A stretch of 64,000 nt of DNA, taken from the NCBI RefSeq assembly GCF_034366625.1, contig NZ_JAXMIH010000006.1, positions 248,001 through 312,000 on the forward strand. Direction: 5' to 3'. The stretch comes from Prosthecobacter sp. Lineage in GTDB: Bacteria; Verrucomicrobiota; Verrucomicrobiia; Verrucomicrobiales; Verrucomicrobiaceae. The position numbers and the translations under genes were made by a program. How positions within the stretch are numbered: the first letter of the stretch is position 1; each line of letters begins with the position of its first letter. The notes beneath the pieces were generated by a model. That model was not told the DNA's origin and searched no databases. It saw only the letters and a program-made list of their open reading frames with translations. Shown in pieces: positions 1 to 64,000 of the stretch.

Positions 1-34
1 CTCTGACGTGCGGCGCCCTCACCCTTTTAACCTT

Positions 35-1705
35 ATGAAACTACTGCTGTCCTTTTTTGCCGCCGCGATTTTTCTCGGCGCAGCCCTTCCTTCCGCCGGA
101 GCCCGTGACACGGCCTCGATGGATTTCTTTTATGACAATCTCGATCCGTACGGAAACTGGCGCGAAGTCGGCGACTACGGCTACGTCTGGCAGCCGCGCA
201 ATGTCGATGACGGCTGGCGTCCCTACAGCGACGGGCGCTGGGTTTACACCGATGCCGGCTGGACCTGGGACTCCGCTGAGCCCTTCGGCTGGGCCGTGTA
301 TCACTATGGCCGCTGGGCCAATGTGTACGGCATCGGCTGGGTATGGGTGCCGGGCACCGAATGGGGACCCGGCTGGGTTTCGTGGCGTCACAGCCCGCGC
401 TACACCGGCTGGGCGCCCCTGCCGCCCGAGGCGCTCTTCCTCCGTCTCATCGGCTTCAGTGTCTGGGTGGATGACTATTACGACATCGGCCCTGGCAACT
501 ACCGCTTTGTGGAGAACCGCGATTTCGGCGCACGCCGCCTGAATTCCGTCTTCATTGATCAGCGCCAGAACATTCAGATCATCAACCAGACGACGAACAT
601 CACCAACATCACGTACGTCAACAACATCGTGAACAATGGCGGGCCCGTCTATGACCAGCAGGTCCGCTACAGCGCGACGCCGATCCAGCGCTACCGGCTG
701 GACCGCCGCGAGAACTTCGAGGGCGATCCGCGTCGGCAAACAGCCGAGCATCTGCGTTCCCGCGTCAGCGGTGATTCATTGAGCGTGCTCGCGCTGCCTT
801 TCACCCAGCAGGCGTCAGCCCCTCCGCCTAGACTGGCCGAGAAAGTCGGCCGCGCCGAAGTCAATCACGGCTGGAAAAACGCCGGATCGCCTGCGGAAGT
901 CACCGCAGTGCGAGAACGGATGAAAAGCAAGGTTCGCGTGCCCGACCAACTGCCGGCACAGCCACGCTTTGAACGCCCTGCGCCCCCCAAAATACCACGC
1001 GACGAAGTGCGCGTCCCACAACCAGCCGAACAGCCGCCCAAAGCCAGGCCCAACCGCGATGAAACACCGCGCAATCCGAACACGCCGCCCATGACGCCCG
1101 AGAAAAAGTCGCAGAGCCCCGATCGTCCGCCTGCACCAGCCCCTGAGGCAAAGAAAGAACCCATGCCCGGCACCCAACGCCCCACCGACGCTCCCAATCC
1201 TGGGGGCAGAAACAAAATGAACGATCCTCGCGCACCGCGCACCGAAAACGTGCCGCCAACACAGACAGAGCGGAAACCGGAGAACAAAGACCTCGTGCCA
1301 CCACAGCAACGCATGCAGCCCAAACCGCCAGAAATCACTCCTCAGCGTCCTGATCGTCCCGAACGACCTGGGAACCTCAGGCCCGGCCAACGCCCCGAAA
1401 CAGCGCCCATGCCACAGCGTCCTGACACCGTCCGTCCCGGCTCACGTCCCCAGACGGCACCCACACCGCAGCCTCCTCCGCAACGCCAAGAGCCACAACG
1501 TCCGGCCATCAGACCTGTGCCCGTCGTGCCACCTGTGCCTTCCGTCCCGCCGCCTGCCGTGCCAAGACCGCCACAGGTGACACCGCCAGTGCCGTCGCCT
1601 CTAATTCCGCCGGTCGTGCAACCACCCGCTACACGTGAGAAGCCCCAGACTGGAAGGGACCGCCCCGTCAAGGAACGCAAAAAATCCGCAGAGGAGCCCA
1701 AGTAA
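35..1705 (+). CDS. Secreted DUF6600-like, proline-rich protein
   Basis: A 556-residue exported protein of unknown function. The ATG at 35 gives a clean signal peptide (MKLLLSFFAAAIFLGAA, cleavage near SAGA); a GTG at 8 would only add a charged leader. Residues ~30-140 are a Tyr/Trp/Gly-rich block with recurring W-x-Y and G-W-V-W elements (for example WVWVPGTEWGPGWVSWR), typical of the DUF6600/FecR-associated family found in Verrucomicrobiota and Acidobacteria. An Asn/Thr-rich stretch (TTNITNITYVNNIVNN) follows. From about residue 270 to the end it is low-complexity Pro/Arg/Gln, probably disordered and periplasmic or cell-surface. The N-terminal family call is fairly sure; the role is unknown. 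Confidence 0.75.
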   Translation: MKLLLSFFAAAIFLGAALPSAGARDTASMDFFYDNLDPYGNWREVGDYGYVWQPRNVDDGWRPYSDGRWVYTDAGWTWDSAEPFGWAVYHYGRWANVYGIGWVWVPGTEWGPGWVSWRHSPRYTGWAPLPPEALFLRLIGFSVWVDDYYDIGPGNYRFVENRDFGARRLNSVFIDQRQNIQIINQTTNITNITYVNNIVNNGGPVYDQQVRYSATPIQRYRLDRRENFEGDPRRQTAEHLRSRVSGDSLSVLALPFTQQASAPPPRLAEKVGRAEVNHGWKNAGSPAEVTAVRERMKSKVRVPDQLPAQPRFERPAPPKIPRDEVRVPQPAEQPPKARPNRDETPRNPNTPPMTPEKKSQSPDRPPAPAPEAKKEPMPGTQRPTDAPNPGGRNKMNDPRAPRTENVPPTQTERKPENKDLVPPQQRMQPKPPEITPQRPDRPERPGNLRPGQRPETAPMPQRPDTVRPGSRPQTAPTPQPPPQRQEPQRPAIRPVPVVPPVPSVPPPAVPRPPQVTPPVPSPLIPPVVQPPATREKPQTGRDRPVKERKKSAEEPK

Positions 1706-1747
1706 GCTGCTGCACGAAATCGCAGACGCGCTCCCCAACGGCACACC

Positions 1748-1942
1748 ATGATCATCACCCATCGCCCGCCGATTCGTCCCACTCTAGGCCACAAGCTCTT
1801 CGTTGCTGATCTCAGCTTGGGTCTGGTCTTTAACTACAAGAACACCAAGCTCGCTTACGCCTTTGCGTGATGGGCCAGGAAGTTCGATAACCAGCGTGAG
1901 CCGCAGGTTTTCGATACCGTTTCGTTAAACTGGACGTTCTAA
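1748..1942 (+). pseudogene. Remnant of LpxR-like outer-membrane lipid A deacylase, C-terminal end
   Basis: The frame reads MIITHRPPIRPTLGHKLFVA, then a beta-strand pattern (DLSLGLVFNYKNTKLAYAFA), an in-frame TGA at 1868-1870, and resumes as KFDNQREPQVF ending VSLNWTF before TAA at 1940-1942. Alternating beta-strand residues, the K/R-E-F/F-D-x-Q-x-E-P-Q motif and the terminal aromatic F resemble the last strands of the LpxR lipid A 3'-O-deacylase family. Nothing upstream in this frame looks like the rest of such a gene, so this is best read as a decayed 3' fragment. The family is recalled from pattern only, not aligned. Confidence 0.45.
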
Positions 1943-1963
1943 CGTCTAGCACCTCATCATCCC

Positions 1964-2185
1964 ATGAAACCACAGATCATCGTCGGCATCCTGCTCATCC
2001 TCGTCGGCATCGTGGCCTTTGCCTATCAAGGCATCAGCTACACCACCACCGAAAAGGCCATCGACCTCGGCCCCATTCAGGTGACAGCCGAAAAAACGCA
2101 CACTCTTCCTCTGCCACCCGTCGTCGGTGCCATCGCACTCGTCGGCGGCATTCTTCTGCTGCTTCAAGGCAGAAAAAACGCTTGA
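1964..2185 (+). CDS. Small two-helix membrane protein, DUF3185-like
   Basis: A 73-residue protein with one hydrophobic helix at residues 4-22 (IIVGILLILVGIVAFAYQG) and a second at ~52-68 (VVGAIALVGGILLLLQG), separated by a short polar loop containing TTEKAIDLGP and TAEKT. That loop pattern is typical of DUF3185 proteins, small inner-membrane proteins of unknown role. It starts at an ATG 22 nt after the broken LpxR-like fragment and is followed by another small membrane gene 38 nt downstream, probably one transcript. Confidence 0.7.
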   Translation: MKPQIIVGILLILVGIVAFAYQGISYTTTEKAIDLGPIQVTAEKTHTLPLPPVVGAIALVGGILLLLQGRKNA

Positions 2186-2223
2186 ACGACCACGCCTGCA
2201 TCACCCTTCGAAATCCAGCAACC

Positions 2224-2379
2224 ATGAATATCACCAAAAACATCGGCATGCTGCTGCTTGCCATTTATCTCATCCTCGTTGGCCTCAGCGGCGCCTTCGG
2301 GTTCAACCTCGGCCAGCTCAGCATCGCGGTGCCGATCCTCGCCCTCGCCGCCGGCGTCTTGATTCTCATCGGCAAGTAG
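2224..2379 (+). CDS. Small membrane protein (51 aa)
   Basis: Starts at ATG 2224 (MNITKNIGMLLLAIYLILVG) and consists almost entirely of two hydrophobic helices with a short GFNLGQLS turn. The longer frame starting at 2182 would add a polar leader and is less likely. It lies directly behind the DUF3185-like gene in the same orientation. No function can be assigned; such YccF/DUF3096-like mini-membrane proteins are common and often stress related, which is only a guess here. Confidence 0.6.
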   Translation: MNITKNIGMLLLAIYLILVGLSGAFGFNLGQLSIAVPILALAAGVLILIGK

Positions 2380-2470
2380 TGCGGGCCGTGCTTTCTAAAG
2401 AAGCCGGGTTGCTTAACAGCGGCCCAGGCTGTCTGCTGCGGCATGTCGCAGCATATGAAAGGATCATCCA

Positions 2471-4756
2471 TTGAGCACCTCCCTTTTGCCCCAGCGCATC
2501 GCCTTTCTCGGCGATTATCTGCCACGGCTGTGTGGCATTGCGACCTTCACGCACGATCTGAGCGAGGCGGTGGCAAGCGCGGCTCCTGACGCCGATTGTT
2601 ATGTAGGAGCGGTGAATGATCGCGTGGAAGGCTATGAATACCAGCAGCGGGTGCGCTTTGAGCTGCTGGAGAAGGATCTCGACTCCTACCGGCGGGCGGC
2701 GGATTTTTTGAATTTCAACAACGCGGACGTGCTCTGCGTGCAGCACGAGTTTGGCATCTACGGCGGCCCGGCGGGCAGCCATCTGCTGGCGCTGCTCAAA
2801 GAGGTACGCATGCCGGTGGTGACCACGCTGCACACCATCCTGCGCGAGCCAAACACCTCGCAGCGCAAGGTGATGGAGGAACTGGTGCGGCGCAGCGACC
2901 GCCTGGTGGTGATGGCGCACAAAGGTGCGGAGATTCTGCGCGAAACCTACGGCGTGCCCGATGCGAAGGTGGACATCATCCCGCATGGCATCCCGGACAT
3001 GCCGTTTGTGGACTCCAGCTTCTACAAGGGGCAGTTCGGTGTCGAAGGACGGAAGGTTTTGCTCACCTTCGGGCTGCTTGGGCCGGGCAAAGGCATCGAG
3101 CATGTCATCGAGGCGCTGCCGGAGATCGTACGGCAGCATCCAAACGTCGTGTATCTCATTCTGGGCGCCACGCATCCGCAACTCGTGGCGCGTGAGGGCG
3201 AGCGCTATCGTCTGAGCCTCGAACGACTCGCCGAAGAGCGCGGCGTGAAGGAACATGTCATCTTCTACAACCGCTTCGTGTCGCAGGAGGATCTCAAAGA
3301 ATTCATCGGTGCCACGGACATATATCTGACGCCGTATCTCAATGAGGCGCAGATCACCTCCGGCACGCTGGCCTATGTCTTCGGCGCCGGAAAGGCGGTG
3401 GTTTCCACCCCTTACTGGCACGCACAGGAACTGCTGGCGGACGGGCGTGGTGTGCTCGTTCCCTTCCGCGATCCAACGGCCATCACGGCAGGCGTGTGCG
3501 GGCTGCTCGACGATCCGCCGCGCAAGGAGAAGATCCGGCACGATGCTTATGCCATGGGGCGCGAGATGATCTGGCCCGCCGTGGCGCAGCGTTATCTCGA
3601 ATCGTTTCAACACGCCCGCTCCGACCGCAAGGCCTCGCCGCGCGCGGCCTTCGCAGGATGGACGCTTGCCAGCAGGCCCTATGATCTGCCGCCGCTGCGG
3701 CTCGACCACATCGTGCGCATGAGCGACGGCACCGGCATCTTCCAGCACGCCATTTTCAACGTGCCCAACTTCCACGAAGGCTACTGCACGGATGACAACG
3801 CGCGCGCCTTCATCCTGTGCAACCTGCTGGATGAGCTCGGCGGCCAGCCGCCCGCGGAAAATCTCGGTAAGCTGGCCACCAGCTACCTGGCCTTCCTGGC
3901 CGCCGCCCTGGATTACACCAGCGGGCGCTTCCGTAATTTCATGAGCCATGAACGCCGCTGGCTGGAAGAAGCCGGCAGCGAGGACAGCCATGCGCGCGCG
4001 CTATGGGCGGCGGGCACCGGCGCGGGACGCTCACGCAATGACGGGCACCGCAGGCTCGCCGCACAGCTTTTTGAGCGCGGACTGGCCGTGGTGGCATCCT
4101 TCAGTTCGCCACGCGCCTGGGCCTTCACCCTGCTGGGCATCCACGAGTACCTGCGCCAGTCTGCCAGCAATACTGCCGTCAACGAGGCACGCGTTGTGCT
4201 GACGGAAAAACTCGTGACGCTCTGGAAAAGCTGCGCCACCGAGCACTGGCCCTGGTTTGAGCCAAGCGCCACTTACGACAACGCGCGTCTCTGCCAGGCG
4301 CTGATCTTCAGCGGCCAGTGGATGCCGCATCCCGAGGCCTTTGAGATCGGCCTCAAGTCCCTGCGCTGGCTGGCATCCATCCAGAAGACGCAATCCGGCC
4401 ACTTCCGGCCCATCGGCAGCAACGGCTTCTACCAGCGTGATGGCGCACGAGCAGACTTCGATCAACAACCGGTGGAAGCGCAGGCGATGGTATCCGCCTG
4501 CCTTGAAGCCTTCCGCGCCACACAGGATCCTGCATGGTTGCGCGAGGCCAAGCGAGCCTTCGAATGGTTCCTCGGCCGCAACGACCTGGGCCTGCCGCTG
4601 TATGATTCCAGCACCGGCGGCTGCGGTGACGGCCTGCACCATGATCGTGTGAATGAAAACCAGGGCGCCGAGTCCACCCTGGCCTTCCAGCTTTCCCTTG
4701 CCGAAATGAACTGCGCCGAACACTTGATCACCGACCCGTTGCGTCCTGCCGTATGA
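2471..4756 (+). CDS. Family-4 glycosyltransferase fused to a C-terminal alpha/alpha-barrel-like domain
   Basis: A 761-residue protein. It uses a TTG start at 2471 with AAGGA at 2457-2461 as a well-placed ribosome site. Residues 1-375 are a GT-B glycosyltransferase: acceptor domain motifs LGDYLPRLCGIATF, QHEFGIYGG and TTLHT, then donor domain FGLLGPGKGIEHVIEAL and the E-rich site LNEAQITSGTLAYVFGAGKA. Residues ~390-761 (from RPYDLPPLRLDHI through GYCTDDNARAFI, CGDGLH and NQGAEST) are helical, with repeated Trp/Arg and aromatic motifs like a six-hairpin sugar-binding barrel. The stop overlaps the start of the GH130 gene (ATGA), so the two are translationally coupled. It probably builds a mannose-containing oligosaccharide or glycan; the sugar is not shown by sequence. 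Confidence 0.8.
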   Translation: MSTSLLPQRIAFLGDYLPRLCGIATFTHDLSEAVASAAPDADCYVGAVNDRVEGYEYQQRVRFELLEKDLDSYRRAADFLNFNNADVLCVQHEFGIYGGPAGSHLLALLKEVRMPVVTTLHTILREPNTSQRKVMEELVRRSDRLVVMAHKGAEILRETYGVPDAKVDIIPHGIPDMPFVDSSFYKGQFGVEGRKVLLTFGLLGPGKGIEHVIEALPEIVRQHPNVVYLILGATHPQLVAREGERYRLSLERLAEERGVKEHVIFYNRFVSQEDLKEFIGATDIYLTPYLNEAQITSGTLAYVFGAGKAVVSTPYWHAQELLADGRGVLVPFRDPTAITAGVCGLLDDPPRKEKIRHDAYAMGREMIWPAVAQRYLESFQHARSDRKASPRAAFAGWTLASRPYDLPPLRLDHIVRMSDGTGIFQHAIFNVPNFHEGYCTDDNARAFILCNLLDELGGQPPAENLGKLATSYLAFLAAALDYTSGRFRNFMSHERRWLEEAGSEDSHARALWAAGTGAGRSRNDGHRRLAAQLFERGLAVVASFSSPRAWAFTLLGIHEYLRQSASNTAVNEARVVLTEKLVTLWKSCATEHWPWFEPSATYDNARLCQALIFSGQWMPHPEAFEIGLKSLRWLASIQKTQSGHFRPIGSNGFYQRDGARADFDQQPVEAQAMVSACLEAFRATQDPAWLREAKRAFEWFLGRNDLGLPLYDSSTGGCGDGLHHDRVNENQGAESTLAFQLSLAEMNCAEHLITDPLRPAV

Positions 4757-6219
4757 ATCCCATCCGCATCCGCCGCCACAATGTGACCTTCCAGCCCGAA
4801 AGCTCGCGCGTCATCGTCCGCCCGTTCATTCCGGGGAAACCCCAGATCGTCGCCACCATCCTGGACCGCGCCCTTGCTTTAAGCGAGGTGGAGGCCGACG
4901 CCCAGTTGCAGGGGATCCTGGTGGAGTTTGCCTCCCGGCACTTCGACATCGAATCGGTCCTGCTCGTGCATTATGAAAGGGTGCGCCCCCAGATCTCCCA
5001 GCAGCCGCCACTTTCCCGCGTGCGGCAGCTTCTCATCGGCGCGCTGTTCTCCGGCGAGTATGCACTGGAATCCGCCGCGCTGTTCAATCCCTCCATCGTG
5101 CCGCATCCCGACCAGAGCGGCGTGCCCGAGGGCGGCCTGCGTTTCATCATGAGCCTGCGCGCCACGGGTGAGGGCCACATCTCTTCCATCGAATTCCGCA
5201 CCGGCCTCATCGCGCCGGATGGCATCATCAGCGTGGAGCCGGTCTCGCGTTTCGTCACGGTGCCGGAGATCGTGCCCAACCCCACTTACAAAAAGCGGCG
5301 TTTCATCACGAAACTTCAGGAGATGGGCTTTGAAGGCGTCCACGCAACTGCCGTGATGGAATCACTGGCGGAGGTGTTTACCCTCCATGAACTGGACGAG
5401 AGCATGCGACGTGTGCGCCGCGAGTCGAAACCTGTCAGTCGTGACCTGCGCCGCGCCCTGGAGCTCTTCCGCTGGCTCGCCGACTCCAACTACGAACTGA
5501 ACTTCTCTTCCAAGCTTGCCATGAGCGAGCGTATCATCTTCCCCGTCTCGGCGAACGAGACCAACGGCATCGAAGATGCGCGCTTCGTCCGCTTCACCGA
5601 TGACGACGGCTCCATCCTGTATTGCGCCACCTACACCGCCTACAACGGCCGCGCCATCCTGCCGCAGTTTATCGAGACGCAGGATTTCCTCCACTTCCGC
5701 GTGCTCACACTCAACGGCAGCGCCGTGCAGAACAAAGGCATGGCGCTCTTCCCCCGCCGCATTGATGGCCGCTACGCCATGCTCTCACGGCAGGACGATG
5801 AAAACCTCTTCATCATGTTCTCCGACAACCTCCACCACTGGAGCAACCCGCAGATCATCCTGCGCCCGTCCGCGATGTGGGAGTCCGTGAAGATCGGCAA
5901 CTGCGGTTCGCCCATCGAAACCGAAGCCGGCTGGCTCGTCATCACCCACGGCGTCGGCCCGATGAGAAAATACTGCATCGGTGCAGCTTTGCTCGATTTG
6001 AATGATCCCACCCAGGTCATCGGCCGCCTGCGCGAACCGTTGCTCTGCCCCGAAGGCAACGAACGCGAAGGCTACGTCCCCAACGTCGTCTATAGCTGCG
6101 GCTCCCTGCTCCATGGTCGTGAATTGATCCTGCCGTATGCCATGAGCGACAAAGCCTCCGCCATTGTCAGCATGTCGGTGGATGAACTGCTGGCGGCTTT
6201 GCTGGCGAGCGGAAGTTGA
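4753..6219 (+). CDS. GH130-family glycosidase / mannoside phosphorylase
   Basis: 488 residues. The central and C-terminal part has the five-bladed propeller signature of GH130: NETNGIEDARFVRF, YCATYTAYNG, GMALFPRRIDGRYAMLSRQD, WESVKIGNCGSPIETEAGW and THGVGPMRKYCIGAALLDL. GH130 enzymes phosphorolyse beta-mannosides (beta-1,4-mannosylglucose, beta-1,2-mannobiose) to mannose-1-phosphate. The ~150-residue N-terminal extension (RHNVTFQPESSRVIVRPFIP) is seen in the longer subgroup. No signal peptide, so cytoplasmic. Coupled by a 4-nt overlap to the upstream GT4 fusion, suggesting synthesis and turnover of one mannosidic product. Confidence 0.85.
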   Translation: MNPIRIRRHNVTFQPESSRVIVRPFIPGKPQIVATILDRALALSEVEADAQLQGILVEFASRHFDIESVLLVHYERVRPQISQQPPLSRVRQLLIGALFSGEYALESAALFNPSIVPHPDQSGVPEGGLRFIMSLRATGEGHISSIEFRTGLIAPDGIISVEPVSRFVTVPEIVPNPTYKKRRFITKLQEMGFEGVHATAVMESLAEVFTLHELDESMRRVRRESKPVSRDLRRALELFRWLADSNYELNFSSKLAMSERIIFPVSANETNGIEDARFVRFTDDDGSILYCATYTAYNGRAILPQFIETQDFLHFRVLTLNGSAVQNKGMALFPRRIDGRYAMLSRQDDENLFIMFSDNLHHWSNPQIILRPSAMWESVKIGNCGSPIETEAGWLVITHGVGPMRKYCIGAALLDLNDPTQVIGRLREPLLCPEGNEREGYVPNVVYSCGSLLHGRELILPYAMSDKASAIVSMSVDELLAALLASGS

Positions 6220-6224
6220 AGACA

Positions 6225-6253
6225 AAAAAGAGCGGCCATTGCTGGCCGCCCTC
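6225..6253 (-). terminator. Rho-independent terminator of ahcY
   Basis: On the minus strand a 7-bp GC stem (GCGGCCA 6232-6238 pairing with TGGCCGC 6243-6249, loop TTGC) is followed directly by a run of six T (plus-strand AAAAAA 6224-6229). It lies 36 nt past the ahcY stop and also just behind the GH130 stop, so it may work weakly in both directions. Confidence 0.8.
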
Positions 6254-6288
6254 TCTGTGGTCTTGGGGGTTGTGAGTGTTTGCCGCGT

Positions 6289-7692
6289 TTAGTAGCGGTA
6301 GTGATCGGTCTTGTAAGGGCCTTCGACGGGCACGCCGATGTAGTCGGCCTGGTCCTGCGTCAGCTTGGTGAGCTTCACGCCGATCTTGGCGAGGTGGAGA
6401 CGCGCGACTTCTTCGTCGAGCTTCTTCGGCAGCACGGTGACGCCGATTTTGCGCTTGCCTTTGGTGGCCCAGAGTTCGATTTGCGCGAGGGTCTGGTTGG
6501 TGAAGCTGTTGCTCATCACGAAGCTTGGGTGGCCGGTGGCGCAGCCGAGATTCACGAGGCGGCCTTCAGCGAGCATGAAGATGCTGTTGCCTTTCGGGAA
6601 GGTGTACTTGTCCACCTGCGGCTTGATGTTGAGACGCTTGACGCCTTTCATGGCGTTGAGCTTATCGACCTGAATCTCGTTGTCGAAGTGGCCGATGTTG
6701 CAGACGATGGCCTGGTCCTTCATCTTCTCCATGTGCTTCACGGTGATGATGTCCTTGTTGCCTGTGGTGGTGACGTAGATGTCGCCGGTGCCGAGGGTGT
6801 CTTCGATCGGCATGACGCGATGGCCTTCCATGGCGGCCTGCAAAGCACAGACAGGATCGATTTCAGTGACGATGACCTGAGCGCCCATGCCGCGAAGTGC
6901 AGCAGCGCAGCCTTTGCCCACGTCGCCATAACCACAAACAACGCCGACTTTGCCGGCAATCATGACGTCGGTGGCGCGCTTGATGCCGTCGAGCAACGAT
7001 TCGCGGCAGCCATAGAGGTTGTCGAACTTGGACTTCGTGACGCTGTCGTTCACGTTGATGGCAGGGAAGAGCAGTTTGCCGGCCTTGGCCATTTCGTAGA
7101 GGCGATGCACTCCGGTGGTGGTCTCTTCGGAGACGCCTTTGAGATCCTTGACGATCTTGTGGAAGATGCCGGGCTGCTCTTTGGCGATCTTTTTGAGCAG
7201 GTCTTTGATGACCTTCACTTCGTGGTTGTCGGAAGGGGTTTTGACCCACTTGTCGCCGTTTTCCATCTCGTAGCCTTTGTGGATGAGCAGGGTCACGTCG
7301 CCACCGTCATCGACGATGAGCTGCGGACCTTTGTCGCCAGGGAAGATGATGGCCTTCCAGGTGCAGTCCCAATACTCTTCCAGCGTCTCGCCCTTCCACG
7401 CGAAAACCGGCGTGCCAGTGGCGGCGATGCCGGCAGCGGCATGATCCTGGGTGGAGAAAATATTGCAGGAGGCCCAGCGCACGTCGGCACCAAGTTCCTT
7501 CAGCGTCTCGATGAGCACGCCGGTCTGGATCGTCATGTGCAGCGAGCCGGTGATGCGGACGCCTTTGAGCGGCTTCTGCGGGCCGTATTTTTCGCGCGTC
7601 GCCATGAGGCCGGGCATTTCGCTCTCAGCGATGGTGAGTTCTTTGCGACCGAAGTCGGCGAGGGAGATGTCTTTGACGAGGTAGTCGGACAT
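6289..7692 (-). CDS. ahcY: Adenosylhomocysteinase (S-adenosyl-L-homocysteine hydrolase)
   Basis: 467 residues, normal length for the bacterial long form. It hydrolyses SAH to adenosine and homocysteine, clearing the product inhibitor of SAM-dependent methylation; cytoplasmic, NAD-dependent tetramer. Visible motifs: [43 protein letters not shown] with the catalytic Lys/Asp region, the Rossmann motif [24 protein letters not shown] and NIGHFDNEI, and the terminal KTDHYRY, where the conserved Lys-Tyr contacts NAD of the neighbouring subunit. Monocistronic: own promoter upstream and terminator downstream. Confidence 0.97.
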
Positions 7693-7754
7693 GGGGTGTC
7701 GTGTGGTTTCAGGTTTGGGGTGAAATGGAACAAATCAACGTATCAGGATGCGAT

Positions 7755-7783
7755 GATATGTTCTAAAGATGCCGGGGTGTCAA
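7755..7783 (-). promoter_or_regulatory. Sigma-70-type promoter of ahcY
   Basis: Read on the minus strand: TTGACA (plus-strand 7778-7783), a 17-nt spacer, then CATATC (plus-strand 7755-7760), 62 nt before the ahcY ATG. The -35 is perfect and the -10 matches at the key A/T positions. No SAH-riboswitch-like core is visible in the leader. Confidence 0.65.
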
Positions 7784-7840
7784 CCGGGGATTTGGCCGGT
7801 CTGGGAGGCCCTACGGGTCAAGGGCCGGGTGGCTCCCCCA

Positions 7841-7912
7841 CTTGACCACGTCTTGACGGCGCAGCCCGCTTGACTGGCGGCAGCCTTGACCCACCTCGAC
7901 TCCGCCCTTGAC
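7841..7912 (+). repeat. Cluster of five CTTGAC hexamers
   Basis: CTTGAC occurs at 7841, 7852, 7869, 7885 and 7907, all in the same direction, in the 235-bp gap between ahcY and the sigma factor gene. Spacings are 11, 17, 16 and 22 nt. They could be overlapping -35 elements or repeated half-sites for a regulator of the sigma gene; a TTG in one of them could also be misread as a start codon. Confidence 0.45.
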
Positions 7913-7927
7913 CTTCCCACCTCTTTC

Positions 7928-8674
7928 ATGACTCAATCCGGCATGAACGACTCCATCGCTCCCGGCGCTCGCGAGTTTCACACCACGCGCTGGAGCCTGG
8001 TGCTGGCGGCGCAGCATGGGAAAGACGGCACGCAGGCGCGCAAGGCGATGTCGGCGCTGTGCCGGGACTACTGGTATCCACTTTACGCCTTTGTGCGGCG
8101 GCGCGGGCATGCGCCGCATGATGCGCAGGATCTGACACAGGCATTTTTCACCGATCTGCTGGAGCGCAATCCCACCATGGCCGATCCGTCGCGAGGAAAG
8201 TTCCGCTCGTACCTGCTCGGGGCGCTGAAGCACTTTCTAGCGAACGACTGGCATCGTGCGAACGCACAAAAGCGTGGCGGCGGGCAGCAGATGGTCGAGT
8301 GGGACGCGCTGGATGCGGAATCACGCTATGCTTTGGAACCTGCGGAGCAAACCGACGCCGATGCGCTTTATGACAAGCGCTGGGCCATGGAGCTGCTGGC
8401 GCGGGCGATGAGCCGGCTGCGCGCTGAGTTTCTGGCAAAGAAGGACGAAAGCACGTTCGATGCGCTCAAGGGCACGCTAAGCGGCGCGGAATCATCGCGC
8501 GAGGAACTCGCCAAAAAACTCGGCATGAGCGAGGGCGCACTCAAAGTGGCCGTGCACCGCCTGCGGCAACGCTACCGCGAGGTGCTGCGTGCCGAGATCG
8601 CCGAGACGGTCGATTCGCCCGCCGATGTCGAAGACGAGATGCGGCATCTGGTGGCGGTGCTGCGTGCTGGCTGA
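7928..8674 (+). CDS. ECF-type RNA polymerase sigma factor (STPK-associated)
   Basis: 248 residues from ATG 7928; ATG 7943 (MNDSIAPGAREFHTTRWSLV) is an equally good start, and a TTG at 7886 is unlikely because it lies in the CTTGAC cluster. The sigma-2 region (residues ~15-100) includes YWYPLYAFVRRRG and AQDLTQAFFTDLL; region 4 near the end has SREELAKKLGMSEGALKVAV HTH helices. This is the variant ECF type of Planctomycetes and Verrucomicrobiota that sits next to a Ser/Thr kinase instead of an anti-sigma factor. The kinase gene follows 49 nt downstream. It probably directs transcription of its own cluster through the TGTAAC-N16-KTCAG sites. Confidence 0.85.
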   Translation: MTQSGMNDSIAPGAREFHTTRWSLVLAAQHGKDGTQARKAMSALCRDYWYPLYAFVRRRGHAPHDAQDLTQAFFTDLLERNPTMADPSRGKFRSYLLGALKHFLANDWHRANAQKRGGGQQMVEWDALDAESRYALEPAEQTDADALYDKRWAMELLARAMSRLRAEFLAKKDESTFDALKGTLSGAESSREELAKKLGMSEGALKVAVHRLRQRYREVLRAEIAETVDSPADVEDEMRHLVAVLRAG

Positions 8675-8681
8675 TTTTTTC

Positions 8682-8709
8682 TGTAACCAGCCCTCAATTT
8701 TCTTTCAGG
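8682..8709 (+). promoter_or_regulatory. Candidate ECF promoter before the STPK gene
   Basis: TGTAAC (8682-8687), 16 nt, TTCAGG (8704-8709), preceded by a T-run. The 16-nt spacing fits ECF promoters. The same arrangement recurs at 14155 and 11911 in this cluster. If it is a promoter, the transcript would begin about 10 nt before ATG 8724, or about 20 nt before ATG 8736, which favours the latter start. Confidence 0.45.
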
Positions 8710-8723
8710 AAGGAGTGCCCACG

Positions 8724-11700
8724 ATGAATCCCGACATGAACACCCCTGCCACCTGCCCCCAATGCAGCTCCACACTGCCCGCTGATGCCCCGGAGGGCCT
8801 CTGCCCTGCCTGCTTGATGCGTGGTGGCCTCGACACCGATGCGACGATCAAGATGACGCCTTCGCAAAAGCCGTCAGCCGCCGAGCCGATGCCCACACCG
8901 TTGCCGGAGGAGTTGGCGCCGTTGTTTCCGCAGCTCGAAATCCTCGAACTGCTTGGTCGCGGCGGCATGGGCACGGTTTACAAGGCACGGCAGATGAAAC
9001 TGAACCGTTTCGTGGCGCTGAAGATCATCTCCGCCGAGGCGGGGGCTGATCCGCACTTCGCGGAGCGCTTTCAACGCGAGGCGCAGGCGCTCGCGAAGCT
9101 GAACCATCCGCACATCGTCAGCGTGTTCGACTTCGGCGAGACAGGCGGCCTGTTTTACTTCCTCATGGAGTATGTGGATGGCGCGAACCTCCGCACGCTC
9201 ATCCGCAGCGGCGAAATGAAGCCAGAGGCCGCGCTCGCGCTCATCCCCGCGTTTTGCGACGCGCTGCAATACGCACATGACGAGGGCGTGGTGCATCGCG
9301 ACATCAAGCCGGAGAACGTGCTCGTGGACAAGAAGGGCCGCGTCAAAATCGCCGACTTCGGTTTGGCAAAACTGCTCGGCCAGGACGCCAACGATCACAC
9401 GCTGACACGCACCGGCATGTATCTCGGCACGCCGCGCTACATGGCCCCGGAGCAGGTGGACAGGCCGGACAGCGTCGATCATCGCGCGGACATCTACAGC
9501 CTCGGTGTCGTGTTTTACGAGATGCTCACCGGCGAGATTCCAATGGGCCGCTTCGCCCCGCCCTCGCAGAAGGTACAGGTGGACGTGCGCTTCGACGAGA
9601 TCGTGCTCCACGCGCTGGAACGCGATGTCGCGCTGCGCTACCAGCACGCGAGCGAGATCAAGACGGATGTGGAGGGCGTGACGAGCACACCGAGACCACC
9701 TGCTGCGGCAGTTTCGTCCGCATCGCCTGCCATGGTTGCTCCCGCTCGTGTGGACGAGGCAGAACCGCCCGCCGCCATGCCGCTGCCAAGCTTCTTCTGG
9801 CTGCGTGCCTTTGCCCTGCTCATGCTCGGCTGGCTGGTCGTCGGCGCGCTGTGGAATTTCTGCACGCCGGGCTGCCTGCTCGGCGCGCTAGTGATGGGCA
9901 TCATCGTGATCGAGCTGGCGCTCCGTCATGCCAGGCAAAAACCCGTCTGGGCGCAGACCTGGCGCGACGCCTCGGCGTGGGGTCGGGTCTATTTCGCGGG
10001 CAGCTTCATCGTGCTCGCCGTGCTGCCGTTCATGCTGACAATCAGCGCGATGGATGTGAAGTGGGAAACATCCTCCCTGCGCTGGAATCTCATGGCGCAG
10101 TCGAAAGAGGCGTTTGAAACGGCGCACAAGGGCAAGGAATACCAGCTCATCCGCGGACTCGATGCCTTCAAGGATGAGGTGCCCGCGACCGAACTCGTTC
10201 CAAGCGCCGTCACCTGGTTTGGCGGCTGGCAGATCTGGGGCGACAACGGGCCGCACCACAATCTTTTCGGCTGGCTCTCGATCATCGCCTCATTCTGCTC
10301 CGTCACGCTCATCCTGACCTTCATGATCCAGCAGGTACTGGGCGCGGAGAAGTTTTCCGTGTGGCGCATCGGCACCAGCGGCTGGCGGCCCGCGCTGGCG
10401 CTCACCTGCACCATGCTCGCCAGCGTGGTGTGCGCGTATGCCGCGCTGAACTTCTGCTACATCACCTCGAGCACCGGCGGCAAAGGCAAGTTCACCGCGA
10501 CACCCGTCATGGTGGCGGCCACACCGCGCCAGGTGGAAATGGCGCTGCACAAATGGGCGGCGGAAAACGGCTACGCGCGTGGCGACGACAACCGCTGGAG
10601 CGTGGACACCGTGCCAAAAGGCCAGCGCGTCGCCGAAGTCGCGCTGTTCAATGCCTGGAAGGCCTCGCCCTTCGACCGCTGGCAGATGACTTGGTCCGGC
10701 CTGCGCCAGATCACACCGCATGTCACCGTGCAGACTGTGGGCACGGACAAACCGCTGCAAACCATGGCCACCTATTCTGGCAGCATGATGCAGTTCGATG
10801 CGCAGGAAACAGCGCTGTTCGAGGGCGTGATGAAGAGCCTGGCGGAAGCGATTTCCAACGCTACGGCAATGGACGTGAAGAAGCCGCTCGAAGAGCAGAT
10901 CGTCCGCAAACCTGCCGGGACTCCCACAGCAAGCAATGTGTCGCCGTGGCTGCTGTTCTTCGGCGTGGTGGGCCTCGCGGTGTTGTGGAGCGTGCTCAGG
11001 CATGGACGCCAGGGAAAAGCAGCCGGTGCGGCACTGTCTTCCGAGCCGCGACTCAGCCGCTGCGCCTTGTGGGGCGCGATATTGGCACCGTTTGGCTTGC
11101 TGCTGCTTCCCGCATTTTTCACGACGCGCACCGTGTCCAGTTCGGACGCAAATGGCATGTCCCAGCAGCCGCAGATGACGTTCATGATCCTCTTGGGCGT
11201 GCTGTTCGTCATCAGTCTGGCAGCGCCCATCGGCACGACGATTCTCGGCGCGGTGTCGCTCGGCCACATCAAGCGCTCCGGCGGCAAGCTCTACGGCCTG
11301 CCGCTCGCCTTCGCGGATGTGGTGCTCTTTCCCATGCTGCTGCTGCACGGCGGGATGGCAGTGCTCCTCGGCCTGCTCATCGTCTCGATCGTGAAAATCG
11401 CGGGCGTGAATGCCGGGATTGGACTGCTTGAATTGGGCCTGCTGGCGATGCTGCCGCTGATCGCAGATTTTTTCATCGTGCGGGCGCTGTGGCGGAAGGT
11501 GGCGGGCAAGCCTGCATCAAATGGCGGTGACATCGGCTCCAAGCTGAATCTGGCCGCCGTCGGTTTGCTGCTCGCCGGCATCGTGAACGCGCTCGCGGGA
11601 CTGGCTTGGATTGGCCTGAACGTCAACACGCTGGTGGCAGCGGCCAAGCAAGGCGCGCCAATGGCGGAGCCGGTGGTGATGCTGCTGCTGAGCCTGGGCA

Positions 11701-11915
11701 GCATCGCGGTAGTGTATTACACCATTGGCAGCGCGTTGTTCCTGATGCATCGCAAGGACGACGGCGACATCACCTTCCCGCTGATCATGGCCGCCCTCGT
11801 GCCACCGGGCTGCATCTTCGGCCTGCCTGCGGCCATTTACGCGTTGGTGCTGCTCAGCAAGCCGGAGGCGAAGGCGTTGTTTCCGCAGGCAAAGCCGGAG
11901 AGTGACACTTTGTAA
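8724..11915 (+). CDS. Zinc-ribbon serine/threonine protein kinase with C-terminal membrane domain
   Basis: 1063 residues from ATG 8724, which has AGGAAGGAG 9 nt upstream; ATG 8736 (MNTPATCPQC) is the alternative and matches the start of a paralogous remnant at 14211. An N-terminal CPQC...CPAC zinc ribbon (residues ~10-32) precedes a Hanks kinase domain (~75-330): glycine loop GRGGMGTVYKARQ, VALK lysine, HRDIKPENVLVD, DFGLAK and APEQ are all present, so it should be active. The rest carries about ten hydrophobic segments in two blocks around a soluble ~200-residue region (TPRQVEMALHKWAAENG). Likely a membrane sensor kinase acting with the adjacent ECF sigma factor. Confidence 0.9.
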   Translation: MNPDMNTPATCPQCSSTLPADAPEGLCPACLMRGGLDTDATIKMTPSQKPSAAEPMPTPLPEELAPLFPQLEILELLGRGGMGTVYKARQMKLNRFVALKIISAEAGADPHFAERFQREAQALAKLNHPHIVSVFDFGETGGLFYFLMEYVDGANLRTLIRSGEMKPEAALALIPAFCDALQYAHDEGVVHRDIKPENVLVDKKGRVKIADFGLAKLLGQDANDHTLTRTGMYLGTPRYMAPEQVDRPDSVDHRADIYSLGVVFYEMLTGEIPMGRFAPPSQKVQVDVRFDEIVLHALERDVALRYQHASEIKTDVEGVTSTPRPPAAAVSSASPAMVAPARVDEAEPPAAMPLPSFFWLRAFALLMLGWLVVGALWNFCTPGCLLGALVMGIIVIELALRHARQKPVWAQTWRDASAWGRVYFAGSFIVLAVLPFMLTISAMDVKWETSSLRWNLMAQSKEAFETAHKGKEYQLIRGLDAFKDEVPATELVPSAVTWFGGWQIWGDNGPHHNLFGWLSIIASFCSVTLILTFMIQQVLGAEKFSVWRIGTSGWRPALALTCTMLASVVCAYAALNFCYITSSTGGKGKFTATPVMVAATPRQVEMALHKWAAENGYARGDDNRWSVDTVPKGQRVAEVALFNAWKASPFDRWQMTWSGLRQITPHVTVQTVGTDKPLQTMATYSGSMMQFDAQETALFEGVMKSLAEAISNATAMDVKKPLEEQIVRKPAGTPTASNVSPWLLFFGVVGLAVLWSVLRHGRQGKAAGAALSSEPRLSRCALWGAILAPFGLLLLPAFFTTRTVSSSDANGMSQQPQMTFMILLGVLFVISLAAPIGTTILGAVSLGHIKRSGGKLYGLPLAFADVVLFPMLLLHGGMAVLLGLLIVSIVKIAGVNAGIGLLELGLLAMLPLIADFFIVRALWRKVAGKPASNGGDIGSKLNLAAVGLLLAGIVNALAGLAWIGLNVNTLVAAAKQGAPMAEPVVMLLLSLGSIAVVYYTIGSALFLMHRKDDGDITFPLIMAALVPPGCIFGLPAAIYALVLLSKPEAKALFPQAKPESDTL

Positions 11916-11938
11916 CCTGCCGTTCCGCATCCGTCAGT
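11911..11938 (+). promoter_or_regulatory. Candidate ECF promoter before the 11968 gene
   Basis: TGTAAC (11911-11916), 16 nt, GTCAGT (11933-11938), 29 nt before ATG 11968. It overlaps the stop codon of the kinase gene. It is not in a paralogous sequence context, so it is the most independent of the three copies. Confidence 0.4.
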
Positions 11939-11967
11939 AAGCCCGTGAACAAGCCATCCATCATCTC

Positions 11968-12435
11968 ATGAGCACACCCGATCCCACTCCTGCCTCCAAC
12001 ATTCCGTTCCAGCCGAAACGCTACCCCAAGTGGATGCCCGTCGCCGTGGTCGCCGCTTTCCTCATCGGCGTTTTTGCCATCAAGATGATCCTCCCGCCGC
12101 AGTGGCATGCACGGCTCGAACTGAAGAACACAGGCACAAAAGCCGTGACCATCGTCTTCAAGGAGCAAAGCACTGTCACGAAGCCCGGCGAGATCTGGAA
12201 GGGCGACTTCCGCGCCAGCGACACCATCAGCATCCATGCTGGCGAGAGCATTCACGCGCCATCGCACACCCTCACGATGCCCGCAAAGAATCCCAAGCCG
12301 TGGACACCGAGCCACTCGATCGTCCAGCACTGGACCGCCGACGTGAATGCCGACGATCCGCAGAACATCCGCATCGAGAACCGCCGCTACACCGAGGTGA
12401 CGATGCCGCCCTCACCCTGGGAGCCGTGGCCATGA
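11968..12435 (+). CDS. Membrane-anchored protein of unknown function
   Basis: 155 residues. A polar N-terminus (MSTPDPTPASNIPFQPKRYP) leads into one transmembrane helix (residues ~23-42, WMPVAVVAAFLIGVFAIKMI), then a ~110-residue outside domain rich in beta-strand pattern (WHARLELKNTGTKAVTIVF, GEIWKGDFRASDTISIHAGE). I do not recognise the family. Its stop overlaps the next gene (ATGATGA), and it follows the STPK with its own candidate ECF promoter, so it is probably part of that signalling cluster. Confidence 0.65.
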   Translation: MSTPDPTPASNIPFQPKRYPKWMPVAVVAAFLIGVFAIKMILPPQWHARLELKNTGTKAVTIVFKEQSTVTKPGEIWKGDFRASDTISIHAGESIHAPSHTLTMPAKNPKPWTPSHSIVQHWTADVNADDPQNIRIENRRYTEVTMPPSPWEPWP

Positions 12436-12839
12436 TGAATGGGCTCCACCGACTCTGGCAATGGCTCAAGCAAGGCGAGCCAGGAACCATCAGCTCGTTT
12501 GGGCTGCTCATCCTTGGCATCGCTCTCGGAGCCGTGGCCATGATCGCGATGCTCGGCATCGCGCTGACGGCTAGAGCGTCGTCGAATGTGTTGCCTATGA
12601 TCGCGTTCATCATCCTCGGCAGCCCGCTGATCTGGGGCTTCATCGTTGGAGCCATTCAGCCGCGTCAGGCGTTGCTGTGGAGCACCAGCATTTCGTTGCC
12701 CATGCTGGTCTGGGGATTGTTCTGCCTGCTGTTCGTTTTGTTTGAAGGCCCCGGCTTGCTGATCTGGTTGCTGGCGGCCTTCTTCATGGCGGCGCTTGCG
12801 GTCTTGGGCACCTTGTTCGCACGCCGCCTTCGTCGATGA
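12432..12839 (+). CDS. Four-helix membrane protein, unknown
   Basis: 135 residues, starting MMNGLHRLWQWLKQG at an ATG overlapping the upstream stop. Hydrophobic helices lie at ~20-43, ~51-69, ~77-97 and ~100-124, with a C-terminal RRLRR. No family recognised. Coupling to the previous gene suggests the two proteins form a small membrane complex. It could equally be an independent housekeeping membrane protein. Confidence 0.65.
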   Translation: MMNGLHRLWQWLKQGEPGTISSFGLLILGIALGAVAMIAMLGIALTARASSNVLPMIAFIILGSPLIWGFIVGAIQPRQALLWSTSISLPMLVWGLFCLLFVLFEGPGLLIWLLAAFFMAALAVLGTLFARRLRR

Positions 12840-12845
12840 CATCTC

Positions 12846-13667
12846 ATGAATGCACACCCCATGCCGCACTATCCGCAGTTCCCGCGCACCGCGATGTATC
12901 ATCCCGACTGGATCACCGCCGGTGTCAGCGGCGGCGCGAATCCGCTGTGGCTCACGGAATGGCTGACGGAGGTGATGGAGTTGCGTCCCGGCATGCGCGT
13001 GCTCGATCTCGGCTGCGGTCGCGCCATGTCCTCGGTCTTTCTGCATCGCGAGTTCGGCGTTCAAGTCTGGGCCGCCGACCTGTGGTTCGATGTCTCGGAA
13101 AATCATGAGCGTATTCGTGACGCAGGCTGCGCGGACGGCGTGTTCCCGCTGCATGCGGACGCACGGGCGCTGCCCTTCGCGCGTGATTTTTTCGACGCCA
13201 TCATCAGCATCGACTCCTTCCCTTACTATGGCACGGATGAGATGTATCTGCCGTATCTCGCGCGCTTGGTGAAGCCCGGCGGTGTCATCGCCATCGCCAT
13301 CGCCGGAGCCGCCGTGGTGCAGGAATGGGATGCCGATGTGCCCGCGCATCTGCGTGACTGGTGGACGCCTGATCTCAGTTGCCTGCATTCGGCGGGATGG
13401 TGGAGAAAGCATTGGGAAAAGAGCGGCATTCTCACAGTGGAGCACTCCGACACGATGCCCAAAGGCTGGAAACTCTGGCGCGACTGGCTGCACGTCATCG
13501 CACCCGACAACACGAGCGAAATCGCCGCACTGGAGGCGGATCGCGGCAGCTACCTCGGCTATGTCCGTATCGTTGGACGACGCAGGGCGGATGTGGCGTT
13601 GCCTGATCCCGTGCTTTCCATTCCCCCGGCTTATGTGAAACAACCGCTACTTCAAGATCATGCCTGA
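12846..13667 (+). CDS. Class I SAM-dependent methyltransferase
   Basis: 273 residues. Motif I VLDLGCGRAMSSVFLHREFG (residues ~55-74) binds SAM, followed by an acidic end of strand 2 (VWAADLW), an aromatic post-motif region (IDSFPYYGTDEMYLPYLARL) and the usual late KPGGVIAIAIAG strand. The Rossmann-fold methyltransferase call is secure; the substrate is unknown. Trp-rich segments (DWWTPD, HSAGWWRKHW) resemble small-molecule methyltransferases. It begins 6 nt after the membrane gene and its stop overlaps the next gene by 8 nt. Confidence 0.85.
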   Translation: MNAHPMPHYPQFPRTAMYHPDWITAGVSGGANPLWLTEWLTEVMELRPGMRVLDLGCGRAMSSVFLHREFGVQVWAADLWFDVSENHERIRDAGCADGVFPLHADARALPFARDFFDAIISIDSFPYYGTDEMYLPYLARLVKPGGVIAIAIAGAAVVQEWDADVPAHLRDWWTPDLSCLHSAGWWRKHWEKSGILTVEHSDTMPKGWKLWRDWLHVIAPDNTSEIAALEADRGSYLGYVRIVGRRRADVALPDPVLSIPPAYVKQPLLQDHA

Positions 13668-14124
13668 ACGTCGCGTCATCGTCTATGGCAACGCTGGCTC
13701 CGGCAAGACTACCATGGCGCGCAGCCTCGCTCTGCCGGTGCTGAGTCTTGATCACATCACCTGGGCCGCTTCCGGCGTCCGTTTGCCGATGGCCGAGAGT
13801 TTGGCGGCTTTAGAGGCATTCATGAGCGAACACTCGGAATGGGTGATCGAAGGCTGCTATGGCGACTTGATCGAACACGCGGCCAAACACGGCACCGAGC
13901 TGCGTTTTCTCAATCCAGGCGTCGAAACCTGCATCGCCAACGCCCGCAACCGGCCCTGGGAGCCGAGCTACTGTGAATCCGCCGAGGAACAGCAACGATT
14001 GCTGGACCCACTGATCGAGTTCATCCGCCTCTACGAGACCCGCGATGATGAATACGGCCTGGCACGACATCGCGCGATCTTCGCAGTTCACAACGGACCC
14101 AAACGTGAATACACCCGCCAGTAG
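13660..14124 (+). CDS. Small P-loop kinase/ATPase (adenylate-kinase or topology-modulation-like)
   Basis: 154 residues, short even for this family. A Walker A GNAGSGKTTMA follows the first strand (RRVIVYG) and an acidic switch LSLDHITWAA comes next. WVIEGCYGDLIEHAA fits the 'W-(I/V)-x-D-G-x' motif of FlaR/topology-modulation-type nucleotide kinases, although the Asp is replaced by Glu. Cytoplasmic; substrate unknown. It overlaps the methyltransferase gene by 8 nt. Confidence 0.7.
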   Translation: MPERRVIVYGNAGSGKTTMARSLALPVLSLDHITWAASGVRLPMAESLAALEAFMSEHSEWVIEGCYGDLIEHAAKHGTELRFLNPGVETCIANARNRPWEPSYCESAEEQQRLLDPLIEFIRLYETRDDEYGLARHRAIFAVHNGPKREYTRQ

Positions 14125-14154
14125 CAGCAAGGCATGCCTCCCTGAAACTTTTTC

Positions 14155-14182
14155 TGTAACCTGCCCGCTGCCCTCTTTCAGG
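14155..14182 (+). promoter_or_regulatory. Candidate ECF promoter before the STPK remnant
   Basis: TGTAAC (14155-14160), 16 nt, TTCAGG (14177-14182). The T-run upstream and the bases TTTTTCTGTAACC and TTTCAGGAA are identical to the site before the intact kinase. It lies 28 nt before ATG 14211 of the degraded paralogue. Confidence 0.4.
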
Positions 14183-14210
14183 AACTCATGGAAACCTATC
14201 CATCTCATCC

Positions 14211-14422
14211 ATGAACACTCCAAACCCATGCCCGAAATGCGGCGCCGCACTCCCCGCCGACGCGCCTGAGTCTCTCTGCCCGGCCTGCCTCATGTCCGGC
14301 GCGCTGGCGTCGAACTTTTGCTCTTTGAAAAGCAACTGGCCGGTCACATCTGGCTGCTGCTCGCTGGACTCGTGACGTCGATCGTCGTGCTGAACGCGGG
14401 TCGTCAGCGCAAGTCTGCGTGA
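14211..14422 (+). pseudogene. Remnant of a second zinc-ribbon STPK with internal deletion
   Basis: From ATG 14211 the frame encodes the kinase-type zinc ribbon, with the cysteine pairs CPKC and CPAC. It matches the N-terminus of the intact kinase at 23 of 32 positions (MNTP, LPADAPE, LCPACLM shared). After about residue 32 the frame becomes meaningless. A different frame from 14309 reads ELLLFEKQLAGHIWLLLAGL and ends at TGA 14420-14422, a plausible C-terminal transmembrane helix. So the kinase centre has been deleted and both ends remain. This also explains the lack of an intact gene between 14124 and 14452. Confidence 0.7.
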
Positions 14423-14451
14423 AATCGCCGCCCATGACGTTATCACCTGAC

Positions 14452-15090
14452 ATGAAACTCCTCCGCCTGCTGCCCGCCCTCCTCCTCGCGCTCTCCCTTC
14501 ACGCCGAAGACCTCCATCCCGCCGCGGATGCCGCCGGCTTTGTGCCGCTCTTCAACGGCAAGGATCTCTCAGGCTGGAAAACAACGGGCAACTGGCTGGT
14601 CGAGCCTGATGGCAGCGTCTCGCTGCATCCGCGTGAAGGCGAAAAAGGATGGCAGCGCTACGACGCCTACATCTCCACCGAGAAGCAGTATGCCGACTTC
14701 ACCCTCGACCTCGAATTCAAGATCAATGCCAAGGGCAACAGCGGCGTCTTCATGCGCGTCGGTGATTTGAAGGATCACGTCAAAAGCGGCTTTGAAGTGC
14801 AGATCCTCGACACCTACGGCCTCGAAAAACCCGGCCACCACGACTGTGGTGGCATCGTGAAGGGCATCGGCCCGTCAAAGAACATGGTGAAGCCTGCGGG
14901 CGAGTGGAACCGCTACACCATCACCGTCAAAGGCCGCAGCGTGAAGGTCATCTTCAATGGCGAGCAAGTCATCGACGCCAGCCTCGACGGCATCAAGATG
15001 GCCGACCGCCCCAATCTCGGCCACATCGCCTTCCAGGACGAAGCGCTGCGCGTGTGGTACCGCAACGTGCGCATCAAGGAGCTGAAATAG
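14452..15090 (+). CDS. Secreted DUF1080 (3-keto-disaccharide hydrolase-like) protein
   Basis: 212 residues from ATG 14452, which starts the signal peptide MKLLRLLPALLLALSLHAED; upstream ATGs at 14419 and 14434 would bury it. The mature part is a single jelly-roll DUF1080 domain: FVPLFNGKDLSGWKTTGNW, DFTLDLEFKINAKGNSGVF, the G-x-E-x-Q-I-L-D motif (SGFEVQILDTYG), PAGEWNRYTITVKGRSV, and the terminal RVWYRNVRIKEL. DUF1080 includes 3-keto-glucoside hydrolases and concanavalin-like glycan-binding domains. Followed 27 nt later by two sulfatase genes, so it may act in the same extracellular glycan breakdown. Confidence 0.88.
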   Translation: MKLLRLLPALLLALSLHAEDLHPAADAAGFVPLFNGKDLSGWKTTGNWLVEPDGSVSLHPREGEKGWQRYDAYISTEKQYADFTLDLEFKINAKGNSGVFMRVGDLKDHVKSGFEVQILDTYGLEKPGHHDCGGIVKGIGPSKNMVKPAGEWNRYTITVKGRSVKVIFNGEQVIDASLDGIKMADRPNLGHIAFQDEALRVWYRNVRIKELK

Positions 15091-15117
15091 CCGAGCTTCG
15101 CGCACGTTGCAGCGGGC

Positions 15118-16611
15118 ATGAAAACTCTGCTTCTGCTCTTTTCGTGCCTTTCGTGTGTTTTGTGGGCCGCTGATCGTCCGAATGTCTTGTTCATCGCCAG
15201 CGACGACATGCGCCCGCAGCTCGGCTGCTATGGCGACACGACGGTGAAATCGCCGAATCTCGATGCGCTGGCGAAGCGCGGCATGGTTTTCCAACGCAGC
15301 TACGTGCAGCAGGCGCTTTGCTCGCCTTCACGCATCTCGATGCTTAGCGGGCGTTATCCCGCCACCACCGGCATCTTTGAAATTGGCCGCACGTTGCGCA
15401 CCACCATGCCGGACATCACCACGATGCCGCAACACTTCAAAAACAACGGCTACCACACCCGCAGTCTCGGCAAAATCTACCATGTCGGCATTGATGACGA
15501 CGCCTCGTGGACTATCCCCGCGTGGCACAGCAAAAAACCGCGCACCAGCGCAGCTACCCAGCAGGCTGTCGCCAAATATTTTGCCGATGCCAAAGCCAGT
15601 GGCACCACTCTGCCGCAAAAAGGCAAGGGCAGCCGCACCTCCGCCGTGCCCGCCTTTGAAGCCGTCGATTGTGGCGACGACGACCTCATGGACGGTGATT
15701 GCGCGACGAACGCCATCGCCCAGCTCCGCGATCACGCGAAGACTCCCGACAAGCCCTTCTTCCTCGCCGTCGGCTTTGCCAATCCACATGTGCCGTGGAT
15801 CAGCCCGAAGAAATACTGGGATCTCTACGACCGCGCGAAGCTCCCGCTCGCCTCCAACGAGTTTCTGCCCAAAAGCGCTCCCGCCTTTGCCGCCACCTCC
15901 GGTCAGGACTTCCGCTGGTATGCCAATGTGCCGCAGGGCGACCTGACCGAGCCGTTCAAACGCGAGTGCCTGCACGGCTACCTCGCCGTCATCAGCTATG
16001 TCGATGCCCAGGTCGGCCGTCTGCTCGCCGCGCTCGATGAAACCGGCCTCGCCAAGAACACCATCGTCGTCTTCTGGAGCGATCACGGCTACTACATGGG
16101 CGAGCACACCTGGTGGGGCGCGAAGCACAACAATTACGAAGGAGCCACGCGCAACTGCCTCATCGTCTCCCAGCCCGGCATGAAACACGCCGGTGAAAAG
16201 ACCGAAGCGCTCGCCCAGTCCGTCGATCTCGCCCCCACGCTCACCGACTTGTGCGGCCTGCCCGCGCACACCGCCTTTCAGGGCCGCAGCTTGAAGCCCG
16301 TGCTCGAAGATCCCGCCGCCACGGTGAATGACGCCGCCTTCAGTTGGTATCCCAAAGAAGGCTGGCTCGGCACCGCCATGCGCACCGACAAATGGCGCTT
16401 CGTCGAATGGACCAAACCAGGTCAGCAGTCCGTCCGCGAACTCTACAACCAGGTCAACGACCCCCAAAACAATCTCAACGTCGCCGACAAACCCGAGCAC
16501 GCCCAGGTCCTCGAATCGCTGAGCAAGCGGCTGAGAGAGAAGTTCCCCGTGCAGGAGTTCAAGGAGCCACCAGCAGCGGGGAAGAAGAAAGGGAAAAAGA
16601 ACCGGCCATGA
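15118..16611 (+). CDS. Secreted sulfatase, iduronate-2-sulfatase-like
   Basis: 497 residues with signal peptide MKTLLLLFSCLSCVLWAA. The start of the alkaline-phosphatase-like fold is PNVLFIASDDMRPQLGCYG, with the metal-binding Asp pair. The sulfatase signature C-S-P-S-R (in QQALCSPSRISMLSGRYP) has the Cys that is oxidised to formylglycine by a separate maturase. The later metal site is FWSDHGYYMGEHTWWGAKHN. The overall pattern fits the S1_7-like iduronate-2-sulfatase group. It ends in a Lys-rich tail (GKKKGKKNRP). The stop overlaps the start of the second sulfatase (ATGA). Confidence 0.92.
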   Translation: MKTLLLLFSCLSCVLWAADRPNVLFIASDDMRPQLGCYGDTTVKSPNLDALAKRGMVFQRSYVQQALCSPSRISMLSGRYPATTGIFEIGRTLRTTMPDITTMPQHFKNNGYHTRSLGKIYHVGIDDDASWTIPAWHSKKPRTSAATQQAVAKYFADAKASGTTLPQKGKGSRTSAVPAFEAVDCGDDDLMDGDCATNAIAQLRDHAKTPDKPFFLAVGFANPHVPWISPKKYWDLYDRAKLPLASNEFLPKSAPAFAATSGQDFRWYANVPQGDLTEPFKRECLHGYLAVISYVDAQVGRLLAALDETGLAKNTIVVFWSDHGYYMGEHTWWGAKHNNYEGATRNCLIVSQPGMKHAGEKTEALAQSVDLAPTLTDLCGLPAHTAFQGRSLKPVLEDPAATVNDAAFSWYPKEGWLGTAMRTDKWRFVEWTKPGQQSVRELYNQVNDPQNNLNVADKPEHAQVLESLSKRLREKFPVQEFKEPPAAGKKKGKKNRP

Positions 16612-18077
16612 AACACCAACTCCTCATTCTCCTTCTCTTTTCGTGTGTTTCGTGGGCCGCTGACACACGCCCGAACATCCTCTGGTTCGTCGTGGATGAC
16701 ATGTCGGCGAACTTTTCCTGCTATGGGGAGAAAACGATCCAGACGCCGCATGTGGACCGCCTGGCGCGCGAGGGCACGAAGTTCGCGAATGCCTTTGTCA
16801 CCGCGCCGGTGTGCTCGCCGTGCCGCTCAGCGCTGATCACGGGCATGTATCAGACCAGCATCGGCGCGCATCATCATCGCAGTGGGCGCGGCGTGGAGAA
16901 AATCACGCTGCCGGCGGGCGTGGTACCGGTGCCGCAGTTGTTGCAGCAGGCGGGCTATTACACCTGCATCGGCAGCGGTCTGCCCGGCGTGAAGGGGAAG
17001 AAGGGCAAAGGCGGCGGCGGTCTTGGCAAGACCGATTACAACTTTGAATATGACGCCAGCATGTATGCCAGCGCCGACTGGGCAGGACGCAAGGACGGCC
17101 AGCCGTTTTTCATGCAGGTGCAGCTCAGCGGCGGCAAGCAGCGCGGCGGCACGGATAAAAAAGCGCAGGAGCTCTCCCAGCGTGCCGCGAATGAGTTCGG
17201 CGCGGCGGTTCAGCCGGAGGCGGTGACACTGCCGCCTTACTACCCGCGTGATCCGGTGCTGCTGCGCGATTGGGCGGCGTATCTCGATGCGGTGCGCTTC
17301 ACCGACCAGCATGTCGGTGCCGTCCTCGCACGGCTGGAGGCGGAGGGCATCCTCGACAGCACGCTCATCATTTTCATCACCGACCACGGCATCAGTCATG
17401 CGCGCGGCAAACAGTTCCTCTACAACGAGGGCACGCACATTCCTTTCGTCGTGCGCGGCCCAGGCATCGCCAAAGGAGCCGTACGTGACGATCTCGTCAT
17501 GCAGATCGACCTCGGCGCGATCTCACTGGCCGCCGCTGGTCTGCCGCTTCCTCAGGCCATGCAGGGCCGCGATGTGTTCTCCAAGGACTACACGAAACGC
17601 GATGCCATCTTCGCCGCACGGGATCGCTGCGATGAAACCATCGAGCGCATCCGCAGCGTGCGCACCGACCGCTTCCTCTACATCCGTAATTTTCATCCCC
17701 AGCGCCCGCATCTGCAGCCCAACGCCTACAAGGACGGCAAAAGCATCGTGCAGACCCTGCGTGCATTGCATGCGAGCGGCGAACTCGATCCGCTGGGCGA
17801 GAAGCTGCTCTTCAGCCCCACCCGCTCCGCCGAGGAACTCTACGAATGGACCACCGACCGCTGGCAGCTCACCGATCTCGCCACCGATCCCGCCCACTCG
17901 GCCACCCTGGCGTCTTTGCGCACGCGCCTCGATCAATGGATGGTCGAAACCAAAGATCACGGCCCTGAAACCGCCTCAAGATACGACAGCGACATGGCCG
18001 AGTACCTCGGTCGAGGCAATCCGGCCGTGGAGAAGAACATCGCCCAAATGAAACAGTGGGCGGCGGAAGGAAAGTGA
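16608..18077 (+). CDS. Secreted sulfatase (arylsulfatase/heparan N-sulfatase-like)
   Basis: 489 residues from ATG 16608 (MKHQLLILLLFSCVSWAAD signal peptide); the frame is open further upstream but that part overlaps the first sulfatase. Signature C-S-P-C-R in TAPVCSPCRSALITGMYQTS is a type I formylglycine site. PNILWFVVDDMSANFSCYG gives the metal Asp pair and FITDHGISHARGKQFLYNEG the late metal site, with the G-T-H-I-P-F-V-V motif typical of the sulfamidase-like S1_8 group. A Lys/Gly loop (KGKKGKGGGGLGK) is an unusual insertion around residue 130. The substrate is probably a sulfated polysaccharide. Confidence 0.9.
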   Translation: MKHQLLILLLFSCVSWAADTRPNILWFVVDDMSANFSCYGEKTIQTPHVDRLAREGTKFANAFVTAPVCSPCRSALITGMYQTSIGAHHHRSGRGVEKITLPAGVVPVPQLLQQAGYYTCIGSGLPGVKGKKGKGGGGLGKTDYNFEYDASMYASADWAGRKDGQPFFMQVQLSGGKQRGGTDKKAQELSQRAANEFGAAVQPEAVTLPPYYPRDPVLLRDWAAYLDAVRFTDQHVGAVLARLEAEGILDSTLIIFITDHGISHARGKQFLYNEGTHIPFVVRGPGIAKGAVRDDLVMQIDLGAISLAAAGLPLPQAMQGRDVFSKDYTKRDAIFAARDRCDETIERIRSVRTDRFLYIRNFHPQRPHLQPNAYKDGKSIVQTLRALHASGELDPLGEKLLFSPTRSAEELYEWTTDRWQLTDLATDPAHSATLASLRTRLDQWMVETKDHGPETASRYDSDMAEYLGRGNPAVEKNIAQMKQWAAEGK

Positions 18078-18096
18078 ACATCCCCAGCCACCCAAT

Positions 18097-18156
18097 TTGA
18101 AACTCATCTCGCTCCGCCTCTTTTCGTGCCTTGCGAGTACTTCACTGCCGCAGTGA
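18097..18156 (+). pseudogene. Possible decayed signal-peptide remnant
   Basis: A TTG-started 19-codon frame reads KLISLRLFSCLASTSLPQ. It shares the 11-mer CTCTTTTCGTG (18118-18128) and several following bases with the signal-peptide coding parts of the two sulfatases upstream. It may be the stub of a third, deleted secreted gene. It overlaps the 3' end of the minus-strand acyltransferase by 15 nt. Confidence 0.3.
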
Positions 18157-18741
18157 CAGCACCATCTCACGCGCCCGCACGAGGAAATCGGGTTTCGTTT
18201 CACCTTGTTCGAGTTTGATGGGGGTGCCAAACGTGACGCTGCCGAGCACGGGTACGGGCAGTATTTCGCCTTTGGGAAGGATGCGGTTGAGGTTTTCCAT
18301 CCAGACGGGGACGAGTTGCACGTCGGGCCGTTTTTTGGCGAGGTGGAAGAGCCCCGGCTTGAAGGGCTGCGGCTCGGGACTGGTCTGGCGGCCGCCTTCG
18401 GGGAAAAGGATGAGCGAGTGACGTTCGCCAAGGGCGTTGATCATGTCATCAAGCGGATTGCACTCGGGCGTGGGCTTTTTGCGCTCGATGAGCACGGCGT
18501 TGAAGACGTGGCAGGCGAGATACGGGCGCAGGCGGCCGACAGACCAGTAGTCCTTGGCACCGACCATGCGCGTGACGACACGCACCTGTGGTGGCAGCGA
18601 GGCCCAGAGCACGGGACCGTCGAGATTGCTGGTGTGATTGGCAAAATAGACGCGCTGCACCGGCTCCGGCGCGCAGCCCTGCCAGCGGGCGACGGAACCT
18701 GAAAATACTCGAAGCGATCCGGCGATGAGACTGCGAATCAT
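18142..18741 (-). CDS. Lysophospholipid acyltransferase (PlsC-like)
   Basis: 199 residues from ATG 18741 (MIRSLIAGSLRVFSG). A longer frame reaches 18837 but would run into the divergent ATPase gene, so the inner start is preferred. The N-H-T-S-N-L-D motif supplies the catalytic H-x4-D, and F-P-E-G-G-R (normally F-P-E-G-T-R) supplies the phosphate-binding site. VPVWMEN is the third block. It would transfer acyl groups to lysophosphatidate or a related lipid at the inner membrane. Standard PlsC proteins are slightly longer. Confidence 0.82.
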   Translation of the reverse strand: MIRSLIAGSLRVFSGSVARWQGCAPEPVQRVYFANHTSNLDGPVLWASLPPQVRVVTRMVGAKDYWSVGRLRPYLACHVFNAVLIERKKPTPECNPLDDMINALGERHSLILFPEGGRQTSPEPQPFKPGLFHLAKKRPDVQLVPVWMENLNRILPKGEILPVPVLGSVTFGTPIKLEQGETKPDFLVRAREMVLSLRQ

Positions 18742-18803
18742 GTGCAGATCATGCGCGATGAAGATCAAGTTGTCACGCCTCTTGCTGACTCGTAAAGCAT
18801 CGC

Positions 18804-21053
18804 ATGTCGAATTCTTCGCCAACGCCACCTGATTCATCCACCTGGATGGAAGCAGTGGCGGATTTTTTGCTGGAGGAACCGGCGGTGGAGGCGATCCGGC
18901 TGAATCCAGAGTCGAAGCGTGTCGAAATGGCGACGCTGGGCCGGGTGGATGGCGAACTGCTGCAAGCGAAGCTCACCGAGGTGCTGCGCGCGGTGGATGC
19001 GCGGTGGTTGCAGAAGACGGAGGCGGTTCCGGTGCATTCGGCCATGCTGGAGGTGCAGCAAAAAGATGGCGCGCTCGTTTTAGAAAAACCTTCCTGTCCC
19101 ACAGCGCCGAAGTTCTGGAAATGGCGTGATTTCGCCTGGCCGGAGCCGGATGAGATGGAGCAGGAGAGCGATGACGAATGGCGCATGCTGGCCTGGCAGG
19201 CGGCGATTTGCGGCGTGTCGCTGCTGGCGGGTTATTTGGCCGAACGCTTTTCCTCGGGACCGGCGTGGGTGCCGCAGAGCTTGTTCGCGATTGCGCTGGT
19301 CTCCGGCGGCTGGGACGCGGCGAAGGATGCGTGGGAGAATCTGCTCGAACGTCGTCTTGATGTGCATTTCCTGATGCTGGCCGTCGCTTTGGGTGCGGTG
19401 GCGATCGGGGCGTGGGAGGAAGGGGCGCTGCTGCTGTTCCTTTTCTCGACTTCAGGGGCGCTGGAGCATTTTGTGATGTATCGCACCCATCGGGAGATCA
19501 ATGCGCTGACCAAATCGGCGCCCAAGATGGCGCATGTGCTGCTGCCGGATGGCACGACGGAAGATCGCGGCGTGCAGGGCCTGCGCGTGGGCGATGTGAT
19601 CGTGGTGAAACCAGATGAGCTGTTCGCAGTGGATGGCACGGTAATTTCAGGCTCGACGGCGGCGGATGAATCGACGCTGACAGGCGAAGCGGTGCCGATC
19701 ACGAAGGAAACGGGCGCTTCGATCTACGGCGGCACGTTGAACCAGTGGGGCATGGTGCAGGTGCGGGTGGACCGCCCGGCGACGCAGAGTGCGCTGGCGA
19801 AGATCATCACGCTGATCCAAACAGCCCAGCATCTCCGCGCCCCCTCGCAACGCTTCACGGATCGTTTTGGCACGCGCTACACGATTTTGACGCTCAGTAT
19901 CGTGGCGCTGATGTTTTTTGTATGGTGGCTCGGTTTTGGCATCCCGCCGTTTGAGAACACGGTGGTGTCGAAGTCGTCGTTTTATCGGGCGATGACGTTG
20001 CTGGTCGTCATGAGCCCGTGCGCACTGGTGTTGTCGATTCCCTCGGCGATTCTGGCCGCGATTGCGTGGGGGGCGCGGCGTGGCGTGTTGTTCCGCGGTG
20101 GTGCGGCAATTGAAAAACTGGCGGAAGTCGATGTCATCGCGATGGACAAGACTGGGACGCTCACCGAGGGCGAATTGAAGGTCGCGAAAATCGAAAGCTT
20201 CCCTGCTGGCCGCGAAAACGACGTTTTGCGCATCGCGGTGAGTTTGGAGGCGAACTCGAATCATCCCATCGCACGGGCGATCACGCGACACGGGCAGGCG
20301 CAGGGCATCGCGGCGGAAAAACTGGCCGAATTTCAGTCTATCGCCGGTCAGGGCCTGCGTGGACGCACGGCGGGCGGCCTGAGCTACGTGGGACGGCGTG
20401 AACTCGTCAAAGACAGCGCGCTGGGCGAGGTGCTGGCGCAGGTTCCCGATGCGCCGCTGGGTTTCAGCGAGGTGTGGGTGCTGCATGAGCAGATCGTGGG
20501 TCGTGTGCTGCTCAAAGACGAGATTCGGGCCGGCAGCCGCGCTGTTTTGGAACAACTGGCCGCCGAGGGCGTGCGCACGATCATGCTGACGGGTGACCGA
20601 CGGGCGGCGGCCATCGAAGTGGGCGAAAAACTCGGCATCGCCGAGGTCCGTGCCGGTTTGCACCCGGAGGACAAAGTGGCCGTGATCCGCGAACTGACCC
20701 AGGCAGGCCGCAAAGTAGCCATGGTCGGCGATGGCGTGAACGACGCGCCGAGCCTGGCCGCCGCCTACGTCTCCGTGGCGATGGGGGCGCGGGGCAGCGA
20801 CGCGGCGCTGGAGCAGAGCGATGTGGTTTTGATGCAGGACAAGATCGAGAAACTGCTCTCCGCAAGACGCATCAGCCAGCGGGCGCGGCGCATCATTCAA
20901 CAGAACCTGATCATCTCCCTCGGCAGCGTGATCGTGATGGCCGTGGCGTCGCTGTTCGGCATCGTGCCGCTGACACTGGGCGTGCTAACCCATGAAGGCA
21001 GCACGGTGGTGGTGTGTTTGAACAGCCTGCGGCTGCTGTTTGAGAAAGAATGA
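18804..21053 (+). CDS. P-type metal-transporting ATPase, PIB-4 (CoaT-like) class
   Basis: 749 residues. All core P-type motifs are present: TGEAVPI (actuator; TGES variant), S-P-C in VVMSPCALVLSIPSA (membrane metal site), the phosphorylated DKTGTLTEGE, NHPIARA (HP nucleotide-binding motif), MLTGDRR and VGDGVNDAPSLAAA. The S-P-C site together with HEGST near the end (LTHEGSTVVVCLNSLR) defines the PIB-4 subgroup, which exports Co2+, Zn2+, Fe2+ or Cd2+ rather than Cu+. The N-terminal ~95 residues have an HMA-like length but no CxxC, so a metal-binding domain is absent or altered. Inner membrane. Confidence 0.92.
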   Translation: MSNSSPTPPDSSTWMEAVADFLLEEPAVEAIRLNPESKRVEMATLGRVDGELLQAKLTEVLRAVDARWLQKTEAVPVHSAMLEVQQKDGALVLEKPSCPTAPKFWKWRDFAWPEPDEMEQESDDEWRMLAWQAAICGVSLLAGYLAERFSSGPAWVPQSLFAIALVSGGWDAAKDAWENLLERRLDVHFLMLAVALGAVAIGAWEEGALLLFLFSTSGALEHFVMYRTHREINALTKSAPKMAHVLLPDGTTEDRGVQGLRVGDVIVVKPDELFAVDGTVISGSTAADESTLTGEAVPITKETGASIYGGTLNQWGMVQVRVDRPATQSALAKIITLIQTAQHLRAPSQRFTDRFGTRYTILTLSIVALMFFVWWLGFGIPPFENTVVSKSSFYRAMTLLVVMSPCALVLSIPSAILAAIAWGARRGVLFRGGAAIEKLAEVDVIAMDKTGTLTEGELKVAKIESFPAGRENDVLRIAVSLEANSNHPIARAITRHGQAQGIAAEKLAEFQSIAGQGLRGRTAGGLSYVGRRELVKDSALGEVLAQVPDAPLGFSEVWVLHEQIVGRVLLKDEIRAGSRAVLEQLAAEGVRTIMLTGDRRAAAIEVGEKLGIAEVRAGLHPEDKVAVIRELTQAGRKVAMVGDGVNDAPSLAAAYVSVAMGARGSDAALEQSDVVLMQDKIEKLLSARRISQRARRIIQQNLIISLGSVIVMAVASLFGIVPLTLGVLTHEGSTVVVCLNSLRLLFEKE

Positions 21054-21133
21054 GGCGGCGCTCATTTCTCATCGGCAAAACTCCGTGCTGGACGATTCCC
21101 GCCTTTTCTTCATAGAGTGATTAAATTCCCGGC

Positions 21134-21295
21134 ATGCGCATCCTCTCCAAAGTCCTCTGGACCCTCGCTTTCCTCGTCGCCACCTTTCTCTGGATGGTGC
21201 TCTTTGAGCACGGATTCAGCATGAAAGGGCTGACCGAGGGGACGGGTGCGGAGTTGCGTGCGCTTGCCTCTTGGTTTGGCGGCGGGAAAAAATAG
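21134..21295 (+). CDS. Small single-helix membrane protein (53 aa)
   Basis: MRILSKVLWTLAFLVATFLW then MVLFEHGFSMKGLTEG, one transmembrane helix and a polar C-terminal tail ending WFGGGKK. It starts 80 nt after the ATPase stop and ends 45 nt before the TPR gene, so it is probably co-transcribed with the latter. Family not recognised; the clean start, helix and spacing make a real gene likely. Confidence 0.55.
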   Translation: MRILSKVLWTLAFLVATFLWMVLFEHGFSMKGLTEGTGAELRALASWFGGGKK

Positions 21296-21340
21296 CCGTC
21301 GCCCCCACCTCATTCAACCCGTCAAGACCACCCCAGGATT

Positions 21341-22717
21341 ATGATCGTTCAGGAAGCCGAACTCGACCCCAAGTATCAAGCCCTTTGGAAAAAAGCGCTC
21401 ATCTCCGCCGAGCGGAAGAACTGGGAGTATGTCATCGACCAGGTGCTGCCCATCGTGACGGCCAATGTTGGCTTTATCGACGGCCGCAAGCTGCTGCGCA
21501 GTGCGGAAAGTGAAGCCACCGGTGGCAGTGGTGGCAAGAAGTTCAGCTTTGGCCTGGGTGGCTTTAAGCCCAATTCCAAAAAGGAGCCTGCGGAGCAGAT
21601 TGCCGACATGGAAGAGAACATCTTCCGCAAGGATCCCTTCAACCTCAACGCAAACGAGCAACTGTACGACATCGCGATGAAGATGCACTTCCCGCAGCTC
21701 GCGGCCTTTGCGCTGGAAACCATTCGTGCGGGTCATCCCGAGAACACGAAGCACATGCACAAACTGGCGCAGCATTACATGGCGCACGAAGAGCCGGAAA
21801 AGGCCAGCGAGGTGTACCGGCTCATCGTCAAGGTCGATCCGCGTGACATGGACGCCATGAAGGGTGAAAAAGACGCCGCCGCCCGCACCTCCATCCTGCG
21901 CCAGGGCTGGGGCGTCGGGGGTGACTTCCGCAGTGCAATGAAAGATTCCGGCGAGGCCGCGAAACTTGAAATGCTCAACCGCCAGGGCATGACCCAGGAG
22001 CAGATGGAGCAGTTCCTTGCTGAAACCATCGAGCAATACAACGCCGACCAGACGGACATCGCCATCGTCAAGCGCATGTCCGACCTCTACGAGAAGCTCG
22101 GCCATATGGACGACGCGCTGATGTTCTACGATTACGCCCTCACGCTAAATCCAGGCGATGTCGCCCTCCAGCGCAAGGTCGAGATCCTTCGCGACAAGGT
22201 GCTGGACCATAAAATCGAGGAGTACGAACGCGAGATCGAGGCCAATCCTGGTGCCCCGGACATCGACGACAAACGTGCGCAGGTGACTGAAATCCGCCGC
22301 CAGCGCTCCAGCGTCGTCATTGGCGAGGCCAAAAGCCGCGTGGACCGCAATCCGACCGACAAAACGCTGCGTTATGAGCTGGGCCAGGCCTATTTCAACG
22401 CCGGCATGTACACCGAGGCAATTCCCGAACTGCAGCAGGCCAAGTCAAACCCGAACATGCGCATCAAGGCGATCCTCATGCTGGGTCGCTGCTTCGAGCG
22501 CAAGAACATGAACGACCTTGCCAAGACCTCGCTGATGGAGGCTTCCAAGGAGCTGGTCATCATGGACGCCATCAAAAAAGAAGTGCTCTACGAGCTGGCG
22601 CACGTGCTGGAGAAAATGGGCGACAAGACTGCAAGCCTGGAAGCGCTCAAAGAGATCTACAATGCGGATTATGGCTACAAGGATGTGGCGAAACGCGTGG
22701 AGTCCTCCTACTCTTAA
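21341..22717 (+). CDS. Tetratricopeptide-repeat protein
   Basis: 458 residues, no signal peptide. TPR-like helices are spread over the protein: KDPFNLNANEQLYDIAMK, EPEKASEVYRLIVKVDPRD, IVKRMSDLYEKLGHMDDALM, TDKTLRYELGQAYFNAGMYT and PNMRIKAILMLGRCFERKNM. A Gly/Lys-rich linker (GGSGGKKFSFGLGGFKPNSK) lies at ~60-80 and a charged coiled-coil-like segment (LDHKIEEYEREIEANPG) near 290. Conserved in Verrucomicrobiota as a cytoplasmic scaffold of unknown role. Followed by a strong terminator. Confidence 0.82.
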   Translation: MIVQEAELDPKYQALWKKALISAERKNWEYVIDQVLPIVTANVGFIDGRKLLRSAESEATGGSGGKKFSFGLGGFKPNSKKEPAEQIADMEENIFRKDPFNLNANEQLYDIAMKMHFPQLAAFALETIRAGHPENTKHMHKLAQHYMAHEEPEKASEVYRLIVKVDPRDMDAMKGEKDAAARTSILRQGWGVGGDFRSAMKDSGEAAKLEMLNRQGMTQEQMEQFLAETIEQYNADQTDIAIVKRMSDLYEKLGHMDDALMFYDYALTLNPGDVALQRKVEILRDKVLDHKIEEYEREIEANPGAPDIDDKRAQVTEIRRQRSSVVIGEAKSRVDRNPTDKTLRYELGQAYFNAGMYTEAIPELQQAKSNPNMRIKAILMLGRCFERKNMNDLAKTSLMEASKELVIMDAIKKEVLYELAHVLEKMGDKTASLEALKEIYNADYGYKDVAKRVESSYS

Positions 22718-22740
22718 GGCACACCTCCGAAAGGACGCTG

Positions 22741-22780
22741 ATCACCTCATTCCGCTGTGCGGGATGAGGTGATTTCATTT
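22741..22780 (+). terminator. Strong Rho-independent terminator
   Basis: A 15-bp stem (22741-22755 with 22759-22773, one G-T wobble) closed by a TGT loop and followed by TTTCATTT. It ends the TPR transcript, 23 nt after its stop codon. Confidence 0.85.
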
Positions 22781-22831
22781 CAGGGCAAATGGTACTGGAA
22801 AGCATGATCTCGTCCTCCATCATGCGCGCTG

Positions 22832-23680
22832 ATGCCTGCTGAACTCCTTGCTGTTTCCCTGCCCGAACTTTGGGCCTCTTTTGTCCACGCCATGCCCGTC
22901 ATCATGGGCCTGATTTTGATCGAAGGCCTGCTGTCAGTAGACAATGCGCTGGCCATCGCCGCAATGGCATCCCATCTGGATGAGAAACGCCGCAGCAAAG
23001 CGATGAACATCGGCTACATCGGCGCGTATGGTTTCCGGATTGTGGCGCTGCTGTTTGCCTCTTGGATCATCCACAACCACTGGGTGATGCTCATCGGTGC
23101 ACTGTACCTTGTGTGGCTGATGTGCGCGCACTTCGCCGGGCAAAAGGACATCGGAGAAGACGAGGGCGAGGCGGTAAACGTGCACCATCGAACCTTCGCC
23201 GGAACGATCACCATGATCTCGCTCATGGATCTGAGCCTGAGCGTGGACAATGTGGTGGCGGCTATCGCCCTGAGCCCAAAGGAACTGTGGCCGGTCTATG
23301 TGGGTGTGACCATCGGCATCATCGCGCTGCGGCTGGTAGCGGGCGTGGCGATCAAAATGATCGCCAAATATCCGGTGCTGGAGCACACAGCGTTCATCCT
23401 GATCGGCTATGTCGGACTGCTACTGCTTTCAGAACTGCACTTTCATGCCTTTTTTGAAACACTCGGCCCCCTGAAAGTGAAAATAATGAAGTTCGCGGGC
23501 ATCATCCTCATCACGGTGCTGACCATCGCATGGTCGCGGGTGGAAGTGCTGCAGAAGGTGCTCAATCCCATCCTTCGCGTGCTACTGCTGCCGATGAATG
23601 TGGTCGCCGCCTTGATTGGGGCGGTCATCGTCGCCATCACCTGGCCGTTCAGATGGATTTGGATGACGGTGAGGAAATAA
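22832..23680 (+). CDS. TerC-family integral membrane protein
   Basis: 282 residues with seven or eight transmembrane helices. The two family motifs are present: an early G-L-x-S-V-D-N (IEGLLSVDNALAIAAMASHL) and a second D-L-S-L-S-V-D-N (ISLMDLSLSVDNVVAAIALS), whose acidic residues lie in the membrane and are thought to bind metal. TerC/YkoY/Alx proteins export Mn2+ or support metalation and tellurite resistance. An acidic loop (GQKDIGEDEGEAVNVHH) separates the halves. It lies between a terminator and the two-component region, so it is probably monocistronic. Confidence 0.88.
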   Translation: MPAELLAVSLPELWASFVHAMPVIMGLILIEGLLSVDNALAIAAMASHLDEKRRSKAMNIGYIGAYGFRIVALLFASWIIHNHWVMLIGALYLVWLMCAHFAGQKDIGEDEGEAVNVHHRTFAGTITMISLMDLSLSVDNVVAAIALSPKELWPVYVGVTIGIIALRLVAGVAIKMIAKYPVLEHTAFILIGYVGLLLLSELHFHAFFETLGPLKVKIMKFAGIILITVLTIAWSRVEVLQKVLNPILRVLLLPMNVVAALIGAVIVAITWPFRWIWMTVRK

Positions 23681-23688
23681 TCCGCGCC

Positions 23689-23721
23689 TTACATTCTCCT
23701 TACAACCTGCTCACAAGCTGC
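23689..23721 (+). promoter_or_regulatory. Three tandem 11-bp repeats, possible OmpR/PhoB-family binding site
   Basis: TTACATTCTCC, TTACAACCTGC and TCACAAGCTGC follow each other without gaps. The 11-bp period and the T-(T/C)-A-C-A core are what OmpR/PhoB-family regulators recognise. A gene for such a regulator lies 1.9 kb downstream in the next operon. Function is inferred from pattern only. Confidence 0.4.
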
Positions 23722-23739
23722 TGACTCATTCATTCCGGC

Positions 23740-23890
23740 CTGTGACAGGATAGCGGCAGATCAACGTAACGTGACTGAGGTCACTGAACGATAGATCAAA
23801 CATTTCTCCAAATGGTGGTTGTCCTTCTGGCTGTTGGAAACACCCGTGAATCGCCGGGGCGGAACTCAAAAGTCCGCCCCGGCTTCTTTT
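23740..23890 (+). ncRNA. Possible small RNA or leader ending in a terminator
   Basis: Between the 11-bp repeats and the histidine kinase there is no convincing gene (only a 36-codon frame at 23812), but the stretch contains a small hairpin (GTGAC-TGAG-GTCAC, 23771-23784) and ends with a strong intrinsic terminator. Either a short RNA of about 130-150 nt is made, or this is an attenuated leader of the kinase operon. Its 5' end is not defined. Confidence 0.25.
23853..23890 (+). terminator. Rho-independent terminator before the histidine kinase
   Basis: An 11-bp GC-rich stem (GCCGGGGCGGA 23853-23863 with TCCGCCCCGGC 23873-23883), a 9-nt loop ACTCAAAAG, then TTCTTTT. It is 173 nt past the terC stop and 62 nt before the kinase ATG. 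Confidence 0.85.
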
Positions 23891-23951
23891 ATGGATTTTA
23901 TAAATTTTGGATGACCAAATAGATGGCGGGGCTAAATTATGCGCTACGCGC

Positions 23952-25625
23952 ATGCTTCAACGTCGCTCCACGATCCTGTTCATCATTCTGGTGATCCTGC
24001 CACTGGCCCTGCTGGCCTGGCTGGGAACATACCTCATCCGCGATGCGGAAAAACGCACGGACGCCTCGATGCAAGCCATTCTGGCTGAGCGTCTCAGCTC
24101 TGCAGATCACCACCTCCTGCATGACATGCGGCAGCTTACTGACCGCCTCGATACGTGGGGGGCGCAAAGCATCGGCTCAGCCCGCCTGATGTCCCAACGT
24201 CTGGCCACCCATCCGTGGGTCGCCCAAACTTGGTCTGTGGCAGGTGACACCTCCCCCGTCGAGTCATTTGAAGGCAGGGCCACCTATCGCCCAAATCAAA
24301 GCTTCAACGCCGGGGACCGAATCAAAGCCATTCTCGAATCGACCCAGAACCCCGACAGCATGCCGCAATTCGTCTCCGCGCTAGAGGATGGCGGCCCGCC
24401 ATTTCAACGCATTCATGTTTCGGGACCGCTGACACCGGCCCAGCAACGCTCCTCTCAATGGATGACCTACCTGAAAATGTACGGCTATCACATTGATGAC
24501 AGGCCCGTGCTGTCCGAAACACCTTTCACTTGGAGTGGCTGGCATGTGGGTGACTCCATGTTCATCTACTGGCATCGTTTTGCCGATGGCAGCCTCAGTT
24601 GCGCCATGATGAATCCGCGCTTGCTGATGAATTCCTTGTTCCAACGCCTGCCTCAACCCGGACTGGCCGTTCCTCCCGGCCGAATGATGCTCACCACAGT
24701 CAAAGGCATACCATTGCACCAATGGGGCAAGAAACTGCCTGGTTCCGAAGATACTCCCGCGGCGCACCGCGCCTGCTCTGAGCCTCTTTCGCAATGGGAG
24801 ATGGCCTACACGCCGGCGAACGAGGAATTTCCCAAACCCTACCTCTTCCCGATCCTTCTCGGCGTCAGTTCAGGCATCGTGCTCGTCTTTGTCGTCGGCT
24901 GGCTCTATTTCCACGAAAGCGCACGTGAAATCCGCGTCGCCCAGCAGCGAGTGACCTTCGTCAATCAAATCTCCCATGAACTGAAAACGCCCCTCACCAA
25001 CATCCGCCTCTACGCCGAAATGGCCTCCCATCGGGCCGAATCTCAGGGCGATACCATTGCCAAGCGCCAGCTCAGCGTCGTGGAGGCCGAAACCTCGCGA
25101 CTCGATCGCCTCATCCAAAACGTCCTCAACTACGCCCGCCAGCAGCGTGACAAGCTCACCGTACAGCCCAAGCCGCTCGCGCTGGATCAAATTGTCTCGC
25201 GCATTGTCGAATTCTGGAAGCCGTTGCTCGAAAACAAAGGCTTCGAAATCGTCTCCACGCTCAACGGCCCGGACACGATCAATGCCGATCCCGACGCCAT
25301 CGAGCAGATCCTCGGCAATCTCATTTCCAACGTGGACAAATACGCCAACGCCGGAAAGTGGATCAGCATCCGCACCGAGCATGACGCACGCAGCGCACGC
25401 ATCATCGTCGAGGACCACGGCCCTGGCATCCCCGCCGGCAAGCGCCGCACGGTTTTCGAGCCCTTTGAGCGCCTCCGCTCCGACCTTGCCGAAGGTGTCA
25501 GCGGCACAGGCATTGGATTGACCATCTCGCGCGAACTGGCACAATTGCACGGCGGCACGCTCGCCGTCTGCCCCAATTATCGCGACGGCGCGCGCTTCAT
25601 CCTCACCCTCCCCAACCACTCATGA
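23952..25625 (+). CDS. Sensor histidine kinase
   Basis: 557 residues from ATG 23952 (MLQRRSTILFIILVILPLAL); a TTG 45 nt earlier is less likely. TM1 at ~8-27, a periplasmic sensor region of ~260 residues without recognised domain, TM2 at ~295-318 (LLGVSSGIVLVFVVGWLYF), then HisKA with the phospho-accepting His in FVNQISHELKTPLTNIRLYA. The HATPase part has N-box NLISNVDKYANAG, G1 DHGPGIPAG and G2 GTGIGLTISREL. There is no clear HAMP domain. An ATGCGC-TAC-GCGCAT hairpin overlaps the start codon and may limit translation. The stop overlaps the response regulator start. Confidence 0.9.
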   Translation: MLQRRSTILFIILVILPLALLAWLGTYLIRDAEKRTDASMQAILAERLSSADHHLLHDMRQLTDRLDTWGAQSIGSARLMSQRLATHPWVAQTWSVAGDTSPVESFEGRATYRPNQSFNAGDRIKAILESTQNPDSMPQFVSALEDGGPPFQRIHVSGPLTPAQQRSSQWMTYLKMYGYHIDDRPVLSETPFTWSGWHVGDSMFIYWHRFADGSLSCAMMNPRLLMNSLFQRLPQPGLAVPPGRMMLTTVKGIPLHQWGKKLPGSEDTPAAHRACSEPLSQWEMAYTPANEEFPKPYLFPILLGVSSGIVLVFVVGWLYFHESAREIRVAQQRVTFVNQISHELKTPLTNIRLYAEMASHRAESQGDTIAKRQLSVVEAETSRLDRLIQNVLNYARQQRDKLTVQPKPLALDQIVSRIVEFWKPLLENKGFEIVSTLNGPDTINADPDAIEQILGNLISNVDKYANAGKWISIRTEHDARSARIIVEDHGPGIPAGKRRTVFEPFERLRSDLAEGVSGTGIGLTISRELAQLHGGTLAVCPNYRDGARFILTLPNHS

Positions 25626-26305
25626 CTAAAATACTCATCGCCGAAGACGACGACCACACGCGCGATGCCCTGCGCGAGGTCCTCACCATGGAAGGCTACG
25701 AAGTCATCCCCGCCAGCGACGGCCTGCAGGCCGTGGACTTTTTCCGCGCTGAAAGTCCCGACTTCGTCTGCCTCGACGTCATGATGCCCGGCCTCAATGG
25801 CTACGAGGTCTGCAAGCAGATCCGCCGTCAGGATGAAAAAGTCCCCATCCTCTTCCTCACCGCCAAGGCCGAGGAAATCGACACCGTCCTCGGCCTCGAA
25901 CTCGGTGCCGACGACTACATGACCAAGCCCTTCGGCGTGAAGGAAATCATCGCCCGCATCCGCGCCATCCTGCGCCGCACCGCCTCACGCGGCGGTGGCA
26001 AGACCGACGACGATTTCACCATGGACGACCTCCGCATCGTCCCCACCGAACTGCGTGCGTATCGCGACAAGACCGAACTCGCGCTCAGCCCGCGTGACGT
26101 CAAAGTCCTGCGCCTTCTCTTCGAGCGGCGTGGCAAGGTCATCGACCGCAACACCCTCGCCGACGAAGTCTGGGGCGTTGATTACTTCCCCGAAAGCCGC
26201 GCTCTCGACCAGCACATCTCGCAGCTTCGGAAGCGCATCGAAAAAGACCCCGCCCAGCCACGCATCATCCGCACCGTACACGGCGCAGGCTATCGCTTTG
26301 AATGA
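25622..26305 (+). CDS. OmpR/PhoB-family response regulator
   Basis: 227 residues. Receiver domain: acidic pocket AEDDD, phospho-acceptor Asp in FVCLDVMMPG, switch Thr in LFLTAKA and Lys in DDYMTKPFG. The C-terminal winged helix has LALSPRDVKVLRLLFERRG, NTLADEVWG, RALDQHISQLRKRIEKDP and RTVHGAGYRFE. It is translationally coupled (ATGA) to the histidine kinase. The natural target would be direct repeats with an 11-bp period; such repeats exist at 23689-23721. Confidence 0.93.
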   Translation: MTKILIAEDDDHTRDALREVLTMEGYEVIPASDGLQAVDFFRAESPDFVCLDVMMPGLNGYEVCKQIRRQDEKVPILFLTAKAEEIDTVLGLELGADDYMTKPFGVKEIIARIRAILRRTASRGGGKTDDDFTMDDLRIVPTELRAYRDKTELALSPRDVKVLRLLFERRGKVIDRNTLADEVWGVDYFPESRALDQHISQLRKRIEKDPAQPRIIRTVHGAGYRFE

Positions 26306-26367
26306 CGCATGATCGAATCAGCGTAAAATGACGCTTCCATTCGTCATTCTTCCCTCATTCGTCATTC
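26299..26367 (+). repeat. Short direct and inverted repeats around CGTCATTC
   Basis: CATTCGTCATTC occurs twice (26338-26349, 26356-26367), and its complement GAATGACG occurs at the end of the response regulator gene (26299-26306), with AAATGACG in between. The copies can pair as alternative hairpins in the 68-bp gap before the dipeptidase gene. No T-run follows, so a terminator is unlikely. Confidence 0.4.
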
Positions 26368-26373
26368 ATTCTC

Positions 26374-27450
26374 ATGCTCACCTTCGACGCTCACCTCGAC
26401 CTCAGCCTCAACGCCCTCGGCGGATTCAACCGCGACCTCCGCCTCCCCGCCCATGAAATCCGTCGTCGTGAGGCCGGCATGACCGGCAAAGGCCGCGCCA
26501 CAGGCACCACCGCCTTCCCCGACATGCGTCGTGGCAAAGTCGGCCTCTGCGTCGCCACCCAGCTCGCCGGTTGCATGCCCGGCCCCTCGCCCATCGCCGG
26601 CTGGATGTCACCAGAACAGGCTTGGGCTGAAACACAGGGTCAGCTCTCTTGGTATCGCGCCATGGAAGAAGACGGCCAGATGCGCCAGATCACCAACTTG
26701 CGCGAACTCGATGAGATGATCACGCTTTGGAACGATGCGAGCATTCCCGACGACACCAAAGCCATCGGCTACATCCTCAGTCTCGAAGGCGCCGACTCCA
26801 TCCGCACCGTCGGCCATCTCGAAAAGGCGTGGGCACAGGGTCTGCGTGCCATGGGTCCCGCGCACTACGGCGTCTGCCGTTACGCCCTCGGCCACGATCA
26901 GGTCGGCCCGCTGCGTCCTGGTGGCAAAGAACTCATACAGGAAATGGACCGCCTCGGCATGATCCTCGATGTCACTCACTTGAGCGACGAATGCTTCTGG
27001 CAGGCGCTCGACATCCATCACGGCACCGTCTGGGCCAGCCACAGCAACTGCCGCGCCCTCGTCCCCGATCCGCGCCAGTTCTCCGATGATCAAATCAAGG
27101 CTCTCATCGAACGCGGAGCCGTCATCGGCGCCGCCCTCGATGCCTGGATGATGGTCCCCGGCTGGACGCGTGGCAAAACCACCCCGCAGGAAGTCGGCCT
27201 CAAACTCGAAGTCATCTGCGACCACATCGACCACATCTGCCAGCTCGCCGGCAATGCCAATCACAGCGGCATCGGCACCGACCTCGACGGCGGCTACGGC
27301 ACCGAGCAAACCCCTGAAGATCTCGACACCATCGCCGACCTCGCCCGCATCCCCGCCATGCTCGAAAAGCGTGGCTACAAGCCCGAGGACATCGCCAACA
27401 TCATGCACGGCAACTTCCTCCGCCTCATCCGCGAGGCCTGGGCTGAATAA
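26374..27450 (+). CDS. Membrane dipeptidase-like protein (peptidase M19)
   Basis: 358 residues, no signal peptide. Zinc-site motifs of M19 are visible: FDAHLDLSLNALGG (H-x-D), GYILSLEGADSI (bridging Glu), ILDVTHLSDECFW, WASHSNCRALVPDPRQFSDD (H plus S-H-S-N) and GIGTDLDGGYGTEQTP (Asp). Family members hydrolyse dipeptides or act as dehydropeptidases. An N-terminal insertion (RRREAGMTGKGRATGTTAFP) is usual for the bacterial subgroup. It converges with the NlpC/P60 gene, only 3 nt apart at the stops. Confidence 0.88.
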   Translation: MLTFDAHLDLSLNALGGFNRDLRLPAHEIRRREAGMTGKGRATGTTAFPDMRRGKVGLCVATQLAGCMPGPSPIAGWMSPEQAWAETQGQLSWYRAMEEDGQMRQITNLRELDEMITLWNDASIPDDTKAIGYILSLEGADSIRTVGHLEKAWAQGLRAMGPAHYGVCRYALGHDQVGPLRPGGKELIQEMDRLGMILDVTHLSDECFWQALDIHHGTVWASHSNCRALVPDPRQFSDDQIKALIERGAVIGAALDAWMMVPGWTRGKTTPQEVGLKLEVICDHIDHICQLAGNANHSGIGTDLDGGYGTEQTPEDLDTIADLARIPAMLEKRGYKPEDIANIMHGNFLRLIREAWAE

Positions 27451-27453
27451 ACG

Positions 27454-28296
27454 TCACGGCTCACCAATGGTTGGATTCGCGACCACAGCCGCCGTGGTTT
27501 TGACCGCACGCGTTAGCACCTCACGCGGCTGTTTGCCGCTGGGCACCGGTTCGTAGGCCATGCCTTTGTAGCGCAGCGGTTTGTAGCCAAGCGCGAGCAG
27601 CGCATCGAGCGGCGCTTGTTTGAGGCCGGGCTTCCAGTAATCCGGCGCGCCGCCGGTTTCATAGTAGTAAATCCATGAGTGATCAGGCGTGGCCCAGCCG
27701 CCGCATAAGATCACATGCCGCCGTGGAATGTTCAGCACATCGCCGGGGCGCAGATCGCTCGCGCTGGGCAGTTCCGTGCAGACGGCCGGCAGTTGAGTGG
27801 TGTCATGCACACTCGGCAGCTTCAAACATCGTGACACAAAGCCCGAACAGTCCACGCCTGCGGCCCGCTCACTCACGGCGGCATTGTCGGCACGGCGCTT
27901 CTCTGGTGATGACACATCGCCACCGGCGCTGCCATTGGAAATGGCGAGATCAAATGCCGCCGGATCATCAAAACCGCCCCACTTGTAGGGGACGCCATGA
28001 TTCGCCTCACCTGGAATCCACCAGCCCCGGCGTTCGTGCTCTGGTTCGTGGCTGGCATCAGGCGTGTTGACCAAAATGCCCGCCTTGTCCTTCCCATGCA
28101 GGATGTTTCTCGCAAACGGTCGCCAGGAATGATTCGTGTAGCTTTGCGCAATCGCCATCGCTTCGTCCGGTGTGACTTGAGAAGGCGCGAAAGGATCGCC
28201 TGGGATGAGCGGCGTCGCGTCGGTGGCGCTTTTCTGTTTTGAACTCGAAACGCAACCCGTCGCGAACAGCAGGATAACAAAGGAGGCGCATTTCAT
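27454..28296 (-). CDS. NlpC/P60-type lipoprotein, putative cell-wall hydrolase
   Basis: 280 residues from ATG 28296, which puts the lipobox F-A-T-G-C at residues 10-14; a longer frame to 28368 would hide it. The C-terminal half has the catalytic Cys in GVDCSGFVSRCL, then GDVLNIPRRHVILCGGW with the likely His, and SWIYYYETGG. It belongs to the broad papain-like amidase fold that cleaves peptidoglycan stem peptides, or is a relative with another amide substrate. Lipid-anchored in the inner or outer membrane. Divergent from the caspase gene with 111 bp between starts. Confidence 0.75.
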   Translation of the reverse strand: MKCASFVILLFATGCVSSSKQKSATDATPLIPGDPFAPSQVTPDEAMAIAQSYTNHSWRPFARNILHGKDKAGILVNTPDASHEPEHERRGWWIPGEANHGVPYKWGGFDDPAAFDLAISNGSAGGDVSSPEKRRADNAAVSERAAGVDCSGFVSRCLKLPSVHDTTQLPAVCTELPSASDLRPGDVLNIPRRHVILCGGWATPDHSWIYYYETGGAPDYWKPGLKQAPLDALLALGYKPLRYKGMAYEPVPSGKQPREVLTRAVKTTAAVVANPTIGEP

Positions 28297-28366
28297 CAGC
28301 GCATGATGAAAGGTCTGGCGAAGTGGGTCAAACGAATGCAGGCCGGCTCTCAATTCGGCATTCCCC

Positions 28367-28382
28367 AATCGGTTGACCGATT
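28367..28382. promoter_or_regulatory. Perfect inverted repeat between divergent genes
   Basis: AATCGGT-TG-ACCGATT, a 7-bp palindrome with 2-nt centre, in the gap between the NlpC/P60 and caspase genes. It contains TTGACC, a possible -35 for the plus-strand gene. It looks like an operator for a dimeric regulator controlling one or both genes. Confidence 0.45.
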
Positions 28383-28407
28383 CCTCCGACCTTGCAGACT
28401 GTGCCTC

Positions 28408-29751
28408 ATGTCCTCCCGCCTCCTCTGGTGCTTCATGCTGGTCGTGTTCTCCCTGCGAACCGATGCTGCGCCAAAATCATCCGCGCGTACGGCCCTCGTC
28501 ATCGGCAACGCCAAGTACGAGGCCACCGTCGGCCCGCTGCGCAACACAGACAACGATGCCAAGGCCGTGGCGAAAACACTGCGTGGCCTTGGTTTCTCTG
28601 TGATCGAGAAGCATAACGTCACGCGCGATCAATTGCTGCGCGCCGTGATGGAGTTCCGCGCCACATTGACCGATGCGGAAGTCGGCCTGTTTTACTATGC
28701 GGGTCACGGCATCGCCGTCGCAGGCTCCAACTACCTGCTGCCGATCAAATCTGGCTACACCCCCGCAGGTGCCGATGACGTGACGCTGCGCATGCTCGCA
28801 GAGACCAAGCTCTTCAACGTCGAACAGGCCGTGGCCGACATGAACGCCTCCGGCGCACGCTGCAACCTCGTCATCCTCGACGCCTGCCGTACCACCGCCG
28901 TCGCCCGCACTGGTCGCACCCGCGATGTCACCAACCCCGGCGGCCTGACCGAGATGAAACCACCCGCAGGCTCACTCATCGCCTTCGCCACCGATGCAGG
29001 GCAGACCGCACTTGATGGTGACGGCACGAATGGCCTCTACACCGAAGAACTGCTCAAACACCTGCGCACGCCGGGTTTGACCATCGAGCAGGTCTTCAAA
29101 CGCACTCGTGCCGGAGTGCTGGAGCGTTCAGAAGGCGGGCAGATCCCCGCCGAATACTCACGTCTTGTCGGCGATGACATCTTCCTCGCTGGACCGGCTT
29201 CATCATCGCCACCGATGGCGGCTCCAACACCGCTGACACTCGACGACATCGCCAAACTTGCCGCCTCAGGAAAAACGAAAGACTGCATCGAAGCCTTGAA
29301 GCAATACGCACAATCTCATGACGCCGGCGATTACGCCGTTCAGCCGCTCGAAACACTGCTGGAGCAGGTGAAAGAAAACCTCAAAGACACCACCACGGCC
29401 TCTCCCAAGGTCGAAACCGCCGCCGCCACCTGCGAACTCGTGCTCGAAGCCCTGCGCGACTGCCTGCCGCCCGATCATGCGAAAAAGGCCACGCTCACCG
29501 CCAAGGCCCTCAACCGTCATGGCGACGCCCTGCTGCTTCTGGGTCGCGCGGATGATGCCCTCGACGCCTATAACGCCGCATTGCCCCTCACACCCGACGA
29601 TTCCTACATCCTCTACAACCGCGCCCGCGCTCATCTCGCCCTCGGCAACATCACGGAAGCCAAAGAGGACTTCACCGCCGCTTCGAGTGCGAAATTCAAT
29701 CAGCCCAAGGCTCGTAAGATGGCCGAGGAAGCACTTACAAAGCTCAAATAA
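28408..29751 (+). CDS. Secreted caspase-like (C14) peptidase with C-terminal TPR
   Basis: 447 residues from ATG 28408 (MSSRLLWCFMLVVFSLRTDA signal peptide). Residues ~25-255 are a p20-type caspase domain: RTALVIGNAKYEATVGPLRN, catalytic His in LFYYAGHGIAVAG, catalytic Cys in VILDACRTT, then SLIAFATDAGQTALDGDG. Both dyad residues are kept, so it may be active. Residues ~360-447 carry TPR-like helices (LNRHGDALLLLGRADDALDA, YILYNRARAHLALGNIT). Such metacaspase-like proteins cleave after Arg/Lys; export makes an envelope role more likely than intracellular death. Co-oriented with the MGMT-like gene 8 nt downstream. Confidence 0.85.
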   Translation: MSSRLLWCFMLVVFSLRTDAAPKSSARTALVIGNAKYEATVGPLRNTDNDAKAVAKTLRGLGFSVIEKHNVTRDQLLRAVMEFRATLTDAEVGLFYYAGHGIAVAGSNYLLPIKSGYTPAGADDVTLRMLAETKLFNVEQAVADMNASGARCNLVILDACRTTAVARTGRTRDVTNPGGLTEMKPPAGSLIAFATDAGQTALDGDGTNGLYTEELLKHLRTPGLTIEQVFKRTRAGVLERSEGGQIPAEYSRLVGDDIFLAGPASSSPPMAAPTPLTLDDIAKLAASGKTKDCIEALKQYAQSHDAGDYAVQPLETLLEQVKENLKDTTTASPKVETAAATCELVLEALRDCLPPDHAKKATLTAKALNRHGDALLLLGRADDALDAYNAALPLTPDDSYILYNRARAHLALGNITEAKEDFTAASSAKFNQPKARKMAEEALTKLK

Positions 29752-29759
29752 CCACGGTC

Positions 29760-30167
29760 ATGCCCAAATCCTGGTCCGATAAATTCGCACATCCGCCCAA
29801 GCCGGACGTCAGCCGACTTGGGAAACCGTATGCGGGTCACGCCGAAGGCGAAAAGATGCTCATCCCGACGCCTGCCGTTGTCGCGGCGTATGTGGAGAAG
29901 ATTCCAAAGGGTGAATCGCGCACGGCGCCGCAGATGCGTGAGGATCTCGCTGCGGCGCATCGGGCGGACTTCACCTGCCCTCTCACGGCGGGCATCTTCC
30001 TGCGCATCGCGGCCGAACTGGCCTGGGAGCAGCATCAAAACGGCAAGGCGCTCTCCAAGATCACACCCTTCTGGCGTGTGGTGGATGTAAAATCACCGAT
30101 GGCAAAGAAGCTGGCCTGCGGCGTGGATTTCATCGCGAAGCAGCGGAGGCTGGAAGGCCTCTCTTGA
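29760..30167 (+). CDS. Conserved protein, alkyltransferase-like (MGMT-fold) candidate
   Basis: 135 residues. The pattern T-P-x-V-V-x-x-Y-V-E-K-I-P-K-G-E, then R-E-D-L-A-A-A-H-R-A-D-F-T-C-P-L-T-A-G-I-F and ITPFWRVVDVKSPMAKK resembles the wing/HTH part of O6-alkylguanine transferases and Atl proteins, in a small conserved family often annotated as MGMT-related. The PCHR active-site motif is absent, so repair by methyl transfer is not expected; binding to damaged DNA is possible. The family call is from memory and moderate. Confidence 0.55.
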   Translation: MPKSWSDKFAHPPKPDVSRLGKPYAGHAEGEKMLIPTPAVVAAYVEKIPKGESRTAPQMREDLAAAHRADFTCPLTAGIFLRIAAELAWEQHQNGKALSKITPFWRVVDVKSPMAKKLACGVDFIAKQRRLEGLS

Positions 30168-30187
30168 ACCCATTGGTGGTTCTGCGC

Positions 30188-30937
30188 TCACAGCACCTCT
30201 CGCTTCGTCAGATCGCGTGACTTCAAGACCTCGTACTTGGTCAGTTCGCGCCACTGGCCTTTCACGAGGTTTCCCAGCACGAGCATGCCGATCTTCACCC
30301 GCATGAGGCGCAGGACTTCGATGCCGAAGGCTTCGAGGAGACGACGGATGTGGCGGTTGCGGCCTTCGTCGAGGGTGAATTCGAGCCAGGTGTTCTTTTC
30401 GCCGGTGCGGAGGATTTTCACCTCCTTGGCGGAGAGATGCTCGCCTTCATCCTCGATGCCGTGTTTGAGCTGGGCGAGGCGTTGTTCATCCACACTGCCG
30501 CTGATCTGGACATGGTAGGTCTTGTCGAGGTGCGAGTCAGGATTCGTGATGGCGTCGGCCCAGACGTTGTCATTGGTGAACAGCAGCATGCCCTCGCTGG
30601 CCTTGTCAAGACGACCGACGGGCGAGAGATGCGGCAGTTTGGAATTCTCGAAACAGGAGAAGACGGTCTCGCGACCGAGTTCGTCCGAGGCGCTGGTGAC
30701 GAGGCCGCGCGGCTTGTTCAGCATGACGTAGATGCGCGGAGCCTGATTGATGCTGACGTCGTCCATGATGATGACATCCTTTTTGAGCACCACGGGGAAC
30801 TCGGGGTTCTTCCGCACCACGAGGTTCACCTTCACCTTGCCCATGCGGATCAGCTCCGTCGCCCGGCTGCGCGAGCAGAAGCCGAGCTTGGACATGGCGC
30901 GGGCGAGTCCGGTGCGAGGGGCGGGGGGCGAAGACAT
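30188..30937 (-). CDS. Ribosomal large-subunit pseudouridine synthase (RluB/RsuA family)
   Basis: 249 residues. An S4 RNA-binding domain at residues ~8-60 (LARAMSKLGFCSRSRATELI, GKVKVN) precedes the catalytic domain with YVMLNKPRGLVTSASDELGR and the active-site motif GRLDKASEGMLLFTND, whose Asp attacks the uridine ring. DEGRNRHIRRLLEAFGIEV is the C-terminal family motif. It isomerises one uridine in 23S or 16S rRNA. RluB and RsuA-type cannot be separated by eye. Confidence 0.9.
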   Translation of the reverse strand: MSSPPAPRTGLARAMSKLGFCSRSRATELIRMGKVKVNLVVRKNPEFPVVLKKDVIIMDDVSINQAPRIYVMLNKPRGLVTSASDELGRETVFSCFENSKLPHLSPVGRLDKASEGMLLFTNDNVWADAITNPDSHLDKTYHVQISGSVDEQRLAQLKHGIEDEGEHLSAKEVKILRTGEKNTWLEFTLDEGRNRHIRRLLEAFGIEVLRLMRVKIGMLVLGNLVKGQWRELTKYEVLKSRDLTKREVL

Positions 30938-31059
30938 AACGCAGATTTAGCGCAATAGATGACATTGTGCTGAAGGAATCTCGCGGTGAATGGTAGGCTG
31001 GCCATGCGAGTTGGTAAAACAAACCCGAATGCCCGCGCTTTCAGAACCTTCATTTTGTG

Positions 31060-31767
31060 ATGTCCCGCCGTTCCCTCCCGCTGCTTTCCTTCTTGCTCGT
31101 CTTCATGACGATGCCTGTGGCGTTTGGCGCGACGATTGACGCCATCACCTTCAATGCCGAGCCCGGAAAGCTGTTCCTGCCTGTGGAGGAGGCTGTGGAG
31201 GAACTGAAGTGGCCTCTGCTGCGAGATGACATGGGCAAAGTCTTTCAACTGAACGAAATGACCCTGCGCGCCGGCTCGCTGCGAAGCCTGACCGACGGCA
31301 CGGAATTGGTGAGCACGGAGCAACTGGCCCAGGCAGGAGCGTCGGTCTCACCTCTGACCGAGGATGGCCGGGTGCGGGTCGGTGGCTTTTTTCGTGGCTT
31401 CACGTTGGTGGTGTCACCGCAGCGCGTCGAAGTCAGTCTGGCGAAACAGCAACTGCAAGGCTGGCAGGGAAATCGTCTGGTGCTGCAAACACGCGTCAGT
31501 TCCGGACGCAATGGCCGCACACCGTCGGGCGAGTTCCACGCCGGGCCTTACCGAGCCCAGATGCACCGATCCAGTCTATACGATTGGGCGCCGATGCCCT
31601 GGAGCGTGCAGATCAACCGCCATGTCTTCATTCACGGCTTCAGCAGCGTGCCCAACTACCCCGCCTCCCACGGCTGCATCCGCGTGCCGCTGACGGAAGG
31701 CAATCCGGCCAAGTTTTTCTACGAGTGGGTACTCACTGGCACGCCCGTGAGCGTGAAGCGGGACTGA
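31060..31767 (+). CDS. L,D-transpeptidase (YkuD domain)
   Basis: 235 residues, signal peptide MSRRSLPLLSFLLVFMTMPV with cleavage near AFGA. The YkuD catalytic motif is H-G-F-S...S-H-G-C-I-R-V in FIHGFSSVPNYPASHGCIRV, with Cys as nucleophile. An N-terminal ~110-residue region (KLFLPVEEAVEELKWPLLRD) resembles a copper-amine-oxidase-like or peptidoglycan-binding fold. It would make 3-3 peptidoglycan cross-links or anchor proteins to the wall. It converges with rsgA, 3 nt between stops. Confidence 0.9.
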   Translation: MSRRSLPLLSFLLVFMTMPVAFGATIDAITFNAEPGKLFLPVEEAVEELKWPLLRDDMGKVFQLNEMTLRAGSLRSLTDGTELVSTEQLAQAGASVSPLTEDGRVRVGGFFRGFTLVVSPQRVEVSLAKQQLQGWQGNRLVLQTRVSSGRNGRTPSGEFHAGPYRAQMHRSSLYDWAPMPWSVQINRHVFIHGFSSVPNYPASHGCIRVPLTEGNPAKFFYEWVLTGTPVSVKRD

Positions 31768-31770
31768 TCT

Positions 31771-32886
31771 TCACGCCCTCGGCTTCAAATCACGCTCGAT
31801 GTCCTCACGATCGACGCGATTGCGCGCCTTGATCTTGTGATCGCGTTTGTTGCGTCGCTCCACGGTCATCTGGCGTTTTTTTCGCTGTTTGCGCAGTTTG
31901 GCGATCTCGTCTTCGAGCTTCAAATAGCCCTCGTAGCGCTCTGCATCGAGCTTTCCGGCCTCCACGGCGGTGCGGATGGCGCAACCGGCATCGGTGCCGT
32001 GTTTGCAGTCGTGGAATTTGCACTGCCGGGCGAGTTCCTCGATGTCTGCGAAACGTTCGCGCAGCGTGGTCTCGTTGGTCCACATCTGGACTTCTTTGAT
32101 GCCAGGATTGTCGATGAGGATGCCGCCCTTCGGCAGGACGAGCAGCTCACGCGCGGTGGTGGTGTGGCGGCCTTTGCCGGTGACTTCGTTCACCTCATCG
32201 ACCCACTGCCAGTCATCGCCGAGCAGCAGATTGATCATCGCCGATTTGCCGACGCCGCTGGAGCCGATGAAGGCCACGCTTTGGCCGCGCTTGAGATAAT
32301 CCTTCAACACCTTGAGGCCCTTGCGCTTCTTCACGCTGGTCACATGCACGTCCGCATCGGCGTTGAGCGCACGAATTGCCTCTGCGGCCTCCTGACTCTG
32401 CGCTTCGGGATAAAGATCGCTCTTGTTGATCAACACCACCGCCTTCGCACCGCTGCGGCCAATGACCGTGAAGTAGCGCTCCATGCGCCGCAGACTGTAA
32501 TCAGGCCCGGCATCGGTGACGACGACGACCGCGTTCACATTCGCGGCGATCACCTGTTCCTCGGCGCTCTCACCTGCGGCTTTGCGGGAAAAGCAGGTCT
32601 GCCGAGGCAAACGGGCACGGATGATGTTGTCGCCGTTCTCACCGCCGACTTCCAACGCCACCCAATCGCCCACGGCGGGCAGTTCGGCGTCCGTTTCGGC
32701 ATCGTGATAAACCTTGCCGCTCAGGATGACCTCGAACTCGTCGAAACCGTTCGCGCCATCGTCCAAGAGGGCACCATAGCTGATCTTGTTGTCACGGATG
32801 AGCCGCGCCGGTTTCCAGCCCTGCTCGCGAAACGGCTCAAAGTGCTTCGCGAAGAAATCATTCCAGCCGAGGTCAATGAGGTTCAT
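31771..32886 (-). CDS. rsgA: Ribosome small-subunit-dependent GTPase A
   Basis: 371 residues from ATG 32886, chosen because it overlaps the opgG stop as ATGA. Circularly permuted GTPase: G4 NKSD comes before G1 GSSGVGKSAMINLLLG, then G2-region GRHTTTARE and G3 DNPGIKE. The C-terminal zinc site is CKFHDCKHGTDAGC, followed by a very basic helical tail (RKQRKKRQMTVERRNKRDHK). It assists late 30S ribosome maturation. The OB domain (VGDWVALEVGGENGDNIIRA) is N-terminal as usual. Confidence 0.95.
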   Translation of the reverse strand: MNLIDLGWNDFFAKHFEPFREQGWKPARLIRDNKISYGALLDDGANGFDEFEVILSGKVYHDAETDAELPAVGDWVALEVGGENGDNIIRARLPRQTCFSRKAAGESAEEQVIAANVNAVVVVTDAGPDYSLRRMERYFTVIGRSGAKAVVLINKSDLYPEAQSQEAAEAIRALNADADVHVTSVKKRKGLKVLKDYLKRGQSVAFIGSSGVGKSAMINLLLGDDWQWVDEVNEVTGKGRHTTTARELLVLPKGGILIDNPGIKEVQMWTNETTLRERFADIEELARQCKFHDCKHGTDAGCAIRTAVEAGKLDAERYEGYLKLEDEIAKLRKQRKKRQMTVERRNKRDHKIKARNRVDREDIERDLKPRA

Positions 32887-34400
32887 CGGCGCCACTGATA
32901 CATCCAGCGTTCAGAGATCACCTTCGCTCCATCTTTCAGCTCCATCATGATCTCCAGCAGATTGCTTTTCTCCGGCACATCGAGTTTGAAGAAGGCACGC
33001 CAGCCGCCGGTCTCGTTGTTGCGCATCACACGCTTGTCCAGCACCTTCCCCTCGCCACCGCTGAGCACCACGTCGATGTCAGGCGTCCATTTGTCATCGT
33101 GCGGATTAACCGTCAGTCTCTGCGGCGCAAAGTCGATGACATAAAGATGATCGTCCGAGTCCATCACAAAGCCGCGCCGTGAACTGGTGACCTTGTACAA
33201 GCCACCCGGCTCATGCTGGTCGAGCCAGTTGAGCTTATACTCGACCTTCAACGGTTCCGCAGGCGTGGCGGGCAGTTGATCAGGCTTCCACATCGCCACG
33301 ATGTTGTCCCAAGTCTCTTCGCCGGTGGAAAGCTCGACCAGCGTCACGGCTCCTTTGCCAAACCCGCTCATCGGCTCCACCCACACTGCGGGACGACGAT
33401 GATAGTTGGCTTCGAGATCCTGGAAGTTGTTGAAGTCGCGGTCACGCTCCGCGAGGCCGAAGCCTTGGAGCTTGTCCGTCTCGAAAATGCTCAGGCGCAG
33501 GTCTCGGCTGACATCCAGCGGCCGCCAGATCGTTGGGCCATCTGCGATCTCGACCTGCAAACCGTCCGAATCATGCACCTCGGGGCGAAAATCATAAGGT
33601 TTGGGATTCGAGTTTTCGCCGAACCAGAACATGCTCGAGAACGGCGCGATGCCGAGCATCTTCACCGGCTTGCGCAGATGCAGTGTGGCCTTGATCTTCA
33701 TCTCAGTGGTCACGCCCGGTGCGGTTTCAAACTGGTATGCGCCCGTGATGCTCGGGCCATTGAGCAGCGCGAGCAGTTTGAACGATTTGTCGCCCGTCTT
33801 CGGCTGCTGAAACCAGAAATGGGTGAAATCGGGAAACTCCTCCGGCTCTCCGCCGATGGTGTTCACCGCCACCGCACGCGCTGAGATGCCGTAGCCGAGT
33901 TTTGTCGTCACCGCGCGGAAATAACTCGCGCCCATGAACACCATGAACTCGAACGGCCGGCCGATGAGAGAGTCGGGCGCGAGCACCTTGAAGCCCGCAT
34001 AGCCGACCGGGTTCCTAGCATTGGCTGGCAGCTCAAGGTCATGGTAGTTAAAATGGGTGCGATCAAAGGGCACATTCACGGTGGAGGCCGTCTGCATGTT
34101 GTAAAAGATGACGGGCTTCTTGAACATCCATCCAGGATGGAAGAACTCCACGCGACAAGTTTCCCCGAGGTCTCCAAACAGGGCTTTTTTTCCATCGAAA
34201 ATGATCTTCCGATGCCCGTCGTATTTCAGGCTGTCAAAAAACGGGTCGAGCTGCTGCGTTGGTGCCTGGTAGGGCTGAAGCGCGAGCTGCGCGGCCACTT
34301 TCTCCAGATTCGCAAAGTCTTTGACCGATTCCAAGGCCACTTGGGCGAGGCACGGACTGGCAAACAACGTGAGAAGAGAAAGCGGGAGGGGAAACTTCAT
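32883..34400 (-). CDS. opgG: Periplasmic glucan biosynthesis protein OpgG/OpgD
   Basis: 505 residues from ATG 34400 (MKFPLPLSLLTLFASPCLAQ signal peptide); the frame runs further upstream without a plausible leader. Family blocks: DFANLEKVAAQLALQPYQAP, LDPFFDSLKYDGHRKIIF, FEFMVFMGASYFRAV, GYGISARAVAVNT, and GLAERDRDFNNFQDLEANYH with the conserved NFQD-E motif, followed by WVEPMSGFGKGAVTLVE. It helps form or branch osmoregulated periplasmic glucans. Its usual partner OpgH (glucosyltransferase) is not in this window. Coupled instead to rsgA. Confidence 0.93.
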   Translation of the reverse strand: MKFPLPLSLLTLFASPCLAQVALESVKDFANLEKVAAQLALQPYQAPTQQLDPFFDSLKYDGHRKIIFDGKKALFGDLGETCRVEFFHPGWMFKKPVIFYNMQTASTVNVPFDRTHFNYHDLELPANARNPVGYAGFKVLAPDSLIGRPFEFMVFMGASYFRAVTTKLGYGISARAVAVNTIGGEPEEFPDFTHFWFQQPKTGDKSFKLLALLNGPSITGAYQFETAPGVTTEMKIKATLHLRKPVKMLGIAPFSSMFWFGENSNPKPYDFRPEVHDSDGLQVEIADGPTIWRPLDVSRDLRLSIFETDKLQGFGLAERDRDFNNFQDLEANYHRRPAVWVEPMSGFGKGAVTLVELSTGEETWDNIVAMWKPDQLPATPAEPLKVEYKLNWLDQHEPGGLYKVTSSRRGFVMDSDDHLYVIDFAPQRLTVNPHDDKWTPDIDVVLSGGEGKVLDKRVMRNNETGGWRAFFKLDVPEKSNLLEIMMELKDGAKVISERWMYQWRR

Positions 34401-34496
34401 GCAGGAGGAGGCTAGAATGCAGCACAGGACATGCCAGTCAACCAGCGCGGCAGGAAGCTCTTGCCAGCAGATGGGCGAATGCAGCATCATCAAGGC

Positions 34497-35120
34497 ATGA
34501 GTTCAAACCCGCCCGCGAAGCTGTTGCCGGTCTTCCTTTTCAATGGTGCCTACATTGCCCTGGCGGTCGCCATGTCCATCTCACGAGGCAACCGCGAGTT
34601 CATCTTCTACATCGTTGTGATGCTCGTGCTCGTCGCCGTGATGAGCCTCGTCCACCGCCGGGTGAAGCTCACCACCGGCCTGTTGTGGGCCTTTTCCGCC
34701 TGGGGACTGGCCCACATGGCCGGCGGCCTCTGCCCGCTGCCCGCAGGCTGGCCCTACAATGGCGATCACGCGGTGCTCTACAGTTGGTGGATCATTCCCG
34801 AGCGGCTGAAATACGACCAGATCGTCCACGCCTACGGCTTCGGCATCACCACCTGGCTGTGCTGGCACATTCTGCGCAACGCCCTGCGTCAGCCCGACGG
34901 CGGCCCCGTACACCCGACTTTTGGCATGCTCACGCTGTGCGCCGCCGCAGGCATGGGTTTCGGTGCTTTGAACGAGGTCATTGAATTCATCGCCGTCCTC
35001 ACCATTCCAAACACCAACGTCGGCGGCTACGAAAACACCGGCTGGGATCTCGTCGCGAATCTCGTCGGCACCATCCTCGCAGCGCTGGCCATTCGTTTTA
35101 CCGCGAAATCTGCCGTGTGA
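34497..35120 (+). CDS. DUF2238-family integral membrane protein (YjdF-like)
   Basis: 207 residues from ATG 34497 (MSSNPPAKLLPVFLFNGAYI); the frame is open to 34431 but that segment is polar and lies over the opgG upstream region. Five or six helices, with family motifs WGLAHMAGGLCPLPAGWPYN, YDQIVHAYGFGITTW, GFGALNEVIEFIAVL and GGYENTGWDLVANLVGTILA. Function unknown. Its gene points away from opgG; a weak CTGAGC-CTG-GCTCAG hairpin (35147-35161) lies just after its stop and overlaps the stop of the convergent gene. Confidence 0.82.
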   Translation: MSSNPPAKLLPVFLFNGAYIALAVAMSISRGNREFIFYIVVMLVLVAVMSLVHRRVKLTTGLLWAFSAWGLAHMAGGLCPLPAGWPYNGDHAVLYSWWIIPERLKYDQIVHAYGFGITTWLCWHILRNALRQPDGGPVHPTFGMLTLCAAAGMGFGALNEVIEFIAVLTIPNTNVGGYENTGWDLVANLVGTILAALAIRFTAKSAV

Positions 35121-35156
35121 ATCGGACGGCTGGCAAAGGACGCGCCTGAGCCTGGC

Positions 35157-36461
35157 TCAGACGGTTTGGAATTCAGCCAGTGAGCCGTTGCTCGATCCAA
35201 ACTGATCTACCTCCGCACCCATCTGCTGAAGCATGGAGACGAAGAGATTGCTCAGGGGTGTGTTGGCATCGCGTTTGAAGGCGAGGTGTTTGCCGTGCTG
35301 GAAGCCACCGCCGGCGAGGAGGATGGGGAGGTTGGTGTTGTCGTGCGTGTTCGCGTCGCCCATGTTGCTGCCGTAGAGGATCATCGTGCGGTCTAGCAGG
35401 CGCGCATCGCCATCGGGCTTGGTGGCGAGGTTTTGGAGGAGCTTGTGCAGCAGCGCCATCTGCTGGCGGTCGGCGTCTTCAAGTTGTTTTACTTTTTCGA
35501 CGGCCTGGCCGTGGTGGCTGAGGTTGTGGTAGCCGTCGGTGGTGTTTTGATCGGGATGCAGTTTGAAAACCGGCGTGGCAAAGGCATCGACCATCAGCGT
35601 GACGATGCGCGTGCTGTCAGACTCCAGCGCGAGCTGCGCCATGGCGAGCATGAGGTCAAATTTTTCAAAGAAGAGCTTCTTGTCCTGGATGTCGGCGGGC
35701 GGTGGCTGCTGCGTTGCGGGCTTGGGCCTGAGTTCCCACTCGCGGGCGGTGAGCAGGCGCTCCTCCACCTCGCGCACGGAGGTGAGGTATTGATCGAGCC
35801 GCGCCTTGTCATCGCTGCCGAGGCTGCGGCTGAACTGCTTAGTGTCATCGAGCAGTGTGTCGAGGATGCTGCCGCGTTCTTCGAGGCGACGGAGCTGCTT
35901 TTGCACCGCCGCAGGATCGCCCTGGACGAACATTTTCTGAAACAAGGCGGGAGCGCTGTCCTCGGCAGGCAGCAGCACGCCATCGCGTGTCCAGGAGAGG
36001 CTGCGGTTCGCCTTGTCGATGTTCACGCCGAGGTTCAGCGTCGGGAATCGCGTCACTTGCCCGAGCTTCTCCGCCGCGAACTGGTCGAGGGAGATTTGAT
36101 TGCGAAACCCGCTCTTCGTCGGCCCGCGTGCGGCGGTGAGGAAGCAGTTCTCCGTGCTGTGCCCGCCATTCACATCAGGATGCGAGAGTCCGCTGAACAC
36201 TGTGAAGTCTTTGCGGAAATCCGCGAGCGCCGAGAGGTAGGGCGACAACTCGTAATCACGCCCCGTGCCCTGCGGAAAGAATGGCTTCGGCAGCACGCCG
36301 AGGTTGTTCGAGATCAACAGCATGCGCTTCGGTGTCAGCGGTTTCGCGCCACGCGCAAACACCGGCATCAGGCACTCCAGCAGCGGCAAAGCCAGCGTGA
36401 CACCCGCACCGCGCAAGAAGCGGCGGCGCGGGAGGCTTTTGGCGATGTGAGGGGAGTTCAT
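35157..36461 (-). CDS. Tat-exported DUF1552 protein
   Basis: 434 residues. N-terminal twin-arginine signal LPRRRFLRGAGVTLALPLLE. DUF1552 follows over the whole protein (MLLISNNLGVLPKPFFPQG, LSHPDVNGGHSTENCFLTAA, SLDQFAAEKLG, DDKARLDQYLTSVREVEERL, TDGYHNLSHHG, YGSNMGDANTHDNTNLPILL). The fold is alkaline-phosphatase-like, related to DUF1501, and its role is unknown. The normal partner is the DUF1587-DUF1585 cytochrome, encoded just upstream here but separated from it by a SUKH-like gene. Probably the last gene of the 17-kb minus-strand operon. Confidence 0.9.
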   Translation of the reverse strand: MNSPHIAKSLPRRRFLRGAGVTLALPLLECLMPVFARGAKPLTPKRMLLISNNLGVLPKPFFPQGTGRDYELSPYLSALADFRKDFTVFSGLSHPDVNGGHSTENCFLTAARGPTKSGFRNQISLDQFAAEKLGQVTRFPTLNLGVNIDKANRSLSWTRDGVLLPAEDSAPALFQKMFVQGDPAAVQKQLRRLEERGSILDTLLDDTKQFSRSLGSDDKARLDQYLTSVREVEERLLTAREWELRPKPATQQPPPADIQDKKLFFEKFDLMLAMAQLALESDSTRIVTLMVDAFATPVFKLHPDQNTTDGYHNLSHHGQAVEKVKQLEDADRQQMALLHKLLQNLATKPDGDARLLDRTMILYGSNMGDANTHDNTNLPILLAGGGFQHGKHLAFKRDANTPLSNLFVSMLQQMGAEVDQFGSSNGSLAEFQTV

Positions 36462-36470
36462 GCTGATTTG

Positions 36471-36899
36471 TTACTCTTGATAGACTCTTCCCATCTGGGC
36501 CACGAACTCGTTGAAACTTGAAGCAACCGTCATCGCTTCATCAGGCTCCAGTCCAATGCATGGCAATGCCACAATAGTCCAAGGAGTGCCGTTTCGGGTG
36601 TCAAAAGCCAAGATCTCACCACCTCCGTTACTACCAAAGGCAAAGAACCCGGGTGCGTATTTCGGAACTTCATATCCAACACCAAACTCAATCACGTCCT
36701 CAGCGTTCCATATTTGAAACCAGCCGGGTTGAACACCCAATTCGCCTTCGCCGCCATTCGTTTGGCGCAGGAACGTCAAATAATCCTCCGGCAGATTATA
36801 ACCTGATTCAGAGGCGAGTTTAGCGACCATGGTTTCGGTCGCTGGAGGCTGGCGATCCCAAGCAGCGGAGGCATCTTGAATGAGTTCGATAATGGTCAT
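36471..36899 (-). CDS. SUKH/SMI1-KNR4-family protein, immunity-like
   Basis: 142 residues from ATG 36899 (MTIIELIQDASAAWDRQPPA). SUKH-1 pattern: YNLPEDYLTFLRQTNGGEGE early, then the F-x-I-W motif (WFQIWNAEDVIEFG), APGFFAFGSNGGGEILAFDT, and a short C-terminal helix. In bacteria these proteins usually neutralise a polymorphic toxin, or serve as general binding modules. No toxin gene lies beside it. Its base composition is visibly more AT-rich than the flanking genes, and it sits between two genes that are normally adjacent, so it looks inserted. Confidence 0.8.
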   Translation of the reverse strand: MTIIELIQDASAAWDRQPPATETMVAKLASESGYNLPEDYLTFLRQTNGGEGELGVQPGWFQIWNAEDVIEFGVGYEVPKYAPGFFAFGSNGGGEILAFDTRNGTPWTIVALPCIGLEPDEAMTVASSFNEFVAQMGRVYQE

Positions 36900-36929
36900 G
36901 TCTGTATGACTTGAATGAGGTAGCACACC

Positions 36930-39392
36930 TCAATCTTTCTGACCTCCGAGAAAAATGCGGCTCTGCACCAGCGCATGCAGCAAATCGCCAACGCGATAGC
37001 CATCTTTCGCACATGCATCGAGCATCAACTCGATCTCTGGACGATCCGAAAAGCGCACGGGTGTGCCGGTGGCGTAGATCGTGAATTGATGGAGTAGATT
37101 GCGGGCGAGCTGGCGCGGATTGGAGGCGAGGTGGGCCTTGAGATCTCGGATGTTTTGGAAGCTGCGGCCATCCAGCAGCTTGCCGCTGGCATCGACGTGG
37201 GCGGCAAGCGTGTAAGCGTAATCATGGCCGGCACGGTCGATGCCGGTGATGCGCTCGCCTTCCTCCAGGCCGCGATAACGCGTGCGCCAGCCGCCGAGGA
37301 TGTCGAAGTTTTCCAGCGCGAGGCCAACCGGATCAAATCGCGCATGACAAGCGGCGCAGGATTTGGATTTCGTGTGCAGGGCGAGCAGATCGCGGATGGT
37401 TTTGGCACCGCGAATGTCCGGCTCGACGGCAGGGACGCTGGCGGGCGGCGGCGGTGGTGGTTCGCCGATGAGGCGCTCCATGATCCAGGCACCGCGCACG
37501 ACGGGCGAGGTGGTGGTGCCGTTGGCGGTGACTTTCAAAATGGCGGCCTGCGTCAGGAGTCCACCAAGCGGGCTGTCCTTCGGCAGCGTGACCTGGTGCA
37601 TCGCCGAGCCGCTGAGTGGCTGGAGCGCATAGTGTTTTGCCAGGCGGTCGTTGGCGAAGATGAAATCGGCATCCACAAGCACCTTGGCGGGCAGGTTGTC
37701 GCGAATCATCGCGGTGACGAAGGCGCGTGTTTCCATCTCCATGCTTTCGACGAGATAATCATCGAAGCGATATTCGGGATAGAGTCGGATGTCCGGCTCG
37801 TCGCGGCGGATGTGGCGGAGATTGAGCCAGTAGTCGGTGAAACTTCGAATGAAGCGCTCAAAGCCGCTGCTGGTGATGAGACGCTCGGTTTCACGTTTGA
37901 GCACCTCTTTCTCACGGAGCTGCTTTTTCGCCGCCAGTTCGCTCAGGACGGCATCGGGCCGAGTATTCGTCAAAAAATGCGAGAGACGTGAGGCGATGGC
38001 AAAATGATCGTCTTCACGTTCCGGCTCCCGCAGATACAAGTAGTGCCCGGAGCAGAGGAAGGCTTTGTAACCGGCCAGCATCGACTCGTTGAACGGCGCT
38101 TTTTCATTGAGCCGGCTTTGGATGAGCGCATCGAACGTCTGCAGCGCCTCCTCAGCGATGGGTTCGCGTGCGACGAGCTTCACGAAGCGACGCAGCAGCG
38201 TTTTGGGGTCTTGGGTGGGCGAATAACCGAACAACACGCGATGCGATGGTGGCGGCCATGTTGCCGATGAGATCGGTCCCTCGACTTCGAGCCATTGAAA
38301 AGCGACGCCGGGTTGTCCCCCTTCAGGAAACGGCGGGTAGCGATAGGTTGGCGGGCCGCCTTTGACATTGCGGGCGAGCGGCACAGGCAGGCCGAGCAGG
38401 CTGTATTCAAAGGTCTCGCCAGGAAGCAGGCGGATGATCGTCTCAAAGGTCGTTTTCTCCGGCGGCACGTCCATAATGCCGCCTGTCGCGCGGACATCGC
38501 CGGACACATCGGGGCCGGAGGGCTTGCGCGCACGGAAAGTCATCGGCACCGGCTGAGTGGCTGGCTTGAGTTGATGGCCCTGCAACTGCAACACGGCGCG
38601 CGCGGAGAAGCGCACCTTGTATTCTCCCGGCAGCCTCGCGACGAAGCCCTTCGGGTAGCCGTAGTAGGGCCAGTGGGCGGAGCGAAAGAGCGCGAGTTCG
38701 AGCGTGGGATCGTCGCGCATGGCATCGAGCTGCTTCGGATCGACGGCTTGGTTGTCCTTGGCGAAGAACATCGCTTCGCGCTCGCCAAAGGTGGATTTAT
38801 CCGTGAACAAACTCGTGCCTACAGCGCGGAACTTTGTCACCGCAGGCGGTTTGGGTTCGGTGGACATCGCCGCACGCAGCGCAGCTTCGGCGGCATCAAG
38901 ATAGGCCGTGAGCTGCACGCGCGACATGTCGAGCGTTTCGGCGCATTTGTTGAAATGATGCCCCTCGCGGTCCTCGGGTAGCATGTCACGGATGTCGAGG
39001 CTCGGGAGCTGGAGGACATCGCGGAGGTTCTGTTCGTATTCGTCGCGATTCATCCGCCGCAACGGCCCGCGGCCATCCGCGACGACTTCGGCGTGATCTA
39101 CTGCATGAATCGAGGTGGCAAGCGACTTCACCAAGGCGGCACGTTGCTCCGCAGACAAATCCTCGGCCTTCGGAGGCATCTCACCTTTCTCGACGCGGTC
39201 GTGGATGCGAATCCAACGCTCGCGCGTGGCGTGATCGGTGAGATCAAACTTCAGCGCGGTGAGATCGAGACTGCCTTTGGCGGTTTCCTTGTCGTGGCAC
39301 TCGATGCAGCTCTGCTCGATCTGGGGCGGCACAGTTTGAGATTGCACCGCAGAGATGGGGAGAACGCAGAGGATGACGAGGGCGCGATTCAT
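36930..39392 (-). CDS. DUF1587/1592/1588/1585 planctomycete-type cytochrome c protein
   Basis: 820 residues from ATG 39392, which overlaps the upstream stop (ATGA). Signal peptide MNRALVILCVLPISAVQS, then a haem motif C-I-E-C-H in IEQSCIECHDKETAKGSLDL. DUF1587 follows around 95-160 (MNRDEYEQNLRDVLQLPSLD), DUF1592/1595 in the middle (FLTNTRPDAVLSELAAKKQL, YWLNLRHIRRDEPDIRLYPE), then DUF1588 with a second C-A-A-C-H motif (KSKSCAACHARFDPVGLALE) and C-terminal DUF1585 (FQNIRDLKAHLASNPRQLAR). Thought to be a secreted electron-transfer or oxidative module. Partner of the DUF1552 protein. Confidence 0.9.
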   Translation of the reverse strand: MNRALVILCVLPISAVQSQTVPPQIEQSCIECHDKETAKGSLDLTALKFDLTDHATRERWIRIHDRVEKGEMPPKAEDLSAEQRAALVKSLATSIHAVDHAEVVADGRGPLRRMNRDEYEQNLRDVLQLPSLDIRDMLPEDREGHHFNKCAETLDMSRVQLTAYLDAAEAALRAAMSTEPKPPAVTKFRAVGTSLFTDKSTFGEREAMFFAKDNQAVDPKQLDAMRDDPTLELALFRSAHWPYYGYPKGFVARLPGEYKVRFSARAVLQLQGHQLKPATQPVPMTFRARKPSGPDVSGDVRATGGIMDVPPEKTTFETIIRLLPGETFEYSLLGLPVPLARNVKGGPPTYRYPPFPEGGQPGVAFQWLEVEGPISSATWPPPSHRVLFGYSPTQDPKTLLRRFVKLVAREPIAEEALQTFDALIQSRLNEKAPFNESMLAGYKAFLCSGHYLYLREPEREDDHFAIASRLSHFLTNTRPDAVLSELAAKKQLREKEVLKRETERLITSSGFERFIRSFTDYWLNLRHIRRDEPDIRLYPEYRFDDYLVESMEMETRAFVTAMIRDNLPAKVLVDADFIFANDRLAKHYALQPLSGSAMHQVTLPKDSPLGGLLTQAAILKVTANGTTTSPVVRGAWIMERLIGEPPPPPPASVPAVEPDIRGAKTIRDLLALHTKSKSCAACHARFDPVGLALENFDILGGWRTRYRGLEEGERITGIDRAGHDYAYTLAAHVDASGKLLDGRSFQNIRDLKAHLASNPRQLARNLLHQFTIYATGTPVRFSDRPEIELMLDACAKDGYRVGDLLHALVQSRIFLGGQKD

Positions 39393-40372
39393 CGTTTCAC
39401 GTTGAGGCATTCGTTGAGGTGATCGCTGTCGTAGGCGTGGACGTTGGTGATGCGCATCTCCTCCATGCCGGTGCTTTTCTCGACGCTGCCTTCGATTTGA
39501 TCCACCAACTGTTCGCGCGTCAGCCGCCAGACGACTTTGCCATCGGTGGTGATTTCGGCGAGGAGATCGCGGCCTTCGTCAGCGGTTTTGAGGTGGAAGT
39601 CACCGCAGGCGATGAGGACGTGCCCGTTGCTCGACTGCGACATGCCGAGCAGATAGCGACAAGAAAGGCCGAGGTCTTCGATGGTCCAACAATGCTTGGT
39701 TTTGCCCGCTGCGTCGATGTGGAGCAACTGACAACCGGTGGAGGTCGCGACGAACAACGAGCCATCGCCCGGCTGTAACATGGCGAAGGCCTTTTTCACA
39801 GTGGGCGTGGGTTTCAGCAGCGGATTGAGCGCAATGCCTTGCAAAAGTTTGCCGGTCTTGGTTTCGACCTTGAGCAGCGTTTTGCGTCCGTATTGGCCGA
39901 CCCAAAAGGCGTTCTCTCCCGGCACGGCGCGGATCATGCGATAGCGAAAATGCAGTGGATCGTCTTTGAGGTCGGGCAGCGGAGTTTCGCTCATGACGGC
40001 TCCGCTGCGGTCCACGATGCGGATCTGGCTCACGCCGCTATCCATGAGCGCAAACTGCTCGCCGCCCTCCAGCACGGCGACGCTGTTTGCCTCCGCGCCT
40101 TTGGCACCAGCACGCGCCTTGTGATCCAGCACGAGCTTCTTCGCCGCATCAAACACCGCCAGTCCGCCGCGATGTGCATAGGCGATGCCGCCATCCGGCA
40201 GACGCCAGGCATCATAGATGCCGCCGTGGCCGGGATGCTTGAGGAGGTCAGTGACTTTGCCAGCGCGATTGATTTCGATGACCTGGCTGTCAGCAGCGAG
40301 GAGATAGCGCTCCTCGGCGGAGAGCCGCATCGCCAGCAAGGCACACAGGAGAAATGGGATCGCGAGCTTCAT
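39389..40372 (-). CDS. Secreted beta-propeller protein
   Basis: 327 residues with signal peptide MKLAIPFLLCALLAMRLSAE. Repeated strand motifs of 40-50 residues fit a PQQ- or NHL-like propeller: ERYLLAADSQVIEINRAGKV, DAWRLPDGGIAYAHRGGLAV, FWVGQYGRKTLLKVETKTGK and LLAEITTDGKVVWRLTREQ, followed by MEEMRITNVHAYD and the C-terminal HLNECLNVKR. No enzyme motif is visible; it could sense or bind a glycan. Coupled to the cytochrome gene by 4 nt. Confidence 0.75.
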   Translation of the reverse strand: MKLAIPFLLCALLAMRLSAEERYLLAADSQVIEINRAGKVTDLLKHPGHGGIYDAWRLPDGGIAYAHRGGLAVFDAAKKLVLDHKARAGAKGAEANSVAVLEGGEQFALMDSGVSQIRIVDRSGAVMSETPLPDLKDDPLHFRYRMIRAVPGENAFWVGQYGRKTLLKVETKTGKLLQGIALNPLLKPTPTVKKAFAMLQPGDGSLFVATSTGCQLLHIDAAGKTKHCWTIEDLGLSCRYLLGMSQSSNGHVLIACGDFHLKTADEGRDLLAEITTDGKVVWRLTREQLVDQIEGSVEKSTGMEEMRITNVHAYDSDHLNECLNVKR

Positions 40373-40387
40373 CGGGTTACAGGGAGT

Positions 40388-41365
40388 TTAGACGATGCCA
40401 TTCACCACATTTTCCAGCGGCTGCCCTGTCACCGCTGCGAGCGCGATGCGGGCCGACGTGCTGCGCATCTCGATCTTCGACTCCACACTGCAAAACGCCG
40501 CGTGGCAGGTGGCGATGAGGTTGGGCACCGCAGCTTCTTCGGCAGTGCGCAGTGGCTCGTCTTCGATCACATCGAGTCCGGCTCCTGCAATATGGCCTTC
40601 GCGCAAGGCGGCGAGGATGGCGGCTTTCTTGATGACGGCACCGCGGGCTGTGTTCACGACGAAGGCACCCGGTTTGAGCAGTGCAAGCTCGCGCTCGGCG
40701 ATGAGGTGATGCGTTTCGGCATTCAACGGACAATGTAGCGAGAGGACGTCGGTTTGGACGAGGAGTTCATCCAGCGTGCGAACGCGTGTGACTCCCACGG
40801 CTTTGTCCGCGCCGTTTGGCAGATACGGATCGTGGAAAATGACGAGGAAGCCGAGCGCTTTCGCCCGCAGCGCTGTCGCGGTGCCGATGCGACCGAGGCC
40901 GACGATGCCGAAGGTGAGCGTGCTGAGACGGCGGAGCTTTGGGCCGACTTTGATGTTCCATCCGAGCTGTTTCGCTTCAGCATCAAGAGGCATGATTTGG
41001 CGGCACAGGGCCATGGCGAGCGCGATGGCATGATCTGCGACCTCTTCGGTGCCGTAATCCGGCACGTTGCATACGGCGATGCCTCGCGCTCTCGCTGCGG
41101 CGATGTCCACGCTGTCAAAGCCGACGCCGTTGCGGATGATGGCGCGGCAGTTTTTGAGCTTGGCGATGCCTTGAGCCGTGAGCGGCATGTTGTGCCAGAT
41201 GATGATGGCGTTCGCACTGGCGATCTCGTCATCCAAGTCTGCGTCAGTGTCGCAGAGATGTCGCGTGACCTTTGCGGCACTGCCGATGATGGCTTTTTCG
41301 ATGGCGGACTCCGCATCGCCCTGCGGGGCGGTGCGCCAGTCGATGATGGCGATGGTGGGAGACAT
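40388..41365 (-). CDS. NAD-dependent D-2-hydroxyacid dehydrogenase (CtBP-like)
   Basis: 325 residues, cytoplasmic. NAD-binding motif GIVGLGRIGTATALRAKALG; catalytic Arg in NTARGAVI, Glu in LDVIEDEPL and His in TCHAAFCS. The aromatic-to-His substitutions and SVESKIEMRSTSA tail place it in the C-terminal-binding-protein branch of the family. It probably reduces or oxidises a 2-keto acid formed from a sugar acid. The only clearly cytoplasmic enzyme in the operon, suggesting processing of an imported product. Confidence 0.88.
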   Translation of the reverse strand: MSPTIAIIDWRTAPQGDAESAIEKAIIGSAAKVTRHLCDTDADLDDEIASANAIIIWHNMPLTAQGIAKLKNCRAIIRNGVGFDSVDIAAARARGIAVCNVPDYGTEEVADHAIALAMALCRQIMPLDAEAKQLGWNIKVGPKLRRLSTLTFGIVGLGRIGTATALRAKALGFLVIFHDPYLPNGADKAVGVTRVRTLDELLVQTDVLSLHCPLNAETHHLIAERELALLKPGAFVVNTARGAVIKKAAILAALREGHIAGAGLDVIEDEPLRTAEEAAVPNLIATCHAAFCSVESKIEMRSTSARIALAAVTGQPLENVVNGIV

Positions 41366-41405
41366 GAAATGGGAAGGATGGGAGGAATGCGACGGATGCA
41401 GGTGG

Positions 41406-42710
41406 TTACTTGGCCCAGAGCAAGATGGGTTTGGTGCCGGCGCTCACGGTGGTGTCGTCGGGTTTTACACCAGCATCGTGCGTGATGGCAGGCATGAGGG
41501 GCATGCGTTCGGAGCGCATGACATGGGCGCCTTTAAGATCCATGGGAACGTTTTCATGTGTGGCATGCCATGCGGCGAGGATTTTCGGCGCGTCTGCTTT
41601 CTCGGGTGTGAACTCAAAGAGATAGCCGTCCTGCTCGGACTTGTGAATGGCGCGAGTGAAGCGGTAGTCGGCGAGGTGTTTGAGCATCCATGCGATGGCG
41701 TGATAAGCGGGCTTGGGCTGGAAGTTGCGCGTGACGCCGGAGCAGGCGTGGAAGGCGGGTTTGTCGGCGTCGTTGAAAAAGAAGATGAAGGCTTTGTCGA
41801 TGCCCATCTCGGCAAATAGGAAGTAGCTGCGCACGAGCCACATGGCCTGCTCGTCATCGGTGCAGGTGATGAACTTGGCCATGTCGCCCTTCGGATCAGG
41901 CTTCTGCGTGCTGCAATCCCAGCCGAACTCGCTCACCCACATCTCGCGGCCTGCGGCGTGCTTGTCACGCCAGTCGATCATGTCCTGAATCTTGCTGAGA
42001 TACGGCACGGTGGAGTCTTCGGGATAGCTGCGCTTCCAGGTGGGCCAGCCGTCTTTGATGGCGTAGCGATGGATGCGCAGCACGTCGATCATCGGCAGGT
42101 GCGGTTTGAAAATGTCCGCGCCTTTCCAGTAGCGGTCACTGCCGCCAGCCTCGGTGTTGCAGGTGGCGATCTTGAGCTTGGGATTGCCTTCGCGCAGACC
42201 GGCCGCCATCGCTTTGAAAATGCGCAGGTAGGTGGCGTCGTCGATGTGGCCGGGCTCGTTGCCGATCTCGACGCAATCGACGAAGGGATATTTGCCACCA
42301 GGGCCGAAGTTTCCGGCGAAGCCCTTCGCATAAGCGTGGGCATCGCGCTCGATGTCTTTCCAGTTCGCCGCTTTCATGTCATCAAACTGGAGGCAGACGC
42401 TGATGCGCAGGCCTTTGTAATGCCAGGAGCGATAGACCTGCTCCCATGAGACGCGGTTCTTCGCGAAAGGCCACTCGGGCATGACTGAGGTGTCCTTCGC
42501 GAGGTCCCACTTCACTGGATGGTAGTCGCGCACCACGCGGCACACGGGCTGGTAAAGATCTGGCTTGAACTGCACGGTGTGACCGCAAAGGCCGACGAAA
42601 TCGCGGAACAAAGGACGCGCTAGCGATTCAGCAATGAGGTTGTGAGTCAGCGTGACCAACAGAGCCGTGAGGAGTGAAGGGGTGTGCTTCATGGTGGGCA
42701 GCGATTTCAT
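41406..42710 (-). CDS. Secreted clan GH-A-like glycoside hydrolase
   Basis: 434 residues from ATG 42710 (overlaps the previous stop as ATGA; ATG 42692 is the alternative, MKHTPSLLTALLVTL). Signal peptide then a TIM-barrel-type protein. The acid/base motif is N-E-P in FVDCVEIGNEPGH and a probable nucleophile is Glu in MWVSEFGWDCST; together they fit clan A families such as GH39/GH5/GH44, but I cannot choose one. The C-terminal part (YLFEFTPEKADAPKILAAWH) is a beta domain. Confidence 0.75.
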   Translation of the reverse strand: MKSLPTMKHTPSLLTALLVTLTHNLIAESLARPLFRDFVGLCGHTVQFKPDLYQPVCRVVRDYHPVKWDLAKDTSVMPEWPFAKNRVSWEQVYRSWHYKGLRISVCLQFDDMKAANWKDIERDAHAYAKGFAGNFGPGGKYPFVDCVEIGNEPGHIDDATYLRIFKAMAAGLREGNPKLKIATCNTEAGGSDRYWKGADIFKPHLPMIDVLRIHRYAIKDGWPTWKRSYPEDSTVPYLSKIQDMIDWRDKHAAGREMWVSEFGWDCSTQKPDPKGDMAKFITCTDDEQAMWLVRSYFLFAEMGIDKAFIFFFNDADKPAFHACSGVTRNFQPKPAYHAIAWMLKHLADYRFTRAIHKSEQDGYLFEFTPEKADAPKILAAWHATHENVPMDLKGAHVMRSERMPLMPAITHDAGVKPDDTTVSAGTKPILLWAK

Positions 42711-43813
42711 CGCGGAAACGGACGCAGAACCTTCGCCAACGACTGGATGCGTGCATCGTCAGGCTTGCCATCGTCACCGAGCGTGGGCTGGAGCCAGCCG
42801 CCTTCGTCGTGCTCGTTCCAGGCATAGATGATGATGGCGTTGGCGGGGTTGAGATCGCGATTGGCTTGGGTCCACTCGATGGCTGCGCGGACGTGCGCTG
42901 CGATTTCATCCGGCGTGGCGGTCGTGGCATCGATCAGAGGCTTTTGCTGATGCCATGGCGTGGGGTCGGGCGTGGCCGTGACCCATGAGCACCATGATGG
43001 CGGGCGCTCCTGGCGTGGGCGCGTGTCCCAGCCTGCGGTGGCAAAGGTGATGCATGGGGTAAGCTCGCGCTTCCATTTCCCCCACACCTTCTCACTCACC
43101 GAATGGGACGTGAGCCGCTCGTAGGTTTCAGGATCGGTGGTGTAGCCTTTGCCCGAGCAGGCATACTCGGAGATGGCATCGAAGCCGAGCGCCGCGCGGT
43201 CTTTTTCTGCCTCCCAGCCCATGAGCACGAGATACGGTGCCTTCAGGCCTGCGGCGATGGTTTGGCGCTTCAACTCCTCCCACTCGGCTTTCCCGATCTT
43301 GGAGGTCTTGCCGAACAAACACAGCAGCGGTCGGCTATCGAGCACGGTTTGGTAATCAGGATTCCGGAAGTGCTCCACGATACAGCTCCAGGCTTTCGTG
43401 CCTGCTTTGTCGAGTCGCGCACCTTCCTCGACGAGGCAGTAGCGAATGCCTTTCTTATCCTTCGCGGCGAGGTAGCGATTCAAACCGATGCTCAAGCCCG
43501 GCGCTTCACCGAGATAGTCCACGAAGGCCCAGTAGTTCAGCCCCGCCAGCGCGGCATACGCGATCTCCTGCTCCATGATGGCCTGCGAGTCGCCATTGAT
43601 GCTCACCTTGCCTTCGTCCATCACACGCGCGAACCACGGCAGGCGAAAATGATACTTCGGCTGCCCCAGCGATGCCTCCACAGCCTTCACCACGCCACCA
43701 TCGCCATACCAGCCGTCCCAGCGGATGGCTCCGACGATGGGGGCGTCATCGGCAGCGTTCAGTGCTGCCAGCGGCACGAGCAGCAGGCTGAATGTGGCGA
43801 TGCGGCGAGTCAT
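42707..43813 (-). CDS. Secreted GH99/WbsX-like protein
   Basis: 368 residues with signal peptide MTRRIATFSLLLVPLAALNA. Motifs IRWDGWYGDGGVVKAVEAS, YAALAGLNYWAFVDYLG, APYLVLMGWEAEKD and the terminal IIYAWNEHDEGGWLQPTLGD match the GH99-like/WbsX superfamily, endo-acting mannosidases and relatives on TIM barrels. Family-level only; the glycosidic bond is unknown. Tightly packed: 3 nt after the DUF1501 stop and overlapping the next gene. Confidence 0.65.
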   Translation of the reverse strand: MTRRIATFSLLLVPLAALNAADDAPIVGAIRWDGWYGDGGVVKAVEASLGQPKYHFRLPWFARVMDEGKVSINGDSQAIMEQEIAYAALAGLNYWAFVDYLGEAPGLSIGLNRYLAAKDKKGIRYCLVEEGARLDKAGTKAWSCIVEHFRNPDYQTVLDSRPLLCLFGKTSKIGKAEWEELKRQTIAAGLKAPYLVLMGWEAEKDRAALGFDAISEYACSGKGYTTDPETYERLTSHSVSEKVWGKWKRELTPCITFATAGWDTRPRQERPPSWCSWVTATPDPTPWHQQKPLIDATTATPDEIAAHVRAAIEWTQANRDLNPANAIIIYAWNEHDEGGWLQPTLGDDGKPDDARIQSLAKVLRPFPR

Positions 43814-43816
43814 GGA

Positions 43817-45238
43817 TCAGGCGATGAGTTCTTTAATGACACCATGCCCTTCGAGGCCGGTGAGGCGTTGTTGGAGGCCGTTGTGGTAGAAGGTGAGCTT
43901 CTCGTGGTCAATGCCGAGCAGATGCAGCGCGGTGGCGTGGAGTTCGTAGCTGTGGGTGATGTTTTCGACGGCTTTGAAACCGAGTTCGTCGGTGGTGCCG
44001 TAGCCGGTGCCACCTTGGATGCCGCCGCCGGCCATCCAGGCGGTGAAGGCTCCGGCGTTGTGATCGCGGCCTTTGCCGCTGCCTTGCGCGGCGGGCTGGC
44101 GGCCGAACTCGGTGGTGCAGATGACGAGCGTATCCTCCAGCAGGCCGCGTGATTTGAGATCGGCGAGCAATGCGCTCGCGCCCGTGTCGAGCACTGCGCC
44201 CCAGTAGCCGTGGTCGCGCACGAGGTCTTCGTGGCTGTCCCAATTGGGGCGAATTTTCTTCGCAGTGGTGTTTTCTGCGCCGCAGTAGATTTGAATGAAG
44301 CGCACGCCGCGTTCGGCGAGTCGGCGGGCCATGAGACATTGGCGGCCAAAAGGGCCGATCTCGGGATCATCGATGGCGTAGAGCTTCTTGGTGAGTTCGG
44401 TTTCGCCACTGAGGTTGGTGACTTCGGGGGCGCTGAGCTGGAGTCGCGCGGCCATTTCATACGCGGCGATGCGGGCGTCGAGTTCGGTGTTGGCGGTGCG
44501 TTGCGCCGCGTGCTGGCGGTTGAGTTTTTGCAGGAAGGCGAGCGTTTGCTGATCTTGCACGCGACCGGTGCCACTGAAATCCTTCGGCGGAAAAAGATCG
44601 GCGATGGGTTGCTCGGTGTTCGTGGCATCGAGCGTGGTCGCCTGATGCACGGCGGGGAGAAAGCCCGCGCCCCAATTGATCGGACCGCCGGGCGGCAGGC
44701 CGCGTGGATCAGGCAGCACGACGAAGGCGGGCAGGTTGTCGCTCTCACTGCCGAGGCCATAGGTGACCCACGCGCCCATGCTGGGGAAGCCGGGCAGTGT
44801 CTGGCCGGTGTTCATCATGAAGCAGCCCGGGCCGTGCAGCGCGGTCTTGCTCTGCATGGAGTAGATGAAGGCCATGTCATCGACATGCGTGGCGAGTTTG
44901 GGAAACAAATCGCTCACCCAGCGTCCGCATTGGCCGTGCTGTTTGAAGGGGTAATAGCTCGGCTGGCAGTTGCCGGGCTTGGACGCGAAGAACTGCAACT
45001 TGCCATCGGGATCAAAGGGCTTGCCCGCGCGTTTGATCAGTTCCGGCTTGAAATCAAACGTGTCCACATGGCTCAAGCCACCGGGGCAGAAGATCTGGAT
45101 GACGCGCTTCGCCCTCGCCGTGTGATGTGGCTGCGCGCCGCGTGCGAGCATGGAGGTCAAAGCCAGCCCGCCGATGCCACCGGCGGCGGTTTGAAGGAAG
45201 GAGCGACGTGAGTGATGGGCGTTCATAAATCGATTCAT
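43817..45238 (-). CDS. Tat-exported DUF1501 protein
   Basis: 473 residues. Twin-arginine signal HHSRRSFLQTAAGGIGGLAL, then DUF1501: RAKRVIQIFCPGGLSHVDTF, FFASKPGNCQPSYYPFKQHG, LPAFVVLPDPRGLPPGGPIN, GVRFIQIYCGAENTTAKKIR, NWDSHEDLVRDHG and VICTTEFGRQPAAQGSGKGR with DHNAGAF. Alkaline-phosphatase-like fold (sulfatase relative) without the sulfatase Cys; exact chemistry unknown. Usually next to a DUF1549/DUF1553 protein; here that gene is 3.2 kb upstream in the same operon. Confidence 0.93.
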   Translation of the reverse strand: MNRFMNAHHSRRSFLQTAAGGIGGLALTSMLARGAQPHHTARAKRVIQIFCPGGLSHVDTFDFKPELIKRAGKPFDPDGKLQFFASKPGNCQPSYYPFKQHGQCGRWVSDLFPKLATHVDDMAFIYSMQSKTALHGPGCFMMNTGQTLPGFPSMGAWVTYGLGSESDNLPAFVVLPDPRGLPPGGPINWGAGFLPAVHQATTLDATNTEQPIADLFPPKDFSGTGRVQDQQTLAFLQKLNRQHAAQRTANTELDARIAAYEMAARLQLSAPEVTNLSGETELTKKLYAIDDPEIGPFGRQCLMARRLAERGVRFIQIYCGAENTTAKKIRPNWDSHEDLVRDHGYWGAVLDTGASALLADLKSRGLLEDTLVICTTEFGRQPAAQGSGKGRDHNAGAFTAWMAGGGIQGGTGYGTTDELGFKAVENITHSYELHATALHLLGIDHEKLTFYHNGLQQRLTGLEGHGVIKELIA

Positions 45239-45990
45239 TCTGGGCGTCCGTTCTCGGCGGGCTTCTGGCCCTCGATGAGCGCCTTCGCCTGACGCACGAA
45301 GCGGCGGCCGAGGAGTTCGTAGCCGGGTTTGGTGTAGTGCAGGTCATTGGTCATCACGCCTTTGACTTCTTTGTCGTTGAGATCATCGCAATCGACCCAC
45401 GCGCCATGCGCATCGCCCTTCGCGACCTCGACCTGGGCCTCTCGCACGATCTTCCACGCTGGCGGGTTGATGCGTTCATGATCGCTGATGCGGCCGATGA
45501 CGACATTCATGTCCGGGCGTTTCAAATCGCGGCGCAGGTTCGCGATGAGCTGCTTCAAGGCATCGGCATAAGGCGCGTGCAGACCGGTTTTCGAGTCGTT
45601 CTCGCCCTGCATCCAGCAGAAGGTGATCGAGGCCGGATTCGGGTGCGCTTTGAGCAACTCCGCGAACTGGCTCAAGATACGCGGATAAAAGAACGCTGTC
45701 GCTTTGGCACCCTGATCCTTCGCCCTCGCCTGCGTGACATCGACGCCGTGCTTCGTGGCGATGTCGTTCCATTCACTCACCCAGTAACGGATCGGCTGAC
45801 CTCCCGCCGCGACCTTGATGTAGGCCACATCGGCGTCGGGGAAGAGTTTCTTCGCCTCCGGCTCGAAACCGAGCTTCGGGTCCATGCCAGCCATGTTTGA
45901 CTGGCCGGAGAGGATGAAGAGATGCGAAGGCTTGTCCGCTGCTGAAGCGAACGAGACGAGGGCGAGTGTGAGGAGAATGAGGTGTTTCAT
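45235..45990 (-). CDS. Secreted SGNH acetylesterase (sialate O-acetylesterase-like, SASA)
   Basis: 251 residues with signal peptide MKHLILLTLALVSFASAA. Catalytic Ser in the G-Q-S-N-M motif (LFILSGQSNMAGMDPKLGFE), then TFCWMQGENDSKTGLHAPYA (W-M-Q-G-E block) and the late D-x-x-H motif TNDLHYTKPGYELLG. It removes O-acetyl groups from polysaccharides, helping the glycosidases in the operon. Coupled to the DUF1501 gene by an ATGA overlap. Confidence 0.88.
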   Translation of the reverse strand: MKHLILLTLALVSFASAADKPSHLFILSGQSNMAGMDPKLGFEPEAKKLFPDADVAYIKVAAGGQPIRYWVSEWNDIATKHGVDVTQARAKDQGAKATAFFYPRILSQFAELLKAHPNPASITFCWMQGENDSKTGLHAPYADALKQLIANLRRDLKRPDMNVVIGRISDHERINPPAWKIVREAQVEVAKGDAHGAWVDCDDLNDKEVKGVMTNDLHYTKPGYELLGRRFVRQAKALIEGQKPAENGRPE

Positions 45991-45993
45991 GGT

Positions 45994-47310
45994 TTAACGA
46001 ACCCAGATGGCTTTGCCGGTTCCGCCTTTCGGCGTGGTCTTTGGGTAGTCAGGGTTGGGTTTTTGCTCGATGACGCGGACGATTTGGTCGATGTGCAGAT
46101 CGGTTTGGGCATCGCGGATACGAACGCCGGTGACGGCGACATTGCGCACGGTGCAATTGAGGTCGGGAGAGAATATTTCGACCCAGGTAGCCGGGTCATT
46201 GGGTTTGTGTTTGTAGGTCGCGGATTTCGGGCCGAGTTCGATTAGGCGGAAGTCGTCGCGCGGTGGGAAGCCGAGTTTCACGTCGGAAACAACGAGGCCG
46301 TTGGTGTTGGCGTGGACCTGGATGCTGCCGGGGCGGTGGAAGATGAGATTATCGAAGCGGAGGTTTTTTAAAGTGCCTACGCCAGCGCTGAAGTCGTTGT
46401 CGCGGCCGAGTTCGAGGTTGGGCTGGTCGTAGAGTTTGAAGTCGCGGATGTCTGTGATGCGGCGGATCGTGATGTCGTGGATGGGGCAATCCAGCATGGT
46501 GCCATCGCTGAAACGCTTCACGCCGGGCAGCAGTCGGATGGAGTTGGCGGACGGGATGCCATCGGGAGCACCGCGAACGTCCTCAATGACGATGTGATGG
46601 ATGGCTCCGAAGCTGGGCGCGTAGTTTTTCCATTCCCAGGCATTGAGCGCGACGGTGTCATCGTGCGAGATGCCGCTGACGTTGCGAATGAGTCCGTCGC
46701 TCGCGGGGCCGTTCACATGCACGCCATCGCGTCCGTGCTCGTCGAGCGTGACGCCATCGACGGTGAAGTCGCGCGCGTTTGCCAGATGCACGGCGAAGGC
46801 CTTGCTCCGACGCACGGTGATGTTTCGCACGGTCACGCGGCGGACGTTTTGCAGCAGGATGACCCCATGCGTGCCATGCACATGCGCTTGCTTCGAGGAA
46901 TGACCGCGCGTGTTGCCCTCGCCAAACGTTGTCCAGATGCCGCCTTCGATCTGGATGTCAGTATCGGGCTGCGTATCGGCGGGCACGGGCTTGTCGGCAA
47001 AGCCGACGATGTGCTCGTTGCGCACCATGCAGGTGTTGGTGCCGGGCTTGAGCTGGATCACAGTATCCGCGTCTGCGGTGAGCTTTTGGCCGGATTTAAG
47101 GATGATGGGGCCGTCGAGAACGTAAGGCCCAGCACGCTTTGGAAGATGCACAGCGTTGTTTTTGTCGAGCGTGGCCTGGATGGCAGCGTTGGCGGATTCG
47201 CCTTCGATGGTAGGTGCCGGGCGCAATGCAGCAGCATGCGACATCATTGCCGCGAACGCTGCCAACAACAGAATGATGCAGCGCATGAATGTGGGTTCAG
47301 AGCGGGCCAT
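45994..47310 (-). CDS. Secreted right-handed beta-helix protein, GH28-like
   Basis: 438 residues from ATG 47310; ATG 47286 (MRCIILLLAAFAAMMSHA) gives a shorter, cleaner signal peptide and is possible. Repeated coil motifs of a parallel beta-helix: GVILLQNVRRVTVRNITVRR, FAVHLANARDFTVDGVTLDE, GRDGVHVNGPASDGLIRNVS, and GISHDDTVALNAWEW with the D-D pair of polygalacturonase-type GH28. NGLVVSDVKLGFPPRDDFRL belongs to later coils. It may be a galacturonan-type lyase or hydrolase, but GH28's other catalytic residues are not clear. Confidence 0.7.
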   Translation of the reverse strand: MARSEPTFMRCIILLLAAFAAMMSHAAALRPAPTIEGESANAAIQATLDKNNAVHLPKRAGPYVLDGPIILKSGQKLTADADTVIQLKPGTNTCMVRNEHIVGFADKPVPADTQPDTDIQIEGGIWTTFGEGNTRGHSSKQAHVHGTHGVILLQNVRRVTVRNITVRRSKAFAVHLANARDFTVDGVTLDEHGRDGVHVNGPASDGLIRNVSGISHDDTVALNAWEWKNYAPSFGAIHHIVIEDVRGAPDGIPSANSIRLLPGVKRFSDGTMLDCPIHDITIRRITDIRDFKLYDQPNLELGRDNDFSAGVGTLKNLRFDNLIFHRPGSIQVHANTNGLVVSDVKLGFPPRDDFRLIELGPKSATYKHKPNDPATWVEIFSPDLNCTVRNVAVTGVRIRDAQTDLHIDQIVRVIEQKPNPDYPKTTPKGGTGKAIWVR

Positions 47311-47316
47311 GGTCGG

Positions 47317-48366
47317 TTAATTCTTCTCCCATGGTGCTCTGAACTTGGGCTTTTCGGTGAGGAACTCGAGGCCGCCGCGTAACCTGCCCTCCTTGGTGAA
47401 GTAAGGGTGGAAGCCCTGGCCATTGATGCCATTGCCATCGTAGCGGTCGCGACGCGTCGAGATGGCGATGCCTTCGCGCAAGGCCCAGCCCATCCAGCCG
47501 AAGCCCGCCTCGCTAAGCAGGGTGGTGTAATACTTCGCCACTTCGGCCCGCGTGGCGTCGTCGAGACAGCCGGGGATGGTTTCGTTGACGAGCAAGGGCT
47601 TGCCGTGGCGCTGCTGGATCGCCTTGTAGCTGACGATCTTGGCCTCCAGCGCCTTGCGTTCGCGATCATACGGATGACCGCAGAGCACATCCATGATCGG
47701 CGCGTAGGTGTCGATGTTGCCGCCGTTCATGGTGCCGATGGTGATGGGCTGCTGCACACCGCAGGCGCGCACGGTGGCCGCGATGTCGCTGAGCCAGGCA
47801 AACTCGCGCTTGTTCGCGTCGCTGTTCAAATCATGCGCCAGCGGCTCGTTGCAGAGATCCCAGATGAGGATGCGATCATCCTTCGCCAGCGGCGTGACGA
47901 GCGCCTTCACATACTCCAAAGGCTGGTTCCAGCCGGGCTTCAAATTCTCCACATAGGTGCCGCCGTAGTCGAACTTGGAGTCGTGCCAGCGATTGAACAG
48001 GCATGGCATGACCTTCATGCCGTTCTCGGCGATGGCAGCGACGGCATCCATGAAGTTTGCTGTGACTTTTTCAGGATCACGAATCCACGCCGTGAACTCG
48101 ATCCACAGCCGGATGCAGTTCGCATGGACCTGCTTCGCCAGCGCCACCTCCTCGCGCATTTTCGCGCCGTCGTAAAACCACCACGCATCCTCGATTCGCG
48201 CCGCCCATGACGGAATGATGCTGAAGCCGCGCAGCCAGCCGTAGTCAGGATAGGCGTGCAGTGTGGGCTTTGCGGTGGCCGCGTCGAGACGCGCGAGTCC
48301 ACTGGCGAATGCGGTGACGGCCAGGGTTTGCAGCGCGCGGCGTCGGGTGATGTGTGAAGAGTTCAT
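47317..48366 (-). CDS. Tat-exported clan GH-A (GH5-like) glycoside hydrolase
   Basis: 349 residues from ATG 48366, which begins the Tat signal MNSSHITRRRALQTLAVTAF; the frame is open to 48417, which would overlap the upstream gene by 17 nt. Acid/base motif D-L-C-N-E-P in ILIWDLCNEPLAHDLNSD and nucleophile Glu in LLVNETIPGCLDD. VHANCIRLWIEFTAW and GFGWMGWALREGIAIS are typical beta-strand/Trp positions of GH5 and related TIM barrels. Substrate not predictable. Confidence 0.8.
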   Translation of the reverse strand: MNSSHITRRRALQTLAVTAFASGLARLDAATAKPTLHAYPDYGWLRGFSIIPSWAARIEDAWWFYDGAKMREEVALAKQVHANCIRLWIEFTAWIRDPEKVTANFMDAVAAIAENGMKVMPCLFNRWHDSKFDYGGTYVENLKPGWNQPLEYVKALVTPLAKDDRILIWDLCNEPLAHDLNSDANKREFAWLSDIAATVRACGVQQPITIGTMNGGNIDTYAPIMDVLCGHPYDRERKALEAKIVSYKAIQQRHGKPLLVNETIPGCLDDATRAEVAKYYTTLLSEAGFGWMGWALREGIAISTRRDRYDGNGINGQGFHPYFTKEGRLRGGLEFLTEKPKFRAPWEKN

Positions 48367-48400
48367 GCTTTTATCAAAAGTGGCGCGTGGCGGCTTCGGG

Positions 48401-51385
48401 CTAGTCCACATACACAAACTCGTTGGCGTTAAACAGCGACCGGCAGAAGGCGAAGAGATCGTTGGCTTGGATGAATTCGGTCGCGAGCTGTTGCTCTTCA
48501 GTGGTGGGTTCGCGGGAGAAGGCGAGGGCGTAGGCTTGATGGATTTGTTTTGAGAGGTCAGTGCCGACTTCCTTTTGCAAACGCTCGGCGAAGTAGCGGG
48601 ACTGGCGGAGGATGAAGTCGTTGTTGAAGAGGGCCAGCGATTGCAGCGCGGTGGTGGTGGTCATGCGCGCGGGGGTGAGATTTGCGGGATCGGGGCAGTC
48701 GAGCGTGGTGAGGAATTTCTGCGGTGTGCTGCGCACGACGAAGCGATAAATGCTGCGACGCCACAACTCGGGTGTGTCTGCGGTGATGTGCTGATACACG
48801 GGGGCGTAGCCTTCGGTGTAAGTGAAGTCGGAGAAGCCCGGGCCGCCCGTTTGCTGGAGATTGAGTTTGCCCGAGACAGCGAGCACAAAATCGCGCGTGG
48901 CCTCAGCTTCGATGCGGCGTGGGTTTTGTCGCCAGAGGAGGCGGTTGTTGGAGTCGATCTCCAAGGAACGGCGGTTTTCAACCGCCGAGGGCGCCTGCAA
49001 AGCGCCCCTCCTTGAGCCCTGCCGATAGGTCTGCGACATCACAATCAGCTTGTGCATGTGCTTGAGTGACCAACCGCTTTTAAGCAGCTCTTCAGCGAGA
49101 TAATCGAGCAATTCGATATGAGATGGCTGACCACCGCCGAGGCCGAAGTCGCTGGGCGTATTCACGATGCCTTGAGCGAAATGCCAGTGCCAGAGGCGGT
49201 TCACGATGACGCGCCGCGTCAATGGATTGCGCGGATCAGTGATCCAGGCGGCGAGAGCATTGCGGCGCTCGCCTTCGGGCGTGTCGAGGGTGCCGAGTTC
49301 GGGTTTGAGATCGCGCAGGAGGCTGAGGGTGCCGGGCGGGATGGATTCGTCGGCGGGGGACTCGGGATCGCCACGCTTTAGGATCTGCACAGCGGGCGGT
49401 TTGTCGGCGATGACGGCATAGACTCTGTCCGTGGTGACTTTGGCGTTCAGTTTCGCGCTGAGCTGCTTTTCCTCGGCTCGCAGCGTTTCCACGCGGGCTT
49501 TGTCGGCGGCGGAGAGCGGCTGGGATTCGATGTCGAGGGTGAGTTTGGCATCACCGAGGAACAAGAGATCGTTGCCGATACCGCCGTCGCCACCATCCGT
49601 GGCGATCACGGTGAGCGTCGGCGCATTAGCGGGGATGCTGAGGTCGATGCGCGCGGACTCGTCTTTGCGCATCTTGAGTCGCTGGAATTTTTGATCACTG
49701 CCAACGAAGACGGTGAAGTCAGCGAGACTGTTGGCGGCTTGTTTGCTCGCTCCAAAGCCGACCATCGCGGTGAGGCGCATTTTCGCGTAGCCACTGGCTT
49801 TGCGAATCTCAGCGAGGTCGAAGGTGACAGCACTGTTTGCGTGCAGGCCCAGGATGCTGTGGCCTTCCTTGGCAAAATCAGTGCCGTCGATGCTGGTGGA
49901 GACTTGCGAGGCGAGCGGGCCGTTGCGGATGGCATCCCAGGTGTGTGCGGAAGTTGGCGGCACGCCTTTCACAGGTGTTTTGGCGGCGACGTTCACTTCA
50001 TCGCGGCCATCGGGCACGAAGAGCCATTGCACAAACTTGGGCGCGTTCACATTGCCCCACTCGGGCTTTTGGAGGCGGTTGGCTTTGATGTCACGATGGT
50101 AGCCGAGTTTGTCTTTCACGACGGCGCCGTTGCCGATGTGCAAGCCCGCGCCTTTCGTACCAGTGCCGCGTCCGTTGCCACCGCCGATCATGTCGGCGAG
50201 ATCGAGACCTTCGCCGGTGAGTTTGGCGAGTTCGGTGGTGACTTCGCGAAGACGCTTCTGTGTCTTGGCCCGCTCTGCGGCGAGGCGTGCTGACTCGGCG
50301 GTGTCGAGATCGCGATCTCCGCGCTTCAATCCGGCGAACACGGACCACAGCGAGTAATACTCGCGCTGCGAGATGGGATCGAGCTTGTGATCGTGGCAGC
50401 GCGCGCAGTTCACCGTCACACCACACGCGGCGGTCATCACCTGCGTGACCATGTCATCAAGATCGAGCGTGCGGGCACTGCGGCGCAGCACATCGCTCTT
50501 CGTTTCTACCTGCCCAACATAGTCATAGGGGCCTGCGGCGAGGAAACCAGACGCCGCGATGGCCTGCGGATCATTGGGTGTGAGAACATCGCCCGCGATC
50601 TGCTCGCGCAGAAACTGATCATAGGCTTTATCGGCATTGAGTGCGTTGATGACGTAATCGCGGTAGCGCCATGCGTTGTCGCGACGCTGATCACGCTCAA
50701 AGCCGTGCGTATCGGCGTAATGCGCGATGTCGAGCCAGTGACGGGCATAGCGCTCGCCGTAGCGCGGTGAGGCGAGCAGGCGGTCGATGAGATTTTGATA
50801 CGCCTTCGGATCGTTGTCTTGGATGAAGGCTTCGACTTCGGCAGGCGTCGGTGGAAGACCGTGGAGATCGAAAGTGAGTCGCCGGATCAGCGTGCGCCGA
50901 TCTGCTTCGGGCGAGGGTTGCAGTTTGTTCTCGGTTAACTTCGCGTGAATGATCGAGTCGATGGACTGAGGTGTGTCGAACTTTGTCAGCGGTTGCCATG
51001 CCCAGTGCTGGAGGCGCTTGTCAGTCAGCGCGGCTTTATCGGTGGTGTTTTCGGGCCAAGCAGCACCGGTTTCGATCCAGGTTTTGATTGCCGTGATTTG
51101 CAATGGCGTCAGCGGATCACCTTTCGGTGGCATGCGCTCTTTGTCGTCTGTGTTGGTAATGCGCTGGTAGAGCGGCGACTTGTCGAGCTTGCCCGCAACG
51201 ATGGCCGGGCCGTCGTGACCGCCCTTGAAGGCGTATGACTTCGCATCGAGGCGCAGCTCTCCTTTGTGCTTCTTTTCACCGTGGCATTCGATGCAGCGCT
51301 CCTGCAATAACGGGCGGATGTCTTGGTCGAAATCAACGGCTAGTGCTGGAACAGCCGCCAGGAGGATGAAGAGAGTGGTTCTCAT
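48401..51385 (-). CDS. DUF1549/DUF1553 protein with N-terminal haem motif (PSD1)
   Basis: 994 residues, signal peptide MRTTLFILLAAVPALAVDFD. A c-type haem site C-I-E-C-H (LLQERCIECHGEKKHKGELR) opens the planctomycete-type cytochrome domain (IVAGKLDKSPLYQRITNTDD, ERMPPKGDPLTPLQITAIKT). DUF1549 spans ~150-350 (LIRRLTFDLHGLPPTPAEVE, YARHWLDIAHYADTHGFERD, CARCHDHKLDPISQREYYSL) and DUF1553 lies at the end (RRVIVNRLWHWHFAQGIVNT, QTYRQGSRRG, RIEAEATRDFVLAVSG). Between them is a carbohydrate-binding-like insertion (~430-640). Begins with a 4-nt overlap to the GntR gene. Confidence 0.92.
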   Translation of the reverse strand: MRTTLFILLAAVPALAVDFDQDIRPLLQERCIECHGEKKHKGELRLDAKSYAFKGGHDGPAIVAGKLDKSPLYQRITNTDDKERMPPKGDPLTPLQITAIKTWIETGAAWPENTTDKAALTDKRLQHWAWQPLTKFDTPQSIDSIIHAKLTENKLQPSPEADRRTLIRRLTFDLHGLPPTPAEVEAFIQDNDPKAYQNLIDRLLASPRYGERYARHWLDIAHYADTHGFERDQRRDNAWRYRDYVINALNADKAYDQFLREQIAGDVLTPNDPQAIAASGFLAAGPYDYVGQVETKSDVLRRSARTLDLDDMVTQVMTAACGVTVNCARCHDHKLDPISQREYYSLWSVFAGLKRGDRDLDTAESARLAAERAKTQKRLREVTTELAKLTGEGLDLADMIGGGNGRGTGTKGAGLHIGNGAVVKDKLGYHRDIKANRLQKPEWGNVNAPKFVQWLFVPDGRDEVNVAAKTPVKGVPPTSAHTWDAIRNGPLASQVSTSIDGTDFAKEGHSILGLHANSAVTFDLAEIRKASGYAKMRLTAMVGFGASKQAANSLADFTVFVGSDQKFQRLKMRKDESARIDLSIPANAPTLTVIATDGGDGGIGNDLLFLGDAKLTLDIESQPLSAADKARVETLRAEEKQLSAKLNAKVTTDRVYAVIADKPPAVQILKRGDPESPADESIPPGTLSLLRDLKPELGTLDTPEGERRNALAAWITDPRNPLTRRVIVNRLWHWHFAQGIVNTPSDFGLGGGQPSHIELLDYLAEELLKSGWSLKHMHKLIVMSQTYRQGSRRGALQAPSAVENRRSLEIDSNNRLLWRQNPRRIEAEATRDFVLAVSGKLNLQQTGGPGFSDFTYTEGYAPVYQHITADTPELWRRSIYRFVVRSTPQKFLTTLDCPDPANLTPARMTTTTALQSLALFNNDFILRQSRYFAERLQKEVGTDLSKQIHQAYALAFSREPTTEEQQLATEFIQANDLFAFCRSLFNANEFVYVD

Positions 51386-52083
51386 CGTTTCGTCTTCGTT
51401 TTGGCGGCGAGATCGCGTGCGGCTTCGTCCATGTGGTGTTTCATCGCTTTGGCGGCGGCGCCAGCATCATGCGCGGCCACGGCGGTTAGAATGGCGGTGT
51501 GGTGATCGATGGCACGTTGCTGGCCGACGTTGCCGATGGTGACGCGGCGGCTTTCGCGACCGAGATCGGCGAGAGATTCGAGCATGAGCTTCAAAATCTC
51601 GTTTCCGGCGATGCGGGCGAGCGTGCGGTGAAAGTCGATGTCGGCCTCAACGGCTTCATCGTGGGTTTCAGCGGCCACCAAGCGGTCGTGGATGGCGCGA
51701 AGCTGCTTCACATCAGCCGTTTTGGCCTTCAAGGCGGCCTGACTAGCGATTTCAGGCTCGATGGCAGCGCGGGCTTCGTTCAACTGCCGCAGGCGTTCGG
51801 GTAATTCGGGCAGCAGCAGTGAAAGGGAGCCGCTGAGCGGCTTGTGGAGCCGGTTGACGGCGCGAATGCCGCTGCCGTGACGGATTTCGAGCAGGCCTTG
51901 GAGTTCGAGACGTTTCGTGGCCTCACGCAGCACGGTGCGGCTGACGCCGAGGCGCTCGGCCATGAGACGTTCGGGCGGCAGCCTGCCATCGCCGGACTCG
52001 ACCTCGTCACGCAACTGGCGTGCGAGACGCGAGCAGACCTGCTCGACGAGCGACAGAGTGGGTTTGAGCGGGGAAAGAGTCAT
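51382..52083 (-). CDS. GntR-family transcriptional regulator, FCD (FadR) type
   Basis: 233 residues. N-terminal winged HTH: LRDEVESGDGRLPPERLMAE, RLGVSRTVLREATKRLELQG, LLEIRHGSGIRAV. C-terminal FCD ligand domain with metal/ligand residues in LNEARAAIEPEIASQAALKA, DIDFHRTLARIAGNEILKLM and AIDHHTAILTAVAAHDAGAA (Asp and three His). Such regulators answer to sugar acids or organic acids (ExuR/UxuR, GntR, LldR). It heads the 17-kb operon, and an inverted repeat of FCD type lies directly before its ATG, implying autoregulation. Confidence 0.92.
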   Translation of the reverse strand: MTLSPLKPTLSLVEQVCSRLARQLRDEVESGDGRLPPERLMAERLGVSRTVLREATKRLELQGLLEIRHGSGIRAVNRLHKPLSGSLSLLLPELPERLRQLNEARAAIEPEIASQAALKAKTADVKQLRAIHDRLVAAETHDEAVEADIDFHRTLARIAGNEILKLMLESLADLGRESRRVTIGNVGQQRAIDHHTAILTAVAAHDAGAAAKAMKHHMDEAARDLAAKTKTKR

Positions 52084-52111
52084 GTAATTGGTAGGAGGTC
52101 ATACCAATTAC
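52084..52111 (-). promoter_or_regulatory. Inverted-repeat operator of the GntR regulator
   Basis: GTAATTGGTA (52084-52093), 8-nt spacer, TACCAATTAC (52102-52111): a perfect 10-bp palindrome directly upstream of ATG 52083. The minus strand also contains TGGTATGACC, a TGGT-N3-ACC core used by FadR-type regulators. UxuR/ExuR-like proteins bind ATTGGT...ACCAAT sites. A promoter would have to overlap it, so binding should repress the whole operon. Confidence 0.75.
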
Positions 52112-52154
52112 GCGGATTGATTCGATGAAACTTTCAAGAACTTCCGAATTCATC

Positions 52155-52967
52155 TCAAGGATTTCCCAGTGGAGACGGCGGCAAGCCACCGGGTTGCCCG
52201 AGCGATGGCACACGAACCGGGACGCCTGGCATCTCGGGCCGAAACGCAGGTGTGATGGGGCCAATTGGACACCCTCTGTAAACAGAAGGGAGTGTGATAT
52301 TGAGTACGCGCTGCGGCTGGCCGGACGAGGCTTGGGTAAAAATATCCAACCCGTCAATCAGTGGTTTGGGTGACACGAGGCCATGCTCTCCAGACATTTT
52401 TTCCATTCCGACGCTGCCATCGTTGCGGCCGACGATGATCAGAGCGCCGGGCCAGACGCGACCCAGGCCTGATCGAGCACACACGTCCGCGTTCCAATAA
52501 GGTGCCCAACTGTTAGACACCGGATTCTCAAAGACGAGCGGCATGCTGCCCACGCCTGTATCTGTCTGGCCTGCGGTCAGCGCCCAATGGTTTTCGTCTG
52601 GCTCCAATGCTTTGCTGTAGCGCGGGGCTGCGCCAATGTTGCCATCCGGTTTGAAGCCATCAGGGCAGCCAAAGATATGCTCGTCTTTGACGATCTGCTC
52701 CTGGATCAGGAAGCGGAAGGCGTCATTCGAGGTGGGCGAAGTCCCACCCGTAAACTTGTTTGTCACCGAATCTGGATACTGATGACCATGGTCTTTGGCA
52801 AACTGCTGCAAGGCGAGGATGATCTGTTTGCAGTTATGCACGCCTGTTGCCTGATTGCCTTCCATCTCAATGAACTTGAAGGCCGCCACAGACAGAACCC
52901 CGAGGAGCGCTGTAACTGCGATCACCAGCAGCAGCTCAATCCGGGTGAAGGCGGCAGTGCGTTTCAT
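52155..52967 (-). CDS. Type II pseudopilin-like protein
   Basis: 270 residues from ATG 52967 (MKRTAAFTRIELLLVIAVTA); ATG 52979 is also possible. Prepilin-type N-terminus: the F-T-x-I-E-L-L motif with the +5 Glu, followed by a hydrophobic helix, but the usual Gly before the cleavage site is Ala, and Leu at +3 is Arg. Then a general-secretion-like segment of the Verrucomicrobiota family (NCKQIILALQQFAKDHGHQY, IFGCPDGFKPDGNIGA, GALIIVGRNDGSVGM). Likely a secreted or membrane-surface protein; cleavage by a standard peptidase is uncertain. Confidence 0.7.
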   Translation of the reverse strand: MKRTAAFTRIELLLVIAVTALLGVLSVAAFKFIEMEGNQATGVHNCKQIILALQQFAKDHGHQYPDSVTNKFTGGTSPTSNDAFRFLIQEQIVKDEHIFGCPDGFKPDGNIGAAPRYSKALEPDENHWALTAGQTDTGVGSMPLVFENPVSNSWAPYWNADVCARSGLGRVWPGALIIVGRNDGSVGMEKMSGEHGLVSPKPLIDGLDIFTQASSGQPQRVLNITLPSVYRGCPIGPITPAFRPEMPGVPVRVPSLGQPGGLPPSPLGNP

Positions 52968-53096
52968 ATTCAAAGGCATTCAAGTCGAAGTGATAGGGGA
53001 GCACAAGACTGTAATGAATCATCCTCCAAACACTTGAAGCTTGAGCACGCGGCTGAACGCTGGACATTGACGCGCCGAACCGACGACTGATCCTAA

Positions 53097-53786
53097 ATGC
53101 CTCTCCGCGACACATTGCTCAATCTCGCCATCACCTGCGTGCTGGTGCTGATCATCGTGCTGGTGGCGATTCTGCTGAAGGAGAGCCGCCCCGCGCCGCT
53201 CCCAGCGCTGCCAGTGGGTGTGGCGCAGGTGCCGCCGGGGCAGAATGCGGACACCGGTCGGGAGCCACTGTCAGAGTTCAAGGTGTTTCCCAAGGCGCGC
53301 CTTGTGGAGAGCCGCACCAACGAAGCGGACACGCTGCGCATCAAGGTGAGCGACACGGAGGACGAGCAGGTGTTTGTGCTCTATTTCGTAGATGCGCTGG
53401 ACCCGGAGTGGACGCATCCGCAGCGCGTGCAGGAGCAGGCGCGCTACTTTGGCGTGAGCAGCCAGCGCATCGTGGACGAGGGCAAAAAGGCCGTTCAATA
53501 CGTGACCCAACTTCTGAAAGAACACCCGTTCACGGTGATGACGCGCTGGGAGCAGGTACCGGAGCGCAGCCGGTTTTATGCGCTGATCTTGGTGGAGAAC
53601 AGCCCCGGGAAGTGGGTTTATCTGGCGGATTTGCTGGTGCAACAGGGCTATGCACGCGTGGCGGGTGTCACCACCAGCCTGCCTTCGGATGCGCGTTCGC
53701 TGAATGACTACGCCCTGGAACTGCAGGCGCTGAGGAAGCAAGCAGAGCAAAAAAAGGCAGGCATTTGGGCGGCATCGAAATTGTGA
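53097..53786 (+). CDS. Membrane-anchored SNase-like protein, degenerate
   Basis: 229 residues. N-terminal helix at ~8-26 (LNLAITCVLVLIIVLVAILL), then an OB-fold domain with the thermonuclease layout: RIKVSDTEDEQVFVLYFVDA, RVQEQARYFG, SPGKWVYLADLLVQQGYARV and a terminal ALRKQAEQKKAGIWA. In active nucleases an Arg-Asp-Glu/Arg set surrounds Ca2+; here the 'V-D-A-P-E' stretch is VDALDPEW and the Arg positions are unclear, so catalysis is doubtful. It may instead bind nucleic acid or protein outside the cell. Confidence 0.65.
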   Translation: MPLRDTLLNLAITCVLVLIIVLVAILLKESRPAPLPALPVGVAQVPPGQNADTGREPLSEFKVFPKARLVESRTNEADTLRIKVSDTEDEQVFVLYFVDALDPEWTHPQRVQEQARYFGVSSQRIVDEGKKAVQYVTQLLKEHPFTVMTRWEQVPERSRFYALILVENSPGKWVYLADLLVQQGYARVAGVTTSLPSDARSLNDYALELQALRKQAEQKKAGIWAASKL

Positions 53787-53883
53787 GAGGGTTGATGGTG
53801 AATGGTTGATTGTTGATAGTTTCAGAATCAGGCCACAACTCCGGCATTGATGAATCATGATGCGTTGATACGATGGCTTTGCC

Positions 53884-54861
53884 GTGGCCTCCATTCTCAA
53901 ATCTCTAAGCCTCATCGCTGACCCAACCCGGGTGCGGCTGCTCCTGCTGCTCAAGCAGGAGGAACTGAGCGTGGCGGAGTTGCAGGAGGTGCTGTCACTC
54001 CCGCAGTCGAACATTTCGGCCCAGTTGGCAAAACTGAAGGCTGCCGGGCTGGTCAGTGATCGCCGCAGCGGCAAGAACCGGCTTTATCAACTGGATGAAC
54101 CCAGCGCGAAGGACAAGGAATCCCATGAGCACTTTCTGGCACTGATCGAAGCGGCCGGCGGTGAACTGCGTGAGGTGGCCAAAGACAACGAGGCGCTCAA
54201 AGTGGTGCTGCGGAAGCGGGCGCAGACGGCGCAGGCGTACTTTGACGCTCTGGCGGGCAAGTTTGGCCGCCATTACATCCCAGGACGTTCGTGGAAGGGC
54301 CTGGGAGAGACGTTGCTCAAACTGATGCCGCCGCTGATCATCGCGGATCTGGGCGCGGGCGAGGGGACGCTTTCGCAACTGCTCGCGCAGCGGGCGAAGA
54401 AGGTCATCGCGGTCGATAACAGCGAGAAGATGGTGGCCTATGGTGCAGAGTTGGCACTGAAGCATGGCTTCACGAACCTCGAATTTCGCCTGGGCGACCT
54501 CGAAGCGCCGCCGATCCCACCGCTGAGCGTGGATTTGGTGTTTCTGAGCCAGGCGCTGCATCACGCGCAGAATCCGGAAAAGGCCCTGAAGGCGGCGCAC
54601 ACGCTGTTAAAGCCAGGCGGGCGGATCGTGCTGCTGGACCTGCTGAAGCATCAGTTTGAGAAGGCGCGTGATCTATATGCAGATGTGTGGCTCGGCTTCT
54701 CCGAAAGCGAGCTGCATGACATGCTGGGCCGAGCAGGCTTCAAAAAGATCGAGACCAGCGTGGTGCATCGCGAGGGCAAAAGCCCGCATTTCCAAACCAT
54801 CCTGGCGCTGGCAGAAAAGGAAAACCGCCTCACTTCGTCGGGCCACTGGAGCGGTTCGTAA
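53884..54861 (+). CDS. ArsR-type regulator fused to a SAM-dependent methyltransferase
   Basis: 325 residues with a GTG start at 53884; no ATG lies in frame nearby. Residues 1-90 are an ArsR winged HTH (ADPTRVRLLLLLKQEELSVA, LSLPQSNISAQLAKLKAAGL) without the Cys metal-binding motif. Residues ~145-290 are a class I methyltransferase: IIADLGAGEGTLSQLLAQRA (SAM motif I), VIAVDNSEKMVAYGA (acidic motif II), FLSQALHHAQNPEKALKAAH, KPGGRIVLLDLLKH. This fusion family occurs in several phyla and has been suggested to sense SAM or SAH. The 3' end overlaps the convergent serine hydrolase gene by 32 bp. Confidence 0.85.
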   Translation: MASILKSLSLIADPTRVRLLLLLKQEELSVAELQEVLSLPQSNISAQLAKLKAAGLVSDRRSGKNRLYQLDEPSAKDKESHEHFLALIEAAGGELREVAKDNEALKVVLRKRAQTAQAYFDALAGKFGRHYIPGRSWKGLGETLLKLMPPLIIADLGAGEGTLSQLLAQRAKKVIAVDNSEKMVAYGAELALKHGFTNLEFRLGDLEAPPIPPLSVDLVFLSQALHHAQNPEKALKAAHTLLKPGGRIVLLDLLKHQFEKARDLYADVWLGFSESELHDMLGRAGFKKIETSVVHREGKSPHFQTILALAEKENRLTSSGHWSGS

Positions 54862-56473
54862 CGCGTGCGGCGGGCAGTGTGAGGCCGTTTTGCAGCAATG
54901 TGAGACCGTTGATCTGCTTTTTGTCATCACGCGTGAAAACGAGCGTGGCCTCAACGACATCGTACTCAAAACGGTCGGGGGCAGTTTCAAACACGGGAAT
55001 CGAAGGCTGGCCTTCAAGCTGGGCGAAGAGCGTGTTCGTTTTCACGGTGACGTTGAGCTTCTTGAATCCCAGGAGCGCATACTCGCCCGCGTAGGGCTGC
55101 AGTTCCTTTGCCGTGCGCAGCGTGAGGCTCGGCAGCGGCGCACTGGTGCGCTTCGCGGTCAGTTCCTGACCGTTTTGGAACAACGTGAGCGACTGGATCG
55201 CATCCTTGTCACGATTGAAGGCCATTTCAGCCGCCACAATCTTGTAGAAGAAACGATCCGGCCCTCTGGCAAACGCACCCAAGAACGGCTGACCGCTGAG
55301 CCGCACCCAGAGCTGGCCGTCGCGCAGCAGAACAGTGAAGCGGGAATCACGATCCAGCTCATAAACACCGGAATACTGCTGCATCGTCTCAGCTGGCAGA
55401 ATGATCTCCTTTTGAGGGGTCGGCGCGGCTTTTTTAGCGGCCGACATCGCGGCGATGACTGCCGAGCCGCTAAGGCTGTTGTTGTTGATCAACACGACAT
55501 GCACGATGCTTTTCGAGGGGATCACCTGCAGCGACGAACTGTAGCCGCCAGTGCCGCCGTCGTGATGCAGGAACGTGTCACCCTCGTATTTACCGAAAAA
55601 CACCCCCAGGCCAATCTGGCCGCCATGGGCGGGTGCATCCGCATGGGGTTTCAAAGCGAGGGCGAAGGCGTCTTTGAGCGGCGACTGTGCGGGATGCAGC
55701 ATGGCTTCACCAAATTTCATCATGTCAGCCGCCGTGCTGCGCAGCGCTCCGGCTCCGGCCATGGCAGCCAAGGTCCACGGTTTCACTTCTGTCGCGTCCG
55801 CGTAGGGCTTGGCGAGCGGCAGCTTCGACTCAGGGTGAACAGCGGTGTCGTGCAAGCCGAGCGGCAGGCAGATTTTCATCACCACTGCGTCCTCCCAGGT
55901 CGTCTGATACACCTTGCCGAGCAGATGACCGAGCAGACCAACGCCGACGTTCGAGTAGCTGCACGAATATGGCCCCTCTCCTTCGAGCTTGGTGCTCGTA
56001 ATGAAGTCGAGCAGCAGTTTCTCATCGTAATTGGCATACGGATCACCTTCGGCCATGCCTGCGGCGGCATTGCCCGGCATGCGCGACAGTCCGCTGGTGT
56101 GAGTGGAAAGCTGTTTCAGCGTGATTGCGGCGATGCGTGGGTCGGCGAGCTTCCGTTTAGAATCAAGCAGGCTGCCGATCGTCGTCTCCAGCGTCACTTT
56201 TTTCTCCACCACCGCCTGGACCAGCAGCAGGCCGGTGAACACCTTGGTGATCGAACCAATCTCAAAGACGATCTTCTCCGGCGGCGTGTCCTTGGCCTCG
56301 GGCGCCTTGCCAGCAATGGCAAAACGCACGTCATCGCCAATGCGTTCGCCAGTCACGATGCAGCCGGCTTTGAGGCTCCTGGCCTGTTGAGCTGCAGCCT
56401 CGGCCAACGTACGAGCTTGCAGCAAGTTCGTGGTGAAAAGGACGACCAACAGCACCGGGAGAAGGCAATTCAT
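54830..56473 (-). CDS. Secreted serine hydrolase, beta-lactamase/class C family
   Basis: 547 residues with signal peptide MNCLLPVLLVVLFTTNLLQA. S-x-x-K nucleophile motif in FEIGSITKVFTGLLLVQAVV, then Y-x-N in YSCSYSNVGVGLLGHLLG and the late H-D-G-G-T-G-G motif (FLHHDGGTGGYSSSLQVIP) that replaces K-T-G in this group. A C-terminal ~150-residue lipocalin-like or DUF3471 region follows (YSGVYELDRDSRFTVLLRDG, ELQPYAGEYALLG). Family members are D-amino-peptidases, esterases or regulators rather than true beta-lactamases. Confidence 0.87.
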   Translation of the reverse strand: MNCLLPVLLVVLFTTNLLQARTLAEAAAQQARSLKAGCIVTGERIGDDVRFAIAGKAPEAKDTPPEKIVFEIGSITKVFTGLLLVQAVVEKKVTLETTIGSLLDSKRKLADPRIAAITLKQLSTHTSGLSRMPGNAAAGMAEGDPYANYDEKLLLDFITSTKLEGEGPYSCSYSNVGVGLLGHLLGKVYQTTWEDAVVMKICLPLGLHDTAVHPESKLPLAKPYADATEVKPWTLAAMAGAGALRSTAADMMKFGEAMLHPAQSPLKDAFALALKPHADAPAHGGQIGLGVFFGKYEGDTFLHHDGGTGGYSSSLQVIPSKSIVHVVLINNNSLSGSAVIAAMSAAKKAAPTPQKEIILPAETMQQYSGVYELDRDSRFTVLLRDGQLWVRLSGQPFLGAFARGPDRFFYKIVAAEMAFNRDKDAIQSLTLFQNGQELTAKRTSAPLPSLTLRTAKELQPYAGEYALLGFKKLNVTVKTNTLFAQLEGQPSIPVFETAPDRFEYDVVEATLVFTRDDKKQINGLTLLQNGLTLPAARVTNRSSGPTK

Positions 56474-56554
56474 GCGTGCAGGCTACGAAACTCGTCCGCA
56501 AACATCAAGGCGTCTGATTGACGCGGCCCCCTTCCCCGCCTCCAATGCCGCGCT

Positions 56555-57778
56555 GTGAGAGACACCCTGGAAGATCTGGAAAATTTCATCATCGACGTCG
56601 TCATCAACAACCGTCGTGGGATTCGCGCGTCCATGCTGCGGGTCGTCTTCCGCGGGCTTTCTGGCATCTATTCGGCGGTGGTGCGGACGCGGCTCTATTT
56701 GTACCGCCATCGCTACATTCACGATCATCACCTCGGCGTGCCGGTCATCAGCGTGGGAAATCTGACCGTTGGCGGCACGGGCAAAACACCGGTCGTCGAG
56801 ATGCTGGCGAAGGCGTTGCATGAGCATGGCCGCCGTGTGTGCATCTTGAGCCGCGGTTACAAGAGCAAGCGCCAGAAGAAGCTGCCGCTCTCGAAAAAAC
56901 TGGCTGCGCGCCTCGGTTTCATCCCCAAACCGCCGGAATCGCTGCCGCGCATCGTGTCCGATGGCGAGAAGGTGCTGCTGGATTCACACAACGCGGGCGA
57001 CGAGCCCTTCATGCTCGCGAAGAACTGCACGGGCATCCCCGTCGTGGTGGACAAGAACCGCGTGAAGGCCGGGGCGCATGCGATTCAAAAGTTCGGCGCT
57101 GATGTTCTCGTGCTCGATGACGGCCTGCAATACCTCCGGCTCAAGCACCGCCACGACATCGTGCTGATCGACAAAACGGCCCCCTTCGGCAACAACGGCT
57201 TCATGCTCCCACGCGGCACTCTTCGCGAACCGCCGCGCAGCCTGCGCCGTGCCAGCTACATCTTCATCACCAAGTCTGACGGTGACAGCGAGGACATCAT
57301 CGCCCAAATCCGCCGCTACAACCGCGCCGCCGAGATCATCGAATGCCGGCACCGCGCGATGCACTTTGAAAACATCCACACCGGCGAGCGCATCCCCATC
57401 GAAGGCCTGAAAGACAAATTTGTCGGCGCCTTGTCTGGCATCGCCGTGCCGGAAAGCTTTGAAAACGGCCTGCGCAAGCTCGGCGCGAAGGTGGAGGTCA
57501 TCGCCCGCTTCGCCGACCACCACCGCTTCCACGGACCTGAGCTGAATCAGTTCGTCGAGCGCTGCGTGCGGCGGGATGTGCACTGCATGGTCACGACGGA
57601 GAAGGATTATGTGCGTTTCCCAAAGCTGGCCGCCGCCGACATTCCGTTCTATTTCATGCGTGTGGAGATCGAGATCATCCGTGGTCGCGATGTGTTCGAC
57701 AAAATGGTGCGCCTGATCGCGGAACCGCGACGCGTGCCGGCCGGAGTGCTGCCGGCGGACTTCATGGAGGCCTCGTGA
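56555..57778 (+). CDS. lpxK: Tetraacyldisaccharide 4'-kinase
   Basis: 407 residues. The GTG at 56555 is the first in-frame start and keeps the N-terminal helix ([20 protein letters not shown]); ATG 56633 is a shorter alternative. P-loop [20 protein letters not shown] and SRGYKSK are the LpxK hallmarks, then [45 protein letters not shown] and [11 protein letters not shown]. It phosphorylates lipid A disaccharide at the inner membrane, so this organism makes lipid A. First gene of an operon with fdhD, a membrane protein and a cysteine desulfurase, which is an unusual setting. Confidence 0.94.
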
Positions 57779-58602
57779 TGAGCGCAGAGAATCCCGCCAT
57801 CGTCGAGTTCAGCGTGCGCAAGGTCAACGTCGCAGGCGGTGTGAATGATGTCTGCGATGTCACAGCCCGCGAGGAGCCGCTCGAAATCCGCGTGGAAGGC
57901 CGCTCTGTGGCCGTGGTGATGCGCACGCCGGGACACGATGAGGAACTCGCCGCCGGATTTCTTGTCAGCGAGGGCGTCGTGCAAAGCCCGCGTGACATCT
58001 TGGAAATCTCGCAATGTCCCAGCACGGGCAATTCGAAGGGAAACATCGTCGATGTGCTGCTCGGCGGCGCGGTGGTGAACTGGGACTCGCTCACGCGTCA
58101 CGTCTTCAGTGCTTCAAGCTGCGGCCTGTGCGGCAAGACGAGCATCGAGAGCGTGTTTCAGCAATTTCCCGCGGTGAAAGGCGATTGGAAGGTCAGTCCA
58201 GCCTTGATCGCTAGCCTGCCGGACAAGCTGCGAGCCGCGCAGGAAACGTTTTCCAAAACCGGCGGCCTGCATGCGAGCGGCTTGTTTGATCTCGAAGGCA
58301 GGCTGGTTGTCCTGCGTGAGGATGTGGGCCGCCATAACGCGCTCGACAAGATTCTCGGCTACGCCTTGCAGCGCGGCCTTCTGCCGCTCGACAACCACAT
58401 CCTGCTCGTCAGTGGTCGTGTGTCGTTTGAGATCATTCAAAAGGCGCTCGCGGCAGGCATCCCGCTCGTCGCCGCCATTTCCGCGCCGAGCAGCCTCGCA
58501 GTCGATTTCGCGCATGAGGCCAATCAAACGCTCATCGGCTTCCTGCGGGGTGAAACCATGAATGTTTACACGCATCCGCAGCGCCTCACGATCCAGCCAT
58601 GA
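57778..58602 (+). CDS. fdhD: Formate dehydrogenase accessory sulfurtransferase
   Basis: 274 residues from ATG 57778, which shares its first base with the lpxK stop (TGATG). The motif C-x-x-C in SASSCGLCGKTSIESV binds the transferred sulfur, and GGLHASGLFDLEGRLVVLRE, DVGRHNALDKILGYALQRG and SGRVSFEIIQKALAAGIPLV are conserved blocks. FdhD moves sulfur from a cysteine desulfurase to the molybdenum cofactor of formate dehydrogenase. A cysteine desulfurase gene lies two genes downstream, but no formate dehydrogenase is in the window. Confidence 0.95.
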   Translation: MSAENPAIVEFSVRKVNVAGGVNDVCDVTAREEPLEIRVEGRSVAVVMRTPGHDEELAAGFLVSEGVVQSPRDILEISQCPSTGNSKGNIVDVLLGGAVVNWDSLTRHVFSASSCGLCGKTSIESVFQQFPAVKGDWKVSPALIASLPDKLRAAQETFSKTGGLHASGLFDLEGRLVVLREDVGRHNALDKILGYALQRGLLPLDNHILLVSGRVSFEIIQKALAAGIPLVAAISAPSSLAVDFAHEANQTLIGFLRGETMNVYTHPQRLTIQP

Positions 58603-59021
58603 AACCGGTTCAACTCACAGTTTTCATCATCTGGGGCGCGTTGTGCTCCTCGCTTCTCGTTTATGCGGGCATGCTTAGCTCGATGACGTTTGCGCCAGCA
58701 CAGGGGAATCAAGGGTCACTCGGCGGAATCGTTGCACTGGCGGCCGGATGCGCGGCGGCGTTGAGTTTTTTTATACGCAAACTGCTGCTGGGCGGATTCG
58801 TCAATGGTCAGCTCACGCTGGATGATCCGGCGAATCACGGTCGCTTCATTGCCGGAAATGTCGTCGTGTTTGCGCTCAGTGAGGGCGTGGGTGTGCTCGG
58901 ATTCGTCAACGGCATTACTTCCAACGGCGCTGGCGACGCCTGGCTGCCTTACATCGGCGGTGCGTTCATTCTGATGCTGCTGCACATCCCGCTGCCATCG
59001 CGTTTCAAGCCTGCTTCATGA
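58599..59021 (+). CDS. Small membrane protein of unknown function (140 aa)
   Basis: Four hydrophobic segments: LTVFIIWGALCSSLLVYAGM, GIVALAAGCAAALSFFIRKL, FIAGNVVVFALSEGVGVLGF and LPYIGGAFILMLLHIP. The second and third are separated by a polar turn (LTLDDPANHGR). The layout faintly resembles an ATP-synthase-c-like protein but key residues are not obvious. It overlaps fdhD (ATGA) and the next gene (ATGA), so it must be co-expressed with both. No function can be assigned. Confidence 0.7.
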   Translation: MKPVQLTVFIIWGALCSSLLVYAGMLSSMTFAPAQGNQGSLGGIVALAAGCAAALSFFIRKLLLGGFVNGQLTLDDPANHGRFIAGNVVVFALSEGVGVLGFVNGITSNGAGDAWLPYIGGAFILMLLHIPLPSRFKPAS

Positions 59022-60139
59022 ACGGTTATTTTGATCACAATGCGACCACGCCGCTGCATCCCGCCGCGCGTGAAGCGTGGCTGCTTGCCAGCGAGAAGCA
59101 CTGGCACAATCCATCGAGCCTGTATCGTGATGCGGGCCTCGCCAGCCAGCAGCTTGAATCGGCGCGCGAACGACTCGGCACGCTGATCGGAGCGGAGGCG
59201 GAACGCATCGTGTTCACTTCGGGTGCCACGGAGTCGAACAATGCGTTGTTGGCGTCTCTCCCATCAGATCAACTCGTGGCGGTCTCCGCCATCGAACATC
59301 CTAGCGTGCAGGAAACAGCACGGGGCAGAAACCGGCTGGAACTGCCGGTGAATGCCAACGGCGTGGTCGAACCGGATGCAGTGAAGGCGTTGATCGAAAC
59401 GAAACGGCCCACGCTGGTCTCGGTGATGGCTGCGAACAACGAAAGCGGCGCGTTGCAGCCGTGGCGCGAGATTGCCGCGCTTTGCCGAGAGCAGGGCGTG
59501 CTGTTTCACACGGACGCGGCGCAGTGGATCGGCAAACTCGAAGCCGCCAGCCTCAGCGAATGTGATTTTATCACCGGCAGCAGCCACAAGTTTGGTGGAC
59601 CCAAGGGCTGCGGGTTCCTCGTACTGCCGACGGAGGATTCCCGGCTTCATTTCATTCGAGGCGGGCCGCAGGAGAATGGCCGCCGTGCTGGAACGGAGAA
59701 CTACCCGGCAATCGAAGCGATGGTGACGGCCTTGGAGACACTCACGCCGAGTTTGGCGAAGATCGGACACGAACAAACCCGACTGCGCGATGATTTCATC
59801 GCCGCAATGCGCTCGCGCTTTGAAAACCTGCGCGTGATCAGCGAATCCGCGCCGAGTCTCTGGAACACGGTGCTGATGGTGATGCCCTCACACGACAATT
59901 TGAAGTGGCTCACGCGTCTGTCGCGTCGTGGCTTCAGCATTTCGACCGGATCGGCCTGCAGTTCGGGCAAGGAAGGCTCCTCCGTCGTGGTGACGGCCCT
60001 TGGGGCGAATGCTGACGAATTGAAACGCGTGGTGCGGATCAGTGGCGGCTGGGAAACGACAAAGGAGGACTGGCAGGCGCTCGCCACGGCCTTCGGTGAC
60101 GTTTCCGAGGAATTGAACCGCGGCGGCAGGCCGCAGTAG
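59018..60139 (+). CDS. Cysteine desulfurase (NifS/IscS family)
   Basis: 373 residues, PLP-dependent fold type I. FDHNATTPLHPAAREAW at the N-terminus, PLP contacts in TSGATESNNALLASL, FHTDAAQWIGKLE, the Schiff-base Lys in SSHKFGGPKGCGFL and the catalytic Cys in STGSACSSGKEGSSVVV. It takes sulfur from cysteine for Fe-S clusters, tRNA thiolation or cofactor sulfuration. Co-transcription with fdhD suggests that here it feeds FdhD. Some NifS-type proteins are longer; the spacing to the Cys fits the group II short form. Confidence 0.9.
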   Translation: MNGYFDHNATTPLHPAAREAWLLASEKHWHNPSSLYRDAGLASQQLESARERLGTLIGAEAERIVFTSGATESNNALLASLPSDQLVAVSAIEHPSVQETARGRNRLELPVNANGVVEPDAVKALIETKRPTLVSVMAANNESGALQPWREIAALCREQGVLFHTDAAQWIGKLEAASLSECDFITGSSHKFGGPKGCGFLVLPTEDSRLHFIRGGPQENGRRAGTENYPAIEAMVTALETLTPSLAKIGHEQTRLRDDFIAAMRSRFENLRVISESAPSLWNTVLMVMPSHDNLKWLTRLSRRGFSISTGSACSSGKEGSSVVVTALGANADELKRVVRISGGWETTKEDWQALATAFGDVSEELNRGGRPQ

Positions 60140-60178
60140 GCGGTTGCTCGGGGCGGGTTCACGTCTAGTCTCGCGGCC

Positions 60179-61609
60179 ATGAACTGGCGGAACTTCTTCC
60201 TCGGCGCGGTCATGGCCTGCGCGTCTGCTTCAGCACGTGAATGGCGCAGCGCGGACGGTTCGCGCACGGTGGAGGCCGAGTTTGCCGGGATGAAGGAGGG
60301 AAAGCTGCTGCTGAAGAGCAAAGACGGTAAATCGACCGTGTTTCCGGCGGCAGCGTTCTCCAAAGAGGACCAGCAGTTCTCCCAGCAGGCGCAGGTGACG
60401 CTGGAGGCGGCGGTGAAGGCAGGAGCGCTCAACATGCAGGCGGATCAGGTGCTGCCGGAAGGCCTGCTCTGCCGCATCATCAACGAACTGCCGAATCAGA
60501 AAGGCACCTGGGTGGGCGCCGGAGCGCCGTTTCTCGTGCTGCGCGGTGATGATCTCACGACTGAGCGTGGCGCGAAGGTGATGGGAAAGACACTCTACCA
60601 TGCGGGCACGCGCACGTTTCAGGCGCTTGATGGCACCAGCACGCTGATCAACGCCTACAGTCTGTCGCTCGACGACGCGGTGAACGCGGCGCTGCAAATC
60701 CAGATCGCCAGCGGTGGTGATGCGGCGAAGCAGGCGCCGCCGGTGCGGGAGCCGCTGATTGTAACGATCACAACCCGTGGCATGGGACTGCCTGTGGGCA
60801 AAGGCTTCTTCATCACCGATGCGGCGATTTTGAAGGACGCCAAAACCATCGTGCTGCACCACGCCGGACAGGATGTTCCGGCCAAGGTCGTGAAGACGGA
60901 CGACGAGCTCGGTCTGGCGCTGCTTTCGTGCGCCGTGGAGGTGGAGCAGGGGAAATTTCTGCCGCGCAAGCCGTTGGAACTGGGCCAGAACATCTTTGCT
61001 GTGGCTCTGACGACGACTGGAAAAACCTTTTCCACTCCACCACTGACCAAGGGTATCATCAGCCGTATGGCCGGAGCGGACAGCTTCGAGCACGATGCTG
61101 CGATCGATGAGAAGACCGTGGGCGGTTACGTGATTGGGGAAAAGGGCGATGTGCTCGGCGTGTTTTTCTCCCCGCAATCACGCGTGCTGGGAAAGCGCTC
61201 CACCAAATCAGCAAGCAGCGCGGACAAGCCGGTGGCGAAAGCCTTGTCTGAATGCCTGCGCAGCGAGGCGCTGGAAAAGTTGTATGTGGAGAAGGACAAG
61301 GATGGCAGGGAGAAGCGTGTGCCCGGCGTGCCGTCCCTGAAGCCAGGCACGAATGGCGATGAGATGGAGCTTGCCGTGGCGACGCTGAAAAAATCCTCGG
61401 TGATCGTGGTGACGACACGGGAAGAAAGCAAAGCTCCGCCGCCAGCGAAAGCCGCAGGCACCGACACGCCGCCGGGGGGCGGTGGCCCGGCGACCGGCTG
61501 GAGCCTCAGCTCCTCCGGCACCCGGCACAATGCCAAGTGCCGCTTCTACAACGCTGCGAACGCCTGCCAGGCAACGGACGGGAAGCCCTGCAAGGTCTGC
61601 GGCGGGTGA
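60179..61609 (+). CDS. Secreted SHD1-domain protein with degenerate trypsin-like region and Cys-rich tail
   Basis: 476 residues, signal peptide MNWRNFFLGAVMACASASAR. Residues 20-75 form an SHD1-like domain (REWRSADGSRTVEAEFAGMK, EGKLLLKSKDGKSTVFPAAA, FSKEDQQF), common in Planctomycetes and Verrucomicrobiota. Residues ~195-370 have the strand order of a trypsin-like protease (TRGMGLPVGKGFFITDAAIL, TDDELGLALLSC, LELGQNIFAVALTTTGKTFS), but no catalytic His and no G-x-S are seen, so it is probably inactive. It ends in a linker and a 28-residue motif (SGTRHNAKCRFYNAANACQ then CKVCGG) that may bind metal or a partner. Confidence 0.72.
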   Translation: MNWRNFFLGAVMACASASAREWRSADGSRTVEAEFAGMKEGKLLLKSKDGKSTVFPAAAFSKEDQQFSQQAQVTLEAAVKAGALNMQADQVLPEGLLCRIINELPNQKGTWVGAGAPFLVLRGDDLTTERGAKVMGKTLYHAGTRTFQALDGTSTLINAYSLSLDDAVNAALQIQIASGGDAAKQAPPVREPLIVTITTRGMGLPVGKGFFITDAAILKDAKTIVLHHAGQDVPAKVVKTDDELGLALLSCAVEVEQGKFLPRKPLELGQNIFAVALTTTGKTFSTPPLTKGIISRMAGADSFEHDAAIDEKTVGGYVIGEKGDVLGVFFSPQSRVLGKRSTKSASSADKPVAKALSECLRSEALEKLYVEKDKDGREKRVPGVPSLKPGTNGDEMELAVATLKKSSVIVVTTREESKAPPPAKAAGTDTPPGGGGPATGWSLSSSGTRHNAKCRFYNAANACQATDGKPCKVCGG

Positions 61610-61615
61610 AACCGC

Positions 61616-62884
61616 TCAAGTTCCCGGTTTGGGACGAATCATGAGCACGAGCACGAGCGAGAAGACGCACACGAGGGCGAAAACGCCGAAGATCATGTTG
61701 AGCGGCACGCCGCGGTCGGTCATGGCACCGAAGCCCCAGTCGGCCACGCCGCCGCACATCATGCTGACGAAGTTCATGATGCCGTAGCCGGTGGCGCGCA
61801 GCTCGGGCCGCACGATCTGGCTGAGAATGGGCATGTTGTTGCAGTCAAAAAAGCCCCAGCCGACTCCAAACAGGATCAGTGCGGCCACAGCGAGCGCGAA
61901 GGAGTTCAGCGCGGGCGCGTTGCCCACTCCGAACATCGCGGGCACGATGAGCATCATGCCGATGGCGCTCACATGGATGCGCCCACGCTCGCTGCGCCGC
62001 ATCCAGCGGTCTGCCAGCCAGCCGCCGAGGATGGCGGAAAGCAGTGCTGCGCCCTGCCAGTAGAGGGAGGCGGACACGCCGGCCTTGCCCTGGCTGATGT
62101 TGAAGGCTTTTTGCAGGATCGCAGGCATCCAGTCGCGCACCACCCACGCGGCGAGCGCTGGCAGGGTGAAATACATCACGAGCAGGATGAAATTGCGGTT
62201 CGTCAGCAGTTCGACGACTGCCACACCAACGGAAGGCCTCGCGGAGACATCGCCATTGCTGTCCAGGCTGGTTTGACGCGGCACGTCCCGCAGCAGTAGC
62301 AGCAGCGGAATAGCGTAGAGGATGCCGGCCAGTCCGGTGAAGTCGAACATGAAGCGCCAGCCGAGATCCGGCGCGTCCGCCACGAACCCGGCAAAGCCGC
62401 CAACCATCACGCCGCAATAAATGCCCATCTGATGCACGCCCACCGCTCGTGACCGCGTGCCGCCCGTGTGATAATCCGTGATCAGCGCCAGCGCCGCCGG
62501 GATATAAAACGCCTCGCTGATGCCCATCATCGTGCGTGCCCAGTAGAGCTCGTTAAAGCTGCCCACATGTCCGGTGAGCCAGGTGATGAGCGACCACACA
62601 AACAAACTGCCGCAGATCGTGAGCTTGCGGCTGAAGCGATCGGCGATGTAACCACCAATGGGGCTGAAGATGGCATACACCCACTTGAACGACGCCAGCA
62701 TGTGGCCCCAGTTCTCTTCGCTGCCGATGTCCTGGATGTCGCCCATCACAGACACCTTCATCGAGGCGATCATCTGCCGGTCCAGATAGTTCAGCAGCGC
62801 CACCGGGAACAGCAGCCCCACGACCAGCCAGGCACGGCGCATGAAAGTGGGCGAGTCGGAAGCGGCAGTCGGAGGCGTGGACAT
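61616..62884 (-). CDS. MFS transporter, hexuronate-type (ACS family)
   Basis: 422 residues from ATG 62884 (MSTPPTAASDSPTFMRRAWL). Twelve helices; ACS-family motifs: LNYLDRQMIASMKVSVMGDI, GYIADRFSRKLTICGSLFVW, YWARTMMGISEAFYIPAALA, and a second-half GGWLADRWMRRSERGR. The family carries hexuronates, glucarate and other organic anions with protons. The uronate guess matches the FCD-GntR/GH28-like operon elsewhere in the window, but the genes are not adjacent. It converges with the SHD1 gene, 6 nt between stops. Confidence 0.85.
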   Translation of the reverse strand: MSTPPTAASDSPTFMRRAWLVVGLLFPVALLNYLDRQMIASMKVSVMGDIQDIGSEENWGHMLASFKWVYAIFSPIGGYIADRFSRKLTICGSLFVWSLITWLTGHVGSFNELYWARTMMGISEAFYIPAALALITDYHTGGTRSRAVGVHQMGIYCGVMVGGFAGFVADAPDLGWRFMFDFTGLAGILYAIPLLLLLRDVPRQTSLDSNGDVSARPSVGVAVVELLTNRNFILLVMYFTLPALAAWVVRDWMPAILQKAFNISQGKAGVSASLYWQGAALLSAILGGWLADRWMRRSERGRIHVSAIGMMLIVPAMFGVGNAPALNSFALAVAALILFGVGWGFFDCNNMPILSQIVRPELRATGYGIMNFVSMMCGGVADWGFGAMTDRGVPLNMIFGVFALVCVFSLVLVLMIRPKPGT

Positions 62885-62976
62885 TGTGCCATTAATCACA
62901 GCCACCTCGGAACGAAAAGCCTGAATTCATGCCCAGACTTGATGCGGGCATGATCGAAGCTGCCCCAGGACAAGCC

Positions 62977-63642
62977 TCACAGCTCCTCCAGCCGATAACC
63001 GATGCCTGGTTCGTTGACGATGCGCGGGCCGGATTCGCCGAGCTTTTTGCGCAGGTGGTTGATGTGGACACGCAGGCCCTCGCTCGGGTCGCTGGACTGG
63101 CCGGCCCAGACTTGGCGGACGATTTGGTTTTGCGTGACAATGCGGCCCGCGTGCTCGGCGAGGGTCTTGAGCAGCGCAAACTCCGTTGGAGTGAGTTTGA
63201 GCGGCGTGTCGTTCAACGTCGCCTCGTGATGCAGCAGATTGAGCGTGAGCGGTCCAGCGGTGATCTCGGCGCTCTGGCGGGTGAAACGACGGCGTTGGAT
63301 GACATCAAGACGCGCAAGCAGCTCTGCCGTGCCGAAGGGTTTCGTCACATAGTCGTCGGCACCGGCTTCGAGGGCCTCGACCTTCACGGTTTCCTGATCG
63401 CGCACGCTCAAAATGAGCACGGGCACGTCGCTCCACTCACGCAGGCGTTTTAGGACGTCGATGCCGCTCATGCCCGGCAGGCCGAGATCAAGCAGCACGA
63501 CATCAGGCCGATGAAACGCGGCTTCTTGCAGACCGAGCTGGCCATCGGCGGCCTCGCAGACCGCGTAACCGCGCGATTCCAGCACCATGCGCAGCAGGCG
63601 TCGCATTTGCTGTTCGTCATCGATGATGAGGGCTTTGGGCAT
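62977..63642 (-). CDS. kdpE: Response regulator, KdpE-like (OmpR family)
   Basis: 221 residues. Receiver: acidic pocket IDDEQ, phospho-Asp in VVLLDLGLPGMSGIDVL, Thr/Ser switch in LILSVRDQ and Lys in DDYVTKPFGTAELLARL. Winged helix: LKLTPTEFALLKTLAEHAGR, QIVRQVWG-like QVWAGQS, LRVHINHLRKKLGESGPRIV, EPGIGYRLEEL. These blocks are close to KdpE, the regulator of the high-affinity K+ ATPase. The histidine kinase ends 3 nt upstream, so the two form an operon. No kdpFABC genes are inside the window. Confidence 0.88.
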   Translation of the reverse strand: MPKALIIDDEQQMRRLLRMVLESRGYAVCEAADGQLGLQEAAFHRPDVVLLDLGLPGMSGIDVLKRLREWSDVPVLILSVRDQETVKVEALEAGADDYVTKPFGTAELLARLDVIQRRRFTRQSAEITAGPLTLNLLHHEATLNDTPLKLTPTEFALLKTLAEHAGRIVTQNQIVRQVWAGQSSDPSEGLRVHINHLRKKLGESGPRIVNEPGIGYRLEEL

Positions 63643-63645
63643 GGC

Positions 63646-64000
63646 TCAGGTGGTGCGGGTCTTCACCGGCAGGCGGAGCATGAACTCCGCGCCGCCTTCG
63701 GGATGATTGTGTGCTTCGATGTCACCTTTCATGGCTCGCATCAAGCCGCGTGCGATGGCGAGTCCGAGCCCCGTGCCGCCAGCAGGTGAGTCGGGAGCGC
63801 GATAGAATTTGTCGAACAAGTGCTCCTCGATGCCCAGAGCCAAACCGGGACCGTGATCGTGCACACGGAATTCCAGCGTGTTGTTGGTGAGACTGACAGC
63901 GATTTCAACCGGCGTTCCAGCAGGCGCATAAAGCGTGGCATTGTGCAGCACGTTGCCGAGCGCCTGCGCGAGCAAACGGCTGTCGAGCATGAGCAGTGGC
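63646..64000 (-). CDS. kdpD: Sensor histidine kinase, C-terminal part, KdpD-like (runs off the window)
   Basis: Only the last ~117 residues are present; the gene continues beyond position 64000, so its start is not seen. HATPase_c motifs: N-box ALGNVLHNATLYAPAGTPVE, G1 HDHGPGLALG, F-box HLFDKFYRA and G2 GTGLGLAIARGLMRAMKGDI. The A-P-x-G-T-P/LAIARG pattern and its place directly before a KdpE-like regulator point to KdpD. The diagnostic N-terminal KdpD and UspA-like domains lie outside the window. Confidence 0.8.
   Translation of the reverse strand, partial: PLLMLDSRLLAQALGNVLHNATLYAPAGTPVEIAVSLTNNTLEFRVHDHGPGLALGIEEHLFDKFYRAPDSPAGGTGLGLAIARGLMRAMKGDIEAHNHPEGGAEFMLRLPVKTRTT

Follow-up and report, generated by a model that had tools for sequence, protein, structure and literature searches.

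Gene content of the cluster and its three spaced motifs

The window, as we call the whole 64-kb stretch of Prosthecobacter DNA that was analysed, carries a gene for an ECF-type sigma factor with a protein kinase (Pkinase) gene directly downstream, and further along the same strand a gene for a 155-aa protein and the relic of a second kinase. The features are as follows.

7943..8674, +, ECF-type sigma factor, 243 aa; Sigma70_r2 match; start set by alignment
8682..8711, +, putative promoter 1 (kinase); -35 TGTAACC, -10 region CTTTCAGGAA, predicted +1 at ~8717; matrix score 21.3
8715..11915, +, zinc-ribbon Ser/Thr protein kinase; Pkinase E 6.8e-54; ORF read from GTG
11911..11940, +, putative promoter 2, for the 155-aa protein; shares bases with the stop codon of the kinase; predicted +1 at ~11946; matrix score 24.8
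11945..11971, +, possible 8-codon leader ORF (GTG...TGA); stop and following start overlap in ATGA
11968..12435, +, protein of 155 aa without a Pfam match; membrane anchor seen by eye at the N terminus
14155..14184, +, putative promoter 3 (before the kinase relic); predicted +1 at ~14190; matrix score 19.3
14188..14214, +, possible 8-codon leader ORF (ATG...TGA); overlaps the ATG of the relic
14211..14423, +, kinase relic, from a second kinase of zinc-ribbon type; ~40 residues of the N terminus and ~33 of the C terminus left, middle lost

The original prediction drew attention to three exactly spaced copies of TGTAAC-N16-KTCAG, and these are indeed present at 8682-8708, 11911-11937 and 14155-14181, each of them on the + strand and with no further match in the window, where chance would give 0.02 matches (mean of 100 dinucleotide shuffles, none of which reached three). 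The scan of the whole genome (6.65 Mb) that had been proposed as a check returned five matches, the three of the cluster included, against one in the backwards control; the two from outside the cluster fall within predicted ORFs (L099, L100) and look like chance. As had also been noted, the copies at 8682 and 14155 have common flanks (TTTTTCTGTAACC...CTTTCAGGAA) that are absent at 11911. The distances from the last base of the motif to the nominal ATG are 15, 30 and 29 nt, so that the range of 15 to 29 nt given for three genes was nearly right, while the third of these genes has turned out to be the kinase relic. The -10 block of the window sites reads TTCAG(G/T)AA, and CGTC occurs in it only at 11911 (CGTCAG).

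For the sigma gene, 7943 is the most likely start, since the resulting MNDSIAPG is common to close relatives in the alignment, which corrects an earlier note. The encoded protein fits the description of an ECF (group 4) factor, with predicted sigma2 and sigma4 domains and little else: the PDB profile of ECF SigE is matched across both domains (profile positions 37-217, E 5.5e-4), and among 22 members of the sigma alignment Sigma70_r2 is matched by 20, Sigma70_ECF by 8 and Sigma70_r4_2 by 2. Region sigma2.2 reads DAQDLTQ, with both acidic residues retained, and K201 (codon 8543-8545) sits in the sigma4.2 helix SEGALKVAVHRLR, the putative -35 recognition helix.

The kinase has a long hydrophobic C-terminal part, as judged by eye. 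Because its first ATG (8724) is not conserved, being ACG in two relatives (L054 and L057), the true start may be the ATG at 8736 or the in-frame GTG at 8715. For the same reason AGGAAGGAG is a weak candidate for the ribosome site of the kinase, the next ATG in those two relatives lying further off. A homologue of the 155-aa protein was found in one place among the collected loci (genome G002, 62% identity), and a counterpart of promoter 2 precedes the homologous gene in L087. In tblastn the kinase of L087 (692 aa) matches the relic with both of its ends, residues 1-44 at E 6e-15 and residues 659-691 at E 5e-8. A short leader ORF is not a general property of the copies, as an ORF of 8 or 9 codons ending on the next ATG was seen at 10 of 22 sites, while at one further site the overlapping ORF has 26 codons. 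No anti-sigma family was recognised among the eight proteins scanned, a set that starts downstream of the gene preceding sigma; two small proteins, of 155 and 135 aa, had no match in that scan and could act as anti-sigma factors.

A bipartite element behind distant sigma genes

For comparison across greater distances, the best 80 of the 217 sigma relatives listed in one scan were taken (43-58% identity), 48 of which are kinase-linked, defined as having an HRDxK motif within 850 nt downstream of sigma. In the 120 nt after the sigma gene, TGTAAC is the most enriched 6-mer, being found in 16 of the 48 kinase-linked loci with 0.4 expected, and GTAAC occurs in 26 of the 48 (1.7 expected) as against 5 of the 32 other loci (1.2 expected). 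Counting against the promoter reading given below, GTAAC is absent from this interval in 22 of the 48 kinase-linked loci. One locus with a run of GTAAC repeats (L139) was left out of the site lists and of the covariation, yet is among the 48.

Aligned on GTAAC alone, 27 sites of these distant relatives served as training set for a matrix. Columns exceed the 99.9% null, which ignores relatedness, at offsets 17, 18, 20, 22-24 and 26-28, and the resulting cross-phylum -10 block is T-[ACT]-A-G-T-A-A, not CGT. Of 25 usable loci, 10 have the first in-frame ATG of the kinase at offset 34-36, which would place TGTAAC at roughly -35 to -30 and the second block at -12 to -6. In leave-one-out scoring, 4 of the 27 training sites fall below 6, which also counts against the promoter reading. 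Applied to the 64 kb of the window, the matrix selects exactly the three sites, with scores of 19.3-24.8 and the next best at 10.7; the highest score in 100 Markov windows was 17.0. Kinases follow 11 of 16 other strong sites.

The three sites thus have the form of an ECF-type promoter, with AAC in a predicted -35 element at fixed distance from a -10 block, and our preferred interpretation, to which we assign a probability of about 0.86, is that the ECF-type sigma factor encoded at 7943-8674 uses them as its promoters. It could be argued instead that the copies are mere remnants of a local duplication of a kinase cassette with no present function, given that 8682 and 14155 have common flanks, that both precede paralogous zinc-ribbon N-termini and that the target at 14155 is a relic. 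The copy at 11911, however, precedes an unrelated gene and has the best fit to the cross-phylum matrix in the window (24.8) despite flanks unlike those of the other two, and the element persists where the sigma proteins are only 43-58% alike, which makes this explanation extremely improbable.

The matrix scan gave no site upstream of the window sigma gene, and autoregulation of this sigma factor was rejected on that ground. Among the 80 distant loci, 12 have a site before the sigma gene with a score of at least 14.

Linkage to the sigma gene and the base after TGTAAC

Within the family, an extended pattern with at most two mismatches is present in 12 of 13 genomes having a sigma ortholog of at least 70% identity and in none of the 55 genomes without one (Fisher p 1.8e-12). 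All 20 such matches in the 68 genomes lie on the contig and strand of sigma itself, at most ~23 kb away. At three mismatches the pattern gives 15 matches in the 68 genomes and 7 in the backwards control, and in the own genome a loose pattern with two mismatches is at background (162 forward and reverse matches vs 176 in the control). The site between sigma and kinase is conserved in 9 of the 13 close orthologs; in the other four it is not found directly behind sigma, where L055, L056 and L062 have other sequence and L058 a degraded copy.

The regulon that had been suggested is therefore borne out insofar as the sigma factor appears to have its own target set, while a genome-wide regulon is not supported, as no match with at most two mismatches lies off the sigma contig in the 68 genomes; the set is local and consists mostly of kinases. 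Most targets that can be recognised are Ser/Thr kinases with a zinc ribbon; some relatives add the sigma gene, and the window adds the one 155-aa protein. Of the three targets in the window one, the kinase relic, is dead.

A residue of the sigma4.2 helix tracks the base that follows TGTAAC, Lys going with C and Arg with A. With near-duplicates removed at 72% identity, this column has the best covariation of all sigma columns (z 19.8, labels being shuffled without regard to kinship), and the combinations C with Arg and A with Lys do not occur in 57 earlier A/C sites (kin included). A held-out set of 81 new loci, 35 of them with a site, came from three phylum searches; since these covered (nearly) the same 387 genomes, only 11 loci were non-redundant at 90% identity, and all 12 A/C sites in these 11 loci fit the rule, while 4 further sites have G. 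Altogether 15 of 84 sites have G or T after TGTAAC, and G occurs with either residue. Because all five sites before K-type sigma genes have G, the Lys:C rule is drawn solely from sites behind sigma. On a tree that leaves out the helix columns, base and residue change five times each, and the independent pairs on supported branches agree in 4 of 4 cases, too few for significance (sign test p 0.125); the trees were likewise made at 90% identity and omit L143, whose sigma gene is cut by a contig end.

With the window sigma counted, this genome has 18 sigma relatives at E <= 0.001 and 16 at E below 1e-28, so that cross-talk is possible. The sites might then be promoters read by one of the 17 other relatives or by the housekeeping sigma, the neighbouring sigma gene being linked to them and no more. 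Against this, the helix residue of the linked sigma predicts the base, none of the 55 family genomes without an ortholog of at least 70% identity has a match with at most two mismatches, and a second module in the same genome (contig C8, L007) carries a different code, Arg with TGTAACA, from the Lys and C on contig C6; we regard reading by another sigma as unlikely. A kinase motif lies downstream of 8 of the 18 relatives (strand set by alignment), and a matrix site scoring at least 11 is found behind only 2 of the 18, which counts against our preferred reading.

The covariation also bears on whether the element is a promoter at all. Conservation among the family copies runs past the -10 block to [AGT]TG-AA triplets and the leader length is nearly fixed, as might be expected if another regulator bound the element as an operator or as an RNA leader. 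Against this, relatives show two blocks whose distances from the start codon are those of a promoter, and a residue of the putative sigma recognition helix covaries with the upstream block; we consider an operator or leader very unlikely. The original proposal of an ECF-type promoter of fixed spacing is thus upheld and can be tied to this particular sigma factor, by conservation across two phyla, by the 12 of 13 versus 0 of 55 genomes and by the pairing of base and residue.

A predicted sigma-kinase module and known ECF systems

If the three sites are promoters of this sigma factor, its sigma4.2 helix would contact TGTAACC as the -35 element through the part around K201, and the TTCAG(G/T)AA block would be the -10 region, with transcription starting ~34 nt past the G of TGTAAC. 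The promoters would drive the adjacent Ser/Thr kinase, the small membrane protein and formerly the second kinase, so that within a self-contained local module an ECF sigma would bring about the synthesis of its own kinases. It can be envisioned that the kinase in return activates sigma by phosphorylation, closing a positive loop; such control is plausible from gene order and precedent.

The pairing of ECF factor and kinase as such is already known. ECF43 sigma factors go with Hanks-type kinases, as in EcfP-PknT of Vibrio parahaemolyticus and EcfK-PknS of Xanthomonas citri (PMC13147305, PMC8999054), and resemble the present case in that the sigma gene adjoins a Ser/Thr kinase gene and that no anti-sigma gene is recognised, here among the eight proteins scanned. 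As these sources describe them, however, ECF43 factors have Thr in place of the third DAED residue and have lost acidic residues, whereas the DAQD of the window sigma keeps both acids, and the ECF43 examples regulate resistance to polymyxin or a type VI secretion system, whereas the recognisable targets here are mostly the kinases themselves. Membership in ECF43 was rejected: none of 80 relatives has Thr where ECF43 factors carry the phospho-Thr, the residue there being Q in 44, E in 26 (70 for the two together), K, A and R in 3 each and H in 1, and both outer acids of the DAED-like motif are retained in 75 of the 80. T64 (alignment numbering) is retained in 71 of the 80, as compared within this sigma family.

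A further comparison is with ECF59, ECF61, ECF62 and ECF217, which are tabled as phosphorylation-controlled with planctomycete named examples (PMC8999054); kinase-linked and from the same bacterial superphylum, they are set beside the window sigma by description alone. Groups other than ECF43 are described as keeping a DAED-like motif (PMC8999054), as the window sigma does, although the Ser that replaces a charge in ECF59 (PMC8103513) is a misfit with DAQD. The -35 element agrees with classical ECF promoters, described as having AAC in the -35 and CGT in the -10 (PMC8103513), since TGTAAC contains AAC and the spacing fits; the -10 block differs, T-[ACT]-A-G-T/G-A-A replacing CGT save at 11911. 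A search by title and abstract found no publication on this promoter, and the ECF classification (doi 10.1093/nar/gkaa1229) may already give such a motif.

In the literature searched, kinase-controlled ECF sigma factors have been worked out in a few proteobacterial cases; such factors are numerous in these environmental phyla, and target promoters for them were not found there. A promoter with its residue-base pair predicts assignments of sites to sigma genes, transcript starts and a specificity-switching mutation, and raises the question of why a sigma factor should devote its regulon to its own kinases. Extended to the Verrucomicrobiota and Planctomycetota at large, our findings could be read as a widespread set of insulated sigma-kinase modules, with private promoters set by a -35 code of one residue and one base (Lys:C, Arg:A), with targets that are mainly their own zinc-ribbon kinases, feeding back, with differently coded modules coexisting in one genome (K/C on contig C6, R/A on contig C8), and with kinase mRNA beginning at the start codon in part of the family, a picture for which belief and doubt seem to us evenly balanced.

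The three sites and the cluster that holds them

Our computational analysis shows a conserved bipartite site, promoter geometry, covariation between sigma factor and site, and local confinement. The original prediction had taken TGTAAC-N16-KTCAG to mark a candidate ECF regulon, and its three sites are present at the stated positions; the window has three matches to the pattern and no more, all on one strand, vs 0.02 expected. In the genome-wide scan that it proposed, the whole 6.65-Mb genome holds five copies, of which three are in the cluster and the other two lie within predicted ORFs. The features concerned are as follows.

7943-8674, + strand: sigma gene (ECF-type, 243 aa)
8682, + strand: site, proposed promoter of the kinase
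same cluster: large zinc-ribbon Ser/Thr kinase
11911, + strand: site, proposed promoter of the 155-aa gene
11945-11971: possible leader ORF with TGA/ATG overlap
same cluster: 155-aa protein, membrane anchor by eye
14155, + strand: site, proposed promoter of the kinase relic
14188-14214: possible leader ORF with TGA/ATG overlap
same cluster: short broken ORF

The third target gene of the original prediction proved not to be intact, since the ORF behind 14155 retains only the first ~40 and the last 33 kinase residues; judged by its sequence, this copy drives nothing intact in the window. Just 5' of the sigma start, at 7842-7912, there are five TTGAC repeats of irregular spacing.

Conservation and anatomy of the site

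A scan of a genome collection at species level gave 217 sigma relatives, of which we used the best 80; these have 43-58% identity and, going by their titles, belong mostly to Verrucomicrobiota and Planctomycetota. An HRDxK kinase motif lies no more than 850 nt past the sigma stop in 48 of these, and the other 32 include loci where the contig ends early or the motif is more distant. When k-mer enrichment was computed for the 120 nt that follow the sigma stop, with the motif itself not used as input, the top 6-mer in the kinase-linked loci was TGTAAC (16/48 vs 0.4 expected) and the top 5-mer was GTAAC (26/48 vs 1.7 expected, log10 p -24.5), while the 32 remaining loci had GTAAC in five (1.2 expected). 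The predicted half-site was therefore recovered de novo beside kinases, independently of the motif.

Searching 68 genomes of the window's bacterial family with the sigma protein, we found a relative at the ortholog cut-off of at least 70% identity in 13, own genome counted. Most of these 13 keep a form of TTTTTCTGTAACC...CTTTCAGGAA in the sigma-kinase gap, with GTAAC in 9 of the 13 orthologs; loci L055, L056 and L062 have a different sequence there and L058 a degraded copy. In relatives, more copies precede other zinc-ribbon kinases of the same clusters and, in the family genome G002, a homolog of the 155-aa gene. The extended pattern was scanned over all 68 genomes with up to three mismatches, and the 20 matches with at most two all lie on the contig and strand of the sigma gene, no further than about 23 kb away. 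Such a match occurs in 12 of the 13 genomes with an ortholog vs 0 of the 55 without (Fisher p 1.8e-12), of which the presence is partly circular, because the pattern was derived from some of the same loci, and the absence is not. Three-mismatch matches numbered 15 in the 68 genomes, with eleven genomes having nothing better; the backwards control gave 7. Two records titled Akkermansia muciniphila (L146, L163) have sigma genes or gaps matching family-genome loci (L080, L072), so their labels look doubtful.

Aligning 27 distant sites on GTAAC only, with no further alignment (L139, a GTAAC repeat run, was left out), we found information above 99.9% of a null that assumes unrelated sites at offsets, counted from the G of TGTAAC, 5-8, 17, 18, 20, 22-24, 26-28, 32-34, 36, 37, -1 and -19. 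These columns read roughly TT-n-C-n-T-[AC]-A-G-T-A-A, with purine-rich sequence behind. Of 25 usable loci, 10 have the first in-frame kinase ATG at offset 34-36; they are not ten independent cases because many sit on one branch. If this ATG is also the transcript start, TGTAAC would span about -35 to -30 and the second block -12 to -6, an arrangement with the geometry of a promoter. Of the 22 family sites examined, 21 have a start codon at offset 32-33, and in 10 of the 22 it opens an ORF of 8 or 9 codons whose TGA overlaps the ATG of the next gene, as at the two places in the window and at L083, L084, L085, L087, L088, L090 and L109; this arrangement suggests a coupled leader peptide.

A matrix built from the 27 sites, and run over both strands of the window, scored 21.3 at 8683, 24.8 at 11912 and 19.3 at 14156 (positions of the G), with no further site above 10.7; the highest score in 100 Markov-simulated windows was 17.0. 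By its score 11911 is thus the best copy, and it has no flanks in common with the other two. Of the training loci, L146 and L156 are of the R/A type (Arg in the sigma factor, A after TGTAAC) that also occurs in the window's family, and none is of the window's own type.

Covariation of sigma factor and site

Every sigma alignment column was tested against the base after TGTAAC in 31 sigmas below 72% identity, of which 20 have C, 10 have A and one has G. A single column stands out (z 19.8; the runner-up, at 9.2, is adjacent), with Lys in 19/19 C-type and Arg in 10/10 A-type sigmas, one further C-type sequence being cut at that column. The residue, K201 in the window (codon 8543-8545), sits in SEGAL[K]VAVHRLR, which we take to be the sigma4.2 helix contacting the -35 element. 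Three phylum-wide searches supplied 11 non-redundant new loci as a held-out set; scanned with a matrix that left out the base after TGTAAC, these gave 16 sites, with A or C in 12, all concordant (12/12), and G in four. The earlier set, kin included, had 57/57 A or C sites concordant (27 C/K; 17 A/R after the sigma gene and 13 before it) and 11 sites with G or T. Since all five sites 5' of K-type sigma genes have G, the Lys:C rule rests on sites behind the sigma gene. On a tree of 58 sigmas, with the helix columns excluded, base and residue change five times each and agree in all 52 rows bearing both. Independent pairs on supported branches agree in 4/4, p 0.125 in a sign test that needs six pairs for significance; the sister pairs L136 (A/R) vs L137 (C/K) and L225 (A/R) vs L250 (C/K) show the switch directly.

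The own genome carries both types, the K/C module of the window and an R/A module on another contig (L007), where sites lie 5' of both sigma and kinase. Eighteen relatives of the window sigma were counted in this genome, eight with a kinase motif downstream and only two with a promoter site behind; a matrix site scoring at least 11 was absent from the other 16. For the six of eight kinase-linked sigmas without a matrix site, and for those 22 of the 48 kinase-linked loci, drawn from the best 80 of 217 relatives, in which GTAAC was not found within 120 nt after sigma, the promoter therefore differs or lies elsewhere.

Targets and proposed mechanism

In the loci of the best 80 of 217 relatives, training sites included, matrix scores of at least 16 occurred 29 times after sigma, 8 times before it and 16 times elsewhere on its strand; as controls, the opposite strand had one such site and reversed sequence of both strands had five. 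Eleven of the 16 sites elsewhere stand before ORFs whose N-terminus is of zinc-ribbon or kinase type (two Pfam-confirmed; three directly behind sigma yet past the 150-nt limit). The targets that can be recognised are therefore mainly kinases and sometimes the sigma factor. At a distance of 3-7 kb before the sigma stop, L168, L182, L198, L201 and L211 have a recurrent variant site with TTTGCTTCTGA shortly 5' of ATGGAC or a nearby start and, the L211 ORF aside, 5' of another zinc-ribbon kinase set; it is perhaps a further promoter subtype.

The sigma factor very probably directs transcription of the kinase gene, and it can be envisioned that the kinase, membrane-bound through a C-terminal part that by eye is long and hydrophobic, would sense some signal and activate the sigma factor. 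In the ECF43 precedent, as described in PMC13147305 and PMC8999054, a Thr replacing part of the DAED motif gets phosphorylated. The window sigma differs from ECF43 in this feature, having DAQD, and among the best 80 of 217 relatives the ECF43 Thr position is Gln or Glu in 70 and the outer acids are retained in 75. According to PMC8999054, other kinase-linked ECF groups retain a DAED-like motif, and their mechanism may differ. Within the same 80, a within-family comparison, Thr64 (alignment numbering) is kept in 71.
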